A DNA stretch of 64,000 nucleotides from Collinsella aerofaciens (GTDB lineage Bacteria; Actinomycetota; Coriobacteriia; Coriobacteriales; Coriobacteriaceae): assembly GCF_020181355.1 (NCBI RefSeq), contig NZ_CP084004.1, forward strand, positions 1,736,001 through 1,800,000, read 5' to 3'. The notes below the pieces were generated by a model. That model saw nothing but the letters and a program-made list of their open reading frames with translations, did not search any database and was not told the DNA's origin. Made by a program: the position numbers and the translations under genes. Positions 1 through 64,000 of this stretch are shown here, piece after piece. The stretch's first letter is position 1. The number at the start of each line of letters is the position of its first letter.

Positions 1-906
1 GGGAGGAGGGCCGCGCCGGGCGTGCTCGCCGGCCACACCGGCCTGGTGGACGACCTCCTGCGGAAGGGCGTCACCAACTCGCAGGTGATATTCGAGCGGC
101 TGCTCGGCCAGGGCTACGCCGGCGGCCTCACCACGGTGAAGACCTATATCGCCGCGCACCGGGACCTCGTGCCCGCGAAGAGGCGGCAGGCGGCCCCGCA
201 GGGCTGCCGCGGCCAGCGCTTCAGGACGGCGCCCGGAGAGGCCTACCAGATGGACTGGGGCTTCGTCGCGGTCGAGCGCCCTGGCGGGGAGCGGGCGCGG
301 ATCGCCTGCTTCGCCATGGTCTGCCACCATTGCGGGGGCGCCCACGTCGAGTTCTTCCCGAACGCGCGCCAGGAGAACCTCCTCATCGGGATGCTGCACG
401 CGTTCTCGGCGCTGGGCGTGCCCGCGACCGTGCTCACCGACAACATGAAGAGCGTGGTCGTCCGCCGCGATGCCGACGGCCGGCCCGTCTGGCAGGCCGA
501 CTACGCCGAGTTCATGGGCGTCGTCGGCTTCCGCACCAGGTTGTGCAGGCCGCGCCACCCCTATACGAAGGGCAAGGTGGAGAGGCTCGTCCGCTTCGTG
601 AAGGGGAACTTCCTCGCGGGAAGGTCCTTTACCGACCTTGACGCCCTCAACCGGGAGGCCGCCCTCTGGTGCGCCGAGCAGGGAGGCCGCTGGCGGCGCG
701 CGGCGGCATGCGTCCCGATGCGCGAGCACGAGGCGGCGTGCTCGGCGAACACCAGGCCGCTCGAGGTCACGGCCGAGGTCGAGCGGTACCTGTGCCCGCG
801 CCGGAAGATCTCCTTCGACGGCTTCGTGAGCTTCGAGGGGCACCGCTACGGCGTGCCCTACTGGTACGTCCGCCGCGAGTGCAGGGTGAACCGGGAGGGG
901 CGCGTG

Positions 907-942
907 GTGCATGTTAGCGTCAATCTATTTTTCACCAGTTTC
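907..942 (+). repeat. Target duplication GTGCA and left inverted repeat of the inner IS21 element
   Basis: GTGCA at 907-911 is the left copy of the target duplication. The inverted repeat starts at 912 with TGTTAGCG and matches the right end in 24 of 31 positions. Confidence 0.92.
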
Positions 943-1012
943 ACTAATCAAACGCGCCGTTCGCGCAAAGGCGGCTTCACCGCTTGCGCTAACGTATTTT
1001 CACCGATTCCGG

Positions 1013-1795
1013 TCACGCCTTGACGGGTCCGTCCCTCGGCAGGTCCTTCAGCCTGTAGGACCTGCCGGCTATCTTGACCAGGTGGCAGTGGTGGCAGTGG
1101 TGGCACACCCTGTCCGCGATCGCGCTCGCCGCCACGTCGTCCCCGAACACCCTGCCCCAGCCGCCGATCCCCACGTCGGCGGTGATGATCGTCGAGCGCT
1201 GCTCGTAGCGCGTCGATATCAGCTGGAACAGCAGGTCCGCGCCCGCGCTGCCGACGTCGAGGTAGCCGAGCTCGTCGATGATCAGCAGCCTCGAGTGGGC
1301 GTAGTACTTGAGCCTCTTCTTGAGGATGCCGCGCGACGAGGCGTCCTCCAGGTCCTCGACGAGCCGGGCGCAGTCCACGAACCTGACCTCGCGCCCCGCC
1401 CTGACCGCCTCGATGCCCAGCGCGACGGCGAGGTGCGTCTTGCCCACGCCGGGGCTCCCCACGAACAGGACGTTCTCGGCCCGCTCGACGAACCTCAGGG
1501 TCGCGAGCTCCTCGATCTCTGCGCGCGGGACCGACGGCTGGAAGTCCCAGTCGAAGTCCGCCAGCCCCTTGACGTAGGGGAACCCCGACGAACGTATGCG
1601 CTGGTTGGTGATCCTGACCTCCCGGGCGGCGACCTCGACGCGCGTCATCTCCTCGAGGGCGGAGGCGAAGCCCCGCTCGCCCGCGGCGACCATCCTCACG
1701 TAGTCGGGCAGGGACGCCGCCATCTCGTGCAGCCCGAGCGCGGAGAGGTTCGCCTGCGCCCTGATCGAGGGGCTGCCCTCCGCGACGGCGCCCAT
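1013..1795 (-). CDS. istB: IstB helper ATPase of the inner IS21 element
   Basis: IstB is a DnaA-like AAA+ ATPase that binds DNA with IstA and activates transposition and target choice. The 260-residue protein has a Walker A motif GSPGVGKTH in its middle and a Walker B motif LLIIDELGY, followed by the AAA+ core up to the DRVCHHC region. The start ATG overlaps the istA stop (ATGA at 1792-1795 on the minus strand), which implies coupled translation and decides the start over longer upstream frames. The C-terminus contains two close histidine/cysteine clusters (CHHCHHCH), slightly unusual for IstB. The gene appears intact. Confidence 0.95.
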   Translation of the reverse strand: MGAVAEGSPSIRAQANLSALGLHEMAASLPDYVRMVAAGERGFASALEEMTRVEVAAREVRITNQRIRSSGFPYVKGLADFDWDFQPSVPRAEIEELATLRFVERAENVLFVGSPGVGKTHLAVALGIEAVRAGREVRFVDCARLVEDLEDASSRGILKKRLKYYAHSRLLIIDELGYLDVGSAGADLLFQLISTRYEQRSTIITADVGIGGWGRVFGDDVAASAIADRVCHHCHHCHLVKIAGRSYRLKDLPRDGPVKA

Positions 1796-3027
1796 CACGC
1801 CCCTCCGAGCGAGTCGAGCAGCGCGAGGTTGGCGCGCGCGGCCTCGGCGATGTCCGCGTCGGCCAGGCCCCGCTTCCCCTCGAGGGCCTGCCCATAGTGG
1901 TCGGGGTCGTAGTTGATGGGCCTCGACGGCCCGGACGCGGCGTCGTGGACGGCGACCTCCTCGCCGGCCATCCTCACAACGACCTGGCCGCCGGGCATCG
2001 CTATGACGCTCACGCGCCGGCCGATGCAGCGCCTGGGCACGGACCACTCCCTGCCGGCGGCCCTGACGAGCATGGTCGGCGGGACGGTCTGGACGCTCAC
2101 GTCGCCCACCATCGACTCGAGGAGCCGGAGGTTCCCGATGGGCCGCAGGCTCTCCTTCTCCCGCATGAACAGCGCGTCGGGCGGCAGGCCGGTGGTGCGG
2201 TTCGGCTCCGAGTTGGCCTGGGCCTCGACCCGGGCCACCGCCTCGGCGAGGCCGCTCCACCCGGTGAACTCGCCGCCGTAGGCGAGCAGGCGGTTCAGGA
2301 AGCGGTTGGCCGACTCGTCCTTGCCCTTGGTCTGCGGCGAGCGCGGCGCGCAGAGCCTGAGCTCGAAGCCGGCCTCCCGCGCGAACCGCCACGCCCTCTC
2401 CTGCCTGGTCCTCCTGCGGCCCGAGACGGTCACCAGGCACGACATGTTGTCCGTGATGCACTCCTCCGGGACGCCGCCGAGGCGGGTGAAGGTGGCGAGC
2501 AGGCAGGACAGCAGGTCGTCGAGCGTGCGGCTCCTGACCGGTATGAAGCGGTGCTTCCGGGAGTAGCCGAGCGTCGCGGTGAACACGCTGAACTCGAAGA
2601 CCTCGCCCTCCGAGTCGACGAGCCTCATGCCCTCCTTCCAGTCGAACTGCAGCTGCCTGCCCGGGGGCGTCTCGAACCGCGGGTGCGGCTCGCGGCCGCC
2701 CGCGCCCCCGAAGGGCACGTCGCGGGCCCGGCACCACGCGGTGAAGGCGCCGTACCCGGGCAGCCCCTCCCCGCGGCCCTCGCGCAGGAACGCGTAGACT
2801 GCCATCTTGGTCATCCCGGGCAGCTGGGCCTTCGCGCGGATCACCTCCTCGAGCGGGTCGAAGGCGCTGCCCCTCGCGGACCTCCCGTCGGCGGCGGACT
2901 CGCCCTCCCGCCGGTACTTGGCGACCGTGTGCCGGTCCATGCCGTGCCTCCTCGCGATCTCGCTGAAGTTCGGCTTCGCGCCGGACCCCCTGTAGACGTT
3001 CAGCTCTCCCATTACGTTTCGCTCCAT
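1795..3027 (-). CDS. istA: IstA DDE transposase of the inner IS21 element
   Basis: A 410-residue IS21-family transposase. The N-terminus carries a helix-turn-helix (around residues 20-42, EIARRHGMDRHTVAKYRR). The integrase core follows, with catalytic acidic residues visible in QFDWKEG, ITDNMSC and TKGKDESAN. The start ATG at 3027 has a good ribosome-binding site (GGGAGGAG, about six bases upstream). A second ATG six codons in is possible. The stop overlaps the istB start. It is oriented opposite to the host element's genes and belongs to a clearly different IS21 subgroup from the outer IstA. Confidence 0.96.
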   Translation of the reverse strand: MERNVMGELNVYRGSGAKPNFSEIARRHGMDRHTVAKYRREGESAADGRSARGSAFDPLEEVIRAKAQLPGMTKMAVYAFLREGRGEGLPGYGAFTAWCRARDVPFGGAGGREPHPRFETPPGRQLQFDWKEGMRLVDSEGEVFEFSVFTATLGYSRKHRFIPVRSRTLDDLLSCLLATFTRLGGVPEECITDNMSCLVTVSGRRRTRQERAWRFAREAGFELRLCAPRSPQTKGKDESANRFLNRLLAYGGEFTGWSGLAEAVARVEAQANSEPNRTTGLPPDALFMREKESLRPIGNLRLLESMVGDVSVQTVPPTMLVRAAGREWSVPRRCIGRRVSVIAMPGGQVVVRMAGEEVAVHDAASGPSRPINYDPDHYGQALEGKRGLADADIAEAARANLALLDSLGGA

Positions 3028-3145
3028 ATCCCGCTCCTCCCGGGTCGGATACCCGATCGGAGCATAGTTCCGTTAGCGCAGTTGGTGAAAGTACGTTAGC
3101 GGGGTCGGCGAAAGCGCGTTAGCGCATTCGGCGAGATGCGTTTGC

Positions 3146-3181
3146 GAAAGTGGTCAATTTTAGATTAGCGCTAACAGTGCA
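3146..3181 (-). repeat. Right inverted repeat of the inner IS21 element and target duplication GTGCA
   Basis: The right end closes with CGCTAACA at 3169-3176, the mirror of the left end. The second GTGCA is at 3177-3181, after which the outer istA frame resumes. Confidence 0.92.
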
Positions 3182-3382
3182 CATATACAGCGACGACCTC
3201 TCCCGCGAGCTCGTCGCCCACGCCGTCGGCACCGGCGCCGACAGCTGGTGCGAGGGGCAGTGGGAGACATCGCCGGCGCAGCCCGAGGAGCTGCCGACCC
3301 AGCCGGTGGGGACCGTGGTCGAGCAAATCGCCCCGCCCAGGACGAAACCCGGTTTCGAGAGGTTCGACTTCGGGAGGGCCGA

Positions 3383-4210
3383 ATGATGGCGGGCGCGGGG
3401 GCGAGCCCCTACGAGCTCGCGAGCGACGCCGCGTCGAGGCTCGGGATCGCCGTCGGGGCGGAGGAGCTCGCGACCCTCGCCTCGGACCTCGACCTCGGCG
3501 ACGGGGAGATGGCCGCCGTGGCAGCCACCTTCTCCTACCTTGCGGAGAAGAGGAGGCTCGCCTCCATCGAGACGCTGCTGAGGCTGAGCAGGCTGCCCAG
3601 GCGCGAGCCCAAGACCTTCGAGGGCTTCGACTTCTCCAGGATCCAGGGCCGGGACGCGGCCGCGCTGGGCAAGCTCCCGTCGCTGGCCGACCTCTACGCG
3701 CACCGCAACGTCGCCTTCGTCGGGCCCGGCGGCATAGGGAAGACGCACCTCGCGCAGGCCTACGGGCGCGAGTGCTGCATGCGGGGGCTCAAGACCTACT
3801 ACATAAAGGCGACCGAGCTCAGGGACAGGTTCCAGAAGGCCGTCCAGCGGGGAAACACCTCGCGGGTCGTCTCCTCGCTCGTCAAGCCGTCGTGCCTCAT
3901 CGTTGACGAGGTGGGGAGATGCGTCTACGACAGGCCGTGCACCGACCTGTTCTTCGATGTCGTCGACAGGCGCTACGAGAAGGAGGGGCCGAACGCGATG
4001 GTCCTCACGAGCAACATCGCCCCGAGCGGGTGGGATGAGTTCTTCACGGGCGACGACACGCTCCTCTGCGCCCTCGGCAGGCTGTTCGACAAGGCGTCGG
4101 TGTTCGTGATGCGGGGCCCGAGCTACCGCGGCAGGGAGCTTGACACCTACTCGGTGGAGGCCGTCCCCCAGGCGGTGAAGGTGAGGGGGATCCAGCCCGA
4201 GGGGATGTAG
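3383..4210 (+). CDS. istB: IstB helper ATPase of the outer IS21 element
   Basis: A 275-residue AAA+ ATPase with Walker A GPGGIGKTH at about residue 115 and Walker B CLIVDEVGR. It is the partner of the interrupted outer IstA. Two adjacent ATGs (3383 and 3386) follow the GGGAGGG sequence at 3372-3378; the first overlaps the istA stop, so it was chosen. The gene itself is intact, but its normal translation would be coupled to an istA now split by the inner element. Without a whole IstA it probably has no function here unless another copy of the element exists in the genome. Confidence 0.93.
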   Translation: MMAGAGASPYELASDAASRLGIAVGAEELATLASDLDLGDGEMAAVAATFSYLAEKRRLASIETLLRLSRLPRREPKTFEGFDFSRIQGRDAAALGKLPSLADLYAHRNVAFVGPGGIGKTHLAQAYGRECCMRGLKTYYIKATELRDRFQKAVQRGNTSRVVSSLVKPSCLIVDEVGRCVYDRPCTDLFFDVVDRRYEKEGPNAMVLTSNIAPSGWDEFFTGDDTLLCALGRLFDKASVFVMRGPSYRGRELDTYSVEAVPQAVKVRGIQPEGM

Positions 4211-4317
4211 GAATGCGATAGGAAAGTCATAGATGCGGGCGTGTTGGCTAAAATGGGTCGGCCGGGATTGGTCAATCTCGGCCGACTATATTTGGCTAAA
4301 TTATTCCGGCGCTAACA

Positions 4318-4948
4318 ACATGACGTTTGGATTCAGATTGGTAATATCAGCAATTACCAAAGAGCTAGACGCAATCAAATTAAATATGTCTTCCGTAATA
4401 TCTACGGGAGTCAACATCTCGTCTACGCGCATGCATTTCTTACCCGCCCTCTTAGAGCCTTTGACCAACGCTAAATATACAGGGTCGATAGAAGGGTCTT
4501 CGGTGAATGGCATCATGACGGCAATTAAATTTGGATCACACGCAGAAGACGCTTCAGGTTCGACCGGCAAGGGACGGTCATCAAGAAACTTTGAAAACAG
4601 GCGAAAAGGGTCCCCTTCGCAAAGCCTCCAATGAGTACGTTTATTTTCCCAATAGTTTTCATCGAGCAAGCCGAGATCCAATAAGGCATGCGATGGAAAC
4701 TGCAGAACGGGTGAAGAAATTACTGGGTTTATCGACGGAGAGTCCATATAGCCCAGCCTGGCCATGGCGCCCATATCGTCCGACTCAAATTCACGCGCCA
4801 TAACAGTAGGAAGCTGAGCGAGGGCATTAAAATCAAAGCTGGTGGAAGTTCTATAGCGGTCCGCCAGCTCATCGGGAGTTCGCTCAAACATTCTAGAAGT
4901 CAACATGGGCAGGGTTTCATCAGCACGGATAATCAAATTAAACAGCAT
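4318..4948 (-). pseudogene. Nucleotide-processing (deoxyribosyltransferase/TIR-like fold) gene cut off by IS21
   Basis: About 210 residues of a minus-strand protein remain. The C-terminal half carries LIAVMMPF, RVDEM and VIADITNLNPNV, which resembles the pattern seen in nucleoside 2-deoxyribosyltransferase-like and TIR-like domains found in some antiphage proteins. In such proteins the last motif normally continues into a glutamate-containing helix. Here the frame leaves the gene just after NPNVM, exactly at the outer IS21 end (4317), and stops in IS sequence. The missing 3' part should lie left of the window. The start ATG at 4948 has only a weak ribosome-binding site. The N-terminal 110 residues are not recognised. 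Fold assignment is by motif only. Confidence 0.6.
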
Positions 4949-5167
4949 TCACATCACACCCTATGAAAAGAAACGGCTAAACGACTGAAAAAATAGTACT
5001 CTTTTAGTCTGTCTCGGAGCAGAGCCAATTGTGCTCGGTAATCTCAGCTGCCTTGTTCCTGATAGAGCATTGAGGCACCGTCAAGATTCTTTCGCAAATT
5101 GATTTAGCCGTCCTCGGTACCGTCCTCTTCTAGCCTTCCGCCTTTCCCTTCAGCTCGTCCATCTCCT

Positions 5168-5600
5168 CTAGTTTGGACATGTCCAGCCCCTTCTCTTGCT
5201 CCACTCGTGATCCACTGTGTACTTCAGCCTCGCCGTCACCAGCATGAGGGGCGAGTTGCCGTCCGGGAAGGTCCCGATGACTCTCGTCCTCCTCCTGATC
5301 TCGCGGTTAATGCGCTCGATCCCGTTGTTCGTCCTGATCCGGCGCCAGTGCTCCGGCGGGAATTCCGTGTAGGCAAGCGTCTCGGCGAACCCGTCGCGCA
5401 CCGTCCTTGTGGCCGCCCCGCGGAGCTTCGGCACGCTGAACTCGACTTACTCGGCCCCGGTGACGAGATTTCTCGCGTAGTGGCTGCTGCGGTAGGCCTC
5501 CCGGCCCGCCGTCCTCTCATAGCGCTCGGCCCCGACAAGCTCGGACGCCTCCTCTTTGGGCAGCGCGTCGAGCGACCCATCGTCGATCGATACGATGTTC
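5168..5600 (-). pseudogene. Remnant of an IS256/Mutator-type transposase
   Basis: The C-terminal signature of IS256-family transposases is plain: FPPEHWRRIRTNNGIERINR, then RRRTRVIGTFPDG. Upstream in the same frame lies an N-terminal-like piece (LDALPKEEASELVGAERYER, then HYARNLVTGAE) followed by an in-frame TAA and VEFSVPKLRG. The catalytic core of about 200 residues that should separate these pieces is absent, so the gene has an internal deletion plus a nonsense codon. It cannot make a working transposase. It marks an old insertion at the left side of the island. Confidence 0.85.
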
Positions 5601-5658
5601 GCAGACGGGGCTCGTGCCCCTTACGTCGATGATTTGTTGTTTGGTCGCCTGAACTCAT

Positions 5659-6084
5659 ATGACGACGCGTGAACCGTGTTCCTCTATGTGTTTGTCAATT
5701 TGTGAAAGAAATTATGTGTCACCTCCTTATGCGCAACTTCTTTCCCTATGGGTTATTAAGGCTTCCCGAGACGGATTGTTGGTCGTTGGAGATTGGTTTG
5801 CCCAACTGGGCTTAAGGTCCTTGATCTGGATTTCCCAGTCGCCCTACAACGCTCTTGTAATGAGTGTTGTAGCGGTCATTGCTCAAACGTTTCTGGCAAT
5901 CTATGAGCTGTTTAGGAACATGAACTACTACGACATGAACGCCCCGTTTCTTGAGAACTTCTTCAACGCCGTTAAGGGTGCGGCGCTGAAGCCGTGCACT
6001 GCAATCTTGGGCGAACACGCGATACATGTGTCGTGCAAGAAGAAGGTGAGTGAAGGCGAGATGCTCAGAATATCAGGCCGTTAG
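5659..6084 (+). CDS. Possible small membrane-associated hypothetical protein
   Basis: An open frame of 141 residues between the IS256 remnant and the Abi-alpha gene. A hydrophobic stretch lies around residues 62-82 (NALVMSVVAVIAQTFLAIYE), which could be one membrane helix. There is no clear ribosome-binding site before the ATG at 5659, and a later ATG or GTG may be the true start. I do not recognise the family. It may be a decayed end of a neighbouring gene. It is listed because it has the same lower-GC base composition and strand as the genes after it. Confidence 0.3.
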   Translation: MTTREPCSSMCLSICERNYVSPPYAQLLSLWVIKASRDGLLVVGDWFAQLGLRSLIWISQSPYNALVMSVVAVIAQTFLAIYELFRNMNYYDMNAPFLENFFNAVKGAALKPCTAILGEHAIHVSCKKKVSEGEMLRISGR

Positions 6085-6170
6085 GTGCTGCGATCACCCC
6101 GTTGTTGACTGTCTCAATGTGGGCGTTGTATATCATGGATTTGATGTCGGTATGAATAGGGAGAGACAAA

Positions 6171-6968
6171 GTGGGCGAGCTTTCCAAAGAAATTGCATCT
6201 CTGCCATCTGGTGTATTGAGTAAAGCATACGATGATGCTGTGCATCCTGTGTTCTCATCGGTCGGAGACACTCTGAGTTTAGTTCCCAGAACCGTTGGCG
6301 TATTGCTTGGCCCCTGGAAGAAATGGGTGGTTAACGGTGAGAACAATATTGAGGAGGCGATTCGGCAAATCGAAGAAAAGATGGAAGACGTCCCGGAGGA
6401 TTGCTTCTGTGAGCCTGCGTCAAATGTCGTGGTCCCGGCTATTCAGCAGCTTTCATATTCGTATGACAGTCAGGACTTAAGGGGCCTGTACGTTAATTTA
6501 CTCGCGTCCTCCATGGATAAAAGGGTTTCTTCTCTCGTCCATCCAAGTTTTGTTAGCATAATCGGGCAACTAACCCCCGATGAAGCCAAAATGATGTCGT
6601 GGCTCTCTAAAGGGCTCGGTAAAGATCATATTCCGGTTATTGACTTGCGCGTTGTTGAAGACGATGACATGCCAATTAAAGCTCGGTGGCGAGTGCTTTG
6701 CGAAAATTATACGAACGTATTCGATGTTATCGTTCAATGTCCTGAGAATGTGTCTTTGTATTTGAATAACTTGGAGAGACTGAAGCTGCTAAGCGGAGAA
6801 ACGTACCGTTACGAGGGAGAAGACGATTATCTTGGGATTGAGGATTCTGACAGAATTCGAAATATAAAGAAGGATAATACGCCTTCTGATGGATGGCGGT
6901 TTGATTGCGTACATCATATTTTTAGGCTGACACCGTTCGGGAAGCTATTCATCAAGTGTTGTGTTTAG
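6171..6968 (+). CDS. Abi-alpha (DUF4393) family protein, probable abortive-infection gene
   Basis: A 265-residue protein. Its middle (residues about 75-135) matches the DUF4393/Abi-alpha pattern: a VVPAIQQLSY segment, then LRGLYVNLLASSMD, then HPSFVSIIGQLTPDEAKMM. Members of this family have been tied to abortive phage infection. The N-terminus has an amphipathic or hydrophobic stretch (TVGVLLGPWKKWV). The start is GTG at 6171, five bases after GGGAGAG. It stands alone, with a weak terminator-like hairpin about 120 bases downstream. The GC content is clearly below that of the host genes to the right, as expected for transferred DNA. The exact role is unknown. Confidence 0.75.
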   Translation: MGELSKEIASLPSGVLSKAYDDAVHPVFSSVGDTLSLVPRTVGVLLGPWKKWVVNGENNIEEAIRQIEEKMEDVPEDCFCEPASNVVVPAIQQLSYSYDSQDLRGLYVNLLASSMDKRVSSLVHPSFVSIIGQLTPDEAKMMSWLSKGLGKDHIPVIDLRVVEDDDMPIKARWRVLCENYTNVFDVIVQCPENVSLYLNNLERLKLLSGETYRYEGEDDYLGIEDSDRIRNIKKDNTPSDGWRFDCVHHIFRLTPFGKLFIKCCV

Positions 6969-7086
6969 TCTTCTCGGCAGTGCTGGTACGATTCGATTCA
7001 AGGCCGTTTGCTAATGGGTGAATGCATTGGCCAGATCCGATGGGAATATCTTCTATTTCTTGTCGCTTAGTCTTTTAAAGCTTCCG

Positions 7087-7110
7087 ACCGTCGTCCTGGC
7101 GGTTTTTCTT
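7087..7110 (+). terminator. Weak terminator-like hairpin after the Abi-alpha gene
   Basis: ACCG (7087-7090) can pair with CGGT (7100-7103), followed by TTTTCTTTTT. The stem is short, so this is tentative. The rest of 6969-7221 shows no gene. Confidence 0.4.
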
Positions 7111-7221
7111 TTTCCCCGCATTGGTGGACAATTTCCTTAAACGATTTTGGTCCGTGATAGTTTCTCACGGTTCATTTTCGCTTCAATTTATGGTGATGGT
7201 GCCAAATGGTAAGAGGTGCAT

Positions 7222-8844
7222 ATGAACGAAGCGGTTTTAAGGGTTTTAGCCAAGCTAGGGCTCGACGCTAAACCATTCGAGCAGGAGAAAGTAATCGAGC
7301 TGGTCAAGAACCCCCTTTCCGGAGCATGGACTACCGTCTATTCGCACCATGACGCTGCTGATGGAAGGCCTTCCGTTTTTGGCTGTTTTGCCGACCTTAC
7401 ACGAAAACAGGAGATTCTTGCAGGTGATGATTGGTTGAAGCATGCCTCCAGTTTCTCACCAGGCTTCTGCGTATGTGCAGATGGCGTCACTTATCATGAC
7501 GGACGCGATGAGGGCTATGACTTTATTGTTGCCGAGCAGTATTTCTATCCGCTCGACCAAGCGCAGATTCTGGTCAACCAGGAATTTGTCATGCTGTTTG
7601 AGCTCTACCGCGGCGAAGACGGTTGCTACTATAGCGTCGACAAGTGTGGCGAGAGAGAAAAAGTCGTCGACTTTGCTGGAGACGAGGTGCGTGTCAGGAC
7701 CAAATATATACTGCGCTTTATTGCAGCTAAGCAATGCCTCTTCGTCTACTTTGTGGACGCGCGGCTGGCATCTTCGTCCAGCTTTCCTTTGGGGAGCACT
7801 GAGTGTATTGCAGAGAGTGATGAAGTCGGAGGAAACTACCATATCGGACAGTGGTACACGAGCGATATTGATGAAGGCTATCTTCTGTCGATGCTCTACG
7901 CTCGAAGCTTTATCGAGCCCGGCGACGTCGAGACTTGTGGCGTATGGCCGTACGATGAGAAAATAGAACAGTACCCTGAGTTCATCATCGGCGAACGGCC
8001 TGACGGCTCGCTCGTTCGATACACATGTGACCCGAATAAGCTTGGCACCTACTTTGATAAGGAGCCTCGCGCCCCACATTACTTAACTCCCGTCTTCTTT
8101 AAGCCCGCTGTACTCGATAAGTACAGGAGTAGCCCTTACTTCGATGTCAGCGAGCGTCACATTTCATGTGGGAGCCAGTGGAGGTGCGAGATTGACAATG
8201 TCGATCCGGACAGAGTTATGGTGTATCTTGGCGATCTGGGGCGCGATCTTCCCGAGAGCGAGCGCACCCATTTCCTCTCTTTCGAGATGTCGCCCGTTGA
8301 CCAGCACATTTCCGATGAGGTGTTCAAGACAGATTTGCTTAATATGTGGTTTAAAGATCCGTCGGGTCCTGTTTCCATGCTTATGCGAGCGCGAATGGAA
8401 CTTGATAAAGCATGGAGCAAACGGTTTGGCTTGACGCTGTACAGGCCTTTCCACCGTGCAGACGAGGGCATTCTTGAACAAATCCACATTCCATCTGGCA
8501 ACGGCGAGTCTGAATTTGAGGCCGTGACTATGGCCCTCACGAGAGCCCTCGTCGACTACATCGATGAAAGTGCTCTAGAGGGCGCTGATGCGAAGGGTAG
8601 TATTAACAAGCTGGAGGTCTTTCTTAGTGCGAATGACATCGTGGCTGATCTAAAGCCTCTCCGTGACCTTCAGAACCTTCGGTCGGCGGGGGCGGCGCAC
8701 GGCAAGGGCTCAAAATACGATAGGCTTTACGGCGATGTGGTCACCGAAGACCATAGAGAAGATGCGAAAAGACTCATTGCTCGACTTACGACCATGCTGA
8801 ACGAGTTGACTGAGACTTTAAAATCCGTCGACTGTCACGAATAA
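7222..8844 (+). CDS. Large hypothetical island protein with a C-terminal RxxxxxH motif
   Basis: A 540-residue protein that I do not recognise by name. It has no signal peptide or membrane helix. A conserved-looking core near residues 105-180 reads QILVNQEFVMLFELYRGEDG and later RTKYILRFIAAKQCLFVYF, which looks like a soluble alpha/beta domain. The C-terminal 80 residues are helical and contain LRSAGAAHGKG; the R-x5-H spacing is what HEPN-type RNases use, but this is only a motif match. The start ATG at 7222 follows AAGAGG by five bases; a GTG two codons earlier is less likely. It stands as a single gene between the Abi-alpha gene and two small unknown genes, suggesting a stand-alone defence or toxin protein. 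Confidence 0.8.
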   Translation: MNEAVLRVLAKLGLDAKPFEQEKVIELVKNPLSGAWTTVYSHHDAADGRPSVFGCFADLTRKQEILAGDDWLKHASSFSPGFCVCADGVTYHDGRDEGYDFIVAEQYFYPLDQAQILVNQEFVMLFELYRGEDGCYYSVDKCGEREKVVDFAGDEVRVRTKYILRFIAAKQCLFVYFVDARLASSSSFPLGSTECIAESDEVGGNYHIGQWYTSDIDEGYLLSMLYARSFIEPGDVETCGVWPYDEKIEQYPEFIIGERPDGSLVRYTCDPNKLGTYFDKEPRAPHYLTPVFFKPAVLDKYRSSPYFDVSERHISCGSQWRCEIDNVDPDRVMVYLGDLGRDLPESERTHFLSFEMSPVDQHISDEVFKTDLLNMWFKDPSGPVSMLMRARMELDKAWSKRFGLTLYRPFHRADEGILEQIHIPSGNGESEFEAVTMALTRALVDYIDESALEGADAKGSINKLEVFLSANDIVADLKPLRDLQNLRSAGAAHGKGSKYDRLYGDVVTEDHREDAKRLIARLTTMLNELTETLKSVDCHE

Positions 8845-9062
8845 TTCTAGGGTGTTGGGCTGTCATACGAAGAGGGAAATACGTTTGTCGTTGTTTGCGG
8901 ACCTAGGCGTCATGCGTCAAGACCTTCCGATTGACGACGTCTTCGCCTTTGTTGCTGTGCAGGTGTTTCTACGCGAGTCATAGGTGAGTCACGTCCTCCT
9001 GAAGGGCTGTATCACCTAGAATTGATAACTGTTGACAGCGGCGTTTGTCCAAGGGGCTTCAA

Positions 9063-9374
9063 ATGGATTCGTCCAAATTCAACGCGTTGCGGGCTTCTCT
9101 TGGCTCGACTGCAATTTCAGAGATGCAGAACGCCTTTTACACCTTGGGTCTTTCTTTAGCGGAGCTTCGCGAGGATTACGATTTGCCGTCTGGATTTACC
9201 GACTCTGATTTCATCGCCTTATTCGGATTGTTCGAAATTGATAAGATTTGCCCCGTCTGCTTTGGACATCTTTGTGCGCCTCATGTTAGCAGGGGCATTT
9301 TTGGTGCGGGGCCAACTTCCTACGATAGTCGTGCGTCCTTTGTGTTTCGTGCCATCTCACTTCTGATCAAATAG
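9063..9374 (+). CDS. Small hypothetical protein (103 residues)
   Basis: The ATG at 9063 has an AAGGGG ribosome-binding site seven bases upstream, which decides it over a start six codons earlier. The protein begins MDSSKFNALRASLGSTAIS and contains a single CPVCFGHLCAPH cluster (residues about 65-76), which could hold a metal ion. No family was recognised. The gap before it (8845-9062) shows no convincing gene. It is followed after 86 bases by another unknown gene on the same strand, and the two may be one transcript. Confidence 0.5.
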   Translation: MDSSKFNALRASLGSTAISEMQNAFYTLGLSLAELREDYDLPSGFTDSDFIALFGLFEIDKICPVCFGHLCAPHVSRGIFGAGPTSYDSRASFVFRAISLLIK

Positions 9375-9460
9375 AGCGAGAAACTTTCTACTTGGATAAG
9401 GAAGGATAGATCCGTGAGTGTCTACATACACAGTTTGTCCAGAGAAGATACGGCGTTGCG

Positions 9461-10072
9461 ATGATATTGGAATCTTATTATTGGCGCAAAGAGCTCAGTT
9501 GCATGATGGATGAACTAGTCTCCTGCTTTCGATTTTTAGCAAAGCATGCTTACCGTTCTAATCATCATTCTATCTTTAATCGAATTGTTGAACGTAAGGA
9601 GTACATTGTCGAGCGAGACCTTCTTCTCTCTGCATTTATTGTTCGCACTTTGTTTGAAGCGGGGAAGTTAAGCGATGAGATGGCTGACTATGAGCTGAAC
9701 ATTGTGTCGTATCCTGCAACTCCCAGGAATACAAATAAGCTGATGCCGTTGCTTAGGCGCGTTCCTGACGATGACTTGTACGACTATGGTCGGCCTTCCC
9801 AGCTGAGTATTCCTGGCAGGCGGTTTGTAAATCAGCTGATTCATGCTGCTGTTATTCCGTGTTTTGATTTTGGGGACAATACCAGACCCGCTGCTTTCAT
9901 GGTGGTCTCGGATCGATTCGCTCAGGAATGTCTATATCGATGCGAACTAGATGTTTGGGTGAAGTTTGTCAGGGAAGTTGTTCATGATGAGGTCAATTCT
10001 ATTCATGAAACATGGGATGAGGCTAAGGGCAAGTGGAAAATCGAACGGAGTCGAAAACAAGGCGAGACGTAA
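9461..10072 (+). CDS. Hypothetical protein (203 residues)
   Basis: A soluble, charged, mostly helical protein with no recognised domain. The ribosome-binding site AGAGAAGA lies about 12 bases before the ATG at 9461, which is far, so the start could be internal (for example the ATG-ATG pair 14-15 codons in, at SCMMDELVS). It is rich in arginine and glutamate pairs and has a basic C-terminus. Its low GC and position in the island suggest acquired DNA. A link to the 103-residue gene upstream is inferred from spacing only. Confidence 0.55.
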   Translation: MILESYYWRKELSCMMDELVSCFRFLAKHAYRSNHHSIFNRIVERKEYIVERDLLLSAFIVRTLFEAGKLSDEMADYELNIVSYPATPRNTNKLMPLLRRVPDDDLYDYGRPSQLSIPGRRFVNQLIHAAVIPCFDFGDNTRPAAFMVVSDRFAQECLYRCELDVWVKFVREVVHDEVNSIHETWDEAKGKWKIERSRKQGET

Positions 10073-10211
10073 TTTCGGTTGAATAAGCTGCAGCGATCCG
10101 TTCGCGATGCCATCAAATGATCCGGTGGCGTAGTCGTGTTATATGCTGCAGCTTTAGGGGAATGAGGACGGTACCGATTGGGATAATGCTCTAGTGGTGT
10201 CCGGTAGCGGA

Positions 10212-10217
10212 TATAAT
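10212..10217 (+). promoter_or_regulatory. Possible -10 box before the first Abi_2 gene
   Basis: TATAAT lies 36 bases before the ATG at 10253. No convincing -35 box is seen at the usual distance. Unlike the second Abi_2 gene, no terminator hairpin lies between this site and the gene. Confidence 0.3.
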
Positions 10218-10252
10218 TAATTCAATTTCGGCTCCGCACTTAAGGACCCATA

Positions 10253-11218
10253 ATGAAAACTCTCAATGGCCTCATGAAACATCTTAGGGATAAAGGGATA
10301 GAGACGCACGGCTCTGTCCATAAAAGAAAGATGAAGAATTACGGCTATTATCATGGCTACAAGGGTCATCGTTTTGTGGGCAATTCTTCCAACTGCTTGG
10401 ATTTAACGAGCTTTGACGAGGTAATTGCCTTAAATGAGTTTGATATGGCGGTCAAGGCGCTCTTATATCCAAGCGTAATGTTTATTGAAACTGCGTTAAA
10501 GAACTATACGCTAGAAGCCGTGCTTGAAGATTCTCACTCGTTCGTGCTGGAGGATATTTTCTCTCGAACGCTCGTGGCGTACCGTGATTACCCTAGAAAA
10601 AGTAAAGACTATAGCGCTGCTATGAAAAAGCGCCTGGGTCTGCGCGCGGAAATCAATAGATTGATTCAGTACAATTATTCCAAGAACCCTGTTGTTAGGC
10701 ATTTTTATGACAGTGATAAACCCTTACCTATTTGGGCGCTATTCGAGGTCATGACTCTAGGAAACTTCGGTGTTTTCTATTCGTGCTTAAAGGGCTCGGT
10801 TAGACAGAGCATATCCGATGACCTAAAGCTTCCGAACAATTACGACGGTCCCGGGCTTCTCGAACGTACTATCTTTGTGCTCAAGGATCTCCGTAACGCG
10901 GTTGCTCATAACAGTGCCGTTTATGACGTTAGGTTTAAGAGGGCAAAAGTGGGAAATCAGCTTGGCCAGATGCTGTCATCCGAGGTTGGCGTTCCTTCGA
11001 TAGACTTTTCAACTATTACTGATTATGTCGTCCTAATTGTCTATCTGCTCAGAAAGATGATGGTTTCCAAAACTGAGTGCTATCAGTTAATTCGAAACTA
11101 CTCTAGCGTGCTGGAAGACTTGCACGGCTCTCTGTCTTCCTCTGATTTTCATAAAATAGTAAAGACTGGGGCCAGGAGCAAGATGGATGCACTTCGTGGC
11201 TATATAGCTGCTTCTTAA
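10253..11218 (+). CDS. Abi_2 family (AbiD/AbiF-like) abortive-infection protein, first copy
   Basis: A 321-residue protein of the Abi_2 family, whose members stop phage spread by disabling the infected cell. Typical features are the N-terminal YGYYHGYKG region, a central FDMAVKALLYPSVMFIETAL helix (residues about 63-82), PIWALFEVMTLGNFGVFYS (about 158-176) and the conserved LKDLRNAVAHNS near residue 216. The RNxxxH there is the catalytic signature of HEPN RNases. AAGGA lies seven bases before the ATG. The gene stands alone. A possible small RNA follows it. The family call is firm; the RNase activity is inferred from the motif. Confidence 0.9.
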   Translation: MKTLNGLMKHLRDKGIETHGSVHKRKMKNYGYYHGYKGHRFVGNSSNCLDLTSFDEVIALNEFDMAVKALLYPSVMFIETALKNYTLEAVLEDSHSFVLEDIFSRTLVAYRDYPRKSKDYSAAMKKRLGLRAEINRLIQYNYSKNPVVRHFYDSDKPLPIWALFEVMTLGNFGVFYSCLKGSVRQSISDDLKLPNNYDGPGLLERTIFVLKDLRNAVAHNSAVYDVRFKRAKVGNQLGQMLSSEVGVPSIDFSTITDYVVLIVYLLRKMMVSKTECYQLIRNYSSVLEDLHGSLSSSDFHKIVKTGARSKMDALRGYIAAS

Positions 11219-11304
11219 GAAGCAGCAGCTAAGATGGATGCTAAAGATGGAGATGACATTCTTTGGAGCTGGGCCCGTAGACAAACATAGGATATCGACT
11301 AAAA

Positions 11305-11373
11305 TATAATCAATTGCGGTGGAAGCCTTCGGGCGACACCTGAAGAGGGTTGATGCGTCGGCCCTCTTTTTTT
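11305..11373 (+). ncRNA. Candidate small RNA downstream of the first Abi_2 gene
   Basis: TATAAT at 11305-11310 could start a transcript near 11317. It would begin with GGTG, a GCC-TTCG-GGC tetraloop hairpin and CACC, which together can form one hairpin with an internal loop (about 11319-11341). It ends in a terminator (AGAGGG 11344-11349 with CCCTCT 11362-11367, then seven Ts). That gives an RNA of about 57 nt not coding for protein. The -35 region is weak, so it may instead be the 3' end of a longer transcript from the Abi_2 gene. Confidence 0.35.
11344..11373 (+). terminator. Intrinsic terminator
   Basis: AGAGGG pairs with CCCTCT across a 12-base loop, followed by a run of seven Ts. It would end either the Abi_2 message or the candidate small RNA. 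Confidence 0.7.
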
Positions 11374-11465
11374 GACGTTATTTTACAGCATGCTTGACAT
11401 AGCTGCGCGAGGCCGTGCGGGGGAATCCGTGCGGGGAATGTCACTTCCAGAATTGATCTTGCGAT

Positions 11466-11819
11466 TCAACTGCCGCTCGACGTGGTCATTTCGCAAGATA
11501 CCGATTTGGCGTCGGTGCTCCTGTACCCATCGTTTATTCGCCCGATAATCACGACGCTATTGTTTGCGATCTTGCTCTCTTGCACCGTGAACATGCAGTA
11601 GATCGGTAAGAGCCAGTTGGCGTAGATGCCCATCCCGTACGCTAAAGACGCTACCAATGAAACGCTCTGCTCGCCGGGTAGTCCATGGTAGTACCCGGCC
11701 GCGTTCATATAGAGGCGCTCGTCCATCAGGTTGTCGATATGAACCTCCTTGGATGTGAACTTCAGCACCCTTTCTGCTCTTTCGCTTTGGTTTGCAGGGC
11801 TGCCAGAAGACAAAAACAT
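11466..11819 (-). pseudogene. Probably truncated hypothetical protein of the island
   Basis: A 117-residue minus-strand frame. Residues about 19-100 look like real protein (KFTSKEVHIDNLMDERLYMN, then AGYYHGLPGEQ and WLLPIYCMFTV), resembling the N-terminal part of larger hypothetical proteins with an LYMN-type motif. After VIIGRINDGY the sequence becomes low-complexity and stops early, so the C-terminal part seems lost. The start ATG has GGAAA seven bases upstream. I cannot name its function. It faces the IS30 element on the right, and a 14-bp sequence at its start is repeated at 13457-13470 beyond that element. Confidence 0.4.
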
Positions 11820-11882
11820 GGTTGATTTCCGATCTCAGCCGAACACATTGAGCAAATAGGCCATTCCCGCAGTTAGCTGAAC

Positions 11883-11913
11883 GCCCCCGCGGCCCCTCCT
11901 GGGGTCCGGGGGC
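11883..11913. other. Strong GC-rich hairpin left of the IS30 transposase
   Basis: GCCCCCG (11883-11889) pairs with CGGGGGC (11907-11913), enclosing GGCCCC with GGGGTC around a TCCT loop. On the plus strand it is followed by GCCGTTTT. It may act as a terminator at the edge of the IS30 element. The rest of 11820-12046 holds no gene. Confidence 0.55.
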
Positions 11914-11937
11914 GCCGTTTTCCCAGTTGAAGGAACG

Positions 11938-13410
11938 GTGGAGATGTGTTTCGATGGGTCCGGTGGCCATGCTCCGCCCTCCGCCCGGCACCTCTTCCCA
12001 GACTCAGCCGGACGGCCGGTCCGTCTATTCCGTTTTTTCCTTCAGGCTAGGACAGCGGGGCATCGCCCCTCTCTGCGCGCGCCCGCCCTATCAGTCCCGG
12101 CGTCAGGTCGAGCTCGCCGAGCGGCACGTCCTCCACGCCGTAGGCGTCCAGCAGCGCCGCCGCGTCGTCCCCGAGCATCGCCCTGAAGGCGCGGGCGGGC
12201 GTCGTGAAGCCGAGCGCGCCGCGGGGCTCGGAGTTCACGTGCGACATGGCCAGCGCCAGGTCGGCCGGGGAGAGCCGGTCGAACCTGATTCCGGCGCCCT
12301 TGGGCAGCAGCTTCCTTATCTCGACGTGGTTGCGCTCGCAGGCGCCCTTCTGGTCGCTTCGCCCGGGGTCGCAGTAGAACAGCCTCGTCTCGCCCGGCCC
12401 CTCGCCGAGCAGCGCCGCGATCGCCGCCTCGTCGGAGAACTCGGCGCCGTTGTCGGTGAGCACGGCGCGGAAGACCCTGCCCATGCCGTCGGCGCCGAGG
12501 ACCTCCCTGATATCGCCCAGGGCGTCCGCGACGCACCCGGCGGTCTTCTCCTCCAGCGGCAGCGCGAGCTGGAGCCTGCTGGGGCGGTGCAGCAGCGTGA
12601 GCAGGCAGGCGGAGTCCTCCCGCGCGCCCTCGACCGTGTCCATCTCCCAGGCCGCGGCGCACGCGTCCTCCCCGAGGGCGAGGAACGCGGCATGCGACCT
12701 GCGGGCGGAGTGGCGCGTGGCCGCCCGGCCGGCGGCGCTCTTCCTCGGCCTGTAGCCGACCTTGCGCCTGAGCTCCATGTTGGTCATGCCGTCGTAGCCC
12801 GCCGAGACCCAGCGGTAGATGGTCGACGGCGACAGGTCCACCGGGCCGCCGTTGCGCGCCGCCATCTGCTCGGGCGAGAGCCCCCGGCGCAGGCAGTCCC
12901 TTATCGCCTCCAGCCTGGCCGCCGCGGCGGGCTCGTCGGCGTCTATCCCGCGCCTGGACGAGACGAGGACCGAGTCGGCGCACAGCTGCGCGGCCCGGGC
13001 CTCGTAGAAGACGTGGGGGCGGCGCTTGCAGCCGATCGCGCGGTACCGGCCGCAGCCGTTGCAGCATCGCGGCCACGCGGCCAGGCGCGGGCAGGCCGCC
13101 GACAGGTCGGCGGAGGCGTCCACGCGCTCGCCGCGCCTGGACTTCGGCGCCGTCACGAACCTGTGCGACGCCACCTCGGCGCTCACCGTCGAGGGCGACC
13201 TGCCCAGCTCCCTCGCGATCTCCCTGCACGAGGCCCCGCGCTCCAGCATCCTCTGGACCGTGTCCCGCTCGTGCCTCGTGAGCCTTCCGTAGGCCCTCGG
13301 GACCGCCCTCGCGGAGCCCCTATTCTTCTTTCCGGACATGCCGTCCTCCGATCTCCCGGGGCCGGCCGGTCCGGCCCTCAGGGTATCGGGTTCCCACATT
13401 CATCCGCACA
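11938..13410 (-). mobile_element. IS30-family insertion element (ends approximate)
   Basis: The element is defined by its transposase gene. The ends are not certain. A weak inverted repeat is possible: GTGGAGATGTGTTT near 11938 against GTGCGGATGAATGT read inward from 13409 (matches at about two thirds of positions). The right end coincides with one half of a perfect 40-bp palindrome. IS30 elements are known to favour targets resembling their own ends, which could explain this. No clear target duplication was found. Confidence 0.5.
12047..13339 (-). CDS. IS30-family transposase
   Basis: A 430-residue DDE transposase. An N-terminal helix-turn-helix (RLTRHERDTVQRMLERGAS, then SCREIARELGRSPSTVSAEV) is typical of IS30. 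A cysteine-rich segment CCNGCGRYRAIGCKRRP follows. The catalytic core shows AWEMDTVEG, LTDNGAEFSD and KGACERNHVEIRK for the three acidic residues, then the usual LSPADLALAMSHVNSEPR region. The ATG at 13339 is preceded by GGAGGAC with good spacing, so the longer upstream frame (which runs through the palindrome) was not used. The gene looks intact and is much richer in GC than the island around it, so it arrived separately. Confidence 0.94.
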   Translation of the reverse strand: MSGKKNRGSARAVPRAYGRLTRHERDTVQRMLERGASCREIARELGRSPSTVSAEVASHRFVTAPKSRRGERVDASADLSAACPRLAAWPRCCNGCGRYRAIGCKRRPHVFYEARAAQLCADSVLVSSRRGIDADEPAAAARLEAIRDCLRRGLSPEQMAARNGGPVDLSPSTIYRWVSAGYDGMTNMELRRKVGYRPRKSAAGRAATRHSARRSHAAFLALGEDACAAAWEMDTVEGAREDSACLLTLLHRPSRLQLALPLEEKTAGCVADALGDIREVLGADGMGRVFRAVLTDNGAEFSDEAAIAALLGEGPGETRLFYCDPGRSDQKGACERNHVEIRKLLPKGAGIRFDRLSPADLALAMSHVNSEPRGALGFTTPARAFRAMLGDDAAALLDAYGVEDVPLGELDLTPGLIGRARAERGDAPLS

Positions 13411-13430
13411 TGTGCGGATGAATGTGGGAA
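13391..13430. repeat. Perfect 40-bp palindrome at the IS30 edge
   Basis: The half-site TTCCCACATTCATCCGCACA (13391-13410) is followed at once by its exact reverse complement (13411-13430). There is no spacer. It could be an IS30 end abutted to an end-like target, a hairpin element or a regulator site. Confidence 0.9.
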
Positions 13431-13605
13431 GTGTTCGGATGAAGTTGATAATCAAGGAAGACAAAAACATCAACGTGCTCGTTGCGTGCGCTTCATTTTA
13501 TGTCCGCGCCAGTGGCTACACTTTTGAAAAACGGCACGTAGGTATCTGTCGCATATCTCATGCTGTAGACATATCGGCGAGTTCAGAGTTGAAGGCGAGG
13601 TGAGT

Positions 13606-13833
13606 ATGAAAGGCAGAAATCAGCACGTTACGAAGCGTTCGGATGGCAATTGGCAGGTTAAGGGCGAAGGGGCAAGTCGCGCTTCTTTCGTTACGACGAC
13701 CCAGAGCGAGGCGATAAAGCTCGGTCGACGCATTTGCTCCAATCAAGAGTCTGAGCTGATCGTCCATCGTAGCGACGGAAGAATCCGCGAAAGGGATTCC
13801 CATGGCCACGATCCCTTCCCACCGAGGGGATAA
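13606..13833 (+). CDS. DUF2188 family small protein
   Basis: A 75-residue protein that matches the DUF2188 pattern along its length: an N-terminal HVTKRSDGNWQVKGEG, a TQSEAIKLGRRI helix and a C-terminal ELIVHRSDGRIRERDS. The family is small, widespread and without a settled function; members occur near phage or defence genes. GAGGTG just before the ATG at 13606 acts as ribosome-binding site, preferred over a GTG two codons earlier. A perfect 12-bp stem lies 14 bases after the stop. Confidence 0.85.
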   Translation: MKGRNQHVTKRSDGNWQVKGEGASRASFVTTTQSEAIKLGRRICSNQESELIVHRSDGRIRERDSHGHDPFPPRG

Positions 13834-13846
13834 GGGTGCGGCTCCA

Positions 13847-13885
13847 TAGCGACAGCGGCTCGTAATAGCGTGCCCGCTGTCGCTA
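13847..13885 (+). terminator. Hairpin after the DUF2188 gene
   Basis: TAGCGACAGCGG (13847-13858) pairs perfectly with CCGCTGTCGCTA (13874-13885) across a 15-base loop. No T run follows, so it may be a processing or stabilising hairpin rather than an intrinsic terminator. Confidence 0.55.
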
Positions 13886-13988
13886 AATGACTTCTTCGTT
13901 GTGGCGAAATACGAGCTTGGGGTTATTTCACATGAATTGGTCGTTTGGTCTCTTCTAAGGGCTGATTTGGGGGATTCGTGGTATTGGA

Positions 13989-14017
13989 TTGACGGCCCCC
14001 GAGTTCTCCCTTAAAGT
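13989..14017 (+). promoter_or_regulatory. Strong promoter for the RNA leader of the second Abi_2 gene
   Basis: TTGACG (13989-13994) and TAAAGT (14012-14017) are separated by exactly 17 bases. Transcription would start near 14024, upstream of a hairpin and a terminator and 80 bases before the Abi_2 ATG. Confidence 0.7.
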
Positions 14018-14023
14018 AAACGT

Positions 14024-14086
14024 TGTGATGAGGCCTTGCGACGGTACGTCCGGCTTGGTCCGTGGGAACCGCCGAAAGGCGGTTTT
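14024..14086 (+). ncRNA. Candidate structured RNA before the second Abi_2 gene (abiF-like arrangement)
   Basis: From the predicted start near 14024, an RNA of about 63 nt can form a hairpin with outer GCC/GGC and inner GACG-GTA-CGTC pairs (14033-14054), followed by a terminator hairpin (14067-14084). The gene for an Abi_2 protein starts 18 bases later. A structured RNA motif named abiF is known to be associated with Abi_2-type genes, and type III toxin-antitoxin systems also place an RNA and a terminator before the toxin gene. Whether this sequence belongs to either is not tested. Confidence 0.55.
14067..14086 (+). terminator. Intrinsic terminator between the RNA leader and the second Abi_2 gene
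   Basis: AACCGCC, loop GAAA, GGCGGTT, then TTTT partly within the stem. It lies between a good promoter and the coding start, so it should limit read-through into the Abi_2 gene. Confidence 0.75.
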
Positions 14087-14104
14087 CGCGTTTAAGGGGC
14101 CCAT

Positions 14105-15037
14105 ATGGATAAGCCATTTAAATCTATTACCGAGCAGATTGCTATTCTTGAAAGCCGTGGGCTCGAATGCGATAACAATACTCGTTTAGTTCTGGAGCGT
14201 GAGGGATACTATCCGGTTGTTAACGGCTACAAGGATTTGTTTCTTGACCAACGGGAAGACTCTGGCCAAGAGGTTTTCGTAAAAGGGACCAAGTTTTCTG
14301 ATATCTATCGTTTATTCGAATTCGATCGAACGTTGCGCCTGCTGATGTTTGAGTATTTTAACAAGGCGGAAGCAGTTCTTAAGACCGTCTGCTCTTATCG
14401 GTTTGCCATGGCTCATAAAGATAACCCAGAAGCATACCTTGATAGAGATTCCTATCGGGCTGAGGCCGGCTATCGAAAAAAGATCGACACGCTTATCGGT
14501 GATTTCGAGAAGGCGCTATGTAGGTCTAAAAAATGGAACAGTGATTATAAAAGGGACTACATTCGTCATTATGAAAATAATCACGACAATACGCCGGTAT
14601 GGGTTCTTATGAATTATTTAATGCTTGGCCAGGCATTCAAGTTTTTCGAGTTTCAACCAGAAAGCATGAGAAATTCCATTGCCAAGTCGTTTTCTGACCT
14701 TTATTCCGAGACGCATGAAGTCCATAAGCGCATCAGCCCACGAAGGCTAAGACTTGCATACGATCACATTAAAGATTTTCGAAATATCTGTGCGCATGAC
14801 GAGCGTCTGTTCTGCGCAAGGGTGTCTCCGTCTCGCGATGTCAATCTAGTAGGGGTTTTAAGCGATCTTGAGCTAGTGCTGACTGAGGATGACTATAAGA
14901 TGTTACGCCGAAATATACTGCTTGATGCACTCAAGTTGAGTGACGAGCTCAGTAACGATGCCAGCACAAAGGTGCTTTTCGCTATGGGTGTTAACGATTT
15001 ATCGAGTGTGTTTCCTAAGGAAATACTGGGGTCGTAA
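14105..15037 (+). CDS. Abi_2 family abortive-infection protein, second copy
   Basis: A 310-residue Abi_2 protein with a fuller match than the first copy: the N-terminal LEREGYYPVVNGYKDLFLD, the central DIYRLFEFDRTLRLLMFEYF and the HDNTPVWVLMNYLMLGQAF segment, then DFRNICAHDERLF near residue 230. The RNxxAH there is the HEPN RNase signature. The ATG at 14105 follows AAGGGG by five bases. The gene shares little with the first copy beyond family motifs, so it is not a recent duplication. A promoter, RNA hairpin and terminator precede it, suggesting tight control of a toxic product. Activity is inferred from family membership. Confidence 0.92.
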   Translation: MDKPFKSITEQIAILESRGLECDNNTRLVLEREGYYPVVNGYKDLFLDQREDSGQEVFVKGTKFSDIYRLFEFDRTLRLLMFEYFNKAEAVLKTVCSYRFAMAHKDNPEAYLDRDSYRAEAGYRKKIDTLIGDFEKALCRSKKWNSDYKRDYIRHYENNHDNTPVWVLMNYLMLGQAFKFFEFQPESMRNSIAKSFSDLYSETHEVHKRISPRRLRLAYDHIKDFRNICAHDERLFCARVSPSRDVNLVGVLSDLELVLTEDDYKMLRRNILLDALKLSDELSNDASTKVLFAMGVNDLSSVFPKEILGS

Positions 15038-15188
15038 TCGACGCGAGCGATGAATTTACTCTACAAGTTGGACGTGCACGAATCGCGCAGAGCGGGTAGT
15101 AAAGGGGCCATTTCATGGCGGAGCTTCTCGGTGAGTAGCCAATAGGGCCCGGAGGCAGCTCCAGGTCAGCACTCCGCAGTTATTTTGT

Positions 15189-15213
15189 TGGGGTTTCTTT
15201 TACGGGAACCCCA
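15189..15213 (+). terminator. Terminator-like hairpin after the second Abi_2 gene
   Basis: TGGGGTT (15189-15195) pairs with AACCCCA (15207-15213) around TTC TTTTACGGG. No T run follows on the plus strand. Confidence 0.5.
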
Positions 15214-15585
15214 GTCAACAATAGCGAACTTTCTGGGGAATGTTAGGGAGGGGAGGAGTAACTGACTGTTGGGGCGTTGGTCATTGGCGGCGTCCCGCCC
15301 GCGCTTCGTTGGCTATGCTTGATGCGGCAACTCCGGCATGAGGCCGTCCTGCGCCTCATCGAGGCTCGGCACCGAGGCCCTCCAGGAAAAGTCCGCGAGG
15401 CTACTGCTTGGGTCAAGCTCTACATGGGCGCATTCTTCGATTATGTAGCTAGGGTGATTCTCGTTTGGTAAAACTGGCTGCGAAGTGATTATCGCTAGTC
15501 ATGTCTCAAGTGACTCATTAGTCTCCACGCGTTTCTCTATCATGTAATCGCTACGTCATGCGGTTGCTCCTCACGGGTATCATGG

Positions 15586-15599
15586 TGAAAGCGATTTCA
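15586..15599. promoter_or_regulatory. Operator-like site upstream of the LacI-family gene
   Basis: TGAAAGCGATTTCA is nearly symmetric about its central CG and matches the two sites before the PTS gene (TGAAAACGATTRCA). It lies 16 bases before the GTG start, fitting self-repression. Confidence 0.7.
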
Positions 15600-15614
15600 A
15601 TGACAGGGGTACTC

Positions 15615-16595
15615 GTGGTAAAGATGAAAGATGTGGCCGAGCTGGCCGGCGTTTCGAGCGCCGCCGTCTCGCGCTACCTCAACGGTGGCTACATATCGAC
15701 GGACAAGGCCGAGCGCATTAAGCAGGCGATTGAGCTGACCGGATACGTGCGGTCCAGCCAGGCTCGCGCGCTGCGCACCGGTTCCACCAAGCTCATCGGC
15801 GTCATCGTGCCTAAGATCAACTCGGAATCCGTGAGCCGCATTACCGCCGGCATTGGCCAGGTGCTCGGTCGCCGTGGCTACCAGATGCTGCTTGCAAACA
15901 CCGACAACGCGGCCGATCGCGAGCTCGAATACCTCGATTTGTTCCAAAACCATCCGGTTGATGGCATTGTGCTGGTGGCAACTATGATTACAGACGAGCA
16001 TCGCCGGGCGATTGAGTCGTGCCGCGTGCCCATCGTGCTGATCGGCCAGAATGTTGAGGGCGCGGCGTGCGTCTATCACGACGATTACGAGGCCGCCTTT
16101 GAGCTGGGCCATGCGCTTGCGGGTCGCGTTGACGGCAAGATTGCCTATATTGGAGTTACCGAGGGGGACCGCGCGGCCGGTTATGACCGCCGTCGCGGTT
16201 TTGAGGCTGGCTTGCGCGCCGCGGGCTTGGCGCTTGATCCGAGCCTGATTCGCCAGGGGTCCTTTACGCTCGACTCGGGCTATGGTGCGGCGCGTGAACT
16301 GCTTTCCGTCGCTCCCGATGTTTCGTTTATCGCCTGCGCGACCGACACCATGGCGGCGGGCGCGCTGCGTGCCATCGATGAGGTTCGCGGCATGGGCGAG
16401 GGTATACACCGCGTGAGCGGTTTTGGCGACAATGCGTTTTTGCGCGCGCTGACGGGCGGCATTCCCACCGTGCATTATGGCTACCTGACCAGTGGCGTCG
16501 AGGCGACCAATATGTTGCTCAACACGCTCGATGGCGTTGAGGGGGAGAGCGGTCTCAAGACGCTCAAGCTCGGCCATCAGCTTATGAATGTCTAG
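15615..16595 (+). CDS. LacI-family transcription regulator of the sucrose module
   Basis: A 326-residue regulator. The N-terminal helix-turn-helix (MKDVAELAGVSSAAVSRYLN) is followed by a periplasmic-binding-protein-like sugar domain (IGVIVPKINSESVSRITAGI through the C-terminus). It likely binds sucrose or sucrose-6-phosphate and represses the genes after it. The start is taken as GTG at 15615, five bases after AGGGG; ATG at 15624 is the other candidate. An operator lies in its own leader and two more lie before the PTS gene, so it probably controls itself and the operon. The inducer is inferred from the neighbours. Confidence 0.88.
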   Translation: MVKMKDVAELAGVSSAAVSRYLNGGYISTDKAERIKQAIELTGYVRSSQARALRTGSTKLIGVIVPKINSESVSRITAGIGQVLGRRGYQMLLANTDNAADRELEYLDLFQNHPVDGIVLVATMITDEHRRAIESCRVPIVLIGQNVEGAACVYHDDYEAAFELGHALAGRVDGKIAYIGVTEGDRAAGYDRRRGFEAGLRAAGLALDPSLIRQGSFTLDSGYGAARELLSVAPDVSFIACATDTMAAGALRAIDEVRGMGEGIHRVSGFGDNAFLRALTGGIPTVHYGYLTSGVEATNMLLNTLDGVEGESGLKTLKLGHQLMNV

Positions 16596-16682
16596 GCTTT
16601 GGGCACGTCTGCCTGCCTCTGAGCCCTTATGTTTGTCTCAAAACTACCATTCGCCGGCTTTTTCCTACCGTTCACCGTTATA

Positions 16683-16722
16683 TGAAAACGATTGCAGTCA
16701 TATGAAACTGAAAACGATTACA
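16683..16722. promoter_or_regulatory. Two LacI-type operators before the sucrose PTS gene
   Basis: TGAAAACGATTGCA (16683-16696) and TGAAAACGATTACA (16709-16722) are direct copies spaced 26 bases apart, start to start. They match the site before the regulator gene and lie 57 to 96 bases before the PTS start. Confidence 0.8.
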
Positions 16723-16778
16723 GTTTAAGTGTCAAAGATGGCCGGGTGCACATGCGCCCGTTGGAGGAAAGGGAAGTC

Positions 16779-18179
16779 ATGGACTACCGCAAATCAGCCC
16801 AAGAGGTGCTCGACAACATCGGTGGCGCCGACAACGTTGTTTCGGCCGCACACTGCGCCACGCGTCTGCGCCTGGTGATTGCCGATAACGCCAAGGTTGA
16901 CAAGGAGGCCCTCGAGAATATCGACGGCGCTAAGGGCGTCTTTGAGGCCCAGGGCCAGCTCCAGATTATTTTTGGCACCGGCACCGTCAATAAGGTGTAC
17001 GACGAGTTCATCGCCCTCGGCGGTATCAATGCCGCCTCTAAGGCCGAGGTCAAGGAGGCCGCGGCGCAGCAGCAGAACATCTTTATGCGTGCCATTAAGG
17101 TGCTCGGCGATGTCTTTGTCCCCATCATCCCCGCCATCGTGGCTTCGGGCCTGCTGCTGGGCATTATGAGTGCCCTCAACTTTATGGCCTCCAACGGCTT
17201 TATCGCGCTCGACACCAATAACTTTATTTATAAGATCGCCGACCTGGTCTCGGGAACGTCCTTTGGCATTCTGCAGATCCTAATCGGCTACTCCGCGGCT
17301 AAGGCCTTTGGCGCCAACCCGTACCTGGGTGCCGTCGTCGGCGGTGCGTTCATCAACTCCTCGCTGCAGAGCGCCTACACGGTTGCCTCCGAGGGCGTGC
17401 AGACCATGGTCACCGTCATTCCCGGCGTGTACAGCTTTGAGTGGGTTGGCTATCAGGGCCACGTCATCCCCATCGTCATCGCTTGCGCGATCCTTGCCTT
17501 CCTCGAGAAGCGTCTGCACAAGATCGTTCCCGAGATGTTCGACCTCTTTGTAACCCCGCTTGTCTCCGTGTTCGTGACCGTGCTCGTGACGCTTATCGCT
17601 GTCGGTCCCGTCTTTGTGTGGGCCGAGAATGCCGTCCTCGGTCTGATCCAGGCTCTGCTCACCCTGCCCTTTGGCATCGGTTCCTTTATCGTCGGCCTGT
17701 TCTATGCCCCCACGGTCGTCACCGGTATTCACCAGATGTACACCGCCATCGACCTGGGCCAGCTTGCCCAGTACGGCGTGACCTATTGGCTGCCCATTGC
17801 CAGTGCCGCCAACATCGCCCAGGGCGGCGCCGCGCTTGCCGTTGCCTTTAAGACCCACGATGCCAAGATCAAGGGCCTAGCGCTTCCTTCGGCTCTGTCC
17901 GCCTTCATGGGTATTACCGAGCCTGCCATCTTTGGTGTGAACCTGCGCTTCTTTAAGCCCTTCATCGCTGGCTGCATCGGCGGCGGCTGCGGCGCCCTGG
18001 TCTGCGCGCTCACCTCGCTCGCCGCTTCCGGTACGGGCGTTACGGGTATCTTCGGTATCCTGCTGTGCCTGGCCCAGCCCGTGCAGTACGCGATCATGTT
18101 TGCGGTCGCCGCGCTGGTTTCCTTTGGCGTCTCGTTTGTCCTGTACAAGGACGAGCCCAAGGCTTCCGAGCAGGCCTAA
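16779..18179 (+). CDS. scrA: Sucrose-type PTS EIIBC permease
   Basis: A 466-residue membrane protein that imports and phosphorylates a sugar, probably sucrose, giving sucrose-6-phosphate. The EIIB domain (residues about 1-85) has the phospho-cysteine in SAAHCATRLRLV (C26). The EIIC domain (about 110-455) has ten or so hydrophobic segments and the GITEPAIFGVN motif typical of the glucose-sucrose family. There is no EIIA domain, so a separate glucose-type EIIA must donate phosphate. The ATG at 16779 follows AGGAAAGGGAAG. It is followed by a GH32 hydrolase, which supports sucrose as substrate. Other beta-fructosides cannot be excluded. Confidence 0.88.
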   Translation: MDYRKSAQEVLDNIGGADNVVSAAHCATRLRLVIADNAKVDKEALENIDGAKGVFEAQGQLQIIFGTGTVNKVYDEFIALGGINAASKAEVKEAAAQQQNIFMRAIKVLGDVFVPIIPAIVASGLLLGIMSALNFMASNGFIALDTNNFIYKIADLVSGTSFGILQILIGYSAAKAFGANPYLGAVVGGAFINSSLQSAYTVASEGVQTMVTVIPGVYSFEWVGYQGHVIPIVIACAILAFLEKRLHKIVPEMFDLFVTPLVSVFVTVLVTLIAVGPVFVWAENAVLGLIQALLTLPFGIGSFIVGLFYAPTVVTGIHQMYTAIDLGQLAQYGVTYWLPIASAANIAQGGAALAVAFKTHDAKIKGLALPSALSAFMGITEPAIFGVNLRFFKPFIAGCIGGGCGALVCALTSLAASGTGVTGIFGILLCLAQPVQYAIMFAVAALVSFGVSFVLYKDEPKASEQA

Positions 18180-18198
18180 GAGCTTTTGATTGAAGGGT

Positions 18199-18226
18199 GC
18201 CCGCGGGTTGTATGCTCGCGGGCGTT
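18199..18226 (+). terminator. Hairpin between the PTS gene and the hydrolase gene
   Basis: GCCCGCG (18199-18205) pairs with CGCGGGC (18217-18223), followed by GTTT. It may reduce but not stop read-through, since the next gene belongs to the same pathway. Confidence 0.5.
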
Positions 18227-18285
18227 TCCCGTATCCGGTGTCGATCTCTGGCGCCTTGTTACTTTCGATCCGTTAGGACTTTGAT

Positions 18286-19824
18286 ATGTCTAATGCACTT
18301 GGCCGCGACCTTGCAAAGCTGGTTGCCGCTGTTGACGCTGCCGCCTCTGAGTGCGGCCATGGCGCGTATGGCCAGCGCTTCCATATTATGCCGCCGGCGG
18401 GCTGGCTCAACGACCCCAACGGTCTTTGCCAAGCGGGCGGCGTGTTTCACGCGTACTTCCAGTATGCCCCGTTTGATGTGAACGGTGGCGTAAAGATGTG
18501 GGGCCATGCCACAAGCCGCGACCTTATGAACTGGGAATATGTTGGCGCCCCGCTGCTGCCCGACGAGCCGTTCGATTGCCATGGCGTGTATTCAGGCTCC
18601 GCGCTTGCCGAGGACGGCCGCATTCGCGTGCTCTATACGGGCAACGTTAAGCTTTCCGATGCGGACGGCACGTACGACTACGTCAATACCGGCCGTCGCG
18701 CCGATACTGTTTATGTCGAGAGCGTTGATGGCCTTGCCGGTCGGGAGTTCAGCCAAAAGCGCGTGGTGCTGGCGTCCGATGATTATCCCGAGGATTTGAC
18801 CTGCCACGTGCGTGACCCCAAGGTGTGGCGCGATGATGACGGGCGTTACCACATGGTGCTGGGCGCGCGTCGTCGCGTGGATGGGCCGCATGTCGATAGT
18901 CGATTTTGCGCCATGCACGGCGAGGGTGCCGGGCGCGATGTGGGCGAGATCCTGGTGTATGGCTCGGCCGATATGCTGAGTTGGGAGCTCGAGAGTCGTG
19001 TGTCTACGCCCGAGCGCTTTGGCTTTATGTGGGAGTGCCCCGGCTATATCGAGCTCGATGCGAATGGCGATACCGCTGCATTTTTGTCGTTCTCGCCCCA
19101 GGGGCTCGAGGGCGGTCGTTGGGACCGCGGCAATGTGTATGCAGCGGGCTACATGCCTGTAACGGGCGACATTACGGGTGGTGACGGTGTCTATGAGCTG
19201 GGCGAGTTCCGCCTGTGGGACGCCGGTTTTGACTTCTATGCTCCGCAGGAGTTCACGGCCGAGGACGGTCGCCACATTCTGATTGGCTGGATGGGTATGT
19301 CCGATGAGCCGACCTATGGCAACGCGCCCACCGTGGCGTGCGGCTGGCAGCACTGCATGACGGTGCCGCGCGAGCTTACGGCCGGTGACGGCGGCGTGGT
19401 GCTGCAGCAGCCGGCGTGCGAGATCGAGCGCCATTATGCCTCGGTGCGTGTGGGGGAGGGCTCGTTGGAGGTTGACGGCGATACCTGCTTTGACCTTGCT
19501 GTCGACGGTGTCGACGGCGCGTTTACCGCGATTGTTGATGGCGAGCTGAAGCTGGCGTATGTGCCCGCCGAGGGCGGACTGCCCTCGCGCTTTGAGATGC
19601 GATTTACCGATGAGGGTCGCGCTTCTGCCGGCTGCGGTCGTACCGTGCGTTGGGAGCCCGTCGACGAGGTTCGTAACGTGCGCATTGTTGGCGATGTCTC
19701 CTCGGTCGAGGTGTTTGTGAACGATGGCGCGCTGGTGTTCTCGACGCGCATCTATCCTGAGGCCTATGGTGTGACCGTTGACGCTCCGGGTGCGAGCGTG
19801 AACTATCACACGCTCAACATCTAG
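18286..19824 (+). CDS. scrB: GH32 sucrose-6-phosphate hydrolase
   Basis: A 512-residue glycoside hydrolase family 32 protein that would split sucrose-6-phosphate into glucose-6-phosphate and fructose. The nucleophile motif WLNDPNG is at residues 40-46 (D43). The RDPKVW motif lies near residue 175 and the acid/base motif WECPGY near 245. A beta-sandwich domain fills the C-terminus (about 380-512). There is no signal peptide, so it acts in the cytoplasm, as expected behind a PTS. The start ATG has only a weak ribosome-binding site. A strong terminator follows. Confidence 0.93.
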   Translation: MSNALGRDLAKLVAAVDAAASECGHGAYGQRFHIMPPAGWLNDPNGLCQAGGVFHAYFQYAPFDVNGGVKMWGHATSRDLMNWEYVGAPLLPDEPFDCHGVYSGSALAEDGRIRVLYTGNVKLSDADGTYDYVNTGRRADTVYVESVDGLAGREFSQKRVVLASDDYPEDLTCHVRDPKVWRDDDGRYHMVLGARRRVDGPHVDSRFCAMHGEGAGRDVGEILVYGSADMLSWELESRVSTPERFGFMWECPGYIELDANGDTAAFLSFSPQGLEGGRWDRGNVYAAGYMPVTGDITGGDGVYELGEFRLWDAGFDFYAPQEFTAEDGRHILIGWMGMSDEPTYGNAPTVACGWQHCMTVPRELTAGDGGVVLQQPACEIERHYASVRVGEGSLEVDGDTCFDLAVDGVDGAFTAIVDGELKLAYVPAEGGLPSRFEMRFTDEGRASAGCGRTVRWEPVDEVRNVRIVGDVSSVEVFVNDGALVFSTRIYPEAYGVTVDAPGASVNYHTLNI

Positions 19825-19862
19825 GCGATTCGTCGCATATCGGCGCTATACTGCAGCCGTTG

Positions 19863-19902
19863 CCCACGATGCGGGTAACACCCGCATCGTGGGTTTTTGT
19901 TT
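19863..19902 (+). terminator. Strong intrinsic terminator of the sucrose operon
   Basis: CCCACGATGCGGGT and ACCCGCATCGTGGG form a perfect 14-bp stem with an AAC loop, followed by TTTTTGTTT. Confidence 0.92.
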
Positions 19903-19920
19903 GTGAAGGGACGGTGCCGC

Positions 19921-20925
19921 GTGGACGTGCAACAGCTAGAAGAGGCTTGGGCTTTGAGAGCCGGCGCGCGTGAGGTGCGGTTGCTTGCGGCCTCGCATGT
20001 GCCAGCAGCGCTGTCTCAGCTGGGGATTGTGCGTCCCGGTGACCGCCTGGTCGCGTTTGCCGATGACTTTACCGATGCGTTTGAGCGCGGCTTTGATGGC
20101 TGCGATGTTGTTCTCGTGGACCCGCCGTCGGTTGCGGCGTTTGCTGCTGCTTCCGAGGGCTATGGTGCTTCGTTTGATGCCGAGGGGCCGCACCTGTGGT
20201 GGTTTGTCAACTCCATCGGCGGGTTTGGTCTGCGCGTGCCCGATCTGCGTGCGCTGGGTCGTGCGGCTCGCGAGGCCCATGCGCTGTTGGTTGTGGACAA
20301 CACCGTGGCGTCGGCTTTTGGCTGCGATCCGCTGCGGCTGGGTGCCGTGCTGTCGCTCGAGGCGCTCGACCGCGTGTGTGCTGGTAAGGCGCCGCGCAAG
20401 TTCGTTGCCGCTTCGGTGGCGCGCTCGCAGCTCAAGCGTCATCGTGTGGATGCCGCGGCTGAGTGCGCGCATGCCCTGCTTGAGGGCTGTGGCTTGGCCA
20501 AGCTTGATATGCCTGCTGACGAGGCCGGTGTGCTGGAGCGCGGGCTGGACTCGCTCGATGTCCGCATGCAGGCACATTTCGACCGCGCCCGTGCGCTGGC
20601 CGAGTACTTGGCTGCGAACGAGATGGTACGCAACGTGCGCTATCCCGGGCTGAGCTCGCATCCCGACCATGTGGTTGCAACGGGGATCCTCGAGCATGGT
20701 TTTGGCCCGGCAGTTGAATTCGATCTTATCGAGCTTAGCGCAGGGGAGCTGTTCGATGCTTTGTCGGGGGAGTTCCGCACATCGCTCGCCGGCGGCGCAG
20801 CGACGCGCCTTTCGGCCCCACGCGGCAAGCAGGGGAGCACCATCCGTCTCTTCGCCGGCACCGACAATCCCCTGGTCGTAGCGTCCGCCCTAGACAATGC
20901 CCTTCGTAAACTAGCTACTCTTTAA
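19921..20925 (+). CDS. Cys/Met-metabolism PLP-family protein, apparently without the catalytic lysine
   Basis: A 334-residue member of the cystathionine gamma-synthase/lyase family. Recognisable parts are LLVVDNT (the PLP-pyridine aspartate), LDSLDVRMQAHFDRARALAE, VRNVRYPGLSSHPDH and the C-terminal STIRLFAGTDNP. The segment that should read S-x-T-K-Y-x-x-G-H is replaced by SLEALDRVCAG, so the Schiff-base lysine seems to be missing. The usual N-terminal 50 residues are also reduced. GTG at 19921 follows AAGGGACG and avoids starting inside the preceding terminator. It may be a pseudoenzyme or a divergent enzyme. Its 3' end overlaps the convergent modE-type gene by 11 bases. Confidence 0.72.
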   Translation: MDVQQLEEAWALRAGAREVRLLAASHVPAALSQLGIVRPGDRLVAFADDFTDAFERGFDGCDVVLVDPPSVAAFAAASEGYGASFDAEGPHLWWFVNSIGGFGLRVPDLRALGRAAREAHALLVVDNTVASAFGCDPLRLGAVLSLEALDRVCAGKAPRKFVAASVARSQLKRHRVDAAAECAHALLEGCGLAKLDMPADEAGVLERGLDSLDVRMQAHFDRARALAEYLAANEMVRNVRYPGLSSHPDHVVATGILEHGFGPAVEFDLIELSAGELFDALSGEFRTSLAGGAATRLSAPRGKQGSTIRLFAGTDNPLVVASALDNALRKLATL

Positions 20926-21259
20926 TGCTTGCGATGAGGTCGCTTGCTTTGGTGGCGATGACGTTGTTGACGTCGGCCCGCAGCTCCTCGTAGACCGCTA
21001 TGGCTCGCTCGCCGGCGGGGGTGAGGGTGGATCCGCGGGCGCCGTCGCGCTCGATGAGTTTGCAGCCCAGCTGACCTTCGGCCTCGTTCACGATGCGCCA
21101 GGCCTTGGAATACGCCATGCCCATGCTCTTGGCGGCGCGGTTGAGCGAGTGCTCGCGGGCGATACCCTGCAGCAGCAAGACGCAGCCGTGTCCAAACACG
21201 CCCGGCAGATCTTTGTCGCACGCTTGAATGACCAACTTTGCCGTCGTCTTGTACTCCAT
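20915..21259 (-). CDS. ModE-type winged-helix regulator
   Basis: A 114-residue protein consisting of the LysR/ModE-type winged-helix domain: LLQGIAREHSLNRAAKSMGM, then AYSKAWRIVNEAEGQLG, and TLTPAGERAIAVYEEL. It lacks the C-terminal molybdate-binding domains of full ModE, so any ligand response is unknown. Such short forms often lie near molybdate transport or molybdoenzyme genes, but none is seen here. It is transcribed away from guaB. ATG at 21259 is preferred; a GTG three codons earlier is possible. Confidence 0.83.
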   Translation of the reverse strand: MEYKTTAKLVIQACDKDLPGVFGHGCVLLLQGIAREHSLNRAAKSMGMAYSKAWRIVNEAEGQLGCKLIERDGARGSTLTPAGERAIAVYEELRADVNNVIATKASDLIASIKE

Positions 21260-21452
21260 ACGCTCCACGTCTCCCCGCTAAAGTGTTTGCTGGGCAAACG
21301 CAAAGCCTGCGTCAAACCCTCGTGTGCTCTTCTTAAATCATGCATTGTAGCAGTCAAAGTGCGTTAAGATACTTCCCCAGTATTGGGCGCCCAAGGTTGG
21401 GCTGGGTCCTACGAGGCCTGCAGCCGACCGGTCGCATGGAAAAAGGAGAAAC

Positions 21453-22964
21453 ATGGCTACGTTCTTTCCCGGTGAGTCCCACACGTTTTCGGAGTATCTG
21501 CTGGTCCCTGGTTACTCGTCCTCGCAGTGCATCCCCAACAACGTCTCTCTTAAGACGCCGCTAACCCGCTTTAAGCGCGGTGAGAAGCCGGCAATCACCC
21601 TGAACATCCCCATGGTTTCCGCCATCATGCAGTCCGTCTCGGGCGTCGATATGGGTGTCGCGCTCGCTACCGAGGGTGGCCTGTCCTTCATTTACGGTTC
21701 CCAGAGCGCCGAGTCCGAGGCCGCTATGGTCAAGGCCGTCAAGGATCACAAGGCCGGTTTCGTTCAGTCCGATTCCACGCTGACCCCCGACATGACCATG
21801 GAGCAGGTCATCGAGCTCAAGGAGAAGACCGGTCACTCCACTATGCCGGTCACCGACGACGGCACTCCCAAGGGTAAGCTCCTGGGCATCGTCACCAGCC
21901 GTGACTATCGCCCCAGCCGCGATGACCACCAGACGAAGGTCTCCGAGTTCATGACCCCGCGTGAGCAGCTCATCGTGGGTGACAAGAACATCAGCCTCAA
22001 GGTTGCCAACGACGTTATCTGGGACAACAAGCTCAACGCCCTGCCCATCGTCGACGATAACGATCACCTCATGGGCATTGTGTTCCGCAAGGACTACGAC
22101 AGTCACAAGACTAACCCCAACGAGCTGCTCGATAACGACAAGCGCTACATGGTCGGCGCCGGTATCAACACCCGCGACTATGCCGAGCGCGTGCCGCTGC
22201 TCATCGAGGCCGGTGCCGATGTCCTGTGCATCGACTCCTCCGAGGGCTTCAGCGAGTGGCAGAAGCGCACCATCGAGTGGATCCGCGCCAACTACGGCGA
22301 GGACGTCAAGGTCGGTGCCGGTAACGTTGTCGACGCCGAGGGCTTCCGCTTCCTGGCCGACTGCGGTGCCGACTTCATCAAGGTCGGTATCGGCGGTGGT
22401 TCCATCTGCATCACCCGCGAGACCAAGGGCATCGGTCGTGGCCAGGCCACCGCGCTGATCGACGTCTGCCGCGCCCGTGACGAGTACTACGAGGAGACCG
22501 GCGTCTACGTGCCCGTGTGCTCCGACGGCGGTATCGTCTACGACTACCACATGACGCTTGCCCTTGCCATGGGTGCCGACTTTATGATGCTGGGCCGTTA
22601 CTTCGCCCGCTTTGACGAGAGCCCGACTGAGCGCGTCAACGTCAACGGCCAGTACATGAAGGAGTACTGGGGCGAGGGTTCTGCGCGTGCTCGCAATTGG
22701 CAGCGCTACGACCTGGGCGGCGCCGCGAAGCTCAGCTTCGTCGAGGGCGTCGACTCCTACGTCCCGTACGCCGGATCCCTCAAGGACGGCGTGGGCGGCA
22801 CGCTCTACAAGGTTAAGTCCACGATGTGCAACTGCGGCGCCCTCTCGATCCCCGAGCTCCAGGAAAAGGCACGCCTAACGCTGGTCAGCTCCACCTCCAT
22901 CGTCGAAGGCGGCGCCCACGACGTTGTCGTGAAGGACTCCCAGCAAAGCGTCAGCTACCGCTAA
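21453..22964 (+). CDS. guaB: IMP dehydrogenase
   Basis: A 503-residue enzyme that oxidises IMP to XMP with NAD, the first step to guanine nucleotides. It is of the group with an [21 protein letters not shown]-terminus. Two CBS repeats follow (residues about 95-215: [20 protein letters not shown] and [14 protein letters not shown]). The catalytic cysteine sits in [12 protein letters not shown] (near residue 318) and the flap region in [19 protein letters not shown] precedes the ATG. The 190-base gap to the modE-type gene may hold its promoter; I see no clear purine riboswitch. A terminator lies about 160 bases downstream. Confidence 0.93.
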
Positions 22965-22977
22965 GCGGCTTTCCCAA

Positions 22978-23056
22978 GCACCGCACCTTGCCGTTCAAAC
23001 CGTCGCTCGCGTACCAAAGTACGCGACGCTCCTCTTTCACGGCAATCTGCGGCACC
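22978..23056. repeat. Large imperfect hairpin element after guaB
   Basis: GCACCGCACCTTGCCGT (22978-22994) can pair with ACGGCAATCTGCGGCACC (23039-23056) with small mismatches. Inside is a second perfect stem, CGCGTAC (23008-23014) with GTACGCG (23019-23025) and loop CAAA. It looks like a repetitive palindromic element or a structured RNA in the guaB 3' region. Confidence 0.65.
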
Positions 23057-23123
23057 TGGAAAACCCGTTCGTGCTAGAACGAGTTTCAGACAAAGGTTGA
23101 TTCCCAACCACGTTATTTAGATA

Positions 23124-23162
23124 AAGCGAGATGCCTGCAAGTCGCAGGCATCTCGCTTGTTG
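23124..23162 (+). terminator. Intrinsic terminator downstream of guaB
   Basis: AAGCGAGATGCCTGC (23124-23138) and GCAGGCATCTCGCTT (23144-23158) form a perfect 15-bp stem with loop AAGTC, followed by GTTGT. Confidence 0.88.
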
Positions 23163-23193
23163 TATTTGCTATCATCATGCGAGTTAACGATGT

Positions 23194-23311
23194 GGCGGGG
23201 CGTTCTTACCTTTGCTCGCTGCAAGTTCCGCACGAGCCGAAGAGCACTTAATGTGCTCTTCGTGCGAGCAGGACTGTCCGCAGCAGCGAGCAAAGGTAAG
23301 AACGCCCCGCC
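23194..23311. repeat. Perfect 29-bp inverted repeat with an inner hairpin, directly before leuS
   Basis: A 29-base arm at 23194-23222 (starting GGCGGGGCGTTCTTACC) is exactly complementary to 23283-23311. The 60-base centre holds another stem: CGCACG (23229-23234) with CGTGCG (23261-23266) and GAAGAGCAC (23239-23247) with GTGCTCTTC (23253-23261), loop TTAAT. It ends 26 bases before the leuS ATG, so it lies in the leuS leader. Confidence 0.92.
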
Positions 23312-23337
23312 CCAACCGAGATAACAAAGGAGCTGAT

Positions 23338-25914
23338 ATGTGCGATTGCACAGATCATAAGGACGAGATTCCTGTTTACGACGCGCAGGCCATCGAGTCC
23401 CGGTGGATGAAGGCCTGGGAGGACTCCAACCTCTTTGCTGTCGACACCGACGACAGCAAGCCCAAGAAGTACGTGCTCGAGATGTTCCCGTATCCGTCGG
23501 GCGACCTGCACATGGGCCACGCGCGCAACTATACCATCGGCGATGCCATGGCCCGTCAGGCCCGCATGCGCGGCTATGACGTGCTGCATCCCATCGGCTT
23601 TGACGCCTTTGGCCTGCCTGCCGAGAACGCCGCCATCAAGCACAACACGCAGGCTGCCGCCTGGACGTATAAGAACATGGACCAGGCGCTCGCCACGATG
23701 AAGCGCATGGGCTTCTCCTACGATCTGGATCGCATGGTCAAGACCTGCAGCCCCGATTATTACCGCTGGGGCCAGTGGATCTTTGAGAAGATGTGGGAAA
23801 AGGGCCTGGTCTACCGCAAGAAGAACCCGGTCAACTGGTGCCCCACCTGCAAGACCGTTCTGGCTAACGAGCAGGTTACCGAGGGCAAGTGCTGGCGCTG
23901 CGGCACCGAGCCTGAGAAGCGCGACCTTGAGCAGTGGTACTACAAGATTACCGAGTACTCTCAGGAGCTGCTCGACGACCTGGAGAAGCTCCCCGGCTGG
24001 CCCGAGCGCGTTAAGCAGATGCAGGCCAACTGGATCGGTCGCTCCGAGGGCGCCGAGGTCGACTTTACCCTGTGCGACCAGGATGGCGAGCCCATCGAGG
24101 GCGATGAGGGCAAGATCACCGTCTTTACCACGCGTGCCGACACCCTTTTTGGCGTCTCCTTCTTTGTCCTGGCTCCCGAGTACGCCGGCCTGCATGAGCT
24201 CGTCGAGGGCACGGAGTACGAGGAGGCCGTCACCAAGATCGTCGAGGACTCCAAGCATATCTCTGCCGTCGAGCGTGCCCAGGGCACCCTCGAGAAGCAC
24301 GGTGCCTTTACGGGCCGCTATGTGGTAAACCCCGTCAACGGCGAGAAGGTCCCCGTGTGGGTTGCCGATTATGTCGTCGCCGACTACGGTACCGGTGCCG
24401 TCATGGCCGTTCCCTGTGGCGACCAGCGCGACTTTGAGTTTGCCCGTAAGTACGACCTGCCGATCGTGCCGATCATCCTAGACGATGACGATCGCGCTGC
24501 CGTCGAGGCCAGCGGCGAGACCATCGATACCTTCCATGCCGAGACCGTCGACTGGGATTGCGCTCACGCTGCCGAGGGCACCCTCGTCCAGTCCGGCAAG
24601 TACACCGGCATGCGCGGTGGTAAGCACTCCGAGGGCGAGGCTGCAATCGTGGCCGACCTCGAGGCCATGGGCTGTGGTCGTCGCAAGGTCGAGTTTCGTC
24701 TGCGCGACTGGCTCATCAGCCGCCAGCGCTATTGGGGCAACCCCATCCCGGCCATCCACTGCGAGCACTGCGGCATCGTGCCCGTACCCGAGGATCAGCT
24801 GCCGGTGACGCTGCCCGAGAACCTTGACCTGGGCGCAGGCGAGACCCTTGCCGAGTGCAAGGAGTTCTACGAGACCACCTGCCCGGTGTGCGGCCGCCCG
24901 GCCAAGCGTGAGACCGATACCATGGACACCTTCACCTGCTCCAGCTGGTATTACCTGCGCTATACCGATCCGCACAACACCAAGCTGCCCTTCTCCCGAG
25001 AGGCCGCCGACCGTTGGATGCCCGTCGATAACTACATTGGCGGCATCGAGCACGCCATTCTGCACCTGCTCTACAGTCGCTTCTTTACCAAGGCGCTGCG
25101 CGACCTGGGCCTGCTGAGCGTGGACGAGCCCTTCACCAACCTGCTGTGCCAGGGCATGGTCAAGGACGAGAACGGCGACACCATGTCCAAGTCCAAGGGC
25201 AATGTCGTGCCCCCGAGCTCGGTCATCGAGCCCTACGGCGCCGACACCATGCGTTTGGCGATCCTGTTTATCGCTCCGCCCGAGAAGGACTTCGACTGGG
25301 ATCCCAAGGCCGTTGAGGGCGCCAACCGCTTCATCAAGCGCGCCTGGCGTATCGTTTGGCAGCTCGTCCAGTCCGGTGACGCCAACGTGGCCTTCGACAA
25401 GTCCGCGCTCGACGAGGTTGCGATGAAGCTCTATCGCGAGCGTCACCGCACCATCGCCAAGTGCACCGAGGACTTCGATCGCGGCCAGTTCAACACCGCG
25501 ATCTCGGCCGTCATGGAGCTCGTCAACGCGGCGAGCGCCTACCTCAACGCCACCGAGGGTACCGCCCGCGACAAGGCGCTGTGCTACGGCGTGGCTAAGG
25601 ATATCGTGAGCGTCCTTGCCCCCATCTGCCCGTTCTGGGCCGACGAGCTGTGGCACGAGGCCCTCGGCTGCGAGGGCAACGCCTACACCGCCGCCTGGCC
25701 CGAGTTCGACCTGGCCGAGTCCGTTGAGGACACGGTGCAGATCGTGGTCCAGGTGCTCGGCAAGGTCCGCGGCCGCGTCGACGTTGCCCGCGATGCCTCC
25801 AACGAGGAGATGCAGGCTGCCGCCGAGGCCGCCGTCGCCAAGTGGCTCGAGGGCAAGACGGTCGTCAAGGCCATCTGCGTGCCCGGCAAGCTGGTCAACC
25901 TGGTGGTCAAGTAA
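23338..25914 (+). CDS. leuS: Leucyl-tRNA synthetase
   Basis: An 858-residue class I synthetase charging tRNA-Leu. The HIGH-type motif is HMGHARNY (near residue 60). Zinc-type cysteines occur in WCPTCK and CWRCG. The CP1 editing domain follows (TTRADTLFG, and [15 protein letters not shown]). A second cysteine pair lies in HCEHCG, and the KMSKS motif is TMSKSKGN (near residue 618). The anticodon-binding and C-terminal domains complete it. The ATG at 23338 is preceded by AAAGGAG; the frame stays open further upstream through the large inverted repeat, but that extension is not protein-like. A strong terminator follows the gene, so it is a single-gene unit. Confidence 0.97.
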
Positions 25915-25941
25915 GCGCTGCGCGCAAAGCTGACATGCAAT

Positions 25942-25978
25942 AAACGAGGGACGGTCCGTTTGGGCCGTCCCTCGTTTT
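25942..25978 (+). terminator. Intrinsic terminator of leuS
   Basis: AAACGAGGGACGG (25942-25954) pairs with CCGTCCCTCGTTT (25965-25977), with a T run. Confidence 0.93.
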
Positions 25979-26065
25979 GCATGTACCTGCCATGGTGTCT
26001 TCGGTCAATTGTCCTATTCTTGTGGAGATGCTGTGGGCGCGCTGACCTGCGAATTTCTTTGACGC

Positions 26066-26094
26066 TTGCACGTTTTCGCAGGTATTGGTATAGT
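26066..26094 (+). promoter_or_regulatory. Promoter of the rimP-nusA-infB operon
   Basis: TTGCAC (26066-26071) and TATAGT (26089-26094) with a 17-base spacer. The start of transcription would be near 26101, upstream of a terminator hairpin and 72 bases before rimP. Confidence 0.6.
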
Positions 26095-26120
26095 TTGCTT
26101 GCAAATGAAGTTGTAATTGA

Positions 26121-26152
26121 AAGAAGTGGGGTTTCGGCCCCGCTTCTTTTTT
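26121..26152 (+). terminator. Attenuator-like terminator in the rimP leader
   Basis: AAGAAGTGGGG (26121-26131) pairs with CCCCGCTTCTT (26138-26148), loop TTTCGG, followed by six Ts overlapping the stem end. It lies between a promoter and rimP, so read-through must be controlled. NusA, encoded in the operon, affects termination and may control itself here; this is an inference. Confidence 0.8.
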
Positions 26153-26172
26153 GTATGGATGGAGGTGCCGCA

Positions 26173-26667
26173 ATGGTCAAAACTAAGACCGAGCAGGCGA
26201 TCATCGACGCGCTCGAGGCCGTTGCTCCCCAGCACGATGTCGACATCGTTGACGTCGAGCTCGTGGGTGCCACCAAGGCCCCCTGCGTGCGTGTGCGTAT
26301 CGAGGGTGCCGAGGGCCAGAGCCTGTCGCTCAATGACGTCACGGCCAACACCAAGTGGGTCGGCGATGTGATTGAGGAGCTCGACCCCATCTCTTCGAGC
26401 TATACGCTCGAGGTGTCGAGCCCGGGTATGGCGCGCCCGCTGCGCCGCCCGTGCGACTTTGCCCGCTTTGTGGGCGAGAACTGTGAGCTCACCTCCACCG
26501 CCACCGAGGGCCGTCGCAAGTACGCCGGCAAGATTGCCGCTTCGACCGAGACCGACGTGACCCTCGAGCTCGAGGACGGCGAGTCCGTCACCCTCGATTT
26601 CTCTGATGTTAAAAAGTGCAAGTTGAAGCCCACCTACGACTTCAAGCCCGCGAAGGAAGGAAAGTAA
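26173..26667 (+). CDS. rimP: Ribosome maturation factor RimP
   Basis: A 164-residue protein for assembly of the 30S subunit. The N-terminal domain (AIIDALEAVAPQHDVDIVDV) and the pattern SYTLEVSSPGMARPL typical of RimP are present, followed by a small beta-barrel with LELEDGESVTLDF. The ATG at 26173 has GGAGG eight bases upstream, which favours it over an ATG six codons earlier. It begins the run rimP-nusA-infB, a classic order. nusA starts one base after its stop codon. Confidence 0.93.
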   Translation: MVKTKTEQAIIDALEAVAPQHDVDIVDVELVGATKAPCVRVRIEGAEGQSLSLNDVTANTKWVGDVIEELDPISSSYTLEVSSPGMARPLRRPCDFARFVGENCELTSTATEGRRKYAGKIAASTETDVTLELEDGESVTLDFSDVKKCKLKPTYDFKPAKEGK

Positions 26668-26668
26668 G

Positions 26669-27916
26669 ATGGCAGCATCCGACATGATGTCCGCCCTGAT
26701 GGAGCTTTGCCAGGAGAAGCACATCGACCAGCTCTACCTGATCGACCGCCTGGAGCAGTCGCTCGCCAAGAGCTATGCCGAGATCCTGCATCTTGAGTGG
26801 GGCGCCAAGGTGACCATCGACCGCACCACCGGCAAGATCTACGTCTACCGCCTGGAGCCGATCGACGATTCCATGGACGAGGAGGGCAACTTCACCGAGT
26901 TCGAGGAGATCGACGTCACCCCCAAGAACACGAGCCGCATCGCTGCCCAGCACGCCAAGGCCGAGATCAACGCCATCGTGCGCAACTCCGCCCGCGAGCA
27001 GATCTACGAGGAGTTCTCCGGCCGCATCGGTGACCTCATCAGCGGTACCGTGCTGCAGTCCACGCCCGACTTCACGATCGTCAAGATTCGCGAAGGCGTC
27101 GAGGCCGAGCTGCCGCACTTCGATCAGCGCCGTTACGAGAACGAGCGCAACGAGCGTCCGATGGGCGAGCGCTACCTGCACAACCAGCACATCAAGGCCG
27201 TGATCATCGACGTTCGCGACCCCAACTCCAACCTGCAGCCGGTTCGTGGCGAGCACAGCCGTCCGCCGATTGTCATCTCCCGTACCCACCCCGAGCTCAT
27301 GCGTCGTCTGTTTGAGCAGGAGGTGCCCGAGATCTATGAGGGCACCGTCCAGATCAAGTCGATCGCCCGCGAGCCCGGCCAGCGCTCCAAGGTCGCCGTC
27401 CACTCGCTCGACGATCGCCTGGATCCCGTTGGCGCCTGCGTCGGCCCCAAGGGCAGCCGTGTTCGCGCCGTCGTGGGCGAGCTCCGTGGCGAGCGCGTCG
27501 ACGTCATCCTGTGGGATGCCGATCCGGCCGTCTACGTCGCCAACGCCCTGTCGCCCGCTAAGGTCACCCGCGTCCTCATCGACGAGGAGAAGGCCTACGC
27601 CGGCGTCATCGTGCCCGACGACCAGCTGTCCCTCGCCATCGGCAAGGAGGGCCAGAACGCCCGCCTCGCCGCGCGCCTGACCGGCTGGCACATCGACATC
27701 AAGTCCGAGACGCTTGCCGCCGACATCCTCAAGAACGTTCCCGTTCACGAGGAGCCCGCCGCCGACCTGATCGGTGACGAGGAGGACGAGGACGTCCGCC
27801 GCTGCGAGTACGTGTCCGAGGACGGTATCCAGTGCCGCAACCAGGCTCGTCCCGGCTCCCGTTTCTGCGGTGTCCACGACACCGACGCCTTCGATGATGC
27901 GGAGGACCTGATCTAG
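26669..27916 (+). CDS. nusA: Transcription factor NusA with a C-terminal Cys/His tail
   Basis: A 415-residue NusA, which binds RNA polymerase and governs pausing, termination and antitermination. It has the N-terminal polymerase-binding domain (residues 1-120), an S1 domain (about 130-200, [20 protein letters not shown]) and two KH domains (about 205-345; [20 protein letters not shown] and [20 protein letters not shown]). The last 40 residues carry [13 protein letters not shown] followed by FCGVHD, a CxnCxnCxxH pattern that could bind zinc. That tail is not part of the usual NusA. The small ylxR gene that commonly follows nusA is absent. The start ATG follows GGAAAG in the rimP end. Confidence 0.95.
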
Positions 27917-28007
27917 CGCGCGTTCGCGCCGGGCGGGTCCCGGCGCGTCTTCCACGCTCGTTCAGTCTCTAGGCACCCAAGGTGCCAGAAAGGGTAGGTG
28001 AAGTCAT
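27917..28007 (+). other. nusA-infB spacer with hairpin
   Basis: This 91-base gap has a GC-rich hairpin, GCGCCGGG with CCCGGCGC (about 27927-27947), and no gene where ylxR would often be. No T run follows, so transcription should pass into infB. Confidence 0.5.
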
Positions 28008-30722
28008 ATGGCAAAAGTCCGTGTGTCCACCCTGGCCAAAGAGTTCGGCATGACCTCCAAGGAACTGATGGGTCATCTTGCCGAAATGAAGATTCCCGCT
28101 AAGTCCGCTTCCTCCGCCCTGGAGGACGCTTACGTCGCCATGGTCCGCAAGCAGCTCGCCTCGGTGATCGAGGCCCGCGCCAAGGAAGTCGAGGCCGCCA
28201 AGCAGGCCGAGGAGGAGGCAGCCGCCGCCGAGGAGGCAGCGCGCGCTGCCGAGGCCGAGCGTGAGCGCATCGCCGCCGAGAAGGCACGCGAGGAGGAGCG
28301 CCGCCAGTTCGCCGCCGCCCAGGCTGCCGAGGAGGCCGCCCGTGCCGAGGCCGAGGCCAAGAAGAAGGCTGAGCAGGAGCGCCTTGCCCGCGAGAAGGAG
28401 GAGGCTGCCCGCGAGGCCCAGCGCCGCGCCGTTCCCGCTTCCGACTCCGGTTCGCGTTTCCGTTCGCTGCTCGACCAGATCGCCGCACAGGAGACTGTGC
28501 TCAAGGAGAAGAAGGACGCCGAGGAGAAGGCCAAGGCCGAGCGCGCTGCCGAGCGCGGCAACCGTCGTGGCGGCAACAACGACCGTCGCGGTGGCCGTCG
28601 TAACGATCGCAACGCCTCCGATAACAACTCCGAGCGCAACGCCTCCGAGAGCCGTCCGCACAGCCATCGCACCAATGCCAGCAACAACGTCGCTGCCGGC
28701 ATGGACTTCCCCAACCCCGACAAGCAGGGTAAGGGCAAGAAGCGCAAGGGCGGTCACAACAACGAAGAGGACCACTACAGCCGCATGGCTCGCGAGGCCG
28801 AGGAGTACAGCCGCGAGAAGGTGCTCGAGGAGGCTCGTGCCGCCGTCGAGGAGGCCTCTCGCGAGTCCACCGGTCGTCGCAAAAAGCGCAAGGAGAAGCG
28901 CGAGCGCGAGGCCGCAAAGGCTCAGGAGGAGCGCAAGATTGAGGAGGCGCTGGCCCAGGGCGTGAACCCCGAGGACCTCGACGCCATCAAGGTCTCCCAG
29001 GGCGTTACCGTCCAGGAGCTCGCCGAGGCGCTCGACGTTCCTGCCAACGACATCATCAAGCGCCTGTTCCTGCTGGGCACGCCGCTTACCATGACGCAGT
29101 CCATGTCCGACGACCTCGTCGAGCTCGTTGCCGACGACCTGGGCCGCCAGATCAAGATCATTACCCCCGAGGAGGAGAACACCTTCTCGTTCTACGACGA
29201 TCCCGCCGACCTTAAGCCGCGTGCCCCGGTCGTCACCGTCATGGGCCACGTCGACCACGGCAAGACGAGCCTCCTCGATGCCATCCGCCACACCGGCGTC
29301 GCTGCCGGCGAGGCGGGCGGCATTACCCAGGCCATCGGCGCTTCGCAGGTCATGATCAACGACCGCAAGATCACCTTCATCGATACCCCCGGTCACGCCA
29401 CCTTTACGGCCATGCGTGCCCGCGGCGCCAAGGTGACCGATATCGTCATTTTGATCGTGGCCGCCGATGACGGCGTCATGCCCCAGACCATCGAGTCGAT
29501 CAACCACGCCAAGGCCGCCGGCGTTCCCATCGTCGTCGCCGTCAACAAGATCGATAAGCCGGGTGCCAACCCCGACCGCGTGCGCCAGGAACTCACCGAG
29601 TACGGCATCATCCCCGAGGAGTGGGGCGGACAGAACATGTTCGTCAACATCTCGGCCAAGCAGAAGATCGGTATCGACGACCTGCTCGAGACCGTGCTGC
29701 TCCAGGCCGACGTGCTCGAGCTCAAGGCCAACCCCGATACGTTCGCATCGGGCAACGTCCTCGAGGCTAAGCTCGACAAGGGCCGCGGCTCGGTTGCCAC
29801 CGTGCTCGTGACCCGCGGTACCCTGCGCGTGGGCGACACGCTGGTCGCCGGCCTCACCTATGGCCGCGTCCGTGCCATGCTCGACCCCAAGGGCAACGCC
29901 GTCACCGAGGCCGGTCCCTCCGACGCCGTCGAGATCTTGGGCCTGCAGTCCGTCCCCAACGCCGGCGATGAGTTCCGCGTGTTCGAGGACGAGCGCGAGG
30001 CGCGTGCGCTGGCCGACGAGCGTTCGCTCAAGGCCCGTATCGAGGAGCAGAGCCGCGTGAAGCACGTGACGCTCGAGAACCTCTTCGAGACCATCGCCGA
30101 CGCCGAGGTCAAGGAGCTCAACCTGATCATCAAGGCCGACGTCCAGGGCTCCATCGAGGCCCTTCAGGACTCTCTCGACAAGATGGATCAGTCCGAGGTG
30201 CGTATCAACACGATCCACTCCGCCGTTGGTGCCATCAACGAGACCGACGTCGTCCTGGCCGACGCCTCCAACGCCATCATCATCGGCTTTGGCGTCCGTC
30301 CCGACGGCAAGGCCCGCTCCGCTGCCGAGCGCGAGGGCGTCGAGATCCGTTGCTACGACGTCATCTACAAGTGCCTCGAGGACCTCGACGCTGCTCGCAT
30401 CGGTATGCTCAAGCCCACCGAGGTCGAGGTCTCCACGGGTACTGCGACCGTTCTGGACACCTTCAAGGTGCCCAAGGTCGGCATCGCCGCCGGTGTCCGC
30501 GTCGAAGAGGGCGAGATCGCCGCGACCGATTCTGTGCGCCTGGTGCGCGACGGCATCGTGGTCTTCAACGGTAAAATCGCCTCGATGCGCCACTACAAGG
30601 ACGAGGCCAAGAGCCTCAAGAGCGGCTCCGAGGGCGGTATTGGCCTGGAGAACTTCCAGGACATCAAGCCTGGCGACACCATTGAGGGCTACCGCATCGA
30701 CCAGGTTGCCCGTACCGAGTAG
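28008..30722 (+). CDS. infB: Translation initiation factor IF-2
   Basis: A 904-residue IF-2, the GTPase that brings initiator tRNA to the 30S subunit. The N-terminus starts with an IF2_N domain ([19 protein letters not shown]). A long alanine/glutamate-rich charged region (about residues 45-300) follows, then a second IF2_N domain ([20 protein letters not shown]). The GTPase domain has [13 protein letters not shown] near residue 412, DTPGHATF and NKIDKPG. The C-terminal domains II to IV follow. AGGTGAAG precedes the ATG. The low-complexity N-terminal part is common in high-GC bacteria. Confidence 0.97.
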
Positions 30723-30734
30723 GGGGGTAGCGCT

Positions 30735-31145
30735 ATGAAGCAAACGCAGGCAACCCGCCGTCTGGGCGAGCAGCTTCGCGAGAAGCTCGGTTATATCCTG
30801 CTCTTTGAGGTTTCCGATCCGCGTCTCGACCTGGTCACCTTGACCGCGGTCGAGGTCGCGGTGGACCGTTCGTTCGCGCGCGTGTACGTGTCGTGCGACG
30901 CGAGCCGCTACGAGGAGGTCATGGAGGCGCTCGCCAGCGCCAAGGGCCGCATTCGTAGCCTGTTGGCCCGCTCGCTCGATTGGCGCGTCACGCCCGAGCT
31001 CGATTTTCGCATCGATCGCTCGACCGATGAGGCCGAGCGCATCACGCGCGCGCTGGAAAACGTTCCCGCCACGCTTGCGATCGAAAAGGACGAGGACGGC
31101 TATCCCATAGCGGATGCCGCCCAGGAGGCAGCTTTAGATGAGTAA
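30735..31145 (+). CDS. rbfA: Ribosome-binding factor A
   Basis: A 136-residue protein that helps 16S rRNA processing in the 30S subunit. The family pattern is clear: RRLGEQLREKLGYILLFEVS at the N-terminus, then VTLTAVEVAVDRSFARVYVS and the LDWRVTPELDFRIDRSTDEA stretch near the end of the KH-like fold. AGGGGGG lies before the ATG. Its last codons overlap the next gene by eight bases, which implies translational coupling. It sits in its classic place after infB. Confidence 0.94.
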   Translation: MKQTQATRRLGEQLREKLGYILLFEVSDPRLDLVTLTAVEVAVDRSFARVYVSCDASRYEEVMEALASAKGRIRSLLARSLDWRVTPELDFRIDRSTDEAERITRALENVPATLAIEKDEDGYPIADAAQEAALDE

Positions 31146-32181
31146 TTCCGCCGACCTCGCATCGTGCGAGTCTGCAGATATTCAGCGACGCATCCTCGAG
31201 CTCATCGAGGGTGCGTCCTCCATTGCGATTTCGGGACATACGTCTCCCGATGGTGACGCCCTGGGCTCCGTGCTGGGTCTGGGCTTATCGCTTATGAAGT
31301 TTTTCCCCAACAAGGACATTGCCCTGCTGCTGGCAGACGATGACCCGGTTCCGCGCATCTACCGCTTTATGGAGGGCGCCGACCGTCTGGTGCCCGCATC
31401 TGCGTATACCGGCAATCCGGACCTTTTCATCTCGGTGGACGTGCCGGTCGTCGAGCGTCTGAACAACTCCGCTGAGGTGCTCCGCCGCTCGTCTCATGTG
31501 GTGTGCTTCGATCACCATCCGGCGCGTGAGGAATTTGCCGAGCTGAGCCTGAGGTGCGTCGGCGCCGCGGCCTGCGCCATGATCATCGACCGCTTTTTAG
31601 ACAATTGCGGCATTGTGGCTCGCAACGGTGTCGCGACCTGCCTGCTGTGCGGCCTGGTGACCGATACCGGTCGTTTTCAGTACCAAAACGCCGATGCTGC
31701 TGCGTTCCATGCCGCCTCGCGCCTGGTCGCGCACGGTGCCGATCCGGCGCGCGTCGCGCTCGAGGTCTACCAGAGCATGCGCGTAGAGTTCTTGCATCTC
31801 AAGTCCATCGTTATGGGTCGTATCAAGACCGTGGCGCACGGTCGTGTGGCATATAGTTATGCGTACCAGAGCGACCTCGAGGCCTGCGGCGTCACTTCGG
31901 ATGAGTGCGACGGTCTGGTCGATGTGGTGCGTTCGGTGATGGGCGTTGAGGTCTGCCTGTTCCTAAAGGGCATCGAGGGCGATACCAAGGTGCGCGGCAA
32001 CCTGCGCTCCAAGGGTGACCTCGATGTGTCCGAGATCGCTGCCAACTTTGGCGGTGGCGGGCATCATGCCGCCGCCGGCTTTTCCAACAACGGAACGATT
32101 CGCGAGACGCTCGCCGTGGCACTTCCCATGCTGGCCGAGCTGGTGGGGGAGGATCCCGCTTCGGTGACCGTCGAGCTCTAA
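31138..32181 (+). CDS. nrnA: DHH/DHHA1 phosphoesterase (NrnA-type oligoribonuclease/pAp phosphatase)
   Basis: A 347-residue protein of the DHH family. The motifs are SGHTSPDGDALGSVLGLG (residues about 34-51), the DVPV motif, FDHHPAR (about 122-128) and TDTGRFQYQN. The C-terminal DHHA1 domain ends in FGGGGHHAAAGF. NrnA-type enzymes degrade very short RNAs and dephosphorylate pAp. The gene overlaps rbfA and lies before truB, the order usual in Gram-positive bacteria. The start ATG (ATGAGTAA) coincides with the rbfA end. Function is assigned by family; whether it prefers nanoRNA, pAp or cyclic dinucleotides is not visible. Confidence 0.9.
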   Translation: MSNSADLASCESADIQRRILELIEGASSIAISGHTSPDGDALGSVLGLGLSLMKFFPNKDIALLLADDDPVPRIYRFMEGADRLVPASAYTGNPDLFISVDVPVVERLNNSAEVLRRSSHVVCFDHHPAREEFAELSLRCVGAAACAMIIDRFLDNCGIVARNGVATCLLCGLVTDTGRFQYQNADAAAFHAASRLVAHGADPARVALEVYQSMRVEFLHLKSIVMGRIKTVAHGRVAYSYAYQSDLEACGVTSDECDGLVDVVRSVMGVEVCLFLKGIEGDTKVRGNLRSKGDLDVSEIAANFGGGGHHAAAGFSNNGTIRETLAVALPMLAELVGEDPASVTVEL

Positions 32182-32196
32182 CATTTTGGATGGTAC

Positions 32197-33129
32197 ATGG
32201 CTCGTCGTACGCCTTCACAACTGAATATGCTGCTCGCTGTCGATAAGCCGGTGGGCTGCACGTCCCACGATGTGGTCTCGCAGTGCCGACGCGCCCTCCA
32301 TGAGCGACGCGTCGGCCATGCCGGTACGCTCGACCCCATGGCCTCGGGTGTCATGGTGGTGGGCGTCGGCCAGGCGACCCGTCTGCTGGGCATGCTAACC
32401 CTCGATACCAAAAGCTATGTCGCCGACATTTCGTTTGGCGTCGAGACCAATACCGATGACGCGGAGGGCGAGGCCGTCCGCACGGTACCCGTTGCCCCCG
32501 AGCTGCACGATCTCGCTTACGCTCGTGAGCAGCTGGCCGCTATGCTTGGCCCGCAGTTGCAGGTGCCGCCAGCTTTTTCGGCCATCTCGGTCAATGGCGT
32601 TCGTGCCTATAAGAGTGCTCGCGAGGGCAATGCGGTAGACTTGCCTCCGCGCCCCGTCGAGGTCTATGCCGCCGACCTGATCGCCGTGAGCGGCGAGGGC
32701 GAAACGTGCGTCTGGACCGTGGCCTTTTCGGTAAGCAAAGGCACCTACATTCGTGCGCTTGCTCGCGATCTGGGTCGCGCCTGCGATAGTGCTGCGCATA
32801 TTTCCGCGCTGCGCCGTACGGCCTCCGGCGTGGTTTCCATTGGCGCCTGTCATGCGGTTGAGGAACTCTCTGCCGAGTCCGCTGTCGGCTTCGCTCTGGA
32901 TCCCATCGCCGCCCTTGGTGCCACGCGTGTCGATTTGCTGGGTAATCTTGCAGACGACCTGCTTTGTGGTCGCCGCATTCCCGTTGAACGCGCGCTTGCG
33001 GATTTCGATATGGCGAAGGCGCCGTTCGCGCTCGTGCTCGATGGGGGATTGAAGGCGCTTGCTCGTATCGAGGGCGGCCGCTTTGTGATGGAGCACGTCT
33101 TTCCGCAGGCGATCGGCGGTGTTCGATGA
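32197..33129 (+). CDS. truB: tRNA pseudouridine-55 synthase
   Basis: A 310-residue TruB, which makes pseudouridine 55 in the T-loop of tRNAs. The N-terminal LLAVDKPVGCTSHDVV, the catalytic RVGHAGTLDPMASG (aspartate near residue 48) and CVWTVAFSVSKGTYIRALAR follow the family order. The C-terminus is a PUA-like region. The stop overlaps the ribF start by four bases. A weak GGATGG precedes the ATG at 32197. It belongs to the rimP-infB run. Confidence 0.95.
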   Translation: MARRTPSQLNMLLAVDKPVGCTSHDVVSQCRRALHERRVGHAGTLDPMASGVMVVGVGQATRLLGMLTLDTKSYVADISFGVETNTDDAEGEAVRTVPVAPELHDLAYAREQLAAMLGPQLQVPPAFSAISVNGVRAYKSAREGNAVDLPPRPVEVYAADLIAVSGEGETCVWTVAFSVSKGTYIRALARDLGRACDSAAHISALRRTASGVVSIGACHAVEELSAESAVGFALDPIAALGATRVDLLGNLADDLLCGRRIPVERALADFDMAKAPFALVLDGGLKALARIEGGRFVMEHVFPQAIGGVR

Positions 33130-34133
33130 TGCTGGCGCCTCACGAGCTCGCGCGTATCTTTTTCGCGGGTGAGTTGGATGAGGCCCCTATCGTTTCTGCC
33201 GATGCATTTGATGGGTGCGAGTTCTTGGGTGCCGCTTCAATCGCCATTGGCGTGTTTGATGGCGTACATCGTGGGCACCAAGAGCTGATCGATGCGGTTA
33301 TTCGCGATGCGCATGATCACGGCAGCAAAGCGGTCGTGATTACTTTCGATCCTGACCCGGACGTCGTGGTGAGTCCTTCGCCCGCTCAAAAATTGATGAC
33401 GACGGCTGACCGCCTGCATGCCCTGGCCCAAACCGGGGTCGATGCGGTGGTGGCCGTTCCCTTTACGTCTGCCGTGGCGGCACTCGACCATGTCGGGTTT
33501 CTGGCGCTTTTGTCGCGCGTTGTCGACATTCGCTCCATTCGTGTCGGCAGCGACTTTAGGCTCGGCCGCGGCGGCGCTTCGGGCGTTGCCGAGATGCGCG
33601 CCTGGGGCGCTGAGCGTGGGGTTGACGTTTACGGTCACGACCTGCTCTGCGTTAACGGGCAGACCGTCTGCGCCACGCGCGTCCGCCATGAGCTGGGTCA
33701 GGGTCATGTGGAGCTGGCTGCCGAGCTTCTCGGCCGTCCCTATATGCTGCGCGGCGTTGTGGCGGCTGGCCGTCACGAGGGCTCCGACATGGGCTTTCCC
33801 ACGGCAAACATCCAGGTGCCCGACGGCATCCAGGTGCCTGCCGATGGCGTCTATGAGGGTCTGGTGCTGGTCGACGATACCGTATGGCCCGCTGCCGTTA
33901 ATGTCGGCCTGCCGCCGACCTATGCCGATGATGCCGCCTCGGCGCATCTCGAGGCCAACTTGATCGGCTATGCGGGCGACCTGTATGGCGCCTCGGTGTC
34001 GCTGGCGTTTACGCGCTGGCTGCGTCCGTCTCGCGTGTTCGATTCCCTGGACGAGTTGATCGCGACCGTCGAGGGTAATATCGACGATATTCTTCATAAC
34101 TTGGGTGAGCAGGGGGTGAGTATCCGTGATTAG
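33126..34133 (+). CDS. ribF: Bifunctional riboflavin kinase / FAD synthetase
   Basis: A 335-residue enzyme making FMN and FAD from riboflavin. The N-terminal nucleotidyltransferase domain has IGVFDGVHRGHQELID (near residue 38) and SDFRLGRGG. The C-terminal flavokinase domain has RPYMLRGVVAAGRHEGSDMG, then FPTANIQVP, and the GVYEGLVLVDD segment. ATGATG begins the gene, overlapping truB. The stop overlaps the dnaG start by eight bases. Its place after truB is conserved across many bacteria. Confidence 0.94.
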   Translation: MMLAPHELARIFFAGELDEAPIVSADAFDGCEFLGAASIAIGVFDGVHRGHQELIDAVIRDAHDHGSKAVVITFDPDPDVVVSPSPAQKLMTTADRLHALAQTGVDAVVAVPFTSAVAALDHVGFLALLSRVVDIRSIRVGSDFRLGRGGASGVAEMRAWGAERGVDVYGHDLLCVNGQTVCATRVRHELGQGHVELAAELLGRPYMLRGVVAAGRHEGSDMGFPTANIQVPDGIQVPADGVYEGLVLVDDTVWPAAVNVGLPPTYADDAASAHLEANLIGYAGDLYGASVSLAFTRWLRPSRVFDSLDELIATVEGNIDDILHNLGEQGVSIRD

Positions 34134-36240
34134 CGATGAGGAAAAAGATCAGGTACGCGCGGCGTCGGACCTGGTTGCCATCGTGCAGGAAACGGTTGAG
34201 CTCAAGCCCCGCGGCCATGAGTTTTGGGGCTGCTGCCCGTTTCATGGCGAAAAGACCCCCTCGTTTCACATTATCCCTTCTACGCAGGTGTGGCACTGCT
34301 TTGGCTGCGGCGAGGGCGGCGACGTCTTCACCTATATCATGAAGCGCGAGAACCTGAGTTTTCCCGAGTCGATCCGTTATTTGGCCGACCGTGCGGGCAT
34401 TGAACTGCACGATACCGGTGCGCAGCGCGATCGAGGCACCAAGCGTGCCCGCATCTATGACCTGTGCGCTGAGACGGCTCAGTTCTACCACACCATGCTT
34501 ATGCGCGGTAAGGACAGCCGTCCGCGCGAGTACTTCGCCAGCCGCGGTATGGGCGGCGACGTCTGTCGCCGCTACTGCCTGGGCTTTGCGCCGGGTCGCA
34601 ACGCGCTGGTGTCGCATCTGTCGCAGGCGGGCTTTACCCCGCAGGAGATGATTGACGCCAATGTGGCCGTGAGCCGCGGGCGCGGGCAGCTCGCGGACCG
34701 TTTTTACGACCGCGTGATGTTTCCCATCTTTGATGAGCAGGGTCACAATATCGCCTTTGGCGGGCGCATCATGGGCGATGGTCAGCCCAAGTACCTCAAC
34801 ACCGCCGAGACGAGCGTGTTTCATAAAAAACGAAACCTCTATGGCTTTAACTGGGCCAAGGAGTTTATCGTCGCGCAGGATACCGCCATCGTGGTGGAAG
34901 GCTATACCGACTGCATCGCCTGCTGGGAGGCAGGGATCAAAAACGTTGTCGCCACGCTGGGCACGGCGCTGACGGAACATCACGTTAAGACACTCACTCG
35001 TTTTGCCAAGCGCATTGTATATATGTTCGATGGCGACGCTGCCGGTCAAAAGGCTGCCCGTCGCGCGATTCAGTTTATCGAGCAGGATTCGATGGATCTT
35101 CGCTGCGTGGTGCTTCCCGACGGCAACGACCCCATGGAGTTCATCACGGCGCATGGTGGCGAGGCACTGCAAGCGCGCATCGATGCCGCCGAGCCCCTCA
35201 TGGACTTTGTGTACCGTTCGCTACAGGAGTCGAGCGACATTACCACACCGGGCGGTCGCGCCAAGGCGCTCGAGGACGCGCTGACGCTCATCTATCCGCT
35301 ACGTGACAGCTATATGATCGACACGTACTTTATCCAGATTGCCGATCTGTTGGGTTTGGACCTGGAGACCGTGCGCGCGAGCTCGGGCCGTGTGTTTCGC
35401 GATGTCGCCAAGCGCGAGGATGCCGAGCGCCGCCGTGAGCAGAACTACGAGCGTCAACGCGTGCAAGCTGAGCGCTCGGGCAGCGCGGGCGGTCGGGCGT
35501 CTGGTTCGCAGGGGACGTCTCGCGGTGCCTGGGCCGCGGGTGCGACGCCGCCGGTGTCCGCACCGGTCGAGGAGGACCCGTACGACTACGTTCCGCTTGA
35601 TGCCTATGGGGCGACACCGGTGGAGGCCGACGAGGATCTGCCGCCAATCGATGTGCCAGCGGGGATGGAAAGCGCGGCGCCCGTTGCCGATGGTTCAAGC
35701 GCGGCGGCGGCTCCGTCGATGCCGATCGTTTTGACCGATCTGGAGCGGAAATCCCTGGCGGGGGAGCGCGAGCTGCTGACGATGCTCACGAGCTACCCCG
35801 ATCTGTTCCGCACGTATGCCGATCGCATTTGTTCTATCGAGTGGGTCGACCCGCGTCACGAGTCCATTGCGTGGGCCGTGCTCGCGACGCCGCCGGGCAC
35901 CGATCCTGCTGCCTGCATGGATGCGGCGCGCGCGGTGTGTCCCGAGGCGGCGTCGCTTGTCAGCGCCGGGCGCATTTCGGCAACGAGTAAGCACCCGACC
36001 GAGACGAACATCGTCTTTATGCTCGATACGCTCGAGCTCTACACCATCAAACGTCGCATGCGAGCTGCGCAGGCCAAGTTGCGTCAGGACCGTTCACTCG
36101 ACGATGAGGACCGTCGCGTGCTGACTGTGCAGGCGGTGCAAGATTCACAGCGCCAGCGCGAGCTCCAAAAGTCGATCGGAGGCGTGGCCGACCCGTTCCG
36201 TTTGATCGGTTTGGAGACCACGGACGCCGATCAGGCCTAG
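34126..36240 (+). CDS. dnaG: DNA primase
   Basis: A 704-residue primase that makes RNA primers at the replication fork. The CHC2 zinc finger is CPFHGEKTPSF with HCFGCGEGGDV (residues about 37-66). The TOPRIM core follows with VVEGYTDCIACW near residue 258 and FDGDAAGQKAA. A glycine/serine and proline-rich linker (about 440-530) separates it from the helicase-binding C-terminus. The start is GTG at 34126, inside the ribF end. It is longer than the common 600-650 residues because of the linker. It precedes rpoD as in the classic macromolecular-synthesis operon. Confidence 0.96.
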   Translation: MISDEEKDQVRAASDLVAIVQETVELKPRGHEFWGCCPFHGEKTPSFHIIPSTQVWHCFGCGEGGDVFTYIMKRENLSFPESIRYLADRAGIELHDTGAQRDRGTKRARIYDLCAETAQFYHTMLMRGKDSRPREYFASRGMGGDVCRRYCLGFAPGRNALVSHLSQAGFTPQEMIDANVAVSRGRGQLADRFYDRVMFPIFDEQGHNIAFGGRIMGDGQPKYLNTAETSVFHKKRNLYGFNWAKEFIVAQDTAIVVEGYTDCIACWEAGIKNVVATLGTALTEHHVKTLTRFAKRIVYMFDGDAAGQKAARRAIQFIEQDSMDLRCVVLPDGNDPMEFITAHGGEALQARIDAAEPLMDFVYRSLQESSDITTPGGRAKALEDALTLIYPLRDSYMIDTYFIQIADLLGLDLETVRASSGRVFRDVAKREDAERRREQNYERQRVQAERSGSAGGRASGSQGTSRGAWAAGATPPVSAPVEEDPYDYVPLDAYGATPVEADEDLPPIDVPAGMESAAPVADGSSAAAAPSMPIVLTDLERKSLAGERELLTMLTSYPDLFRTYADRICSIEWVDPRHESIAWAVLATPPGTDPAACMDAARAVCPEAASLVSAGRISATSKHPTETNIVFMLDTLELYTIKRRMRAAQAKLRQDRSLDDEDRRVLTVQAVQDSQRQRELQKSIGGVADPFRLIGLETTDADQA

Positions 36241-36350
36241 ATGTTGTGGTCAACCAGCGTATTCTCGCCTATATCCTGTCTTTATTTTGGGTATAGACGT
36301 CCATGTGTGTGCTAAAGTATTGAGTCCTGTGGACTACGAAGGGAGAATCT

Positions 36351-37700
36351 GTGCCAAAAAAGACTGAGAGCACGGGTACTGGGCTGGAATCCTACGTTGC
36401 AAAGCTCATGGGCAACGGCTCAAACAGGACTTCGGTAACCGAGGACGAGATTCAGGTCGCCCTGAAGGATATCGATGTTACTGATGAGCAGCTCAACGCG
36501 GTGTATTCCGCGCTGCGCAACAGCGGCATCCAGATTATCTCCGCGAGCGGAAACGACGACGCCCCGATGGACGTCGACGATGACGATAACGATACCGATA
36601 CCGACGATTTCGATGACGACGACGAGCACGATTCCGGCTCGCTCGACGATCACGAGCTCAAGATGGCCCGTCAGGCCGACGCCGAGATGGGTTCTTCCAA
36701 GAGCAAGAAGAAGCGCACCGTGCGCACGTCCCGTTCACGCTCCCGCGTGCGCGGCATCGATGCCTCCACGGTGATGCTGACCGGCGACCCGGTCCGTATG
36801 TACCTCAAGGAGATCGGCAAGGTCGACCTGCTGACCGCCTCCGAAGAGGTCGATCTGGCCATGAAGATTGAGGCCGGTCTTGAGGCCACCGAGAAGCTCG
36901 AGGCTGCCGAGGCAGGCGAGCTCGAGCTCACGCGTACCGAAATGCGTCGTCTTACGCGCATTGAGAACGTGGGTCTCGAAGCCAAGCAGGCACTCATCAG
37001 CGCAAACCTGCGTCTGGTCGTCTCCATCGCCAAGCGCTATGTCGGTCGCGGCATGCTGTTCCTGGACCTTATTCAGGAGGGCAACCTCGGTCTGATCCGC
37101 GCCGTCGAGAAGTTCGACTACCAGAAGGGCTTTAAGTTCTCCACGTACGCCACGTGGTGGATCCGTCAGGCCATTACGCGCGCTATCGCCGACCAGGCCC
37201 GTACCATCCGTATTCCCGTGCACATGGTCGAGACCATCAACAAGCTCGTCCGTGTGCAGCGCCAGCTCCTTCAGGACCTGGGTCGCGACCCGACCCCCGA
37301 GGAGATCGGTGCCGAGATGGACATGAGCGCCGACCGCGTTCGCGAGATCCAGAAGATCTCGCAGGAGCCCGTGTCGCTCGAGACCCCCATCGGCGAGGAA
37401 GAGGATTCCCAGCTGGGCGACTTCATCGAGGACTCCCAGGCTATCGTTCCGCCCGATGCCGCCAGCTTCTCCATGCTGCAGGAGCAGCTCACCCAGGTGC
37501 TCGACTCGCTTGCCGATCGTGAGCGCAAGGTTATCGAGCTGCGCTTTGGCCTTGTCGACGGGCATCCCCGCACGCTCGAGGAAGTCGGCCGCGAGTTTGG
37601 CGTCACGCGCGAGCGTATCCGCCAGATCGAGTCCAAGACCTTGGCCAAGCTCCGCCACCCGAGCCGCAGCAGCAAGCTCAAAGACTATATCGAAAGCTAG
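36351..37700 (+). CDS. rpoD: Primary RNA polymerase sigma factor
   Basis: A 449-residue sigma-70 factor. Region 1.1-like sequence fills the N-terminus, followed by a very acidic stretch (about residues 75-105, runs of D and E) and a basic [16 protein letters not shown] patch. Region 1.2 is [16 protein letters not shown]. Region 2 has [19 protein letters not shown] and [16 protein letters not shown]. Regions 3 and 4 end with [23 protein letters not shown] at 36351 follows GAAGGGAG, seven bases upstream, and gives a protein starting VPKKTEST. It has its own 110-base leader after dnaG, so a separate promoter is likely. Confidence 0.97.
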
Positions 37701-37709
37701 TCAAGCAAG

Positions 37710-37746
37710 AAGCGCCCTCAAGCACATCCGCTTGGGGGCGCTTTCA
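37710..37746 (+). terminator. Intrinsic terminator of rpoD
   Basis: AAGCGCCCTCAAGC (37710-37723) pairs with GCTTGGGGGCGCTT (37730-37743), loop ACATCC, followed by TC. The stem is very stable though the T run is short. Confidence 0.8.
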
Positions 37747-37750
37747 TGTG

Positions 37751-37774
37751 GTCATTGGGGACGTCCCCAATGAC
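37751..37774. repeat. Perfect 24-bp palindrome between rpoD and the tRNA genes
   Basis: The half-site GTCATTGGGGAC is followed by its exact reverse complement. It may be a dispersed intergenic palindrome or part of a protein-binding site. Confidence 0.8.
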
Positions 37775-37802
37775 TAGGTCGGAAAAAATCTCAAAAAAGT
37801 TC

Positions 37803-37830
37803 TTGCCCTAAGCTGATTCGTCCGTATAAT
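37803..37830 (+). promoter_or_regulatory. Promoter of the tRNA-Asn pair
   Basis: TTGCCC (37803-37808) and TATAAT (37825-37830), 16-base spacer, about 30 bases before the first tRNA. Confidence 0.75.
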
Positions 37831-37860
37831 AAACTTCGTTGCTTGAGAGCATGCACCTAT

Positions 37861-37935
37861 TCCTCGGTAGCTCAATGGTAGAGCACGCGGCTGTTAACCG
37901 CGCTGTTGTAGGTTCGAGTCCTACCCGGGGAGCCA
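37861..37935 (+). tRNA. tRNA-Asn (GTT), first copy, CCA encoded
   Basis: TCCTCGG pairs with CCGGGGA as acceptor stem with one G-T pair, discriminator G, encoded CCA. The anticodon GTT is at 37893-37895 in the loop CTGTTAA; GGTTCGAGTCC forms the T-arm. D-arm and lengths are normal. Confidence 0.97.
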
Positions 37936-37969
37936 GAATTTCTCAGCCCATTCCGCTGGGCTTTTAAAT

Positions 37970-38044
37970 TCCTCGGTAGCTCAATGGTAGAGCACGCGGC
38001 TGTTAACCGCGCTGTTGTAGGTTCGAGTCCTACCCGGGGAGCCA
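37970..38044 (+). tRNA. tRNA-Asn (GTT), second copy
   Basis: Identical in sequence to the first copy, 109 bases downstream. A small hairpin AGCCCA/TGGGCT followed by TTTT lies between the two and may be a processing site. Confidence 0.97.
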
Positions 38045-38050
38045 GGTTGT

Positions 38051-38080
38051 AAAACCCGTCGCTTATGCGGCGGGTTTTTT
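38051..38080 (+). terminator. Intrinsic terminator of the tRNA pair
   Basis: AAACCCGTCGC and GCGGCGGGTTT with loop TTAT and a run of six Ts. Confidence 0.92.
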
Positions 38081-38238
38081 CATGCCGCGACCACTTGACT
38101 CGAACGTTGCCATATCAACATTTCGTGTCGAGGATGTAATCCCGCGACCCACCACCTCAACATGGCGCGGTCGTTGTAGAATATTGCAATGATTGCTCCC
38201 ACGACATGGTGCCGCGAGCACCAGATAAGGAGATTCTT

Positions 38239-38595
38239 GTGTCTGAGACCATTAACGGCAGCCTGAGCGTCTCGAACGACGTTATTGCCGATATTGCCGG
38301 TTATGCCGCGATGACGTGCTATGGCGTCGTCGGTATGGCTGAGCAGCTCCAAGGCGCCGAGAGCGTGCGCCTGCTTGCCGGTCAGCGCCTCCGCAAGGGC
38401 GTGCTTGTCTCCGCCGACGAGAACGGCCTTACGGTCGATCTTCACGTCGTGCTCGAGAACGGCGTCAACATGAAGTCCGTCTGCCACAATCTTTCGAGCT
38501 CCGTTGCCTTCACCCTGCAGGAGATCGCCCAGATCGATCCCGCCAGCCTTAAGATCGGCATCCATATCGACGCGCTCAAGAGCCGTCTGAACTAG
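38239..38595 (+). CDS. Asp23/Gls24 family protein
   Basis: A 118-residue protein of the Asp23 (YloU) family: VSNDVIADIAGYAAMTCYGV at the N-terminus, then RKGVLVSADENGLTVDLHVV and VAFTLQEIAQIDPASLKIGI. Such proteins attach to the cell envelope or to the fatty-acid kinase system; this form is usual before the fakA-type gene, which is the next gene here. GTG at 38239 follows AAGGAG. The longer upstream frame lacks a ribosome-binding site. Confidence 0.9.
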   Translation: MSETINGSLSVSNDVIADIAGYAAMTCYGVVGMAEQLQGAESVRLLAGQRLRKGVLVSADENGLTVDLHVVLENGVNMKSVCHNLSSSVAFTLQEIAQIDPASLKIGIHIDALKSRLN

Positions 38596-38622
38596 CATCC
38601 GAAAACGGAGATTCAAATACCC

Positions 38623-40284
38623 ATGATTGCAAAGACCATTCGCACCTGTTTTCCGATCGCTGCGGCTGCCGTTTCCGACAAGGCCGAGGAGATCAACAAG
38701 CTCAACGTCTTCCCCGTACCCGATGGCGATACCGGCACCAACATGTCGCTCACGCTCGCCTCGGTGACCAAGGAGCTCTCTGCCCTTCCCGCCGATGCCG
38801 ATATGCAGGCCATCGCCGGTGCCATCACCCACGGCTCTCTCATGGGCGCTCGCGGTAACTCCGGCGTTATTACCTCGCAGATTCTTCGCGGCGTGGCCGA
38901 GGGTCTTGTCTCTGCCGACGAGCCTATTACGTCCGCCAACATTGCCTTCGCCTTCCGTCGCGCCGTCAAGGTTGCCTTCCAGGCTGTCCGCAAGCCCATC
39001 GAGGGCACGATCCTCACGGTCCTGCGCGATGTCTCGACCAAGGCCGATGAGTGCGAGAAGAAGAAGTTCTCGGCCGAGGATGCGCTCGATGCTATCGTCG
39101 TCGAGGCGTACCAGTCCGTTGCTCGCACGCCCGACCTGCTGCCCGTTCTGAAGGAGAACGGCGTGGTCGACTCCGGCGCCTTTGGCTTTGCCATCTTCCT
39201 GGAGAACTTTGTTGCCGCCGCGCTTGGCCGCAGCACCGTTGTCGAGGATTTCTCCGCCACGTTTGATTCCGCTGGCTCTGCCCGCGATGCGGCCCTTGGT
39301 CGCGTTGAGATCGAGGCTAACGACGACTGGGAGGGCTCGGAGTTCCGCTACTGCAACGAGTTCCTCTTTAAGGCCGACGCCCCGTTTGACGAGGACGAGT
39401 GCCTTAAGTTCCTAGGCTCCATGGGCGACTGTGAGCTGCTCGTGGGCGCCTATCCCGACTACAAGATCCATGTGCACTCCAACACCCCCAACCTGGTGCT
39501 CGAGCACATGCTGCAGCTCGGTCAGATCTATGAGGTCTTTATCCACAACATGGAGATGGAGGCCCACGACCGTACCGCCAAGATCCACGAGGATCAGGAA
39601 AAGGCCGCCGAGCCCGCCAAGGCGCTGGGCTTTGTCGCCGTTGCCGCCGGTTCCGGCGAGGCCGACATCCTCAAGTCCCTTGGCGTCGACGTGGTCGTCT
39701 CCGGTGGCCAGACCATGAACCCCTCGACCGCCGACCTGCTGGGCGCGGTGGACCAGGTCAACGCGACCTCAGTCATCATCCTGCCCAATAACGGTAACAT
39801 CCGCATGGCTGCCGAGGCCGCAGCTTCTGCCTGCACCGACAAGAAGGTCGCCGTCGTTCCCACCAAGACCGTTCCGCAGGCCTTCTCCGCGCTGTTTGCG
39901 GTCCTGCCCGATTCCGAGCTCGAGGATGCCGTCGCCGCTATGGTCGACGCCATCAGCGAGGTCCGCGATGGCGAGGTCACCCGTGCCGTGCGCGATTCCA
40001 GCGCCTCCGACGGCTCGCCTATTCACTCCGGTGACGTCATGGGTATCATTGCCGGCTCCATTGACGTGGTCGGCTCCGACGTGAAGCAGGTCACGCTCGA
40101 TTGCATCAACCGCATGCAGGAGGAAGAGGAGGGTGACGCGCTGACGATTCTGGCCGGCGAGGAGCTGTCCGATGAGGACTTCCAGGAGATCGTCGACGCT
40201 ATCGAGGAGGCTCAGCCCGATCTGGAGATCGACGCCCATCGTGGCGAGCAGCCGCTCTATCCCGTGATCTTCTCGATCGAGTAG
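38623..40284 (+). CDS. fakA: FakA-type fatty-acid kinase (DAK phosphatase domain)
   Basis: A 553-residue protein. The N-terminal DhaL-like ATP domain has LNVFPVPDGDTGTNMSLTLA (near residue 27) and HGSLMGARGNSGVITSQILR. The C-terminal part matches FakB-interacting DegV-related sequence (LPNNGNIRMAAEAAAS). FakA phosphorylates fatty acids held by FakB proteins so they can enter phospholipids. The pairing with an Asp23-like gene in front is standard. plsX, part of the same acyl-phosphate route, lies 4.7 kb further on. The start ATG has AACGGAG upstream. Confidence 0.9.
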   Translation: MIAKTIRTCFPIAAAAVSDKAEEINKLNVFPVPDGDTGTNMSLTLASVTKELSALPADADMQAIAGAITHGSLMGARGNSGVITSQILRGVAEGLVSADEPITSANIAFAFRRAVKVAFQAVRKPIEGTILTVLRDVSTKADECEKKKFSAEDALDAIVVEAYQSVARTPDLLPVLKENGVVDSGAFGFAIFLENFVAAALGRSTVVEDFSATFDSAGSARDAALGRVEIEANDDWEGSEFRYCNEFLFKADAPFDEDECLKFLGSMGDCELLVGAYPDYKIHVHSNTPNLVLEHMLQLGQIYEVFIHNMEMEAHDRTAKIHEDQEKAAEPAKALGFVAVAAGSGEADILKSLGVDVVVSGGQTMNPSTADLLGAVDQVNATSVIILPNNGNIRMAAEAAASACTDKKVAVVPTKTVPQAFSALFAVLPDSELEDAVAAMVDAISEVRDGEVTRAVRDSSASDGSPIHSGDVMGIIAGSIDVVGSDVKQVTLDCINRMQEEEEGDALTILAGEELSDEDFQEIVDAIEEAQPDLEIDAHRGEQPLYPVIFSIE

Positions 40285-40294
40285 GCAACTGCCC

Positions 40295-42472
40295 ATGTCC
40301 GAGCTGTGCTCCGTGCCGCGCGTCTCGGAGCGCTTTGCCCAGAGCAATGCGCTCGACGAGGATATCGCGCGACTCAAATATGTTTCGGGTAAACGTGAGG
40401 AGGCCCTTCGCCGTCTGGGAATTCGGACGGTGGGGGACCTCCTTCTCCATATCCCTCATCGATACCTCGACTTTACCCGTTCTTGGTTCATCGAGATGGC
40501 GCCCATCGGTGCCGTGTGCACCATCATCGCCACGGTCGATCGTATTGTCCAAAAGCGGCCTCGTCCGCGTATGCAGGTGACCGAGGTTTCACTCCTTGAC
40601 GATACGGGCGTGCTGCAGGTCGCCTTTTTCCGCCAGCCCTGGATTGCCCAGCAGCTTAAGCAGGGCGACCGCCTGGCCGTGATGGGTAAGGTTGAATTTG
40701 CCTACGGTTTTAAGCAGATGGCCTCGCCGCACTTTGAAAAGCTTGAGGACGGTCGTGCTGCGGGTACCATTTTGCCGGTCCACTACGTAAGTGACGGCGT
40801 GAGCCAGGCATGGATGCGTCGCATCGTGAGCGGTGCTCTTGAGCTCGTCGGCAATCCCTTCGATCCCATCCCGGCACCACTGCGTGCAAAGCGCAAGCTC
40901 ATGAGCAGTGCCCGTGCGCTTCGTTCGATTCACTTTCCCTCGAGTATGGCCGAGCGCGACATTGCGCGCCGCCGTTTGGCCTATGAGGAGTGCCTGTACC
41001 TGCAGCTCGCGCTGCGTCTGCGCAACGACGGCGGTCTGGTCGATGTGGTTCCCTATGCCCACACCGCGGGCGAGCACCTGGCCGTGCTCAAGCAAGCCCT
41101 GCCGTTTTCGCTGAGCGACGAGCAGGAGGCCGCGTTCCAAGATATCCTGCACGATATGTGCGATGGCGGGCGCGTGATGAACCGTCTGCTGCTGGGCGAT
41201 GTCGGTACCGGTAAGACCGCCGTTGCCGCCTGCGCGCTGGCTGTGGCTGCCGATAGCGGCACGCAGGCCTGCGTTATGGCGCCCACGGGCGTGCTGGCGC
41301 GCCAATATGCCGATAAGACCGGCCCTCTGCTCTCGCAGACCGGCATGTCCTGGGCGCTTCTGACGGGTGCCACTCCGGCGGCCGAGCGCGAGCGGATCCA
41401 TGAGCAGCTGCAGTCCGGCGAGCTCGATGTCCTCTTTGGCACCCATGCTGTTCTTTCCGAAGACGTGAACTTTAAGCACTTGTCGCTTGTTGTCATCGAC
41501 GAACAGCACCGCTTTGGCGTAGGCCAACGCAACGCACTACGCGCGAAGGGCCCCGGTGCCGATCTGCTCGTTATGACGGCAACGCCCATCCCGCGTACGC
41601 TGGCGCTTTCGGTCTACGGCGATCTGGACACGAGTATCATCCGCCATCGGCCAGTCCCTGGCGCTGGCGTGACGACACGCGTGCTCACCGAGTCGAGTCG
41701 AGACCTCGCCTATGGCGCCATTCGCGAGGCTCACGAGAAGGGGCAGCAGGCCTACGTGATTTGCCCGCTCGTGGAGCCGAGTGACTCGGCCGATGAGCTG
41801 GAGGACGTGCCCGGTATCGCCCGCGACGACGAGGGCCGCGTGACGGTCCCCGTGCCGCTGCACGATACGGCGACCGAGCTCGATCGCCTGCGTCTGGCGC
41901 TGCCGGGTCTCACTATCGAGCGCCTTCACGGCCGCATGCCGGCGGGGGAGAAGGATCGGGTCATCGATGCCTTCAAGCGTGGCGAGATTGACGTGCTCGT
42001 CTCGACTACGGTGGTCGAGGTGGGCGTCGACGTGCCCAATGCCACCGTCATGGTTATCGAGAATGGCGAGCGCTTTGGTTTGGCTGCCTTGCACCAGCTG
42101 CGCGGCCGCGTGGGCCGCGGCAGCGTGTCGGGCACCTGCCTGGTTATGACGCACTCCAAGGGCAACGGCGGCGCATCGGCGGCACAAGACCGTCTCCAGT
42201 CGCTCGAAAAGACCTCGGACGGCTTTACGCTCGCCCAGATGGACCTGCGTCTGCGCCACGAGGGTGAAATCCTGGGTTACCGCCAGCATGGCGGCGTGAC
42301 CTTGCGCTTTGTTGACCTCGATGCCGACGAGGAATTGATCGAATGGGCCCATTTGGACGCGGTCGAGCTCTTGCGGTATGCTTGCAACCTTGACTCCGTG
42401 GCGACGCGTCCTCTGCGCGATGCGGTCGCCATGCGGTATCGACACATCTTTAAGGAGGTCAGCGGAGGATGA
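40295..42472 (+). CDS. recG: ATP-dependent DNA helicase RecG
   Basis: A 725-residue branch-migrating helicase acting on stalled forks. The N-terminal wedge/OB domain (residues about 60-200, RTVGDLLLHIPHRYLDF) is followed by helicase motifs: LLGDVGTGKTAVAAC near residue 305, DEQHRFGVGQRN, and VMTATPIPRTLALS. Later come VVEVGVDVPNATVMVIE and LHQLRGRVGRG. The length is normal. The ATG lies 11 bases after fakA. rsmD overlaps its end by four bases (ATGA). Confidence 0.96.
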   Translation: MSELCSVPRVSERFAQSNALDEDIARLKYVSGKREEALRRLGIRTVGDLLLHIPHRYLDFTRSWFIEMAPIGAVCTIIATVDRIVQKRPRPRMQVTEVSLLDDTGVLQVAFFRQPWIAQQLKQGDRLAVMGKVEFAYGFKQMASPHFEKLEDGRAAGTILPVHYVSDGVSQAWMRRIVSGALELVGNPFDPIPAPLRAKRKLMSSARALRSIHFPSSMAERDIARRRLAYEECLYLQLALRLRNDGGLVDVVPYAHTAGEHLAVLKQALPFSLSDEQEAAFQDILHDMCDGGRVMNRLLLGDVGTGKTAVAACALAVAADSGTQACVMAPTGVLARQYADKTGPLLSQTGMSWALLTGATPAAERERIHEQLQSGELDVLFGTHAVLSEDVNFKHLSLVVIDEQHRFGVGQRNALRAKGPGADLLVMTATPIPRTLALSVYGDLDTSIIRHRPVPGAGVTTRVLTESSRDLAYGAIREAHEKGQQAYVICPLVEPSDSADELEDVPGIARDDEGRVTVPVPLHDTATELDRLRLALPGLTIERLHGRMPAGEKDRVIDAFKRGEIDVLVSTTVVEVGVDVPNATVMVIENGERFGLAALHQLRGRVGRGSVSGTCLVMTHSKGNGGASAAQDRLQSLEKTSDGFTLAQMDLRLRHEGEILGYRQHGGVTLRFVDLDADEELIEWAHLDAVELLRYACNLDSVATRPLRDAVAMRYRHIFKEVSGG

Positions 42473-43098
42473 GAATCATCGGCGGCGAATGGCGCGGTCG
42501 TAAGATCGAGGAGCCCCGTGGTCGCGATGTCACCCGCCCCACGACCGATCGCGTGCGCGAGGCGTGCGCATCTATGGTCATGTCGGCATTCGACTTCGAT
42601 CTGGACGAGGTCCGCGTGCTGGATGCCTTTGGCGGCTCCGGCGCCTTGGGCATCGAGATGCTCTCGCGTGGTGCCCGCTCGCTCACCACGTTCGAGATCG
42701 ATCGCAACGCTGCTCGTCTGATTACCAAGAATATCGAGTCGCTCTGCCGCGACCGTGCACGCTGGCGCGTGGTGACGGGCGACGTGCTGGCAAGCGCTTC
42801 GCGCGGCCGCGTGCCGGGCGGTCCCTTTGACCTGGTTCTGCTCGACCCGCCCTATGCTTTTGGTGCTGAGCCGGTCGAGGAGCTGCTACAGAACCTAGCT
42901 CAGCAAGGCTTGCTGGCGCAGGGTGCCTACGCGCTCTTTGAGCACGCCGCGGCCGATACGGGCGCTCACCCGGCCGGCTTTGAGACCATGCGGGAGAAGC
43001 GCTATGGCATAACCTCGGTCGACCTGCTTCGTTGGGTTGGCAACGGCGAGGATGATGGCAACGATAGCGACGCACCCACGGAGGATGCCCATGAGTGA
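42469..43098 (+). CDS. rsmD: 16S rRNA guanine-N2 methyltransferase
   Basis: A 209-residue SAM-dependent enzyme that methylates G966 of 16S rRNA. Features are MRIIGGEWRGRKI at the start, TRPTTDRVREACASM, the SAM motif VLDAFGGSGALGIEMLSRGA (residues about 47-66) and the catalytic LVLLDPPYAFG (about 121-131). GGAGGATG lies just before the ATG within recG. The C-terminal tail (EDDGNDSDAPTEDAHE) is acidic and overlaps the coaD start. Confidence 0.94.
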   Translation: MRIIGGEWRGRKIEEPRGRDVTRPTTDRVREACASMVMSAFDFDLDEVRVLDAFGGSGALGIEMLSRGARSLTTFEIDRNAARLITKNIESLCRDRARWRVVTGDVLASASRGRVPGGPFDLVLLDPPYAFGAEPVEELLQNLAQQGLLAQGAYALFEHAAADTGAHPAGFETMREKRYGITSVDLLRWVGNGEDDGNDSDAPTEDAHE

Positions 43099-43588
43099 CA
43101 CCATTAACCGCGTAATCGTCCCGGGCACCTTCGATCCCATCACGTTTGGCCATATCGACGTCATTCGTCGCGCCCGCCGCATTTTTCCCAGCGTGATCGT
43201 GGCCGTTGCCGAGTCGCAGGGCAAAAACGGCGTCGGCACCACGTTTAGGCTCGACGAGCGCGTGGCGCTGGCCCGTGAGGCGCTCGGTGATATTGACGGC
43301 GTCGAGGTGCTGCCCTTCACCGGCCTCTTGGTCGATTTTGCCCGCGAACAGGGAGCAGGGGCCGTGGTCAAGGGCCTGCGTGCCATGACCGACTTTGAGT
43401 ATGAGCTGCAGCAGGCCGACCTCAACTACCGCCTGGATAACGAGCTGGAGTCCATCTTTGTCATGAGTGCGCCGCAGTACGGCTATATTTCGAGCTCGGT
43501 GGTTCGCCAGATTGCCTCGCTCGGTAGCGACGTCTCTAATTTTGTTCCGTCCAATGTGGTCAAGGCGCTCAAACATCGCTTTTCGTGA
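43091..43588 (+). CDS. coaD: Phosphopantetheine adenylyltransferase
   Basis: A 165-residue enzyme making dephospho-CoA from phosphopantetheine and ATP. The nucleotidyltransferase signature VPGTFDPITFGHIDVIRRA is near residue 10, with LLVDFAREQGA, VVKGLRAMTDFEYELQ and the YISSSVVRQIASLG end motif. GGAGG lies six bases before the ATG at 43091, which favours it over an ATG two codons earlier. The order rsmD-coaD is conserved in many bacteria. Confidence 0.95.
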   Translation: MSDTINRVIVPGTFDPITFGHIDVIRRARRIFPSVIVAVAESQGKNGVGTTFRLDERVALAREALGDIDGVEVLPFTGLLVDFAREQGAGAVVKGLRAMTDFEYELQQADLNYRLDNELESIFVMSAPQYGYISSSVVRQIASLGSDVSNFVPSNVVKALKHRFS

Positions 43589-43656
43589 CGTTTTTTAATG
43601 CCTGGTGGCATGTGGTAAACTAACACGATGATATGTTACCTATGAAAGGAGACCGG

Positions 43657-44154
43657 ATGCCGGGCGAGAATTTTCCTGGCGACAGGATCGTGAGTCTTGT
43701 CGACGAGCTCGAGGGGCTCATCGAAGAGGCTAAGACGCCGTTCGGCAAGAACGCCCAGATGAAGGTTATCGACGCCGACGTCTTCTTTAACATCCTCGAC
43801 GAGATTCGCATGAGCTATCCCGAGGAATGGCAGAAGTCCCGCCGTATCCTCAAGGAGCGCGAGGAGCTTATGGCTTCCGCCGCCGCTCAGGCCGATTCCA
43901 TCATCGCCGATGCTCAGCAGCAGGCCCTCACCATTGCCGGTGAGCAGGAGATCGTCCGCTTAGCGCAGCAGCAGGCCGACGATATCCGCGACCGCGCCCA
44001 GCAGTATGAGCGTGAGACGCGCTATGCTGCCGAGGATTACGCCGAGCAGGTCTTTACGCACCTCGAGGAGAACCTCAAGAGCCTGACCGGCACCGTCACC
44101 CGTTGTCGCCAGCAGCTTAACGAGGGTGCCGCCCAGCAGAATGGTCAGTGGTAA
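43657..44154 (+). CDS. Coiled-coil hypothetical protein of the coaD-rpmF region
   Basis: A 165-residue protein. After an N-terminal part with RIVSLVDELEGLIEEAK, a long coiled coil runs from about residue 65 to 145 (many alanine, glutamine and glutamate heptads, for example ADSIIADAQQQALTIAGEQE). It resembles DivIVA-like or F0 subunit b-like coiled coils found beside coaD in actinobacteria, but I cannot name a family. AAAGGAGA six bases before the ATG at 43657 decides the start. The stop overlaps the next gene by one base, so both are probably one message. Confidence 0.8.
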   Translation: MPGENFPGDRIVSLVDELEGLIEEAKTPFGKNAQMKVIDADVFFNILDEIRMSYPEEWQKSRRILKEREELMASAAAQADSIIADAQQQALTIAGEQEIVRLAQQQADDIRDRAQQYERETRYAAEDYAEQVFTHLEENLKSLTGTVTRCRQQLNEGAAQQNGQW

Positions 44155-44708
44155 TGGCTGAGTTCCCGAGCGTTACCGTCGATCTTTCCGAGCAGCTCGA
44201 GTTTCCTGGAGATTCGTATCCGCTGACCGGTAAGGTCGATGTCGCCACCTACACGGTGGGCGAGAAGGAGTACCAGCTTCAGGACGGCATCGACTACGAC
44301 GTTGTCTTTACCAATGCCGGTACCGGTGTCTTGCTCACCGGTATGGTCCGCGCGCACGCCACTGGCGAGTGCGACCGTTGCCTGGAGCCCGCTTCGTTTG
44401 ATATTGCCGGTGAGATTGAGGAGTTCTACCTCTTTGATGAGCCCGAGGATCCCGAGGCCTACGAGGACGGCTACGAGCTCCTGGGTGAGGACCGTATCGT
44501 CGATCTGGGTGAGCCCATCAATGACGCGGTCGTTATGGACACGCCGTTTGTGGTGCTCTGCAAGCCCGATTGCCGTGGTCTGTGCCCCACATGCGGTTGC
44601 AATCTCAACGTCGAGCAATGCGATTGCGCCGCCCAGGCAGAGGCAGAATGGGCCGCTGCCACGGAAAATCCATTTGCAGCATTGAAGAATCTCAAGCTTG
44701 ATGAGTAA
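44154..44708 (+). CDS. DUF177 (YceD) family protein
   Basis: A 184-residue YceD-type protein. The signature is the cysteine pair in GECDRCLEPASFDIAGEIEE (about residue 75) and the C-terminal CKPDCRGLCPTCGCNLN, which could hold zinc. The family almost always sits before rpmF, as here, and is linked to 23S rRNA or ribosome maturation. The ATG at 44154 overlaps the stop of the gene before it (TAATG). A GTG two codons earlier is possible. Confidence 0.88.
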   Translation: MAEFPSVTVDLSEQLEFPGDSYPLTGKVDVATYTVGEKEYQLQDGIDYDVVFTNAGTGVLLTGMVRAHATGECDRCLEPASFDIAGEIEEFYLFDEPEDPEAYEDGYELLGEDRIVDLGEPINDAVVMDTPFVVLCKPDCRGLCPTCGCNLNVEQCDCAAQAEAEWAAATENPFAALKNLKLDE

Positions 44709-44772
44709 AACTGTGGTAGTATCGCTACTTGCGCGTAATCGCCACACTGGATAGTTCATAAGGAAGGTCACT

Positions 44773-44952
44773 ATGCCCGTACCTAAACAAAAGCAGGGTC
44801 GTATCCGCACTCACACCCGTCGTTCCGCCAACATGAAGATCTCGGCTGCGGCTCAGTCCACGTGCCCCCGTTGCGGCGCTGTCAAGCTTCCGCACCACGT
44901 GTGCCCCAGCTGCGGTTTCTACAAGGACCGCGAGGTTATCGTTATCGAGTAA
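44773..44952 (+). CDS. rpmF: Ribosomal protein L32
   Basis: A 59-residue L32: MPVPKQKQGRIRTHTRR at the N-terminus, and a zinc ribbon made of CPRCG (residues 31-35) and CPSCG (44-48), so this is the zinc-containing form. GGAAGG lies before the ATG. It follows the DUF177 gene by 64 bases and precedes plsX, the order seen in most bacteria. It is short enough to be missed by length filters. Confidence 0.96.
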   Translation: MPVPKQKQGRIRTHTRRSANMKISAAAQSTCPRCGAVKLPHHVCPSCGFYKDREVIVIE

Positions 44953-45039
44953 CGGTATACTCTGGATGCGATGCCGTTCCAAATGGAACCACAATGGCCG
45001 GCTCAATGAGTCGGCCATTTTTGTATAAGGAGCATGTAT

Positions 45040-46059
45040 ATGAGTAACGTTCGCGTTTGTGTAGACGTTGTGGGCGGAGACGAGAAACCTCAGGTTGTTC
45101 TCGATGGTATCGAGGCTGCGCTTGCCGCCGATCCCGATATCGAGGTCTTGGCGACTGGCCCGGCCGAAATCGTCAATCCCTTTGCAGCTTCCCATGCACG
45201 TGTTGAGGCCCTTGAGGCACCTGACGTTATCGCCATGGATGACGATCCCATTCGCGCCGTGATGACCAAGCGTAAGTCGTCGATCGTGCTTTCTTGCCGC
45301 GCCATTAAGAAGGGCAACGCGGATGCGTTCTTCTCCGCCGGCTCGACCGGTGCCATGACCGCCGCTGCCACCGCCTACGTGACGCCGTTTAGGTATCAGG
45401 CCGAAGGCAAGAAGCAGCCGGTGCGCCCCTGTCTGACCAATGCGCTGCCCAATCGCGCCGGCGGTCTGACGGTGCTGTGCGACATGGGTGCCAACCCCGA
45501 TGTCGAGGTTGACGATATGGTGCGTTTTGCCCAGATGGGCAGCGCCTATGCCCGCGTCGTCCTGGGCATCGAGCATCCCCGCGTCGGTCTGCTTGCCAAC
45601 GGCGCCGAGGACGAGAAGGGTTCTAACTTTACCAAGGCCTGTTTCCCTGCTATGAAGGCCGCCGTTCCCGGCTTTGTTGGTAACTGCGAGGGCACCGACC
45701 TCACCTCAGGCAACTTCGATGTCGTCGTTGCCGATGGTATGTCGGGCAATATTGCGCTCAAGGCCACCGAGGGCGCTGCCAAGTTTTTGCTGCAGGAGCT
45801 CAAGGGTGTCTTTATGTCTTCGCTCGGCACCAAGATTGCCGCGCTGCTCATCAAAAAGCAGATGCGCGAGATTAAAGCCAAACTTTCGGGCGACGCCAAG
45901 GGCGGCGCGATTCTTTTGGGCCTGCGCGGCGTGGTCCTGATCGGCCATGGTGCCACCTCGGTCGAGGCTGTCAAAAACGGTGCGCTCGCGGCGGCCGAAG
46001 CCGTGCGCGCCGGGCTGGTCGAGAATGTCGCCAACTCTATGGACGGTATCGTTTTATAA
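45040..46059 (+). CDS. plsX: Phosphate acyltransferase PlsX
   Basis: A 339-residue enzyme making acyl-phosphate from acyl-ACP for phospholipid synthesis. Family motifs are VDVVGGDEKPQVVLDGIEAA at the start, SAGSTGAMTAAATAYV, CDMGANPDVEVDDMVRFAQM and VADGMSGNIALKATEGAAKF. AAGGAG lies seven bases before the ATG at 45040, favouring it over an ATG two codons earlier. The first residues VDVVGGDE replace the more common AVDAMGGD. It is followed by acpP, its substrate carrier. Confidence 0.94.
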   Translation: MSNVRVCVDVVGGDEKPQVVLDGIEAALAADPDIEVLATGPAEIVNPFAASHARVEALEAPDVIAMDDDPIRAVMTKRKSSIVLSCRAIKKGNADAFFSAGSTGAMTAAATAYVTPFRYQAEGKKQPVRPCLTNALPNRAGGLTVLCDMGANPDVEVDDMVRFAQMGSAYARVVLGIEHPRVGLLANGAEDEKGSNFTKACFPAMKAAVPGFVGNCEGTDLTSGNFDVVVADGMSGNIALKATEGAAKFLLQELKGVFMSSLGTKIAALLIKKQMREIKAKLSGDAKGGAILLGLRGVVLIGHGATSVEAVKNGALAAAEAVRAGLVENVANSMDGIVL

Positions 46060-46106
46060 GAGCGAGTTAGAGCGCTGTTATGTGCTTCGCGGTGCACGTC
46101 GTGGGG

Positions 46107-46146
46107 TAGAATCAGAACCGTGTCTTGGTACCGCCCGGGCGGTACC
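46107..46146 (+). promoter_or_regulatory. Possible promoter and perfect 20-bp palindrome before acpP
   Basis: TAGAAT (46107-46112) could be a -10 box. The sequence GGTACCGCCC followed by its reverse complement (46127-46146) is a perfect palindrome and is followed by ATTCTTTT. It may act as an attenuator or as an operator for lipid-gene control. It lies 37 bases before the acpP start. Confidence 0.55.
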
Positions 46147-46183
46147 ATTCTTTTGGTATTCATGCACTATGAGAGGAAGCGCT

Positions 46184-46426
46184 ATGGACCGCTCCGAAAT
46201 CTTCGACAAGATCGCCGAGGTCGCTGCTGACGTTCTGGGCGTCGATGTTGCCGAAATTAGCGAGGAGACCACCTTTGACGACCTCGATGCCAACTCGCTC
46301 GAGCGCCTGCAGCTGGTTACGGCTATCGAGGACGAGTTCAACCTCGAGATCGATGACGAGACCCTACTCTCGCTCAACTCTGTCGCCGACGCCGTCGACG
46401 CGATCGAAAACGCCAGGGAGGCCTAG
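46184..46426 (+). CDS. acpP: Acyl carrier protein
   Basis: An 80-residue acidic ACP. The phosphopantetheine serine is in DDLDANSLERLQLV (near residue 38), slightly unlike the common DSLD. The four-helix pattern is normal (FDKIAEVAADVLGVDVAEIS, then AIEDEFNLEIDDE). GAGAGGAAG precedes the ATG at 46184; the longer frame upstream runs through the palindrome and is not real. It lies between plsX and rnc as in many genomes. Confidence 0.94.
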   Translation: MDRSEIFDKIAEVAADVLGVDVAEISEETTFDDLDANSLERLQLVTAIEDEFNLEIDDETLLSLNSVADAVDAIENAREA

Positions 46427-46429
46427 GTC

Positions 46430-47155
46430 TTGGCTTTATCCGAACGACTTACGCGTGCCCAGGAAATCCTGGGGCACGAGTTCAATAATAAGGTGCTGCT
46501 GCGCGCGGCCCTTACGCATCCCTCGGCAGTCGAGGGCCAGCCGGTTTCTGCCAGCTATGAGCGCCTTGAGTTCTTGGGCGATTCCATTTTGGGTGCTGTG
46601 GTCGCACGCTCCCTGTTTGAGTCCTATCCTGAGTTTGACGAGGGCAAGCTCACGCGCCTGAAGGTGTCGCTTGTCTCGGGCGCTACGCTGTCCGAGGTTT
46701 CTCACGAGCTGGGCATCGACGACATCATCATCTTTGGTGCCTCCGAGACCGGTACCGGTGCGCGCGGCCTGCATTCGGCGCTCGAGAACGTCTACGAGTC
46801 GCTCGTGGGCGCACTGTACCTGGATGCCGGCTGGGACGTTGCGGCGGAGTTTATCCATCGTACGCTTAAGCCGCATTTGGCTTCCGAGCGCGCCGAGCAT
46901 CCCGCGAACCCCAAGTCGTTTTTGCAGGAGTGCGTGCAAGCCGACGGTCACGAACCCCCGGCGTACAAGCTCGTTGGCTCCGAGGGCCCGGCGCATGCGC
47001 CCACCTTTACCGCCGTGGTGTTGATCGATGGTATTCGTCAGGGTCGCGGCTCCGGCTCCTCAAAGAAGGAAGCCGAGGGAGCCGCCGCGCTCGAAGCGCT
47101 CGACCGCATGGGTTACACCACCAACGGCGTGATTCTGAACAAGAAGCACGTGTAA
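46430..47155 (+). CDS. rnc: Ribonuclease III
   Basis: A 241-residue endonuclease cutting double-stranded RNA, including rRNA precursors. The signature ERLEFLGDSILGAVVAR (near residue 43) and VYESLVGALYLDAGWDV hold the metal-binding acidic residues. The C-terminal double-stranded RNA-binding domain runs from about 160 (PKSFLQECVQADGHEPP through KKEAEGAAALEALDRM). The start is TTG at 46430, nine bases after GGGAGG; no in-frame ATG fits as well. smc follows 10 bases after its stop. Confidence 0.94.
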   Translation: MALSERLTRAQEILGHEFNNKVLLRAALTHPSAVEGQPVSASYERLEFLGDSILGAVVARSLFESYPEFDEGKLTRLKVSLVSGATLSEVSHELGIDDIIIFGASETGTGARGLHSALENVYESLVGALYLDAGWDVAAEFIHRTLKPHLASERAEHPANPKSFLQECVQADGHEPPAYKLVGSEGPAHAPTFTAVVLIDGIRQGRGSGSSKKEAEGAAALEALDRMGYTTNGVILNKKHV

Positions 47156-47165
47156 GCGAGGAACC

Positions 47166-50100
47166 GTGTATCTCAAGTCCCTCACGCTCAAAGGGTTCAA
47201 GTCGTTTGCCGACCGCGCCCATATGACGTTTGAGCCGGGCCTGACCGTCATCGTCGGTCCCAACGGCTCGGGAAAATCGAACATCTCTGACTCGATTCTG
47301 TGGGTCCTGGGCGAGCAGAGCGCCAAGCAGCTGCGCGGCCAGGCCATGGAGGATGTCATCTTCTCGGGCTCGTCAGCGCGCAAGCCGGTGGGTGTCGCCG
47401 AGGTCACGCTTGTGCTCGATAACTCGGACCATATGCTGCCCGTCGATTTTGACGAGGTCGCCATCACCCGTCGTATGTATCGCTCGGGCGAAAGCGAGTA
47501 CCTCATCAACTCGAGCCCGTGCCGCCTGATGGACATTCAGGACATCTTGCACGATTCGGGCCTGGGCAAGGATACACATTCCATCATCAGCCAGGGCAAG
47601 CTCGATGCCATCTTGCAGAGCCGCCCTGAGGAGCGCCGTGCCCTCATCGAGGAGGCCGCCGGCATCTCCAAGCACAAGCGCCGCAAGGAGCGTGCGCTCA
47701 AAAAGATTAAGTCGATGGACGAGCACCTGACGCGTGCCCGCGACATCAATAAGGAAATCGCCCGTCAGCTGCGACCGTTGGAGCGTCAGGTCGATCGCGC
47801 GCGCAAGTACAAAGAGCTGTCCTCGCGTGCGAACGAGCTTACGCAGATGCTAGCCGTCGACGAGCTGCGTTCGCTGCAGTCGCAGTGGAACGACCTGGAG
47901 AGCCGTTCCAAGGAAGGCGCCGCCGAGCTGGAGCTTGCGCAGTACCGCTTGGGCGAAAAGGAGCGCGAGCTCGAGAAGCTTCAGGTCATGCTCGAGGAAA
48001 AGGGCCTGTTTGTGGGCGACCTGGGCGAGCAGCGCCGTCATATGCAAGATGTGGTCGGCCGCATTAACTCCGACATGCGCCTGCTCGAGGAAAAGGGCCA
48101 CAACATGGTGTCGCGCCTGTCTGACATGCGCGGGCAGATTTCGAGCTCCGAGCATCAGCGACGTCGCGTGTTCGAGGAGCTCGAGGACGCGCGTGCGCAG
48201 CTTGAGGAAGTGACCGGTGCGCACATGCAGGCCCAGGAGGACGTCGACGCCGCTGGTCCTGCCGCCGCTGAGCTCCACGAGCGGCGCGTGGCGCTCGACA
48301 ATCAGATTTCGCAGCTTACGCGTGAGCAACGCGATGTGCAGCGCGTGGCCGATAACGCCGCGCTCGAGCTTGCCAAGGTGAAGGACTCGCTGAGCAATGC
48401 CGAGGTCGAGGACAACATGTATGCCTCGCGCCTGGAGCAGATTGACGAGCAGCTCGAGGAGGTCATGGCCTCGCTCGAGAGCCGTCGCGACCGCGCCGAG
48501 GAGCTTGAGGGCGCTCTTGAGGAAGCGCGCCAGGCTCAGGTTGATGCGCGTGAGGCCACCGAGACGGCACGCGCGGCCCTGAAGGACCTGCGTGCCCGCG
48601 AGAGTGAGGCGCGCAACAAGCTATCCGAGGTGCGCTCGGAGCTTGCCAGCCAAAAGAAACTCGATGCCCGCATGGCCGACAGCTCGCCGCTCGTGAGCCG
48701 TCTGGTGGGTGCGCTGGGCGACGATGTCTTGGGTCGTCTGGGCGACGTGCTGGAGGCCCCGCGCGAGCTTGAGGGCCTGGTTGAGCAATTGCTCGCCGGC
48801 GATATCGATGCGCTGCTGTTTGATGACGCCGCCACGCTTGAGCGTGCCGGTCGTGCGGCTCTGGACCAAAAGAAGGCCTCGGGCGAAGCACTGCTGGTGG
48901 CGCGCGGCGTGAGCGGCTCTACCGCCGCTGAGGGCGCTGCCGGTACCCGCCTGGTTGATCGTCTGTCCGTGCGCGCAGGCTACGGACCCGTCGTCGAGGC
49001 GCTGCTCGGCGGCTATTACGTCGTTGACGATCTTGCTGCCGCGCTGTCGGCGCCGGTCGTTGAAGGCGTGACTTACGTGACCCCCGATGGCGCCCGCGTC
49101 GCCTGCGGCGGCCTGGTGCGCGTGGGGCTTGATGCCGGCGAGGCTTCGGGTGCCTTGGAGCGCAAGCGCCGCATCCGTGAGCTCGAGGGCCTGGAACCCG
49201 ATCTGGCTGCCATCTTTGAGCATGCTTCGGACCAAGTCGTTGAGGCCAACGCTGCCGTCGAGGAGGCCCGTGCCGCCGAGGGCGATGCCGCCGGTGAGAT
49301 CGCCCGTCTTGAGGGCGAGCGCCGCTCGCTGCTTTCCGAGATCGGCCGCTTGGAGCAAAGCGCCAACAATGCCGAGGTCGAGCGCGTGCGCACCTCCAAG
49401 CGCCGCGAGCAGGCCTCCGAAGCCGTTCGCGCTGCGCGCCCGCGCGTTGACGAGCTCACCCGTTCGCGTGACGAGGCCCGCGCGCAGGCAAGCGATCTGG
49501 GCTTGCAGATTTCTGAGGCCAACGACGAACTCGACCGCGTTCGCCGTGACGATTCCGAGGCTGCCGGCAAGCTCGCCGACGCCAAGGTTCGCCTAGCCCA
49601 GACGAGCGAACGCCTGCGTTCGCTGAAGGGCCGCGTGCCCGACCTGGAGCATCGTCTTGAGGGCATCGACCGTCGTATCCGCGGAACACGCCAGGCCTCG
49701 CGCTCGCTCGAGCTGCTGCGCCTGCGCGTCGATCCCATGCACGAACGCTATTCTGCCCTGTTGGAACGCGCGTCGGATTGGGCAGCGCGCCTGCGTGACC
49801 AGGCCTCTCTGGAGGAGGCGGACTCCGCTTCGCTCAAGAAGACCATCGAGGATGCCAAGGCAGAGGTTGCCCGCGCTAAGGAGCGAGTCGATACCGCCTC
49901 TGCCACGCAAAACGAGTTCAAGGTCGCGCGTGGCAAGCTCGAGGTGCAGGTCGAGGCTGCCATCAAGGCCATTACCGCCGATGGCACGACGGTGCTCGAG
50001 GAAGCGCTCATGCTTCCGGCGCCCACGGACCGCGATGCCGCCGAGCGCGAACTCAACCAGCTTGTGCGCCAGATCAACAACCTTGGTCCCGTTAACCAAG

Positions 50101-50702
50101 TTGCCATGGAGGAGTACGAGCAGCTCAAACGCCGCGCCGACTACATCGAGGAGCAGCTGGCCGATTTGGAGAGCGCGCGCAAGGCGCTCACCAAGATCAC
50201 GGTGGCCATTGATCGCAAGATGCGCAAGGCGTTCCTGGTGACGTTTGAGAAGGTCGACGCGAACTTCCGCGAGATCTTCGCTATGCTCTTCCCGGGCGGC
50301 CAGGCTCATCTGGAGATGACCGATCCCGAGCATCCTGCCGAGACGGGTATCGAGGTCGTGGCGCAGCCGCGCGGCAAGCGCATCACCAAGATGATGCTCA
50401 TGTCGGGCGGCGAGAAGAGCCTGACGGCGCTCGCCCTGCTCTTTGCTGTGTACCGCACGCGCACGGTGCCGTTCTATGTGCTGGACGAGGTCGAGGCGGC
50501 ACTCGATGACGCCAACCTGTCCAAGCTCATCGGCGCGCTCGATGTGTTGCGTTCCGATACGCAGCTCTTGGTCATTTCGCATCAGCGCCGTACTATGGAG
50601 GACGCTGACGTCCTCTATGGCGTCTCGATGCAAGCCGACGGCGTCAGTCGCGTCGTCTCGCAAAAACTCGATCGCGAAACCGGAAAGGTCGTGAATGCAT
50701 AA
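47166..50702 (+). CDS. smc: Chromosome partition protein SMC
   Basis: A 1178-residue SMC ATPase, the core of bacterial condensin. Walker A is IVGPNGSGKSNISDSI (near residue 30). Two long coiled coils (about 165-500 and 680-1000) flank a hinge (about 510-650, with GVTYVTPDGARVACGGLVRV). The C-terminal head has MLMSGGEKSLTALALLFAVY and Walker B VPFYVLDEVEAALDDANL. GTG at 47166 follows GAGGAAC. It overlaps ftsY by one base. The rnc-smc-ftsY-ffh order is common to Gram-positive bacteria. Confidence 0.97.
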   Translation: MYLKSLTLKGFKSFADRAHMTFEPGLTVIVGPNGSGKSNISDSILWVLGEQSAKQLRGQAMEDVIFSGSSARKPVGVAEVTLVLDNSDHMLPVDFDEVAITRRMYRSGESEYLINSSPCRLMDIQDILHDSGLGKDTHSIISQGKLDAILQSRPEERRALIEEAAGISKHKRRKERALKKIKSMDEHLTRARDINKEIARQLRPLERQVDRARKYKELSSRANELTQMLAVDELRSLQSQWNDLESRSKEGAAELELAQYRLGEKERELEKLQVMLEEKGLFVGDLGEQRRHMQDVVGRINSDMRLLEEKGHNMVSRLSDMRGQISSSEHQRRRVFEELEDARAQLEEVTGAHMQAQEDVDAAGPAAAELHERRVALDNQISQLTREQRDVQRVADNAALELAKVKDSLSNAEVEDNMYASRLEQIDEQLEEVMASLESRRDRAEELEGALEEARQAQVDAREATETARAALKDLRARESEARNKLSEVRSELASQKKLDARMADSSPLVSRLVGALGDDVLGRLGDVLEAPRELEGLVEQLLAGDIDALLFDDAATLERAGRAALDQKKASGEALLVARGVSGSTAAEGAAGTRLVDRLSVRAGYGPVVEALLGGYYVVDDLAAALSAPVVEGVTYVTPDGARVACGGLVRVGLDAGEASGALERKRRIRELEGLEPDLAAIFEHASDQVVEANAAVEEARAAEGDAAGEIARLEGERRSLLSEIGRLEQSANNAEVERVRTSKRREQASEAVRAARPRVDELTRSRDEARAQASDLGLQISEANDELDRVRRDDSEAAGKLADAKVRLAQTSERLRSLKGRVPDLEHRLEGIDRRIRGTRQASRSLELLRLRVDPMHERYSALLERASDWAARLRDQASLEEADSASLKKTIEDAKAEVARAKERVDTASATQNEFKVARGKLEVQVEAAIKAITADGTTVLEEALMLPAPTDRDAAERELNQLVRQINNLGPVNQVAMEEYEQLKRRADYIEEQLADLESARKALTKITVAIDRKMRKAFLVTFEKVDANFREIFAMLFPGGQAHLEMTDPEHPAETGIEVVAQPRGKRITKMMLMSGGEKSLTALALLFAVYRTRTVPFYVLDEVEAALDDANLSKLIGALDVLRSDTQLLVISHQRRTMEDADVLYGVSMQADGVSRVVSQKLDRETGKVVNA

Positions 50703-51619
50703 TGGGATTCTTTGACGCTCTCTCGCGCGGACTTGAGCGCAGTCGCGAGGCCCTCAACGAGGTCTTTTACTTTGGCGGCGAGGTCGACGAGGATTTTTGG
50801 GAGGACTTAGAGGACACCCTCGTCATGGGTGACATGGGTGCCGAGATCGCCATTCAGGTCTCCGATGACCTGCGCGACGCCGCGGCCAAGAAGAACCTCA
50901 AGACCGCTCCGCAGCTTCGTCGTGCCCTGGCCGAGCAGCTCGAGCAGCACTTTGTGCCCATCGAGCGCGATCCGTTTTCCGATACGCCGAGCTGCGTGCT
51001 GTTTGTGGGCATTAACGGTGCCGGCAAGACCACTACGGTCGGCAAGATCGCGAGCGCCATGGCCGCCCGCGGCAAGAACGTGGTGATCGGTTCGGCCGAC
51101 ACCTTCCGCGCCGCCGCTATCGAGCAGCTCGATGTGTGGGGCCAGCGCGCTGGCGTACCGGTTATCAAGCGTGACCGCGGCTCCGATCCGGCGAGCGTGT
51201 GCTATGACGTGCTCGACGAGGCCGATAAGCGCGGCAGCGACCTGGTGCTTATCGATACCGCCGGCCGTCTGCACACGAGCCCTGAGCTCATGCGCGAGCT
51301 TGCCAAGGTGGTTAACGTGACGCGTAAGCGCGCCGCCAATATGGCCGCCGGTCCCATGCCGGTTTCGGTCGTGCTTGTGATCGACGCCGCGACGGGTCAA
51401 AACGGTCTGAACCAGGCGCTCGAGTTTAACGAGGCGCTGGGCCTGGACGGTATTATCATGACTAAGCTCGACGGCACGGCTAAGGGCGGTATCGCCATGG
51501 CCGTGGCCGAGAAACTCAAGCTCCCGATCCTGCGCGTGGGCGTGGGCGAGCAGGTCGATGACCTGCAGGAGTTCAATGCCAAAGATTTCTGCCGCGCCCT
51601 GGTGGGCGAGTCCAATTAA
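50702..51619 (+). CDS. ftsY: Signal recognition particle receptor FtsY
   Basis: A 305-residue SRP receptor that docks ribosomes at the membrane. It consists of the NG domains only: N-domain (DALSRGLERSREALNEVFYF), P-loop VGINGAGKTTTVGKIASAM (near residue 102), DTFRAAAIEQL, DTAGRLHTSPELMREL and TKLDGTAKGGIAMAVAE. There is no long acidic N-terminal A-domain, as is usual in Gram-positive forms. The ATG at 50702 overlaps the smc stop (TAATG). ffh follows 10 bases downstream. Confidence 0.96.
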   Translation: MGFFDALSRGLERSREALNEVFYFGGEVDEDFWEDLEDTLVMGDMGAEIAIQVSDDLRDAAAKKNLKTAPQLRRALAEQLEQHFVPIERDPFSDTPSCVLFVGINGAGKTTTVGKIASAMAARGKNVVIGSADTFRAAAIEQLDVWGQRAGVPVIKRDRGSDPASVCYDVLDEADKRGSDLVLIDTAGRLHTSPELMRELAKVVNVTRKRAANMAAGPMPVSVVLVIDAATGQNGLNQALEFNEALGLDGIIMTKLDGTAKGGIAMAVAEKLKLPILRVGVGEQVDDLQEFNAKDFCRALVGESN

Positions 51620-51629
51620 GGAGTGACTA

Positions 51630-53105
51630 GTGTTTGATTCCCTGAGCGATCGCCTCAACGACACATTTGACCGCCTGCGCGGCAAGGGCATGCTGACCGA
51701 GGCCGATATTACTTCGGCCATGCGCGATATTCGCATGGCACTGCTCGAGGCCGACGTTAACTTTAAGGTCGTCAAGGAGTTCGTCGCCAAGACCAAGGAG
51801 CGCTGCATGACCGCTGAGGTCATGGAGTCGCTGTCGCCGGCGCAAAACGTCGTCAAGATCGTGCTCGACGAGCTCACCGAGATGCTTGGCTCAACCGAGA
51901 GCAAGCTCGTCTTTAGCAATCGCATTCCCAATGTCATCATGCTCGTGGGCCTGCAGGGCTCCGGTAAGACCACGGCGGCCGTAAAGCTGGCCTACCTGCT
52001 CAAGAAGCAGGGCCGCTCGCCGCTGCTCGCCGCGTGCGACGTCTATCGTCCCGCCGCTGCCGACCAGCTGGCCACGCTCGGTGGCGAGATCGGCGTGCCA
52101 GTCTTCCGCGGTGACGGCGCGCACCCGGTCGACATTGCCAAGGGTGCCATCCAGGAGGCCGTCGACCACCTGCGCGATGTGGTCATCGTCGATACCGCCG
52201 GTCGTCTGCAGATCGACGAGCAGATGATGCAGGAGGCCGTGGATATCAAGAAGGCTGTCAAGCCCGATCAGGTGCTGATGGTCGTCGATGCCATGACCGG
52301 CCAGGATATCGTCAACGTCGTCTCGACCTTCGCCGAGCGCACCGACTTTGACGGCGTGATCATCTCCAAGCTCGATGGCGACGCTCGTGGCGGCGGCGCG
52401 CTTTCCGTGCGCCAGGTGACCGGCAAGCCCATCAAGTTCGTGAGCATGGGCGAGAAACCCGATTCGCTTGAGCCGTTCTACCCCGATCGTATGGCCAAGC
52501 GCATTCTGGGTATGGGCGACGTTGTCGGCATTATCGAGAAGGCCCAGGAGGCCGCCGATGCCGAGCAGCTCGAGGCCGCCGAGCGCATGCTGCGCGAGGG
52601 CTTCACCATGAATGACATGCTCGACCAGATGAAGGCCGTCAAGAAGATGGGCGGCATGAAGGGCATCCTGGGCATGCTCCCCGGCGGCCAGCGTGCGCTC
52701 AACCAGATGGGCGGCAACCTGGACGAGGGCATCTTCGACAAGAACGAGGCCATCATCATGTCGATGACCAAGGAGGAGCGTCTGCGTCCTTCCATCATTA
52801 ACGGCCAGCGCCGTGCCCGCATTGCCAAGGGCGCCGGCGTGACTCCCACAGAGGTCAATAGCCTTATGAAGCAGTGGGGCGAGATGAACAAGATGATGGG
52901 CCGCATGCGCACGATGGCCAATCAGGCTCAGGCCGGCGGCAAGAAGGGCAAAAAGGGCAAGAAGGGCAAGAAGATGCGCATGCCCAATATCCCTGGCCTG
53001 GACGCTATGGGTCTGGGCGGCATGGGCGGCCTGGGTACGGGCGGCCCCAAGTCCGATATGGACCTGCTGCGCCAGATGGAAGCGCAGATGCGCAATAAGA
53101 AATAA
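51630..53105 (+). CDS. ffh: Signal recognition particle protein Ffh
   Basis: A 491-residue SRP GTPase. The NG domain has VGLQGSGKTTAAVKLAYLL (near residue 107), CDVYRPAAADQLATLG, DTAGRLQIDEQMMQE and SKLDGDARGGGALSVRQVTG. The M domain (about 325-440) contains the RNA-binding segment RPSIINGQRRARIAKGAGV. A lysine and glycine-rich tail ends in MDLLRQMEAQMRNKK. GTG at 51630 follows AAGGAGTG. A long perfect stem lies 20 bases after the stop. Confidence 0.97.
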   Translation: MFDSLSDRLNDTFDRLRGKGMLTEADITSAMRDIRMALLEADVNFKVVKEFVAKTKERCMTAEVMESLSPAQNVVKIVLDELTEMLGSTESKLVFSNRIPNVIMLVGLQGSGKTTAAVKLAYLLKKQGRSPLLAACDVYRPAAADQLATLGGEIGVPVFRGDGAHPVDIAKGAIQEAVDHLRDVVIVDTAGRLQIDEQMMQEAVDIKKAVKPDQVLMVVDAMTGQDIVNVVSTFAERTDFDGVIISKLDGDARGGGALSVRQVTGKPIKFVSMGEKPDSLEPFYPDRMAKRILGMGDVVGIIEKAQEAADAEQLEAAERMLREGFTMNDMLDQMKAVKKMGGMKGILGMLPGGQRALNQMGGNLDEGIFDKNEAIIMSMTKEERLRPSIINGQRRARIAKGAGVTPTEVNSLMKQWGEMNKMMGRMRTMANQAQAGGKKGKKGKKGKKMRMPNIPGLDAMGLGGMGGLGTGGPKSDMDLLRQMEAQMRNKK

Positions 53106-53125
53106 CGACTGATTGAGTCGTGTAT

Positions 53126-53165
53126 GGCGAAGGCCGCCTGGATCGTATTCCAGGCGGCCTTCGCC
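53126..53165. terminator. Long perfect stem after ffh, shared end of two convergent units
   Basis: A 17-bp stem, GGCGAAGGCCGCCTGGA (53126-53142) with TCCAGGCGGCCTTCGCC (53149-53165), loop TCGTAT. No T run is seen on either strand. Confidence 0.75.
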
Positions 53166-53221
53166 GTTCGTTCGCAGGTTGTCGCACGCGCGGAAGCGTG
53201 TTGACGTTGAGATGCTTGCCG

Positions 53222-53986
53222 TTAGTGGCAGCCACAGCCCTCGTGGCCCTCGTGCTCGTGATGGTCGTGGCAGCTGCAGGACTCGCCGTGTTCGTGGGCG
53301 TGGCCGTGGTCATGGCCGTGGCAGCCGCATGTGGCCTCGCCGTTCTGTGCGAGCGTGCCGGCAATAAGGGCTTCGACGCAAGCGTCGCAGCTGCCCTGGG
53401 CACCTGCGTATACCGTGATGCCGGCTTGGGCAAGCGCGTTGATGGCGCCACCGCCGATGCCGCCGCAGATGAGCGTGTCCACACCGCCGTTGGCGAGCAG
53501 GCCCGCCAGGGCGCCGTGGCCGGTGCCGCCGGTGCCCACGACCTGCTCGTTGAGCACCTTGCCGTCCTGAATGTCGTAGATCTTGAACTGCTCGCTGCGG
53601 CCAAAGTGCATAAAGATGTTGCCGTTGTCGTACGTCGTTGCCACCCTCATGGTGCCGACCTCCTTTGCTGGCCATGCGGCCGTCGTCGAGGCGATGGGGG
53701 AGTACGCGATATTGCCGCCCTCGATGACGAGCGCTCGTCCGTTGACCAGCGCATCGGCCACCTTGCGATGCGCGCGGCTGCAAATGGCCGCCACCGTTGC
53801 ACGGGCGATGCCCATCTGCTGGGCGACCGCCTCTTGGTTGAGACCTTCCAGGTCGCACAGGCGCAGCACCTCAAGCTCGTCGACGGTCATGTCGATGGCA
53901 TCACCGCTGGCCAGGCCATCGGGGGTGAAGCCGCGGTATTCGGGGATGATCCCGACGCGGCGCAGTTTTTCGCGTCTTCCTGCCAT
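53222..53986 (-). CDS. DUF134-NifX fusion with a His/Cys-rich tail
   Basis: A 254-residue protein with two joined domains. Residues 1-95 match DUF134, a helix-turn-helix protein (RRVGIIPEYRGFTPDG, LTVDELEVLRL-like, GLNQEAVAQQMGIARATVAA). Residues 105-215 match the NifX/NifB-type dinitrogenase cofactor domain (VATTYDNGNIFMHFGRSEQF, GLLANGGVDTLICGGIGGGA). The tail from about 220 has repeated His and Cys (HGHDHGHAHEHGESCSCH), suited to metal binding. Nitrogen fixation genes are not near, so the role is probably iron-sulfur or molybdenum-cluster sensing. ATG at 53986 follows AAGGAG. Two TGxCATATGTCA palindromes lie just upstream and may be its own operators. Confidence 0.85.
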   Translation of the reverse strand: MAGRREKLRRVGIIPEYRGFTPDGLASGDAIDMTVDELEVLRLCDLEGLNQEAVAQQMGIARATVAAICSRAHRKVADALVNGRALVIEGGNIAYSPIASTTAAWPAKEVGTMRVATTYDNGNIFMHFGRSEQFKIYDIQDGKVLNEQVVGTGGTGHGALAGLLANGGVDTLICGGIGGGAINALAQAGITVYAGAQGSCDACVEALIAGTLAQNGEATCGCHGHDHGHAHEHGESCSCHDHHEHEGHEGCGCH

Positions 53987-54000
53987 GCACACTCCTTATC

Positions 54001-54065
54001 TGACATATGTCAACAATAGGATAACGCGTTAGTCGTTGGGCGCAAGGCATTTCTGGCATATGTCA
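54001..54065. promoter_or_regulatory. Two palindromic sites TGACATATGTCA and TGGCATATGTCA
   Basis: TGACATATGTCA (54001-54012) is a perfect palindrome 15 bases before the DUF134-NifX start. A near copy, TGGCATATGTCA, is at 54054-54065. They are spaced 53 bases apart and could be bound by the DUF134 domain. Confidence 0.65.
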
Positions 54066-54204
54066 GAAAAAGGCTAAGATGCCTCGTTGCCGCTTGCGGA
54101 GCCGCGCTGCCGTGCATTGCGTGTGCCGGACTAAGTGTCCAATTCGACACTCGCGCGCCTGGGCTACAATAAATCTCGCTTATAGGCGACTGACAGGAGG
54201 GTCA

Positions 54205-55053
54205 ATGAGCAAAGCTGATCAGCAGTTTGTAACCATGTGCCGCGATATCTTGGATCATGGCACCACCACCGAGGGCCAAAAGGTCCGTCCGGTGTGGGAG
54301 GACGGCACCCCTGCCTATACCATTAAAAACTTTGGTGTCACGGCGCGCTATGATCTGCGCGAGGAGTTCCCCGCGCTCACCCTGCGTCGTACGGCGCTTA
54401 AGTCTGCCATGGACGAGATTCTGTGGATCTATCAAAAGAAGTCCAATAACGTGCATGATCTCAACAGCCATATCTGGGATGAGTGGGCCGATGAGACCGG
54501 TTCCATCGGTAAAGCCTACGGCTATCAGATTGGTCAGAAGAGCCATTACGCCGAGGGCGACTTCGACCAGATGGACCGTGTGCTGTACGACCTTAAGCAC
54601 ACGCCGTATAGTCGCCGCATTATGACCAATACGTACGTGTTTAGCGATCTGTCCGAGATGCACCTTTATCCGTGCGCCTATAGCGTGACCTATAACGTGA
54701 CGCAGCGTCCTCAGGACGACAAGCCGACGCTCAACATGATTCTCAACCAGCGCAGCCAGGACATTTTGGCCGCGAACAACTGGAACGTGTGCCAGTACGC
54801 CATTTTGCTGATGATGGTCGCGCAGTCGGTCGATATGATTCCCGGTGAGCTGCTGCACGTGATCGCCGACGCCCATATCTATGATCGTCATGTCGATATC
54901 GTCCGCGAGCTTATCGAGCGTCCGCAGTTTGCGGCACCCAAGGTAACGCTCAACCCCGATGTGCATGACTTCTATGCGTTTACGACCGATGACCTGATCG
55001 TCGAGGGCTATGAGCACGGCCCGCAGGTCAAGAACATTCCCATTGCGGTGTAG
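54205..55053 (+). CDS. thyA: Thymidylate synthase
   Basis: A 282-residue ThyA turning dUMP into dTMP with methylenetetrahydrofolate. The catalytic cysteine is in LYPCAYSVTYNVTQRPQDDK (near residue 155). The sequence differs from E. coli-type ThyA in this loop but keeps LNQRSQDILAANNWNVCQYA (nucleotide-binding) and HVIADAHIYDRHVDIV. GGAGGGTC precedes the ATG at 54205. dfrA starts 9 bases after its stop; the two enzymes form one folate cycle, since ThyA yields dihydrofolate. Confidence 0.94.
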   Translation: MSKADQQFVTMCRDILDHGTTTEGQKVRPVWEDGTPAYTIKNFGVTARYDLREEFPALTLRRTALKSAMDEILWIYQKKSNNVHDLNSHIWDEWADETGSIGKAYGYQIGQKSHYAEGDFDQMDRVLYDLKHTPYSRRIMTNTYVFSDLSEMHLYPCAYSVTYNVTQRPQDDKPTLNMILNQRSQDILAANNWNVCQYAILLMMVAQSVDMIPGELLHVIADAHIYDRHVDIVRELIERPQFAAPKVTLNPDVHDFYAFTTDDLIVEGYEHGPQVKNIPIAV

Positions 55054-55062
55054 GTGGTGCTC

Positions 55063-55581
55063 ATGACGTGTAAGCTATCTGCTATCGTCGCCGTGTGTGA
55101 GGATTGGGGCATTGGGTGCGAGGGCGACATGGTGGTGTCCAATCGCGCCGACATGCGCCATTTTGTGGCGTGCACCAAAGGTTGCCCGGTTATTATGGGG
55201 CGCAAGACCCTGTTGAGTTTTCCCGGTGGGCGTCCGCTCAAGAACCGCCGCAATATCGTACTCACGCGCGACGAGGATTTTGCGCCCGAGGGCGTCGACG
55301 TGGTGCATAGCATTGACGAAGCGCTCGCCGCGGTTGCCTATGAGCCTGTTGCATGGGTGATCGGTGGCGGCGATGTGTATCGGCAGTTTTTGCCGTATTG
55401 CGTCGAGGCCGAGGTCACGCATAACCACTGCGTGCATGTCGTGGACACGTACTTTCCCGACTTGGACGCCGATCCCGCGTGGGAGATTGCGTGGCGTGGC
55501 GGTGTTGCCACGATTGCCTCGGGCGAGGGCGACGAGGGTGTCGATTATGAGTTCGTGACGTATCGTCGCGTTGAGGCGTAA
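55063..55581 (+). CDS. dfrA: Dihydrofolate reductase
   Basis: A 172-residue DHFR. Motifs are SAIVAVCEDWGIGCEGDMVV (residues 5-24), the NADPH-binding VIMGRKTLLSFPGGRPLKNR, and VIGGGDVYRQFLPYC. The proton-donor acidic residue in the first helix region appears as R-A-D-M-R-H-F, the D aligning with the usual active-site position. ATG at 55063 follows AGGTGG; a GTG three codons earlier is possible. It is coupled to thyA. Confidence 0.92.
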   Translation: MTCKLSAIVAVCEDWGIGCEGDMVVSNRADMRHFVACTKGCPVIMGRKTLLSFPGGRPLKNRRNIVLTRDEDFAPEGVDVVHSIDEALAAVAYEPVAWVIGGGDVYRQFLPYCVEAEVTHNHCVHVVDTYFPDLDADPAWEIAWRGGVATIASGEGDEGVDYEFVTYRRVEA

Positions 55582-55690
55582 ATCGCCTGGCGTGAACGGT
55601 ATTATCGGGTTGATTGAATGTATGGGGCGGCGCTTAGCGTCGCCTCGTTTGGTATAGATGTGCTGTAAAGAAGGGTGCGGGCAGGCTGCT

Positions 55691-56605
55691 ATGACTGATG
55701 CCGTTGAGGTTCTGCGAATTGATTCGCTCGAGGACGAGCGGCTCGATGCCTACGTGCGACTGACCGAGCGTGAGCTGCGCTGCGTGCTAGAGCCGCAAAA
55801 GGGCATCTTTATCGCCGAGAGTGCCAAGGTTATTGAGCGCGCGGTGCGTGCCGGATACGAGCCGGTGAGCTTTCTTTTGGGCGAACGCTGGCTCGACCAG
55901 ATGATGCCGCTGTTTGAGCGCCTGGTTGTGCGCGAGGGTGCAGGTCCGGTTCCTGTGTTCGTGGCTTCCATGGAACTCATGGAGCAGCTGACGGGCTTTA
56001 ACGTGACGCGCGGTGCGCTCGCGGCGTTTCGTCGCCCGCGGCAGATTCCGGTTGATGAGTTCTTGGGTGGCGTCGTCGAGGCGGCGGGGGAGCGCCCGGT
56101 GCGCGTGTGCGTGCTCGAGGGTATTGTCGACCACACGAACGTGGGTGCGATTTTCCGCTCGGCCGCCGCGCTCAATGTCGACGGTATTTTGGTCAGTCCG
56201 ACGTGCTGCGACCCGCTGTACCGTCGCTCGGCCCGCGTGAGCATGGGCACGGTGTTTCAGGTGCCGTGGACGCGTATTGGCAGCGAGGCTCGTGTGTGGC
56301 CGCACGATGGCCTGGCGGCACTGCACGAAGCCGGTTTTTCGTGCGCTGCGATGGCGCTGACGGACGACTCCGTTTCGCTGGACGATCCTGCGCTGCAGGA
56401 GGTTGATCGCCTGGCGATCTTTATGGGCACCGAGGGTGCCGGCCTGGGCGCCAAGACTATCGCGGGCTGCGACCGAGCCGTGCGCATTCCGATGGCGCAC
56501 GGGGTCGATTCGCTCAACGTGGCCGCGGCGAGTGCCGTCGCCTTTTGGCAGCTGTGCCCGCACGTGAGCAACGAGTATCACTACCAGCCGGGGCTGTATC
56601 ACTAG
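55691..56605 (+). CDS. TrmH/SpoU-family RNA 2'-O-methyltransferase
   Basis: A 304-residue SPOUT methyltransferase. The C-terminal knotted domain has VCVLEGIVDHTNVGAIFRSA (motif 1, near residue 148), DRLAIFMGTEGAGLGAKTI and IPMAHGVDSLNVAAASAVAF (motif 3). The N-terminal part (RELRCVLEPQKGIFIAESAK) resembles the RNA-binding domain of rRNA methylases of this group. The target (tRNA or rRNA position) cannot be told from sequence. The start is taken as ATG at 55691; ATG at 55658 would add 11 residues. Confidence 0.88.
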   Translation: MTDAVEVLRIDSLEDERLDAYVRLTERELRCVLEPQKGIFIAESAKVIERAVRAGYEPVSFLLGERWLDQMMPLFERLVVREGAGPVPVFVASMELMEQLTGFNVTRGALAAFRRPRQIPVDEFLGGVVEAAGERPVRVCVLEGIVDHTNVGAIFRSAAALNVDGILVSPTCCDPLYRRSARVSMGTVFQVPWTRIGSEARVWPHDGLAALHEAGFSCAAMALTDDSVSLDDPALQEVDRLAIFMGTEGAGLGAKTIAGCDRAVRIPMAHGVDSLNVAAASAVAFWQLCPHVSNEYHYQPGLYH

Positions 56606-56730
56606 GCAGATAGTTTGCACCGGGCTCTGACTCGGGGTGTTTCGGTCGACGTCGGTCGGTGCTAAGCTGCTATTAGCTTAGGTCTTTAATTACTGTTTTG
56701 TCGGTTGACGTACGCTTTTGGGGAGGGCGT

Positions 56731-58080
56731 GTGGCTAAGAAATCTACGGCTATCGATGTAACGCAGGGTGTTATTTGGCAGCAGCTGCTTTCGCTGTGCG
56801 TTCCCATCTTTTTTAGTTCGTTTTTTCAGCAGGCCTACACGCTTATCGGTACCTATATCGTCGGTCAGTTTGGCGGCAAGCTCGCGCTAGGTGGCATTCA
56901 AGCTACGATGGTGCTCACCGAGCTCTGCATTGGCTTTTGCGTTGGCGCCGGCGCCGGCTGCGCGGTCATTACCGGTCAGTATTTTGGTCAGCACGATGAT
57001 GAGCGACTGAGTCGTTCGGTCCATACAGCCATGACGCTCGCGCTGGTGGGCGGTATCGCTTTCTCGATTCTTGGCATAGTGTTCGTTGAGCCCATGCTGG
57101 TGCTTATGAACACGCCGCATGAACTATTGGCCGAGGGCGTGGCCTATGCTCGCTGTTATTTTGCCGCGATGGTTGCGGCACTGCTGCTTAATATGGGAAC
57201 CGCACTGCTGCGTGCCGTGGGCGACACGCGCGGCCCCGCCGTGATCATTGCCTCTGGCTGCCTGGTTAACGTGGTGCTGGATATCATTTTTGTCGCTGTG
57301 TTGCATATGGAGGCGCTGGGCTGCGGCATCGCGGTGGCGCTGACCATTTGCTCCAATGCAACGATGATCGTGTTGCGCATGATGCGCGCTCCGGGTGCAT
57401 GGCGTCTTTCGCTGTCTAAGCTCGGTATCGATCGCGGTATTTGCAAGAGTATGATCTCGTGTGGTCTGCCACTCGGTTTTCAATCGGCTGCCTATTCGAT
57501 CTCGAACGTGCTGATCCAGGTGTCGGTTAATTCGTTTGGCGCCGATGTCACGACTGCTTGGGGTCTATCTGGGCGCCTGGATGGCATTATCTGGATGGTG
57601 ACCGAGGCGCTCGGCGTATCGATCACTACGTTCTCGGCGCAGAACTTTGGCGCGCGCAACTACGAGCGCATGCGCAAGGGCTACCATACGTCGCTCGTGC
57701 TGTCGTTTATGCTCATTGGTGGCCTGTCTGCCGTGCTGCTGGTGTTCTCGGGCCCGCTGTCGCGTTTGTTTGTCGACGATGCTTCGATTTCGGCGTACAC
57801 CACGACTATCCTCCATTTCATTGCGCCGTTCTATGCGATTTTCTCGATTATCGAGAACGCCTCGGGTTCCATCCGCGGCGCCGGCGTGAGTTTGCAGCCT
57901 ATGATGCTCACCATCTTTGGCACCGTTGTCTTGAGGGTGATCTGGGTGTTTGCGATCATGCCCTTCGATCCGTCGCTCGAGCATCTACTGCTGGTTTACC
58001 CCGTAACCTGGCTCATCACCGCAACCATGTTCACCATCTACCACCACAGCGGCAACTGGCTAGGTCGCGCCACCGCCTAG
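56731..58080 (+). CDS. MATE-family exporter
   Basis: A 449-residue multidrug/sodium antiporter of the MATE family, with about 12 membrane segments. The first half has IFFSSFFQQAYTLIGTYIVG (residues 22-41) and GLPLGFQSAAYSISN starts the second half. ALSASLLVFSG-like hydrophobic stretches follow. The substrate is unknown. GTG at 56731 follows GGGGAGGG; the longer frame lacks support. It stands alone, with an intergenic hairpin region downstream (58090-58170) before the convergent cobO-type gene. Confidence 0.9.
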   Translation: MAKKSTAIDVTQGVIWQQLLSLCVPIFFSSFFQQAYTLIGTYIVGQFGGKLALGGIQATMVLTELCIGFCVGAGAGCAVITGQYFGQHDDERLSRSVHTAMTLALVGGIAFSILGIVFVEPMLVLMNTPHELLAEGVAYARCYFAAMVAALLLNMGTALLRAVGDTRGPAVIIASGCLVNVVLDIIFVAVLHMEALGCGIAVALTICSNATMIVLRMMRAPGAWRLSLSKLGIDRGICKSMISCGLPLGFQSAAYSISNVLIQVSVNSFGADVTTAWGLSGRLDGIIWMVTEALGVSITTFSAQNFGARNYERMRKGYHTSLVLSFMLIGGLSAVLLVFSGPLSRLFVDDASISAYTTTILHFIAPFYAIFSIIENASGSIRGAGVSLQPMMLTIFGTVVLRVIWVFAIMPFDPSLEHLLLVYPVTWLITATMFTIYHHSGNWLGRATA

Positions 58081-58209
58081 CTCATCCGTCAGATACCCCT
58101 GATAAGTTGCGGTGAAATAGTTCCTGAAAAGCCCTTGCGGACCGTCAAACAAGTACTATTCCACCGCAACTTCCTTATGAGCTGTAGGTGTTGGCGGAAA
58201 ACGAATCAA

Positions 58210-58695
58210 TTAGTATTCGATGCCTTGGCGGGCTAGGAGGCCTTCGTCGAAGTAGTGTTTGATGGGACGTATTTCGGTGACTAAGTCCGCGAGGTCGGCC
58301 AACGGCAGCAGCCCGCGGCCGGTGAGCACGAGTTCCGTGGTGGCGGGCTTTATCGCGATCAGCGCTTCGACATCCTCGCGTGTCACGAAGCCGCGGCGCA
58401 TGGCCTCGCCGAGTTCGTCCAAAATCAGAACGTCGACCTGTGATATCTGCTCGCATGCGAGCTCCATGATCTGTGCGGCGCAAGCCTCGGGCGTGTCGCG
58501 GTCAGCTTGTACGATGCGCAGCCCCAGGCGCGGCGCGGCATCGTGTTCGGCGCAGTGCAGTTTCTTGGCAAACTGCAGCCTAAGAACGTCGAGCCCGTAG
58601 CCCGTCGCGCGCAGCGCGAGCCCCAGCGCAGCCGTCGTCTTGCCCTTGCCGTCGCCTGTATAGATTTGAACCTTGCCGACTTACAGTGATGCCAT
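58210..58695 (-). pseudogene. Corrinoid adenosyltransferase (CobO/BtuR type) with a stop at codon 5
   Basis: The frame encodes an ATP:corrinoid adenosyltransferase, which attaches adenosyl to cobalamin. It shows QIYTGDGKGKTTAALGLALR (P-loop), LRLQFAKKLHCAE, VLILDELGEAMRRGF and ELVLTGRG. The natural start is ATG at 58695, with AAAGGA upstream, but codon 5 is TAA (58683-58681 on the minus strand), giving MASL-stop-VGKVQIYTG. No ATG, GTG or TTG lies between the stop and the P-loop. Unless translation restarts on an odd codon or the base is a sequencing error, the protein is lost. The rest of the gene is undamaged, which suggests a recent change. Confidence 0.85.
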
Positions 58696-58772
58696 CTCTG
58701 TCCTTTCGTGCCCGGCGTCGGTTTATCGCCGTCCGGGTTGGGTATTCTAGAAAGCATTATCAACCCCAGTAG

Positions 58773-60680
58773 ATGGAGTTCAAGCAGATGGAGATGGATG
58801 ACAACAAACGTAGACGGAATATGATTCTCTACGTGCTCATCGCCTTCGTCGTCTACCTCGTGCTCTCGACCGTTCTGTTCCCCAACATCGGTCACACGCA
58901 GCAGATTACGAAGACCGATTACTCGACGTTTGTCAAAGCGCTCGATAAGAAGAGCGTCGACAAGGTCGAGTACAACACGGACGATTACTCGATTTATTAC
59001 ACCAAGAAGGGCGAGGACGAGAACATCGCCTACAAGACGACCGGTGTGCCGAATGACGCGGGCTTTACCGATCGCGTGCTTGAGTCTGGCGCTTCGCTGG
59101 AGTCGGTCGTTCCCGATAAAAACTCGGGTTTGATGACCTACTACCTGCTCACACTCATTCTTCCCATGGCGATTTTCTTCCTCATCGGTTGGTGGCTCAA
59201 CCGCCGCATGAAGAAGGCTATGGGCGATGACGGCCCGTCGATGAACTTTGGCGGCGGCGGTTTTGGCGGCGGCGGACTGGGTAAGTCCGGCGCGCGCGTG
59301 ATCGCCTCCAAGGACGTGGGCGTGACCTTTAAGGACGTCGCCGGTCAGGAAGAGGCCAAGGAGTCTCTCAAGGAGGTCGTCGACTTTCTGGAGAAGCCGC
59401 AGCGCTACGAGGAGATCGGCGCCAAGCTGCCGCGTGGTGCTCTCCTTGTTGGCCCTCCGGGTACCGGTAAGACCCTGCTTGCCAAGGCTGTTGCCGGCGA
59501 GGCCGGTGTTCCGTTCTTTAGCATTTCGGGCTCTGAGTTCGTTGAGATGTTTGTCGGTCGCGGCGCTGCTAAGGTTCGTGACCTGTTTAAGCAGGCCAAG
59601 GAAAAGGCACCGTGTATCGTCTTTATCGATGAGATCGATACCATCGGTAAGAAGCGCGATGGCGGCGGCTTTAGCGGCAACGACGAGCGCGAGCAGACGC
59701 TCAATCAGTTGCTGACCGAGATGGATGGCTTCGATAACCATAAGGGTATCGTTGTCCTTGCCGCAACCAACCGCCCCGACAGTCTCGATCCCGCTCTACT
59801 GCGCCCCGGTCGTTTTGACCGCCGCATCCCCGTCGAGCTGCCCGATCTGACCGGCCGCAAGAACATCCTCGAGCTGCATGCCAAGAGCGTGAAGACCGAG
59901 CCGCCGATCGACCTGACCGCGATTGCCCGCGCCACGCCCGGTGCCTCGGGCGCCGACCTGGCCAATATCATCAACGAGGGCGCCCTGCGCGCCGTTCGCG
60001 AGGGTCGCAAGCGTGCAACCCAGGACGACTTCGAGGAGTCGGTGGAGGTCGTCATTGCCGGCCAACAGCGTAAGTCCACGGTGCTGTCCGACCACGAGAA
60101 GCAGGTCGTTTCTTATCACGAGATCGGCCATGCCATCGTTGCCGCTCGCCAGAAGGGCTCTGCGCCGGTCACGAAGATCACCATCGTGCCGCGCACGAGC
60201 GGTGCTCTTGGTTATACCATGCAGGTCGAGGAGGACGAGCGCTTCCTGACGACGCGCCAGGAGGTCTTGGACAAGCTCGCTGTCTATTGCGGTGGCCGCG
60301 CAGCCGAGGAGCTCATCTTTGGAGAGATGACGACCGGCGCCGCCAACGACATCGAGCAGGCCACCAAGCTCGCCCGTAATATGGTGACGCGCTTTGGTAT
60401 GTCCGACGAGTTTGGCATGATGGCGCTCGGTACCGTGCAGAACGCGTATCTCAATCAGGACACGTCGCTCACCTGCGCCCCCGGTACGGCCGAGCGCGTG
60501 GACGCGATTGTCGCCAAGCTGATCGAGGATGCGCACGACCGCGCTTTGCAGATTCTGAAGGAGAACAAGTTTAAGCTCCACGAGCTGGCTCGTTATCTGT
60601 ATAAGAAGGAGACCATCACGGGCGAGGAGTTCATGAACCTCCTCACGCGCGAGAATCCGCTGATGCCCAAGCAGCAGTAA
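58773..60680 (+). CDS. ftsH: Membrane protease FtsH
   Basis: A 635-residue AAA+ metalloprotease for quality control of membrane proteins. It has membrane helices near residues 17-35 and 125-145, with a short extracellular domain between. A glycine-rich linker ([19 protein letters not shown]) precedes the ATPase domain with [16 protein letters not shown] and the second region of homology. The zinc protease site [11 protein letters not shown] lies near residue 450. The start ATG at 58773 is uncertain, as further ATGs lie 5 and 7 codons in. A terminator follows. Confidence 0.95.
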
Positions 60681-60707
60681 AGCCGCGGCCGAGCCAGTAA
60701 ACGCCGA

Positions 60708-60744
60708 CGCCCCATTTGAGCAGCTTTCTCAAATGGGGCGTTTT
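60708..60744 (+). terminator. Intrinsic terminator of ftsH
   Basis: CGCCCCATTTGAG (60708-60720) pairs with CTCAAATGGGGCG (60728-60740), loop CAGCTTT, then TTTT. Confidence 0.93.
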
Positions 60745-60761
60745 GCTTGAGAGGGATGGAA

Positions 60762-61217
60762 ATGAAGATCGTGGTGAGCGCCTGCTTGATGGGCGAGAGC
60801 TGCAAGTATAACGGGCTCGACAACTACCATCGCGAGTTGGTCGAGGCCTGCGAGCGTACAGGGACCGAGGTCCTCTTGGTGTGCCCTGAGGTCTTTGGGG
60901 GCCTGCCCACGCCGCGCAAGCCGTCCGAGATTGTGAACGGAGAGGTTCGTACCTGCGAGGGCATATCGGTCGATCGCGAATTTCGCCTGGGTGCCCAACG
61001 AGCGCTCGATATGTGCGAGCAGGCGGGCGGGCCGGAAGAGATCGCCGCGTGCATCCTGCAGGACCGTAGTCCCTCGTGCGGCGCGGGTCGCATCTACGAC
61101 GGAACATTCAGCGGCACCCTTACGGCGGGCAACGGCGTCTTCGTTGATTTACTGCTCCGCCACGGTTATCGCGTGATCCCGGCTAGCGAGTTCGACCCCA
61201 GCATGCTGGAGCAATAA
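60762..61217 (+). CDS. DUF523 family protein
   Basis: A 151-residue protein that matches DUF523: MKIVVSACLMGESCKYNG at the N-terminus, LLVCPEVFGGLPTPRKPSEI in the middle, and CILQDRSPSCGAGRIYDG near residue 100. The conserved cysteines (SCKYNG and SPSCG) are probably an iron-sulfur or metal site; members are linked with 2-thiouracil desulfidase activity in some bacteria. GAGAGGGATGG precedes the ATG at 60762; earlier ATGs are possible. A two-way terminator closes the gene. Confidence 0.88.
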   Translation: MKIVVSACLMGESCKYNGLDNYHRELVEACERTGTEVLLVCPEVFGGLPTPRKPSEIVNGEVRTCEGISVDREFRLGAQRALDMCEQAGGPEEIAACILQDRSPSCGAGRIYDGTFSGTLTAGNGVFVDLLLRHGYRVIPASEFDPSMLEQ

Positions 61218-61256
61218 AAAACCACCACAAAGGTGCTGCTCCCTTGTGGTGGTTTT
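61218..61256. terminator. Two-way intrinsic terminator between convergent genes
   Basis: AAAACCACCACAA (61218-61230) pairs perfectly with TTGTGGTGGTTTT (61244-61256). The A and T runs make it work on both strands. Confidence 0.93.
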
Positions 61257-61265
61257 GGCCTGGGT

Positions 61266-62348
61266 CTAGAGCGTGTGGCCGTAGGCGTTGGCGGCCTTGA
61301 TGGCGGCGGCGAATTTTTCGTCGGTGAAGGGCTCCGGGTTGCCTTGCTTCCACTCGTTGGTGGCGTGCGCGTGCTCGCACAGGGCAGGGATATCGGTCTC
61401 GGAAAGCCCGACCTGCTCAAGCGTTACGGGCAGCCCCATCTGCTTGTTGAAGTCAGCATAGCGCTTAAGGTTCTCGGTGTCGCCCGTGTAGGCGAACAAC
61501 ACCAGCACGCCCAGGCTTACGACTTCGCCGTGCAGGTAGGTGCCCTCACGCGGAATGCTGCAGGCGGCGTTGTAGAACGCGTGCGCCACGCTCGAGTTGT
61601 AGTAGTAATCGTTCTGGTTGGTCAGGTTCGAGACATAGCCCGTGTTGACCACGATGTCGAGCGCGATCTGCTTGACGGCCTCGCTCGACAGATTCTGACG
61701 AACGTCCTCAAGACCCTGAACACCGTAGGTAAACAGCGGCTCGGAACAGGTGTGGGCAAGAGCCAGGCCAAGGCCGGCGGTGTGCTCCAGGTCGCCGGCG
61801 CTCGTGGCGTACTCGACTTCGGGCTGCTTGGACAGGGCGTCGCCCACGCCGGCCCAGAAGTACTCCGCCGGAGCCTCGGCGATGATCTTGGGATTGATGA
61901 AGATGTGCGCCGGTCGGTTGGGGTACGAATAGCCCTCGAGCGATCCATCGTCGTTGTAGACGACGGCAATGGCGGTCGCGGCGGAACAGTTAGAGCAAAT
62001 CGTCGGCACCGTAAAGACAATCTTCTTGAGCTCGATTGCCGCTGTCTTGACGGTGTCGAGTGCCTTGCCGCCGCCACAGGCGATAAGCACGTCTGCCTGC
62101 TGGCAAGCGGGGGAGTTCACGACCTTGGCGATATTGGCGCGCGTACTGTTGGTGCCGTAGACGCGCGTCTCCAGAATCTCGACGTCGGTACCTTCAAGCG
62201 CCGCCTCGATGCCCGGCAGCGCCGCAGCTAGGGCTCGCTTGCCACCAATGATGGCGACTTTCTTCGCGCCGTACTCCGCCAGTGCGGCGGGCAGCTCGGT
62301 AAAGCAATCCTCGCCGACGGTGTAGTCGCTCATTCCGATTGTGCGCAT
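61266..62348 (-). CDS. Iron-containing alcohol dehydrogenase family (glycerol dehydrogenase-like)
   Basis: A 360-residue protein of the glycerol/glycerol-1-phosphate dehydrogenase clan. NAD-binding is shown by VLIACGGGKALDTVKTAAIE (near residue 87) and the metal region by VGDALSKQPE, LGLALAHTCSE and REGTYLHGEVVSLGVLVLF, whose histidines normally bind iron or zinc. The aspartate-histidine spacing fits the family. It is cytoplasmic. The upstream 130 bases probably contain its promoter and also that of ileS in the other direction. The substrate, whether glycerol or another polyol, is not known. Confidence 0.88.
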   Translation of the reverse strand: MRTIGMSDYTVGEDCFTELPAALAEYGAKKVAIIGGKRALAAALPGIEAALEGTDVEILETRVYGTNSTRANIAKVVNSPACQQADVLIACGGGKALDTVKTAAIELKKIVFTVPTICSNCSAATAIAVVYNDDGSLEGYSYPNRPAHIFINPKIIAEAPAEYFWAGVGDALSKQPEVEYATSAGDLEHTAGLGLALAHTCSEPLFTYGVQGLEDVRQNLSSEAVKQIALDIVVNTGYVSNLTNQNDYYYNSSVAHAFYNAACSIPREGTYLHGEVVSLGVLVLFAYTGDTENLKRYADFNKQMGLPVTLEQVGLSETDIPALCEHAHATNEWKQGNPEPFTDEKFAAAIKAANAYGHTL

Positions 62349-62470
62349 GGCAGCCTTCTTTCGTTAGTTAAAGTGCTTTCAGGTATTTTGCTCCTAGAGA
62401 AGGCTAACGACCACGAGAAATTTCTTACGTATGAAACCAGTGTTGAGGGTTTTTCGCCGGCGCGGAACGT

Positions 62471-62478
62471 GCTAGCAT
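62471..62478 (+). promoter_or_regulatory. Extended -10 box of the ileS T-box transcript
   Basis: TGCTAGCAT has the extended TGn plus TAGCAT form (hexamer 62473-62478). The T-box leader begins just downstream. Confidence 0.55.
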
Positions 62479-62485
62479 ACTCCGC

Positions 62486-62800
62486 ATAAGCGTTGATGGG
62501 GACGAGTAGTCGGCCGTCCGCATGCCACAGAGAGCGGGGAGCGCTGAGAACCCGTGCATGCGACCGATGAAAATCACCCCGGAGCTGCGGTCCCAACGGA
62601 CGTGCCGCGCAGGCACGTCTTAGTAGATATCGCCGAGATGGTCGTCGATACAGGCCAGCCGAGTAACGGATGCGAGCGCGCGAATACGCGGGCGAGGGCA
62701 TCTAAGCTGGGTGGTTAAACGAAGAGCTTTTACGGGCGTATAGCCCGTTTTGTGGCGCTTCGTCCCAGCTTGTAGGGACGGGCGCTTTTTTGGTGCCCAA
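62486..62800 (+). ncRNA. T-box riboswitch leader of ileS
   Basis: The 360-base gap before ileS has the parts of a T-box that senses uncharged tRNA-Ile. The conserved core GGGTGGTTAAACG lies at 62709-62721, whose TGGT can pair with the ACCA end of tRNA. It is followed by a hairpin ACGGGC/GCCCGT (62732-62748) and a full terminator, GCGC-TT-CGTCCC with GGGACG-G-GCGC and six Ts (62755-62791). A codon-like ATC followed by A at 62573-62575 may be the specifier. The exact secondary structure was not computed. Confidence 0.7.
62755..62791 (+). terminator. T-box-controlled terminator
   Basis: GCGC (62755-62758) and CGTCCC (62761-62766) pair with GGGACG (62775-62780) and GCGC (62782-62785), followed by a run of six Ts. 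It lies 43 bases before the ileS start. Confidence 0.85.
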
Positions 62801-62834
62801 CGGGCGTGCGCGCCCACGACATGAAAGGGGTACC

Positions 62835-64000
62835 GTGGCAAACGAGTACAAGCAGACGATGAATCTGCCCAAGACCGGTTTTCCCATGCGTGCCGGTCTT
62901 TCCAAGTCCGAGCCCAAGCGACTCAAGGACTGGCAGGACAACAAGGTCTACGAGCAGGTTCTGAAGAAGAACGAGGGTCACAAGAAGTTCGTGCTGCACG
63001 ACGGCCCTCCGTACGCCAACGGCCCGATTCACATCGGCCACGCCATGAACAAGATCTCCAAGGACATGATCAACCGTTACTGGATGATGCAGGGCTATGA
63101 GGTTCCCTATGTCCCCGGTTGGGACTGCCATGGCCAGCCGATCGAGCATAAGGTCGAGGAGAAGCTCGGCACCGAGAAGTTCAACCAGACCTCCACGGCT
63201 AAGATCCGCGAGCTTTGCAACAAGTTCGCCGTCGAGAACATCGAGCTGCAGAAGGCCGGCTTCCGTCGCCTGGGCGTGCTCGGCGACTGGGATAACCCCT
63301 ACCTGACGCTCTATCACCAGCATGACGCTGCCGACATCGAGGTCTTCAAGGCCATGTTCGATAAGGGTATGATCTATCGCGGTCACAAGCCCGTCCATTG
63401 GTGCAAGCACTGCCACACCGCACTCGCTGAGGCCGAGATTGAGTACTCCGACGAGACGAGCCCGTCCATCTTCGTGCGCTTTGAGATGACCTCCAAGCCC
63501 GCAGGCCTCGAGAACTTCGACGGCCCGGTCGACTTTATCATCTGGACGACCACGCCGTGGACCATCCCCTCCGACCAGGCAGTTTCTCTCAAGCCCGGCG
63601 CCGCCTATGTCGCCGTTGAGCACGAGGGTCGTGCCGAGGTCATGCTCGAGGACCTGGCTCCCAAGTGCTGCGAGGAGTTTGGTTGGGAGTACACCCCGGT
63701 TATGGTCGACGGTAAGCCCTATGTGGTTCCCGCCGAGACCTTCCACCACATCCACTACAAGCAGCCGATCTTTGATGGTGTTGAGGGCGTGGCGCTGCTG
63801 GCCGATTACGTCGGTGTCGATGACGGTACCGGTATCGTCCACAACTCGCCCGGCCACGGCGTCGACGACTACTTTGCCTGCCTCAAGGAGGGCATTACCG
63901 ACATCTGCATGCCGGTCGATGACGACGGCAAGTTCTACACCGGCGAGGAGTTTGGCACCGGTGGCCCCTTCAGCGGTATGGATACCGATGAGGCCAACCC
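62835..64000 (+). CDS. ileS: Isoleucyl-tRNA synthetase, 5' part (runs off the window)
   Basis: The first 388 residues of a class I synthetase for isoleucine. The HIGH-type motif is PYANGPIHIGHAMNK (near residue 58). WDCHGQPIEHKVEEK follows, then the CP1 editing domain with VHWCKHCHTALAEAEIEYSD and IIWTTTPWTIPSDQAVSLKP. The usual KMSKS region is beyond the window edge. The start is GTG at 62835, with AAAGGGG upstream. Expression should be controlled by the T-box leader in front. Confidence 0.96.
   Translation, partial: MANEYKQTMNLPKTGFPMRAGLSKSEPKRLKDWQDNKVYEQVLKKNEGHKKFVLHDGPPYANGPIHIGHAMNKISKDMINRYWMMQGYEVPYVPGWDCHGQPIEHKVEEKLGTEKFNQTSTAKIRELCNKFAVENIELQKAGFRRLGVLGDWDNPYLTLYHQHDAADIEVFKAMFDKGMIYRGHKPVHWCKHCHTALAEAEIEYSDETSPSIFVRFEMTSKPAGLENFDGPVDFIIWTTTPWTIPSDQAVSLKPGAAYVAVEHEGRAEVMLEDLAPKCCEEFGWEYTPVMVDGKPYVVPAETFHHIHYKQPIFDGVEGVALLADYVGVDDGTGIVHNSPGHGVDDYFACLKEGITDICMPVDDDGKFYTGEEFGTGGPFSGMDTDEAN

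What the first reader, a model, noticed from the sequence alone, without database searches (positions are those of the whole stretch)
13989..14104. Promoter, short structured RNA and terminator in front of an Abi_2 gene
TTGACG-17-TAAAGT is a near-ideal promoter, yet 50 bases later there is a full terminator (AACCGCC-GAAA-GGCGGTT) before the Abi_2 ribosome-binding site. This is how RNA antitoxins are placed in type III toxin-antitoxin systems, and a conserved abiF RNA motif is known near Abi_2-type genes. The RNA may bind and hold the HEPN protein inactive.
Basis: partly seen in the sequence, partly recalled or inferred. Interest (0 to 1): 0.8.

Follow-up and report, generated by a model that had tools for sequence, protein, structure and literature searches.

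The report
Unlisted RNA guarding an Abi_2 toxin
In a gut bacterium a short, strongly conserved folded RNA sits directly in front of an anti-phage growth-arrest gene; it looks like the RNA that keeps the toxin asleep, as in a system described in 2025, but it belongs to an RNA family that the Rfam library does not list.

Summary
Window 14021-14091 is a two-hairpin RNA. It stands before all 13 full-length members of one Abi_2 (AbiD/F, HEPN) protein clade that I compared in Coriobacteriia. In 14 distinct leaders 13 of 24 base pairs show two-sided compensating changes, and the -10 box stands at one fixed distance in 22 of 26 copies. It is not the known abiF motif: RF03085 does not match here at E up to 10 but holds the same place before other Abi_2 clades. 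A covariance model finds 24 clear copies in 396 class genomes; 18 are followed by Abi_2, 12 intact and 6 in pieces. Seven copies, one of them from the genus search, have no Abi_2 behind them. Best reading: an RNA antitoxin that binds the HEPN RNase, plus partial attenuation, as shown for RCd22-AbiF of Clostridioides difficile. Transcript, binding and toxicity are inferred. The 'full terminator' is overstated: most of the T-run lies inside a 13-bp covarying stem. New variant of a known kind.

The parts
13989..14017 (+). Promoter TTGACG-17-TAAAGT
   Evidence: fixed distance to the RNA in 22 of 26 copies
14025..14031 (+). Unpaired near-invariant GUGAUGA; inferred 5' end of the RNA, about 7 bases after the -10 box
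   Evidence: the start itself is inferred
14032..14060 (+). Hairpin 1: outer stem of 8 pairs (two U.U mismatches in this copy), 2-base 5' bulge, inner stem CGG/CCG (14042-14052) with loop UACGU
   Evidence: 6 of 11 pairs with two-sided changes, 95.4% of cells paired
14061..14090 (+).
   Evidence: 7 of 13 pairs with two-sided changes; not listed by the terminator scan
14094..14099 (+). AAGGGG, probable ribosome-binding site
   Evidence: Sequence
14105..15037 (+). Abi_2 / AbiD-F gene, 310 aa, HEPN motif RNICAH at residues 226-231 (14780-14797)
   Evidence: Pfam PF07751 E 7.9e-38; AbiD in PADLOC; motif; kin of PDB 8vz6

Best explanation
The stretch is an RNA-antitoxin / HEPN-toxin cassette. One sigma-70-type promoter transcribes an RNA of about 66 nt (unpaired GUGAUGA, a bulged hairpin with a UACGU loop, then a long GC-rich hairpin) and, by read-through, the Abi_2 mRNA. 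The RNA binds the Abi_2 HEPN dimer and blocks its RNase site (R226/H231); hairpin 2 also limits read-through, so that antitoxin exceeds toxin. Phage infection or loss of the RNA would free the RNase, which stops growth. Shown here: the conserved structured RNA, its promoter position, its pairing with one protein clade, an intact HEPN motif. Inferred: a discrete transcript, binding, toxicity, neutralisation, attenuation and the phage trigger.
For: Covariation: 13 of 24 pairs with two-sided changes; score 0.480 against 0.267 in shuffles (0 of 500 as high) and 0.087-0.187 with slid partners. RNAalifold proposes 23 of the 24 pairs unaided on the first alignment. Promoter at a fixed distance. Class A is one side of one branch of the protein tree (13 rows, SH-aLRT 99); all leader labels need 8 changes against 52.3 shuffled. 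All 13 full-length proteins of that clade have the RNA, while 6 of 18 RNA-linked genes are in pieces and 7 RNA copies have no gene: the RNA outlives the toxin. Kin of PbAbiF, solved with its RNA, 8vz6. In C. difficile, RCd22 lies at the same place, is abundant, ends mostly at a terminator, binds AbiF and neutralises it in cis and in trans (PMC12373285: abstract, 12 of 38 passages and part 1 of the Discussion read).
Against: No RNA-seq, binding or toxicity test. The RNA is unrelated in sequence to RF03085, so transfer of the C. difficile mechanism is by analogy. The T-run after hairpin 2 is poor. A clade of 19 Abi_2 proteins with the HEPN motif has no leader RNA that I could recognise, so not every Abi_2 needs one upstream. 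G101 holds a class-A-like Abi_2 that lacks about the first 90 residues and has no class A RNA; it is truncated, so it is not an intact toxin without the RNA, but it is the nearest case. For AbiD1 of Lactococcus a phage protein acts on the mRNA leader instead (PMC2661086, abstract).
Confidence: 0.72

Rival explanations
1. A cis-acting leader only: hairpins 1 and 2 form an attenuator or translation control element of the abi mRNA, switched by a phage factor or stress, with no antitoxin action in trans.
For: The RNA lies in the 5' leader with a partial terminator; RCd22 also represses through termination (PMC12373285, passages). AbiD1 mRNA is translationally activated by phage Orf1, which binds a structure in its initiation region (PMC2661086, abstract only). 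In L146 the RNA precedes a RhuM gene instead.
Against: Four Collinsella genomes keep RNA and promoter with no gene of the Abi_2 family behind them, which a pure cis element would not explain unless they are recent relics. The strict pairing of RNA class and protein clade suggests contact with the protein.
Confidence: 0.18
2. A small leader peptide gene rather than an RNA: GTG/ATG at 14025/14028 opens a frame through both hairpins.
For: Frame 0 is open over the aligned stretch in 14 of 15 leaders.
Against: L061 has an in-frame stop, loops differ by 1 and 2 bases so the frame shifts between relatives (L037, L041, L043), the ATG is not conserved (GTGAAG is common), and substitutions follow base pairs.
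Confidence: 0.02
3. Guide-like RNA: the RNA activates or directs the HEPN RNase to a target instead of silencing it, as an early step towards Cas13.
For: AbiF is reported as the root of Cas13 (PMC12373285, PMC12737573, passages).
Against: No variable spacer-like segment: unpaired segments are the most conserved parts.
Confidence: 0.03

Closest known systems
RCd22-AbiF of Clostridioides difficile phage phi027 (PMC12373285)
   Same: Sigma-A-type promoter, short structured RNA, terminator, then the Abi_2 gene; HEPN motif RNQCAH there, RNICAH here; phage-borne there, and class A also lies in viral contigs
   Different: RCd22 has two copies of the RF03085 motif; this RNA has none and another fold: one bulged UACGU hairpin plus a long hairpin
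abiF RNA, Rfam RF03085
   Same: Same place before Abi_2 genes in the same class of bacteria: 14 of 27 matches at E up to 0.01 are followed by an Abi_2 domain
   Different: No match here; it goes with other protein clades
PbAbiF-AbiFr complex, PDB 8vz6 (named so in PMC12737573, passages)
   Same: Protein homologue with aligned HEPN motif
ToxIN, classical type III toxin-antitoxin (features recalled)
   Same: Order RNA, terminator, toxin
   Different: No tandem RNA repeats; toxin of another family
AbiD1 of Lactococcus lactis (PMC2661086, abstract)
   Same: AbiD/F protein group; structured mRNA leader
   Different: There a phage protein activates translation of the mRNA; no such factor was sought here

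Membership tests
[quoted passage not shown]
   PF07751 131 bits against cut-off 25.6; PADLOC AbiD
[quoted passage not shown]
   RNICAH at 226-231; R, N, C, A, H invariant in 39 aligned proteins
abiF RNA RF03085 | Score over the gathering cut-off of 37 bits | tested here: not met
   No match in the window at gathering, none at E up to 10 in 13400-14400, none in the whole genome at E up to 0.01, none at E up to 1 in nine further loci with class A RNA (L018 holds a solitary copy) or at E up to 0.1 in three more (L138, L146, L150)
Type III toxin-antitoxin (works like) | Structured RNA encoded directly upstream of the toxin behind one promoter | tested here: met
   co-transcription itself not tested
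Type III toxin-antitoxin | Terminator between RNA and toxin | tested here: inconclusive
   Hairpin 2 conserved and covarying, but short T-run; not listed by the scan
Type III toxin-antitoxin | RNA neutralises the toxin by direct binding | not testable with these tools
   Needs co-expression and co-purification
Classical type III (ToxIN) subfamily | Tandem repeats in the antitoxin RNA (recalled) | tested here: not met
   One unit visible in the sequence and one model match per locus, apart from two weak antisense-like matches under 27 bits; no repeat finder was run

The most novel reading that the evidence does not exclude
Abi_2/AbiF toxins use several RNA antitoxin families, of which Rfam lists one. 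A superfamily with a bulged hairpin and a UAMGU-type loop (classes A and B, perhaps C) stands before many Coriobacteriia Abi_2 clades. Solitary copies, kept with their promoter among other toxin-antitoxin and defence genes, act as free-standing immunity or anti-addiction RNAs against Abi_2 toxins that arrive on phages or other elements; solitary RF03085 copies would be the same thing in another family.
Probability: 0.3. Interest if true: 0.7.

Novelty: new variant of a known kind. Interest (0 to 1): 0.5.

Why it matters
AbiF with its RNA is the reported ancestor of Cas13, and few AbiF RNAs are characterised. A distinct, well-supported RNA family paired with a distinct toxin clade allows direct tests of which RNA features silence the HEPN RNase, how RNA and protein co-diversify, and whether RNAs without a toxin protect cells. 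It would merit an Rfam entry and would find AbiF-type cassettes that the present motif misses.

Tried and rejected
Rejected: membership in RF03085; a small leader peptide. Kissing dimer through the self-complementary ACGU of the loop: set aside because loops UAAGU, UAUGU, UCCGU and UUUAU occur. Phage records: no match to the leader at E up to 0.1. Plasmid and phage proteins: 3 records with 27.6-30.1% identity, and 54 records of which the 15 rows shown have 26.6-31.9%. Selection on solitary RNAs is not proven: G030 against the window has 1 of 67 RNA changes and 22 of 82 upstream (p 6e-6), but G009 against G019 has 2 of 67 and 9 of 69 (p 0.055), and the constraint may predate loss of the gene. 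Leader classes rest on regular expressions plus my hand corrections of 11 rows. In one search, 120 matching frames became 98 after dropping identical proteins and those without an N terminus; one search used the 88 of 98 with at least 275 residues (10 fragments dropped, 4 of them with class A RNA). The D label is wider than RF03085: of 8 D-labelled loci RF03085 matched 3 at E up to 0.1. Class B structure is weak: 7 pairs, 4 with two-sided changes.

Full report
WHAT IS THERE. The promoter at 13989-14017, a hairpin at 14032-14060, a second hairpin at 14061-14090, a probable ribosome-binding site and the Abi_2 gene 14105-15037 follow each other within about 1.1 kb. The protein is Abi_2 in Pfam (E 7.9e-38) and AbiD in PADLOC. 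The only solved chain found by sequence is 8vz6 (E 7.1e-8; profile E 4.8e-35), which a review names as the PbAbiF-RNA complex (PMC12737573, passages). The HEPN motif RNICAH is intact, and its R, N, C, A, H are invariant in 39 aligned proteins.

IS IT MORE THAN CHANCE. The promoter match alone is not. The evidence is comparative. Relatives about 39-56% identical in protein carry the same RNA before the gene. On 15 leaders, 14 of them distinct, 91.9% of the cells of a 24-pair structure form standard pairs, 13 of 24 pairs have two-sided changes, and the covariation score is 0.480, against 0.267 in shuffles (0 of 500 as high) and 0.087-0.187 with partners slid by 1-3 columns. One measure does not exceed its shuffles: further pair types, 32 against 30.2. 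An earlier alignment of 16 rows gave 12 of 24 pairs, and RNAalifold on it proposed 23 of these pairs unaided. The 3-bp inner stem changes on both sides in L049 (CGG/CCG to CGA/UCG). Against: the window and its Collinsella kin have two U.U mismatches in the outer stem; L091 reads the same way by eye.

WHERE THE RNA STARTS AND ENDS. TANNNT ends 3 bases before model position 1 in 22 of 26 copies, and TTGAC lies at a spacing of 16-18 in 18 of 26. The start is therefore inferred near the G of GUGAUGA, about 14025. The 3' end is less clear. I read hairpin 2 as a structural element and at best a partial terminator.

NOT THE KNOWN abiF MOTIF. RF03085 does not match the window at the gathering score or at E up to 10 in the surrounding 1 kb, nor nine further loci with class A RNA at E up to 1. 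In 396 class genomes it rings in 27 at E up to 0.01, 7 of them over the cut-off, and not in this genome. By its sequence it has another layout, one hairpin that seems to double as terminator. An Abi_2 domain follows 14 of the 27, but only 2 of the 7 over the cut-off, one of those seven having just 219 bases left on its contig.

PAIRING OF RNA AND PROTEIN. Of 98 distinct Abi_2 reading frames, the 88 of at least 275 residues went on a tree with their leader class. Class A is one side of one branch (13 rows, SH-aLRT 99); all labels need 8 changes against 52.3 shuffled. Labels came from regular expressions with 11 hand corrections. Near-copies help such a result; three of the 13 are Collinsella copies. 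The nearest case against is G101: a class-A-like protein that lacks about its first 90 residues, without class A RNA.

MODEL SEARCH. A covariance model from 15 leaders (R1) finds 24 copies at 39 bits or more in 396 genomes; the next match has 32.4 bits, and weaker matches at E up to 0.01 bring the tally to 54 genomes. Many of the 24 were in its training set and match by construction; not in it were L135, L141, L142, L146, L148, L150, L151 and L152. An Abi_2 domain starts within about 110 bases of the RNA's start in 18 of 24: 12 in one open frame, 6 in pieces (L139, L140, L147, L149, L151, L152), some of which could be sequencing errors. Six have none (L135, L141, L142, L146, L148, L150), though L148 begins with codons that by eye resemble an Abi_2 start. 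In the genus 10 of 43 genomes ring; the one further copy, L159 of G026, has no Abi_2 domain in the 1.57 kb from its start. The window's genome has one copy.

SOLITARY COPIES. In Collinsella G009, G019, G026 and G030 promoter and RNA are kept without Abi_2 behind them. Neighbours include MqsRA-type genes (L089), a helix-turn-helix protein (L135) and an AAA_21 gene (L141). In L146 a RhuM gene sits where Abi_2 would (PF13310 E 1.8e-100). RNA changes between solitary and linked Collinsella copies are 1-3 of 67. Whether this reflects selection is undecided.

OTHER LEADERS. Class B leaders share an outer stem, a 5' bulge and a 3-bp stem with mostly UAAGU or UACGU loops (4 of 7 pairs with two-sided changes). 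I suggest kinship with class A; it is not proven. A clade of 19 Abi_2 proteins shows no leader RNA that I could recognise.

MECHANISM. RCd22 of C. difficile (PMC12373285; abstract, 12 of 38 passages, part 1 of the Discussion) gives the model: one promoter, mostly early termination, an RNA that binds AbiF and neutralises it in cis and in trans, and loss of toxicity when R202 or H207 of the HEPN motif is changed. The window has the same order of parts and the equivalent motif at R226 and H231. That the RNA binds this protein is inferred from position, co-divergence and the RNA outliving the gene. The main rival is control in cis; AbiD1 of Lactococcus, whose mRNA is translationally activated by a phage protein (PMC2661086, abstract), is a precedent for it.

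LITERATURE. Searches listed one experimental paper on an AbiF RNA, the AbiD1 paper, reviews and unrelated items; I saw no description of this RNA. A search for the paper of 224 candidate RNAs, recalled as the source of the abiF motif, listed 10 of 67 citing papers and was not taken further. The primary PbAbiF paper is not held and may describe RNAs of this class. Novelty is claimed against Rfam and the held library only.

Noticed in passing
10253-11218: A second Abi_2/AbiD gene (motif RNAVAH) in the window, with no class A or RF03085-like leader recognised.
   Followed up: partly
13600-13833: Small DUF2188 gene just upstream, listed in PADLOC as PDC-S16.
   Followed up: no
12047-13399: A transposase-like gene with HTH_38 on the minus strand between the two Abi_2 genes.
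   Followed up: no
L146:1501-2577: A class A RNA stands directly before a RhuM-family gene in place of Abi_2; in L148 and L162 a RhuM-like frame lies behind a class A RNA and an Abi_2-like remnant, by eye.
   Followed up: partly
L160:11847-14012 and L161:6433-8598: Class A RNA plus intact Abi_2 beside a frame that by eye looks like an integrase, in viral contigs; the cassette probably travels with temperate phages.
   Followed up: partly
L063 to L068 (all but L065): Five of seven RF03085 matches over the cut-off have no Abi_2 domain behind them; L063 (219 bases left) and L066 (580) lie near contig ends.
   Followed up: partly
L099, L102, L106, L108 to L110, L112 to L121, L123, L124, L126 (not L111, L122): A fully supported clade of 19 Abi_2 proteins keeps the HEPN motif but shows no recognisable leader RNA.
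   Followed up: no
L012:1401-1490: In class B leaders the 5' GCAGUGA could pair with UCGCUGC, an arm of the following terminator-like hairpin, which would make a switch; seen by eye only.
   Followed up: no
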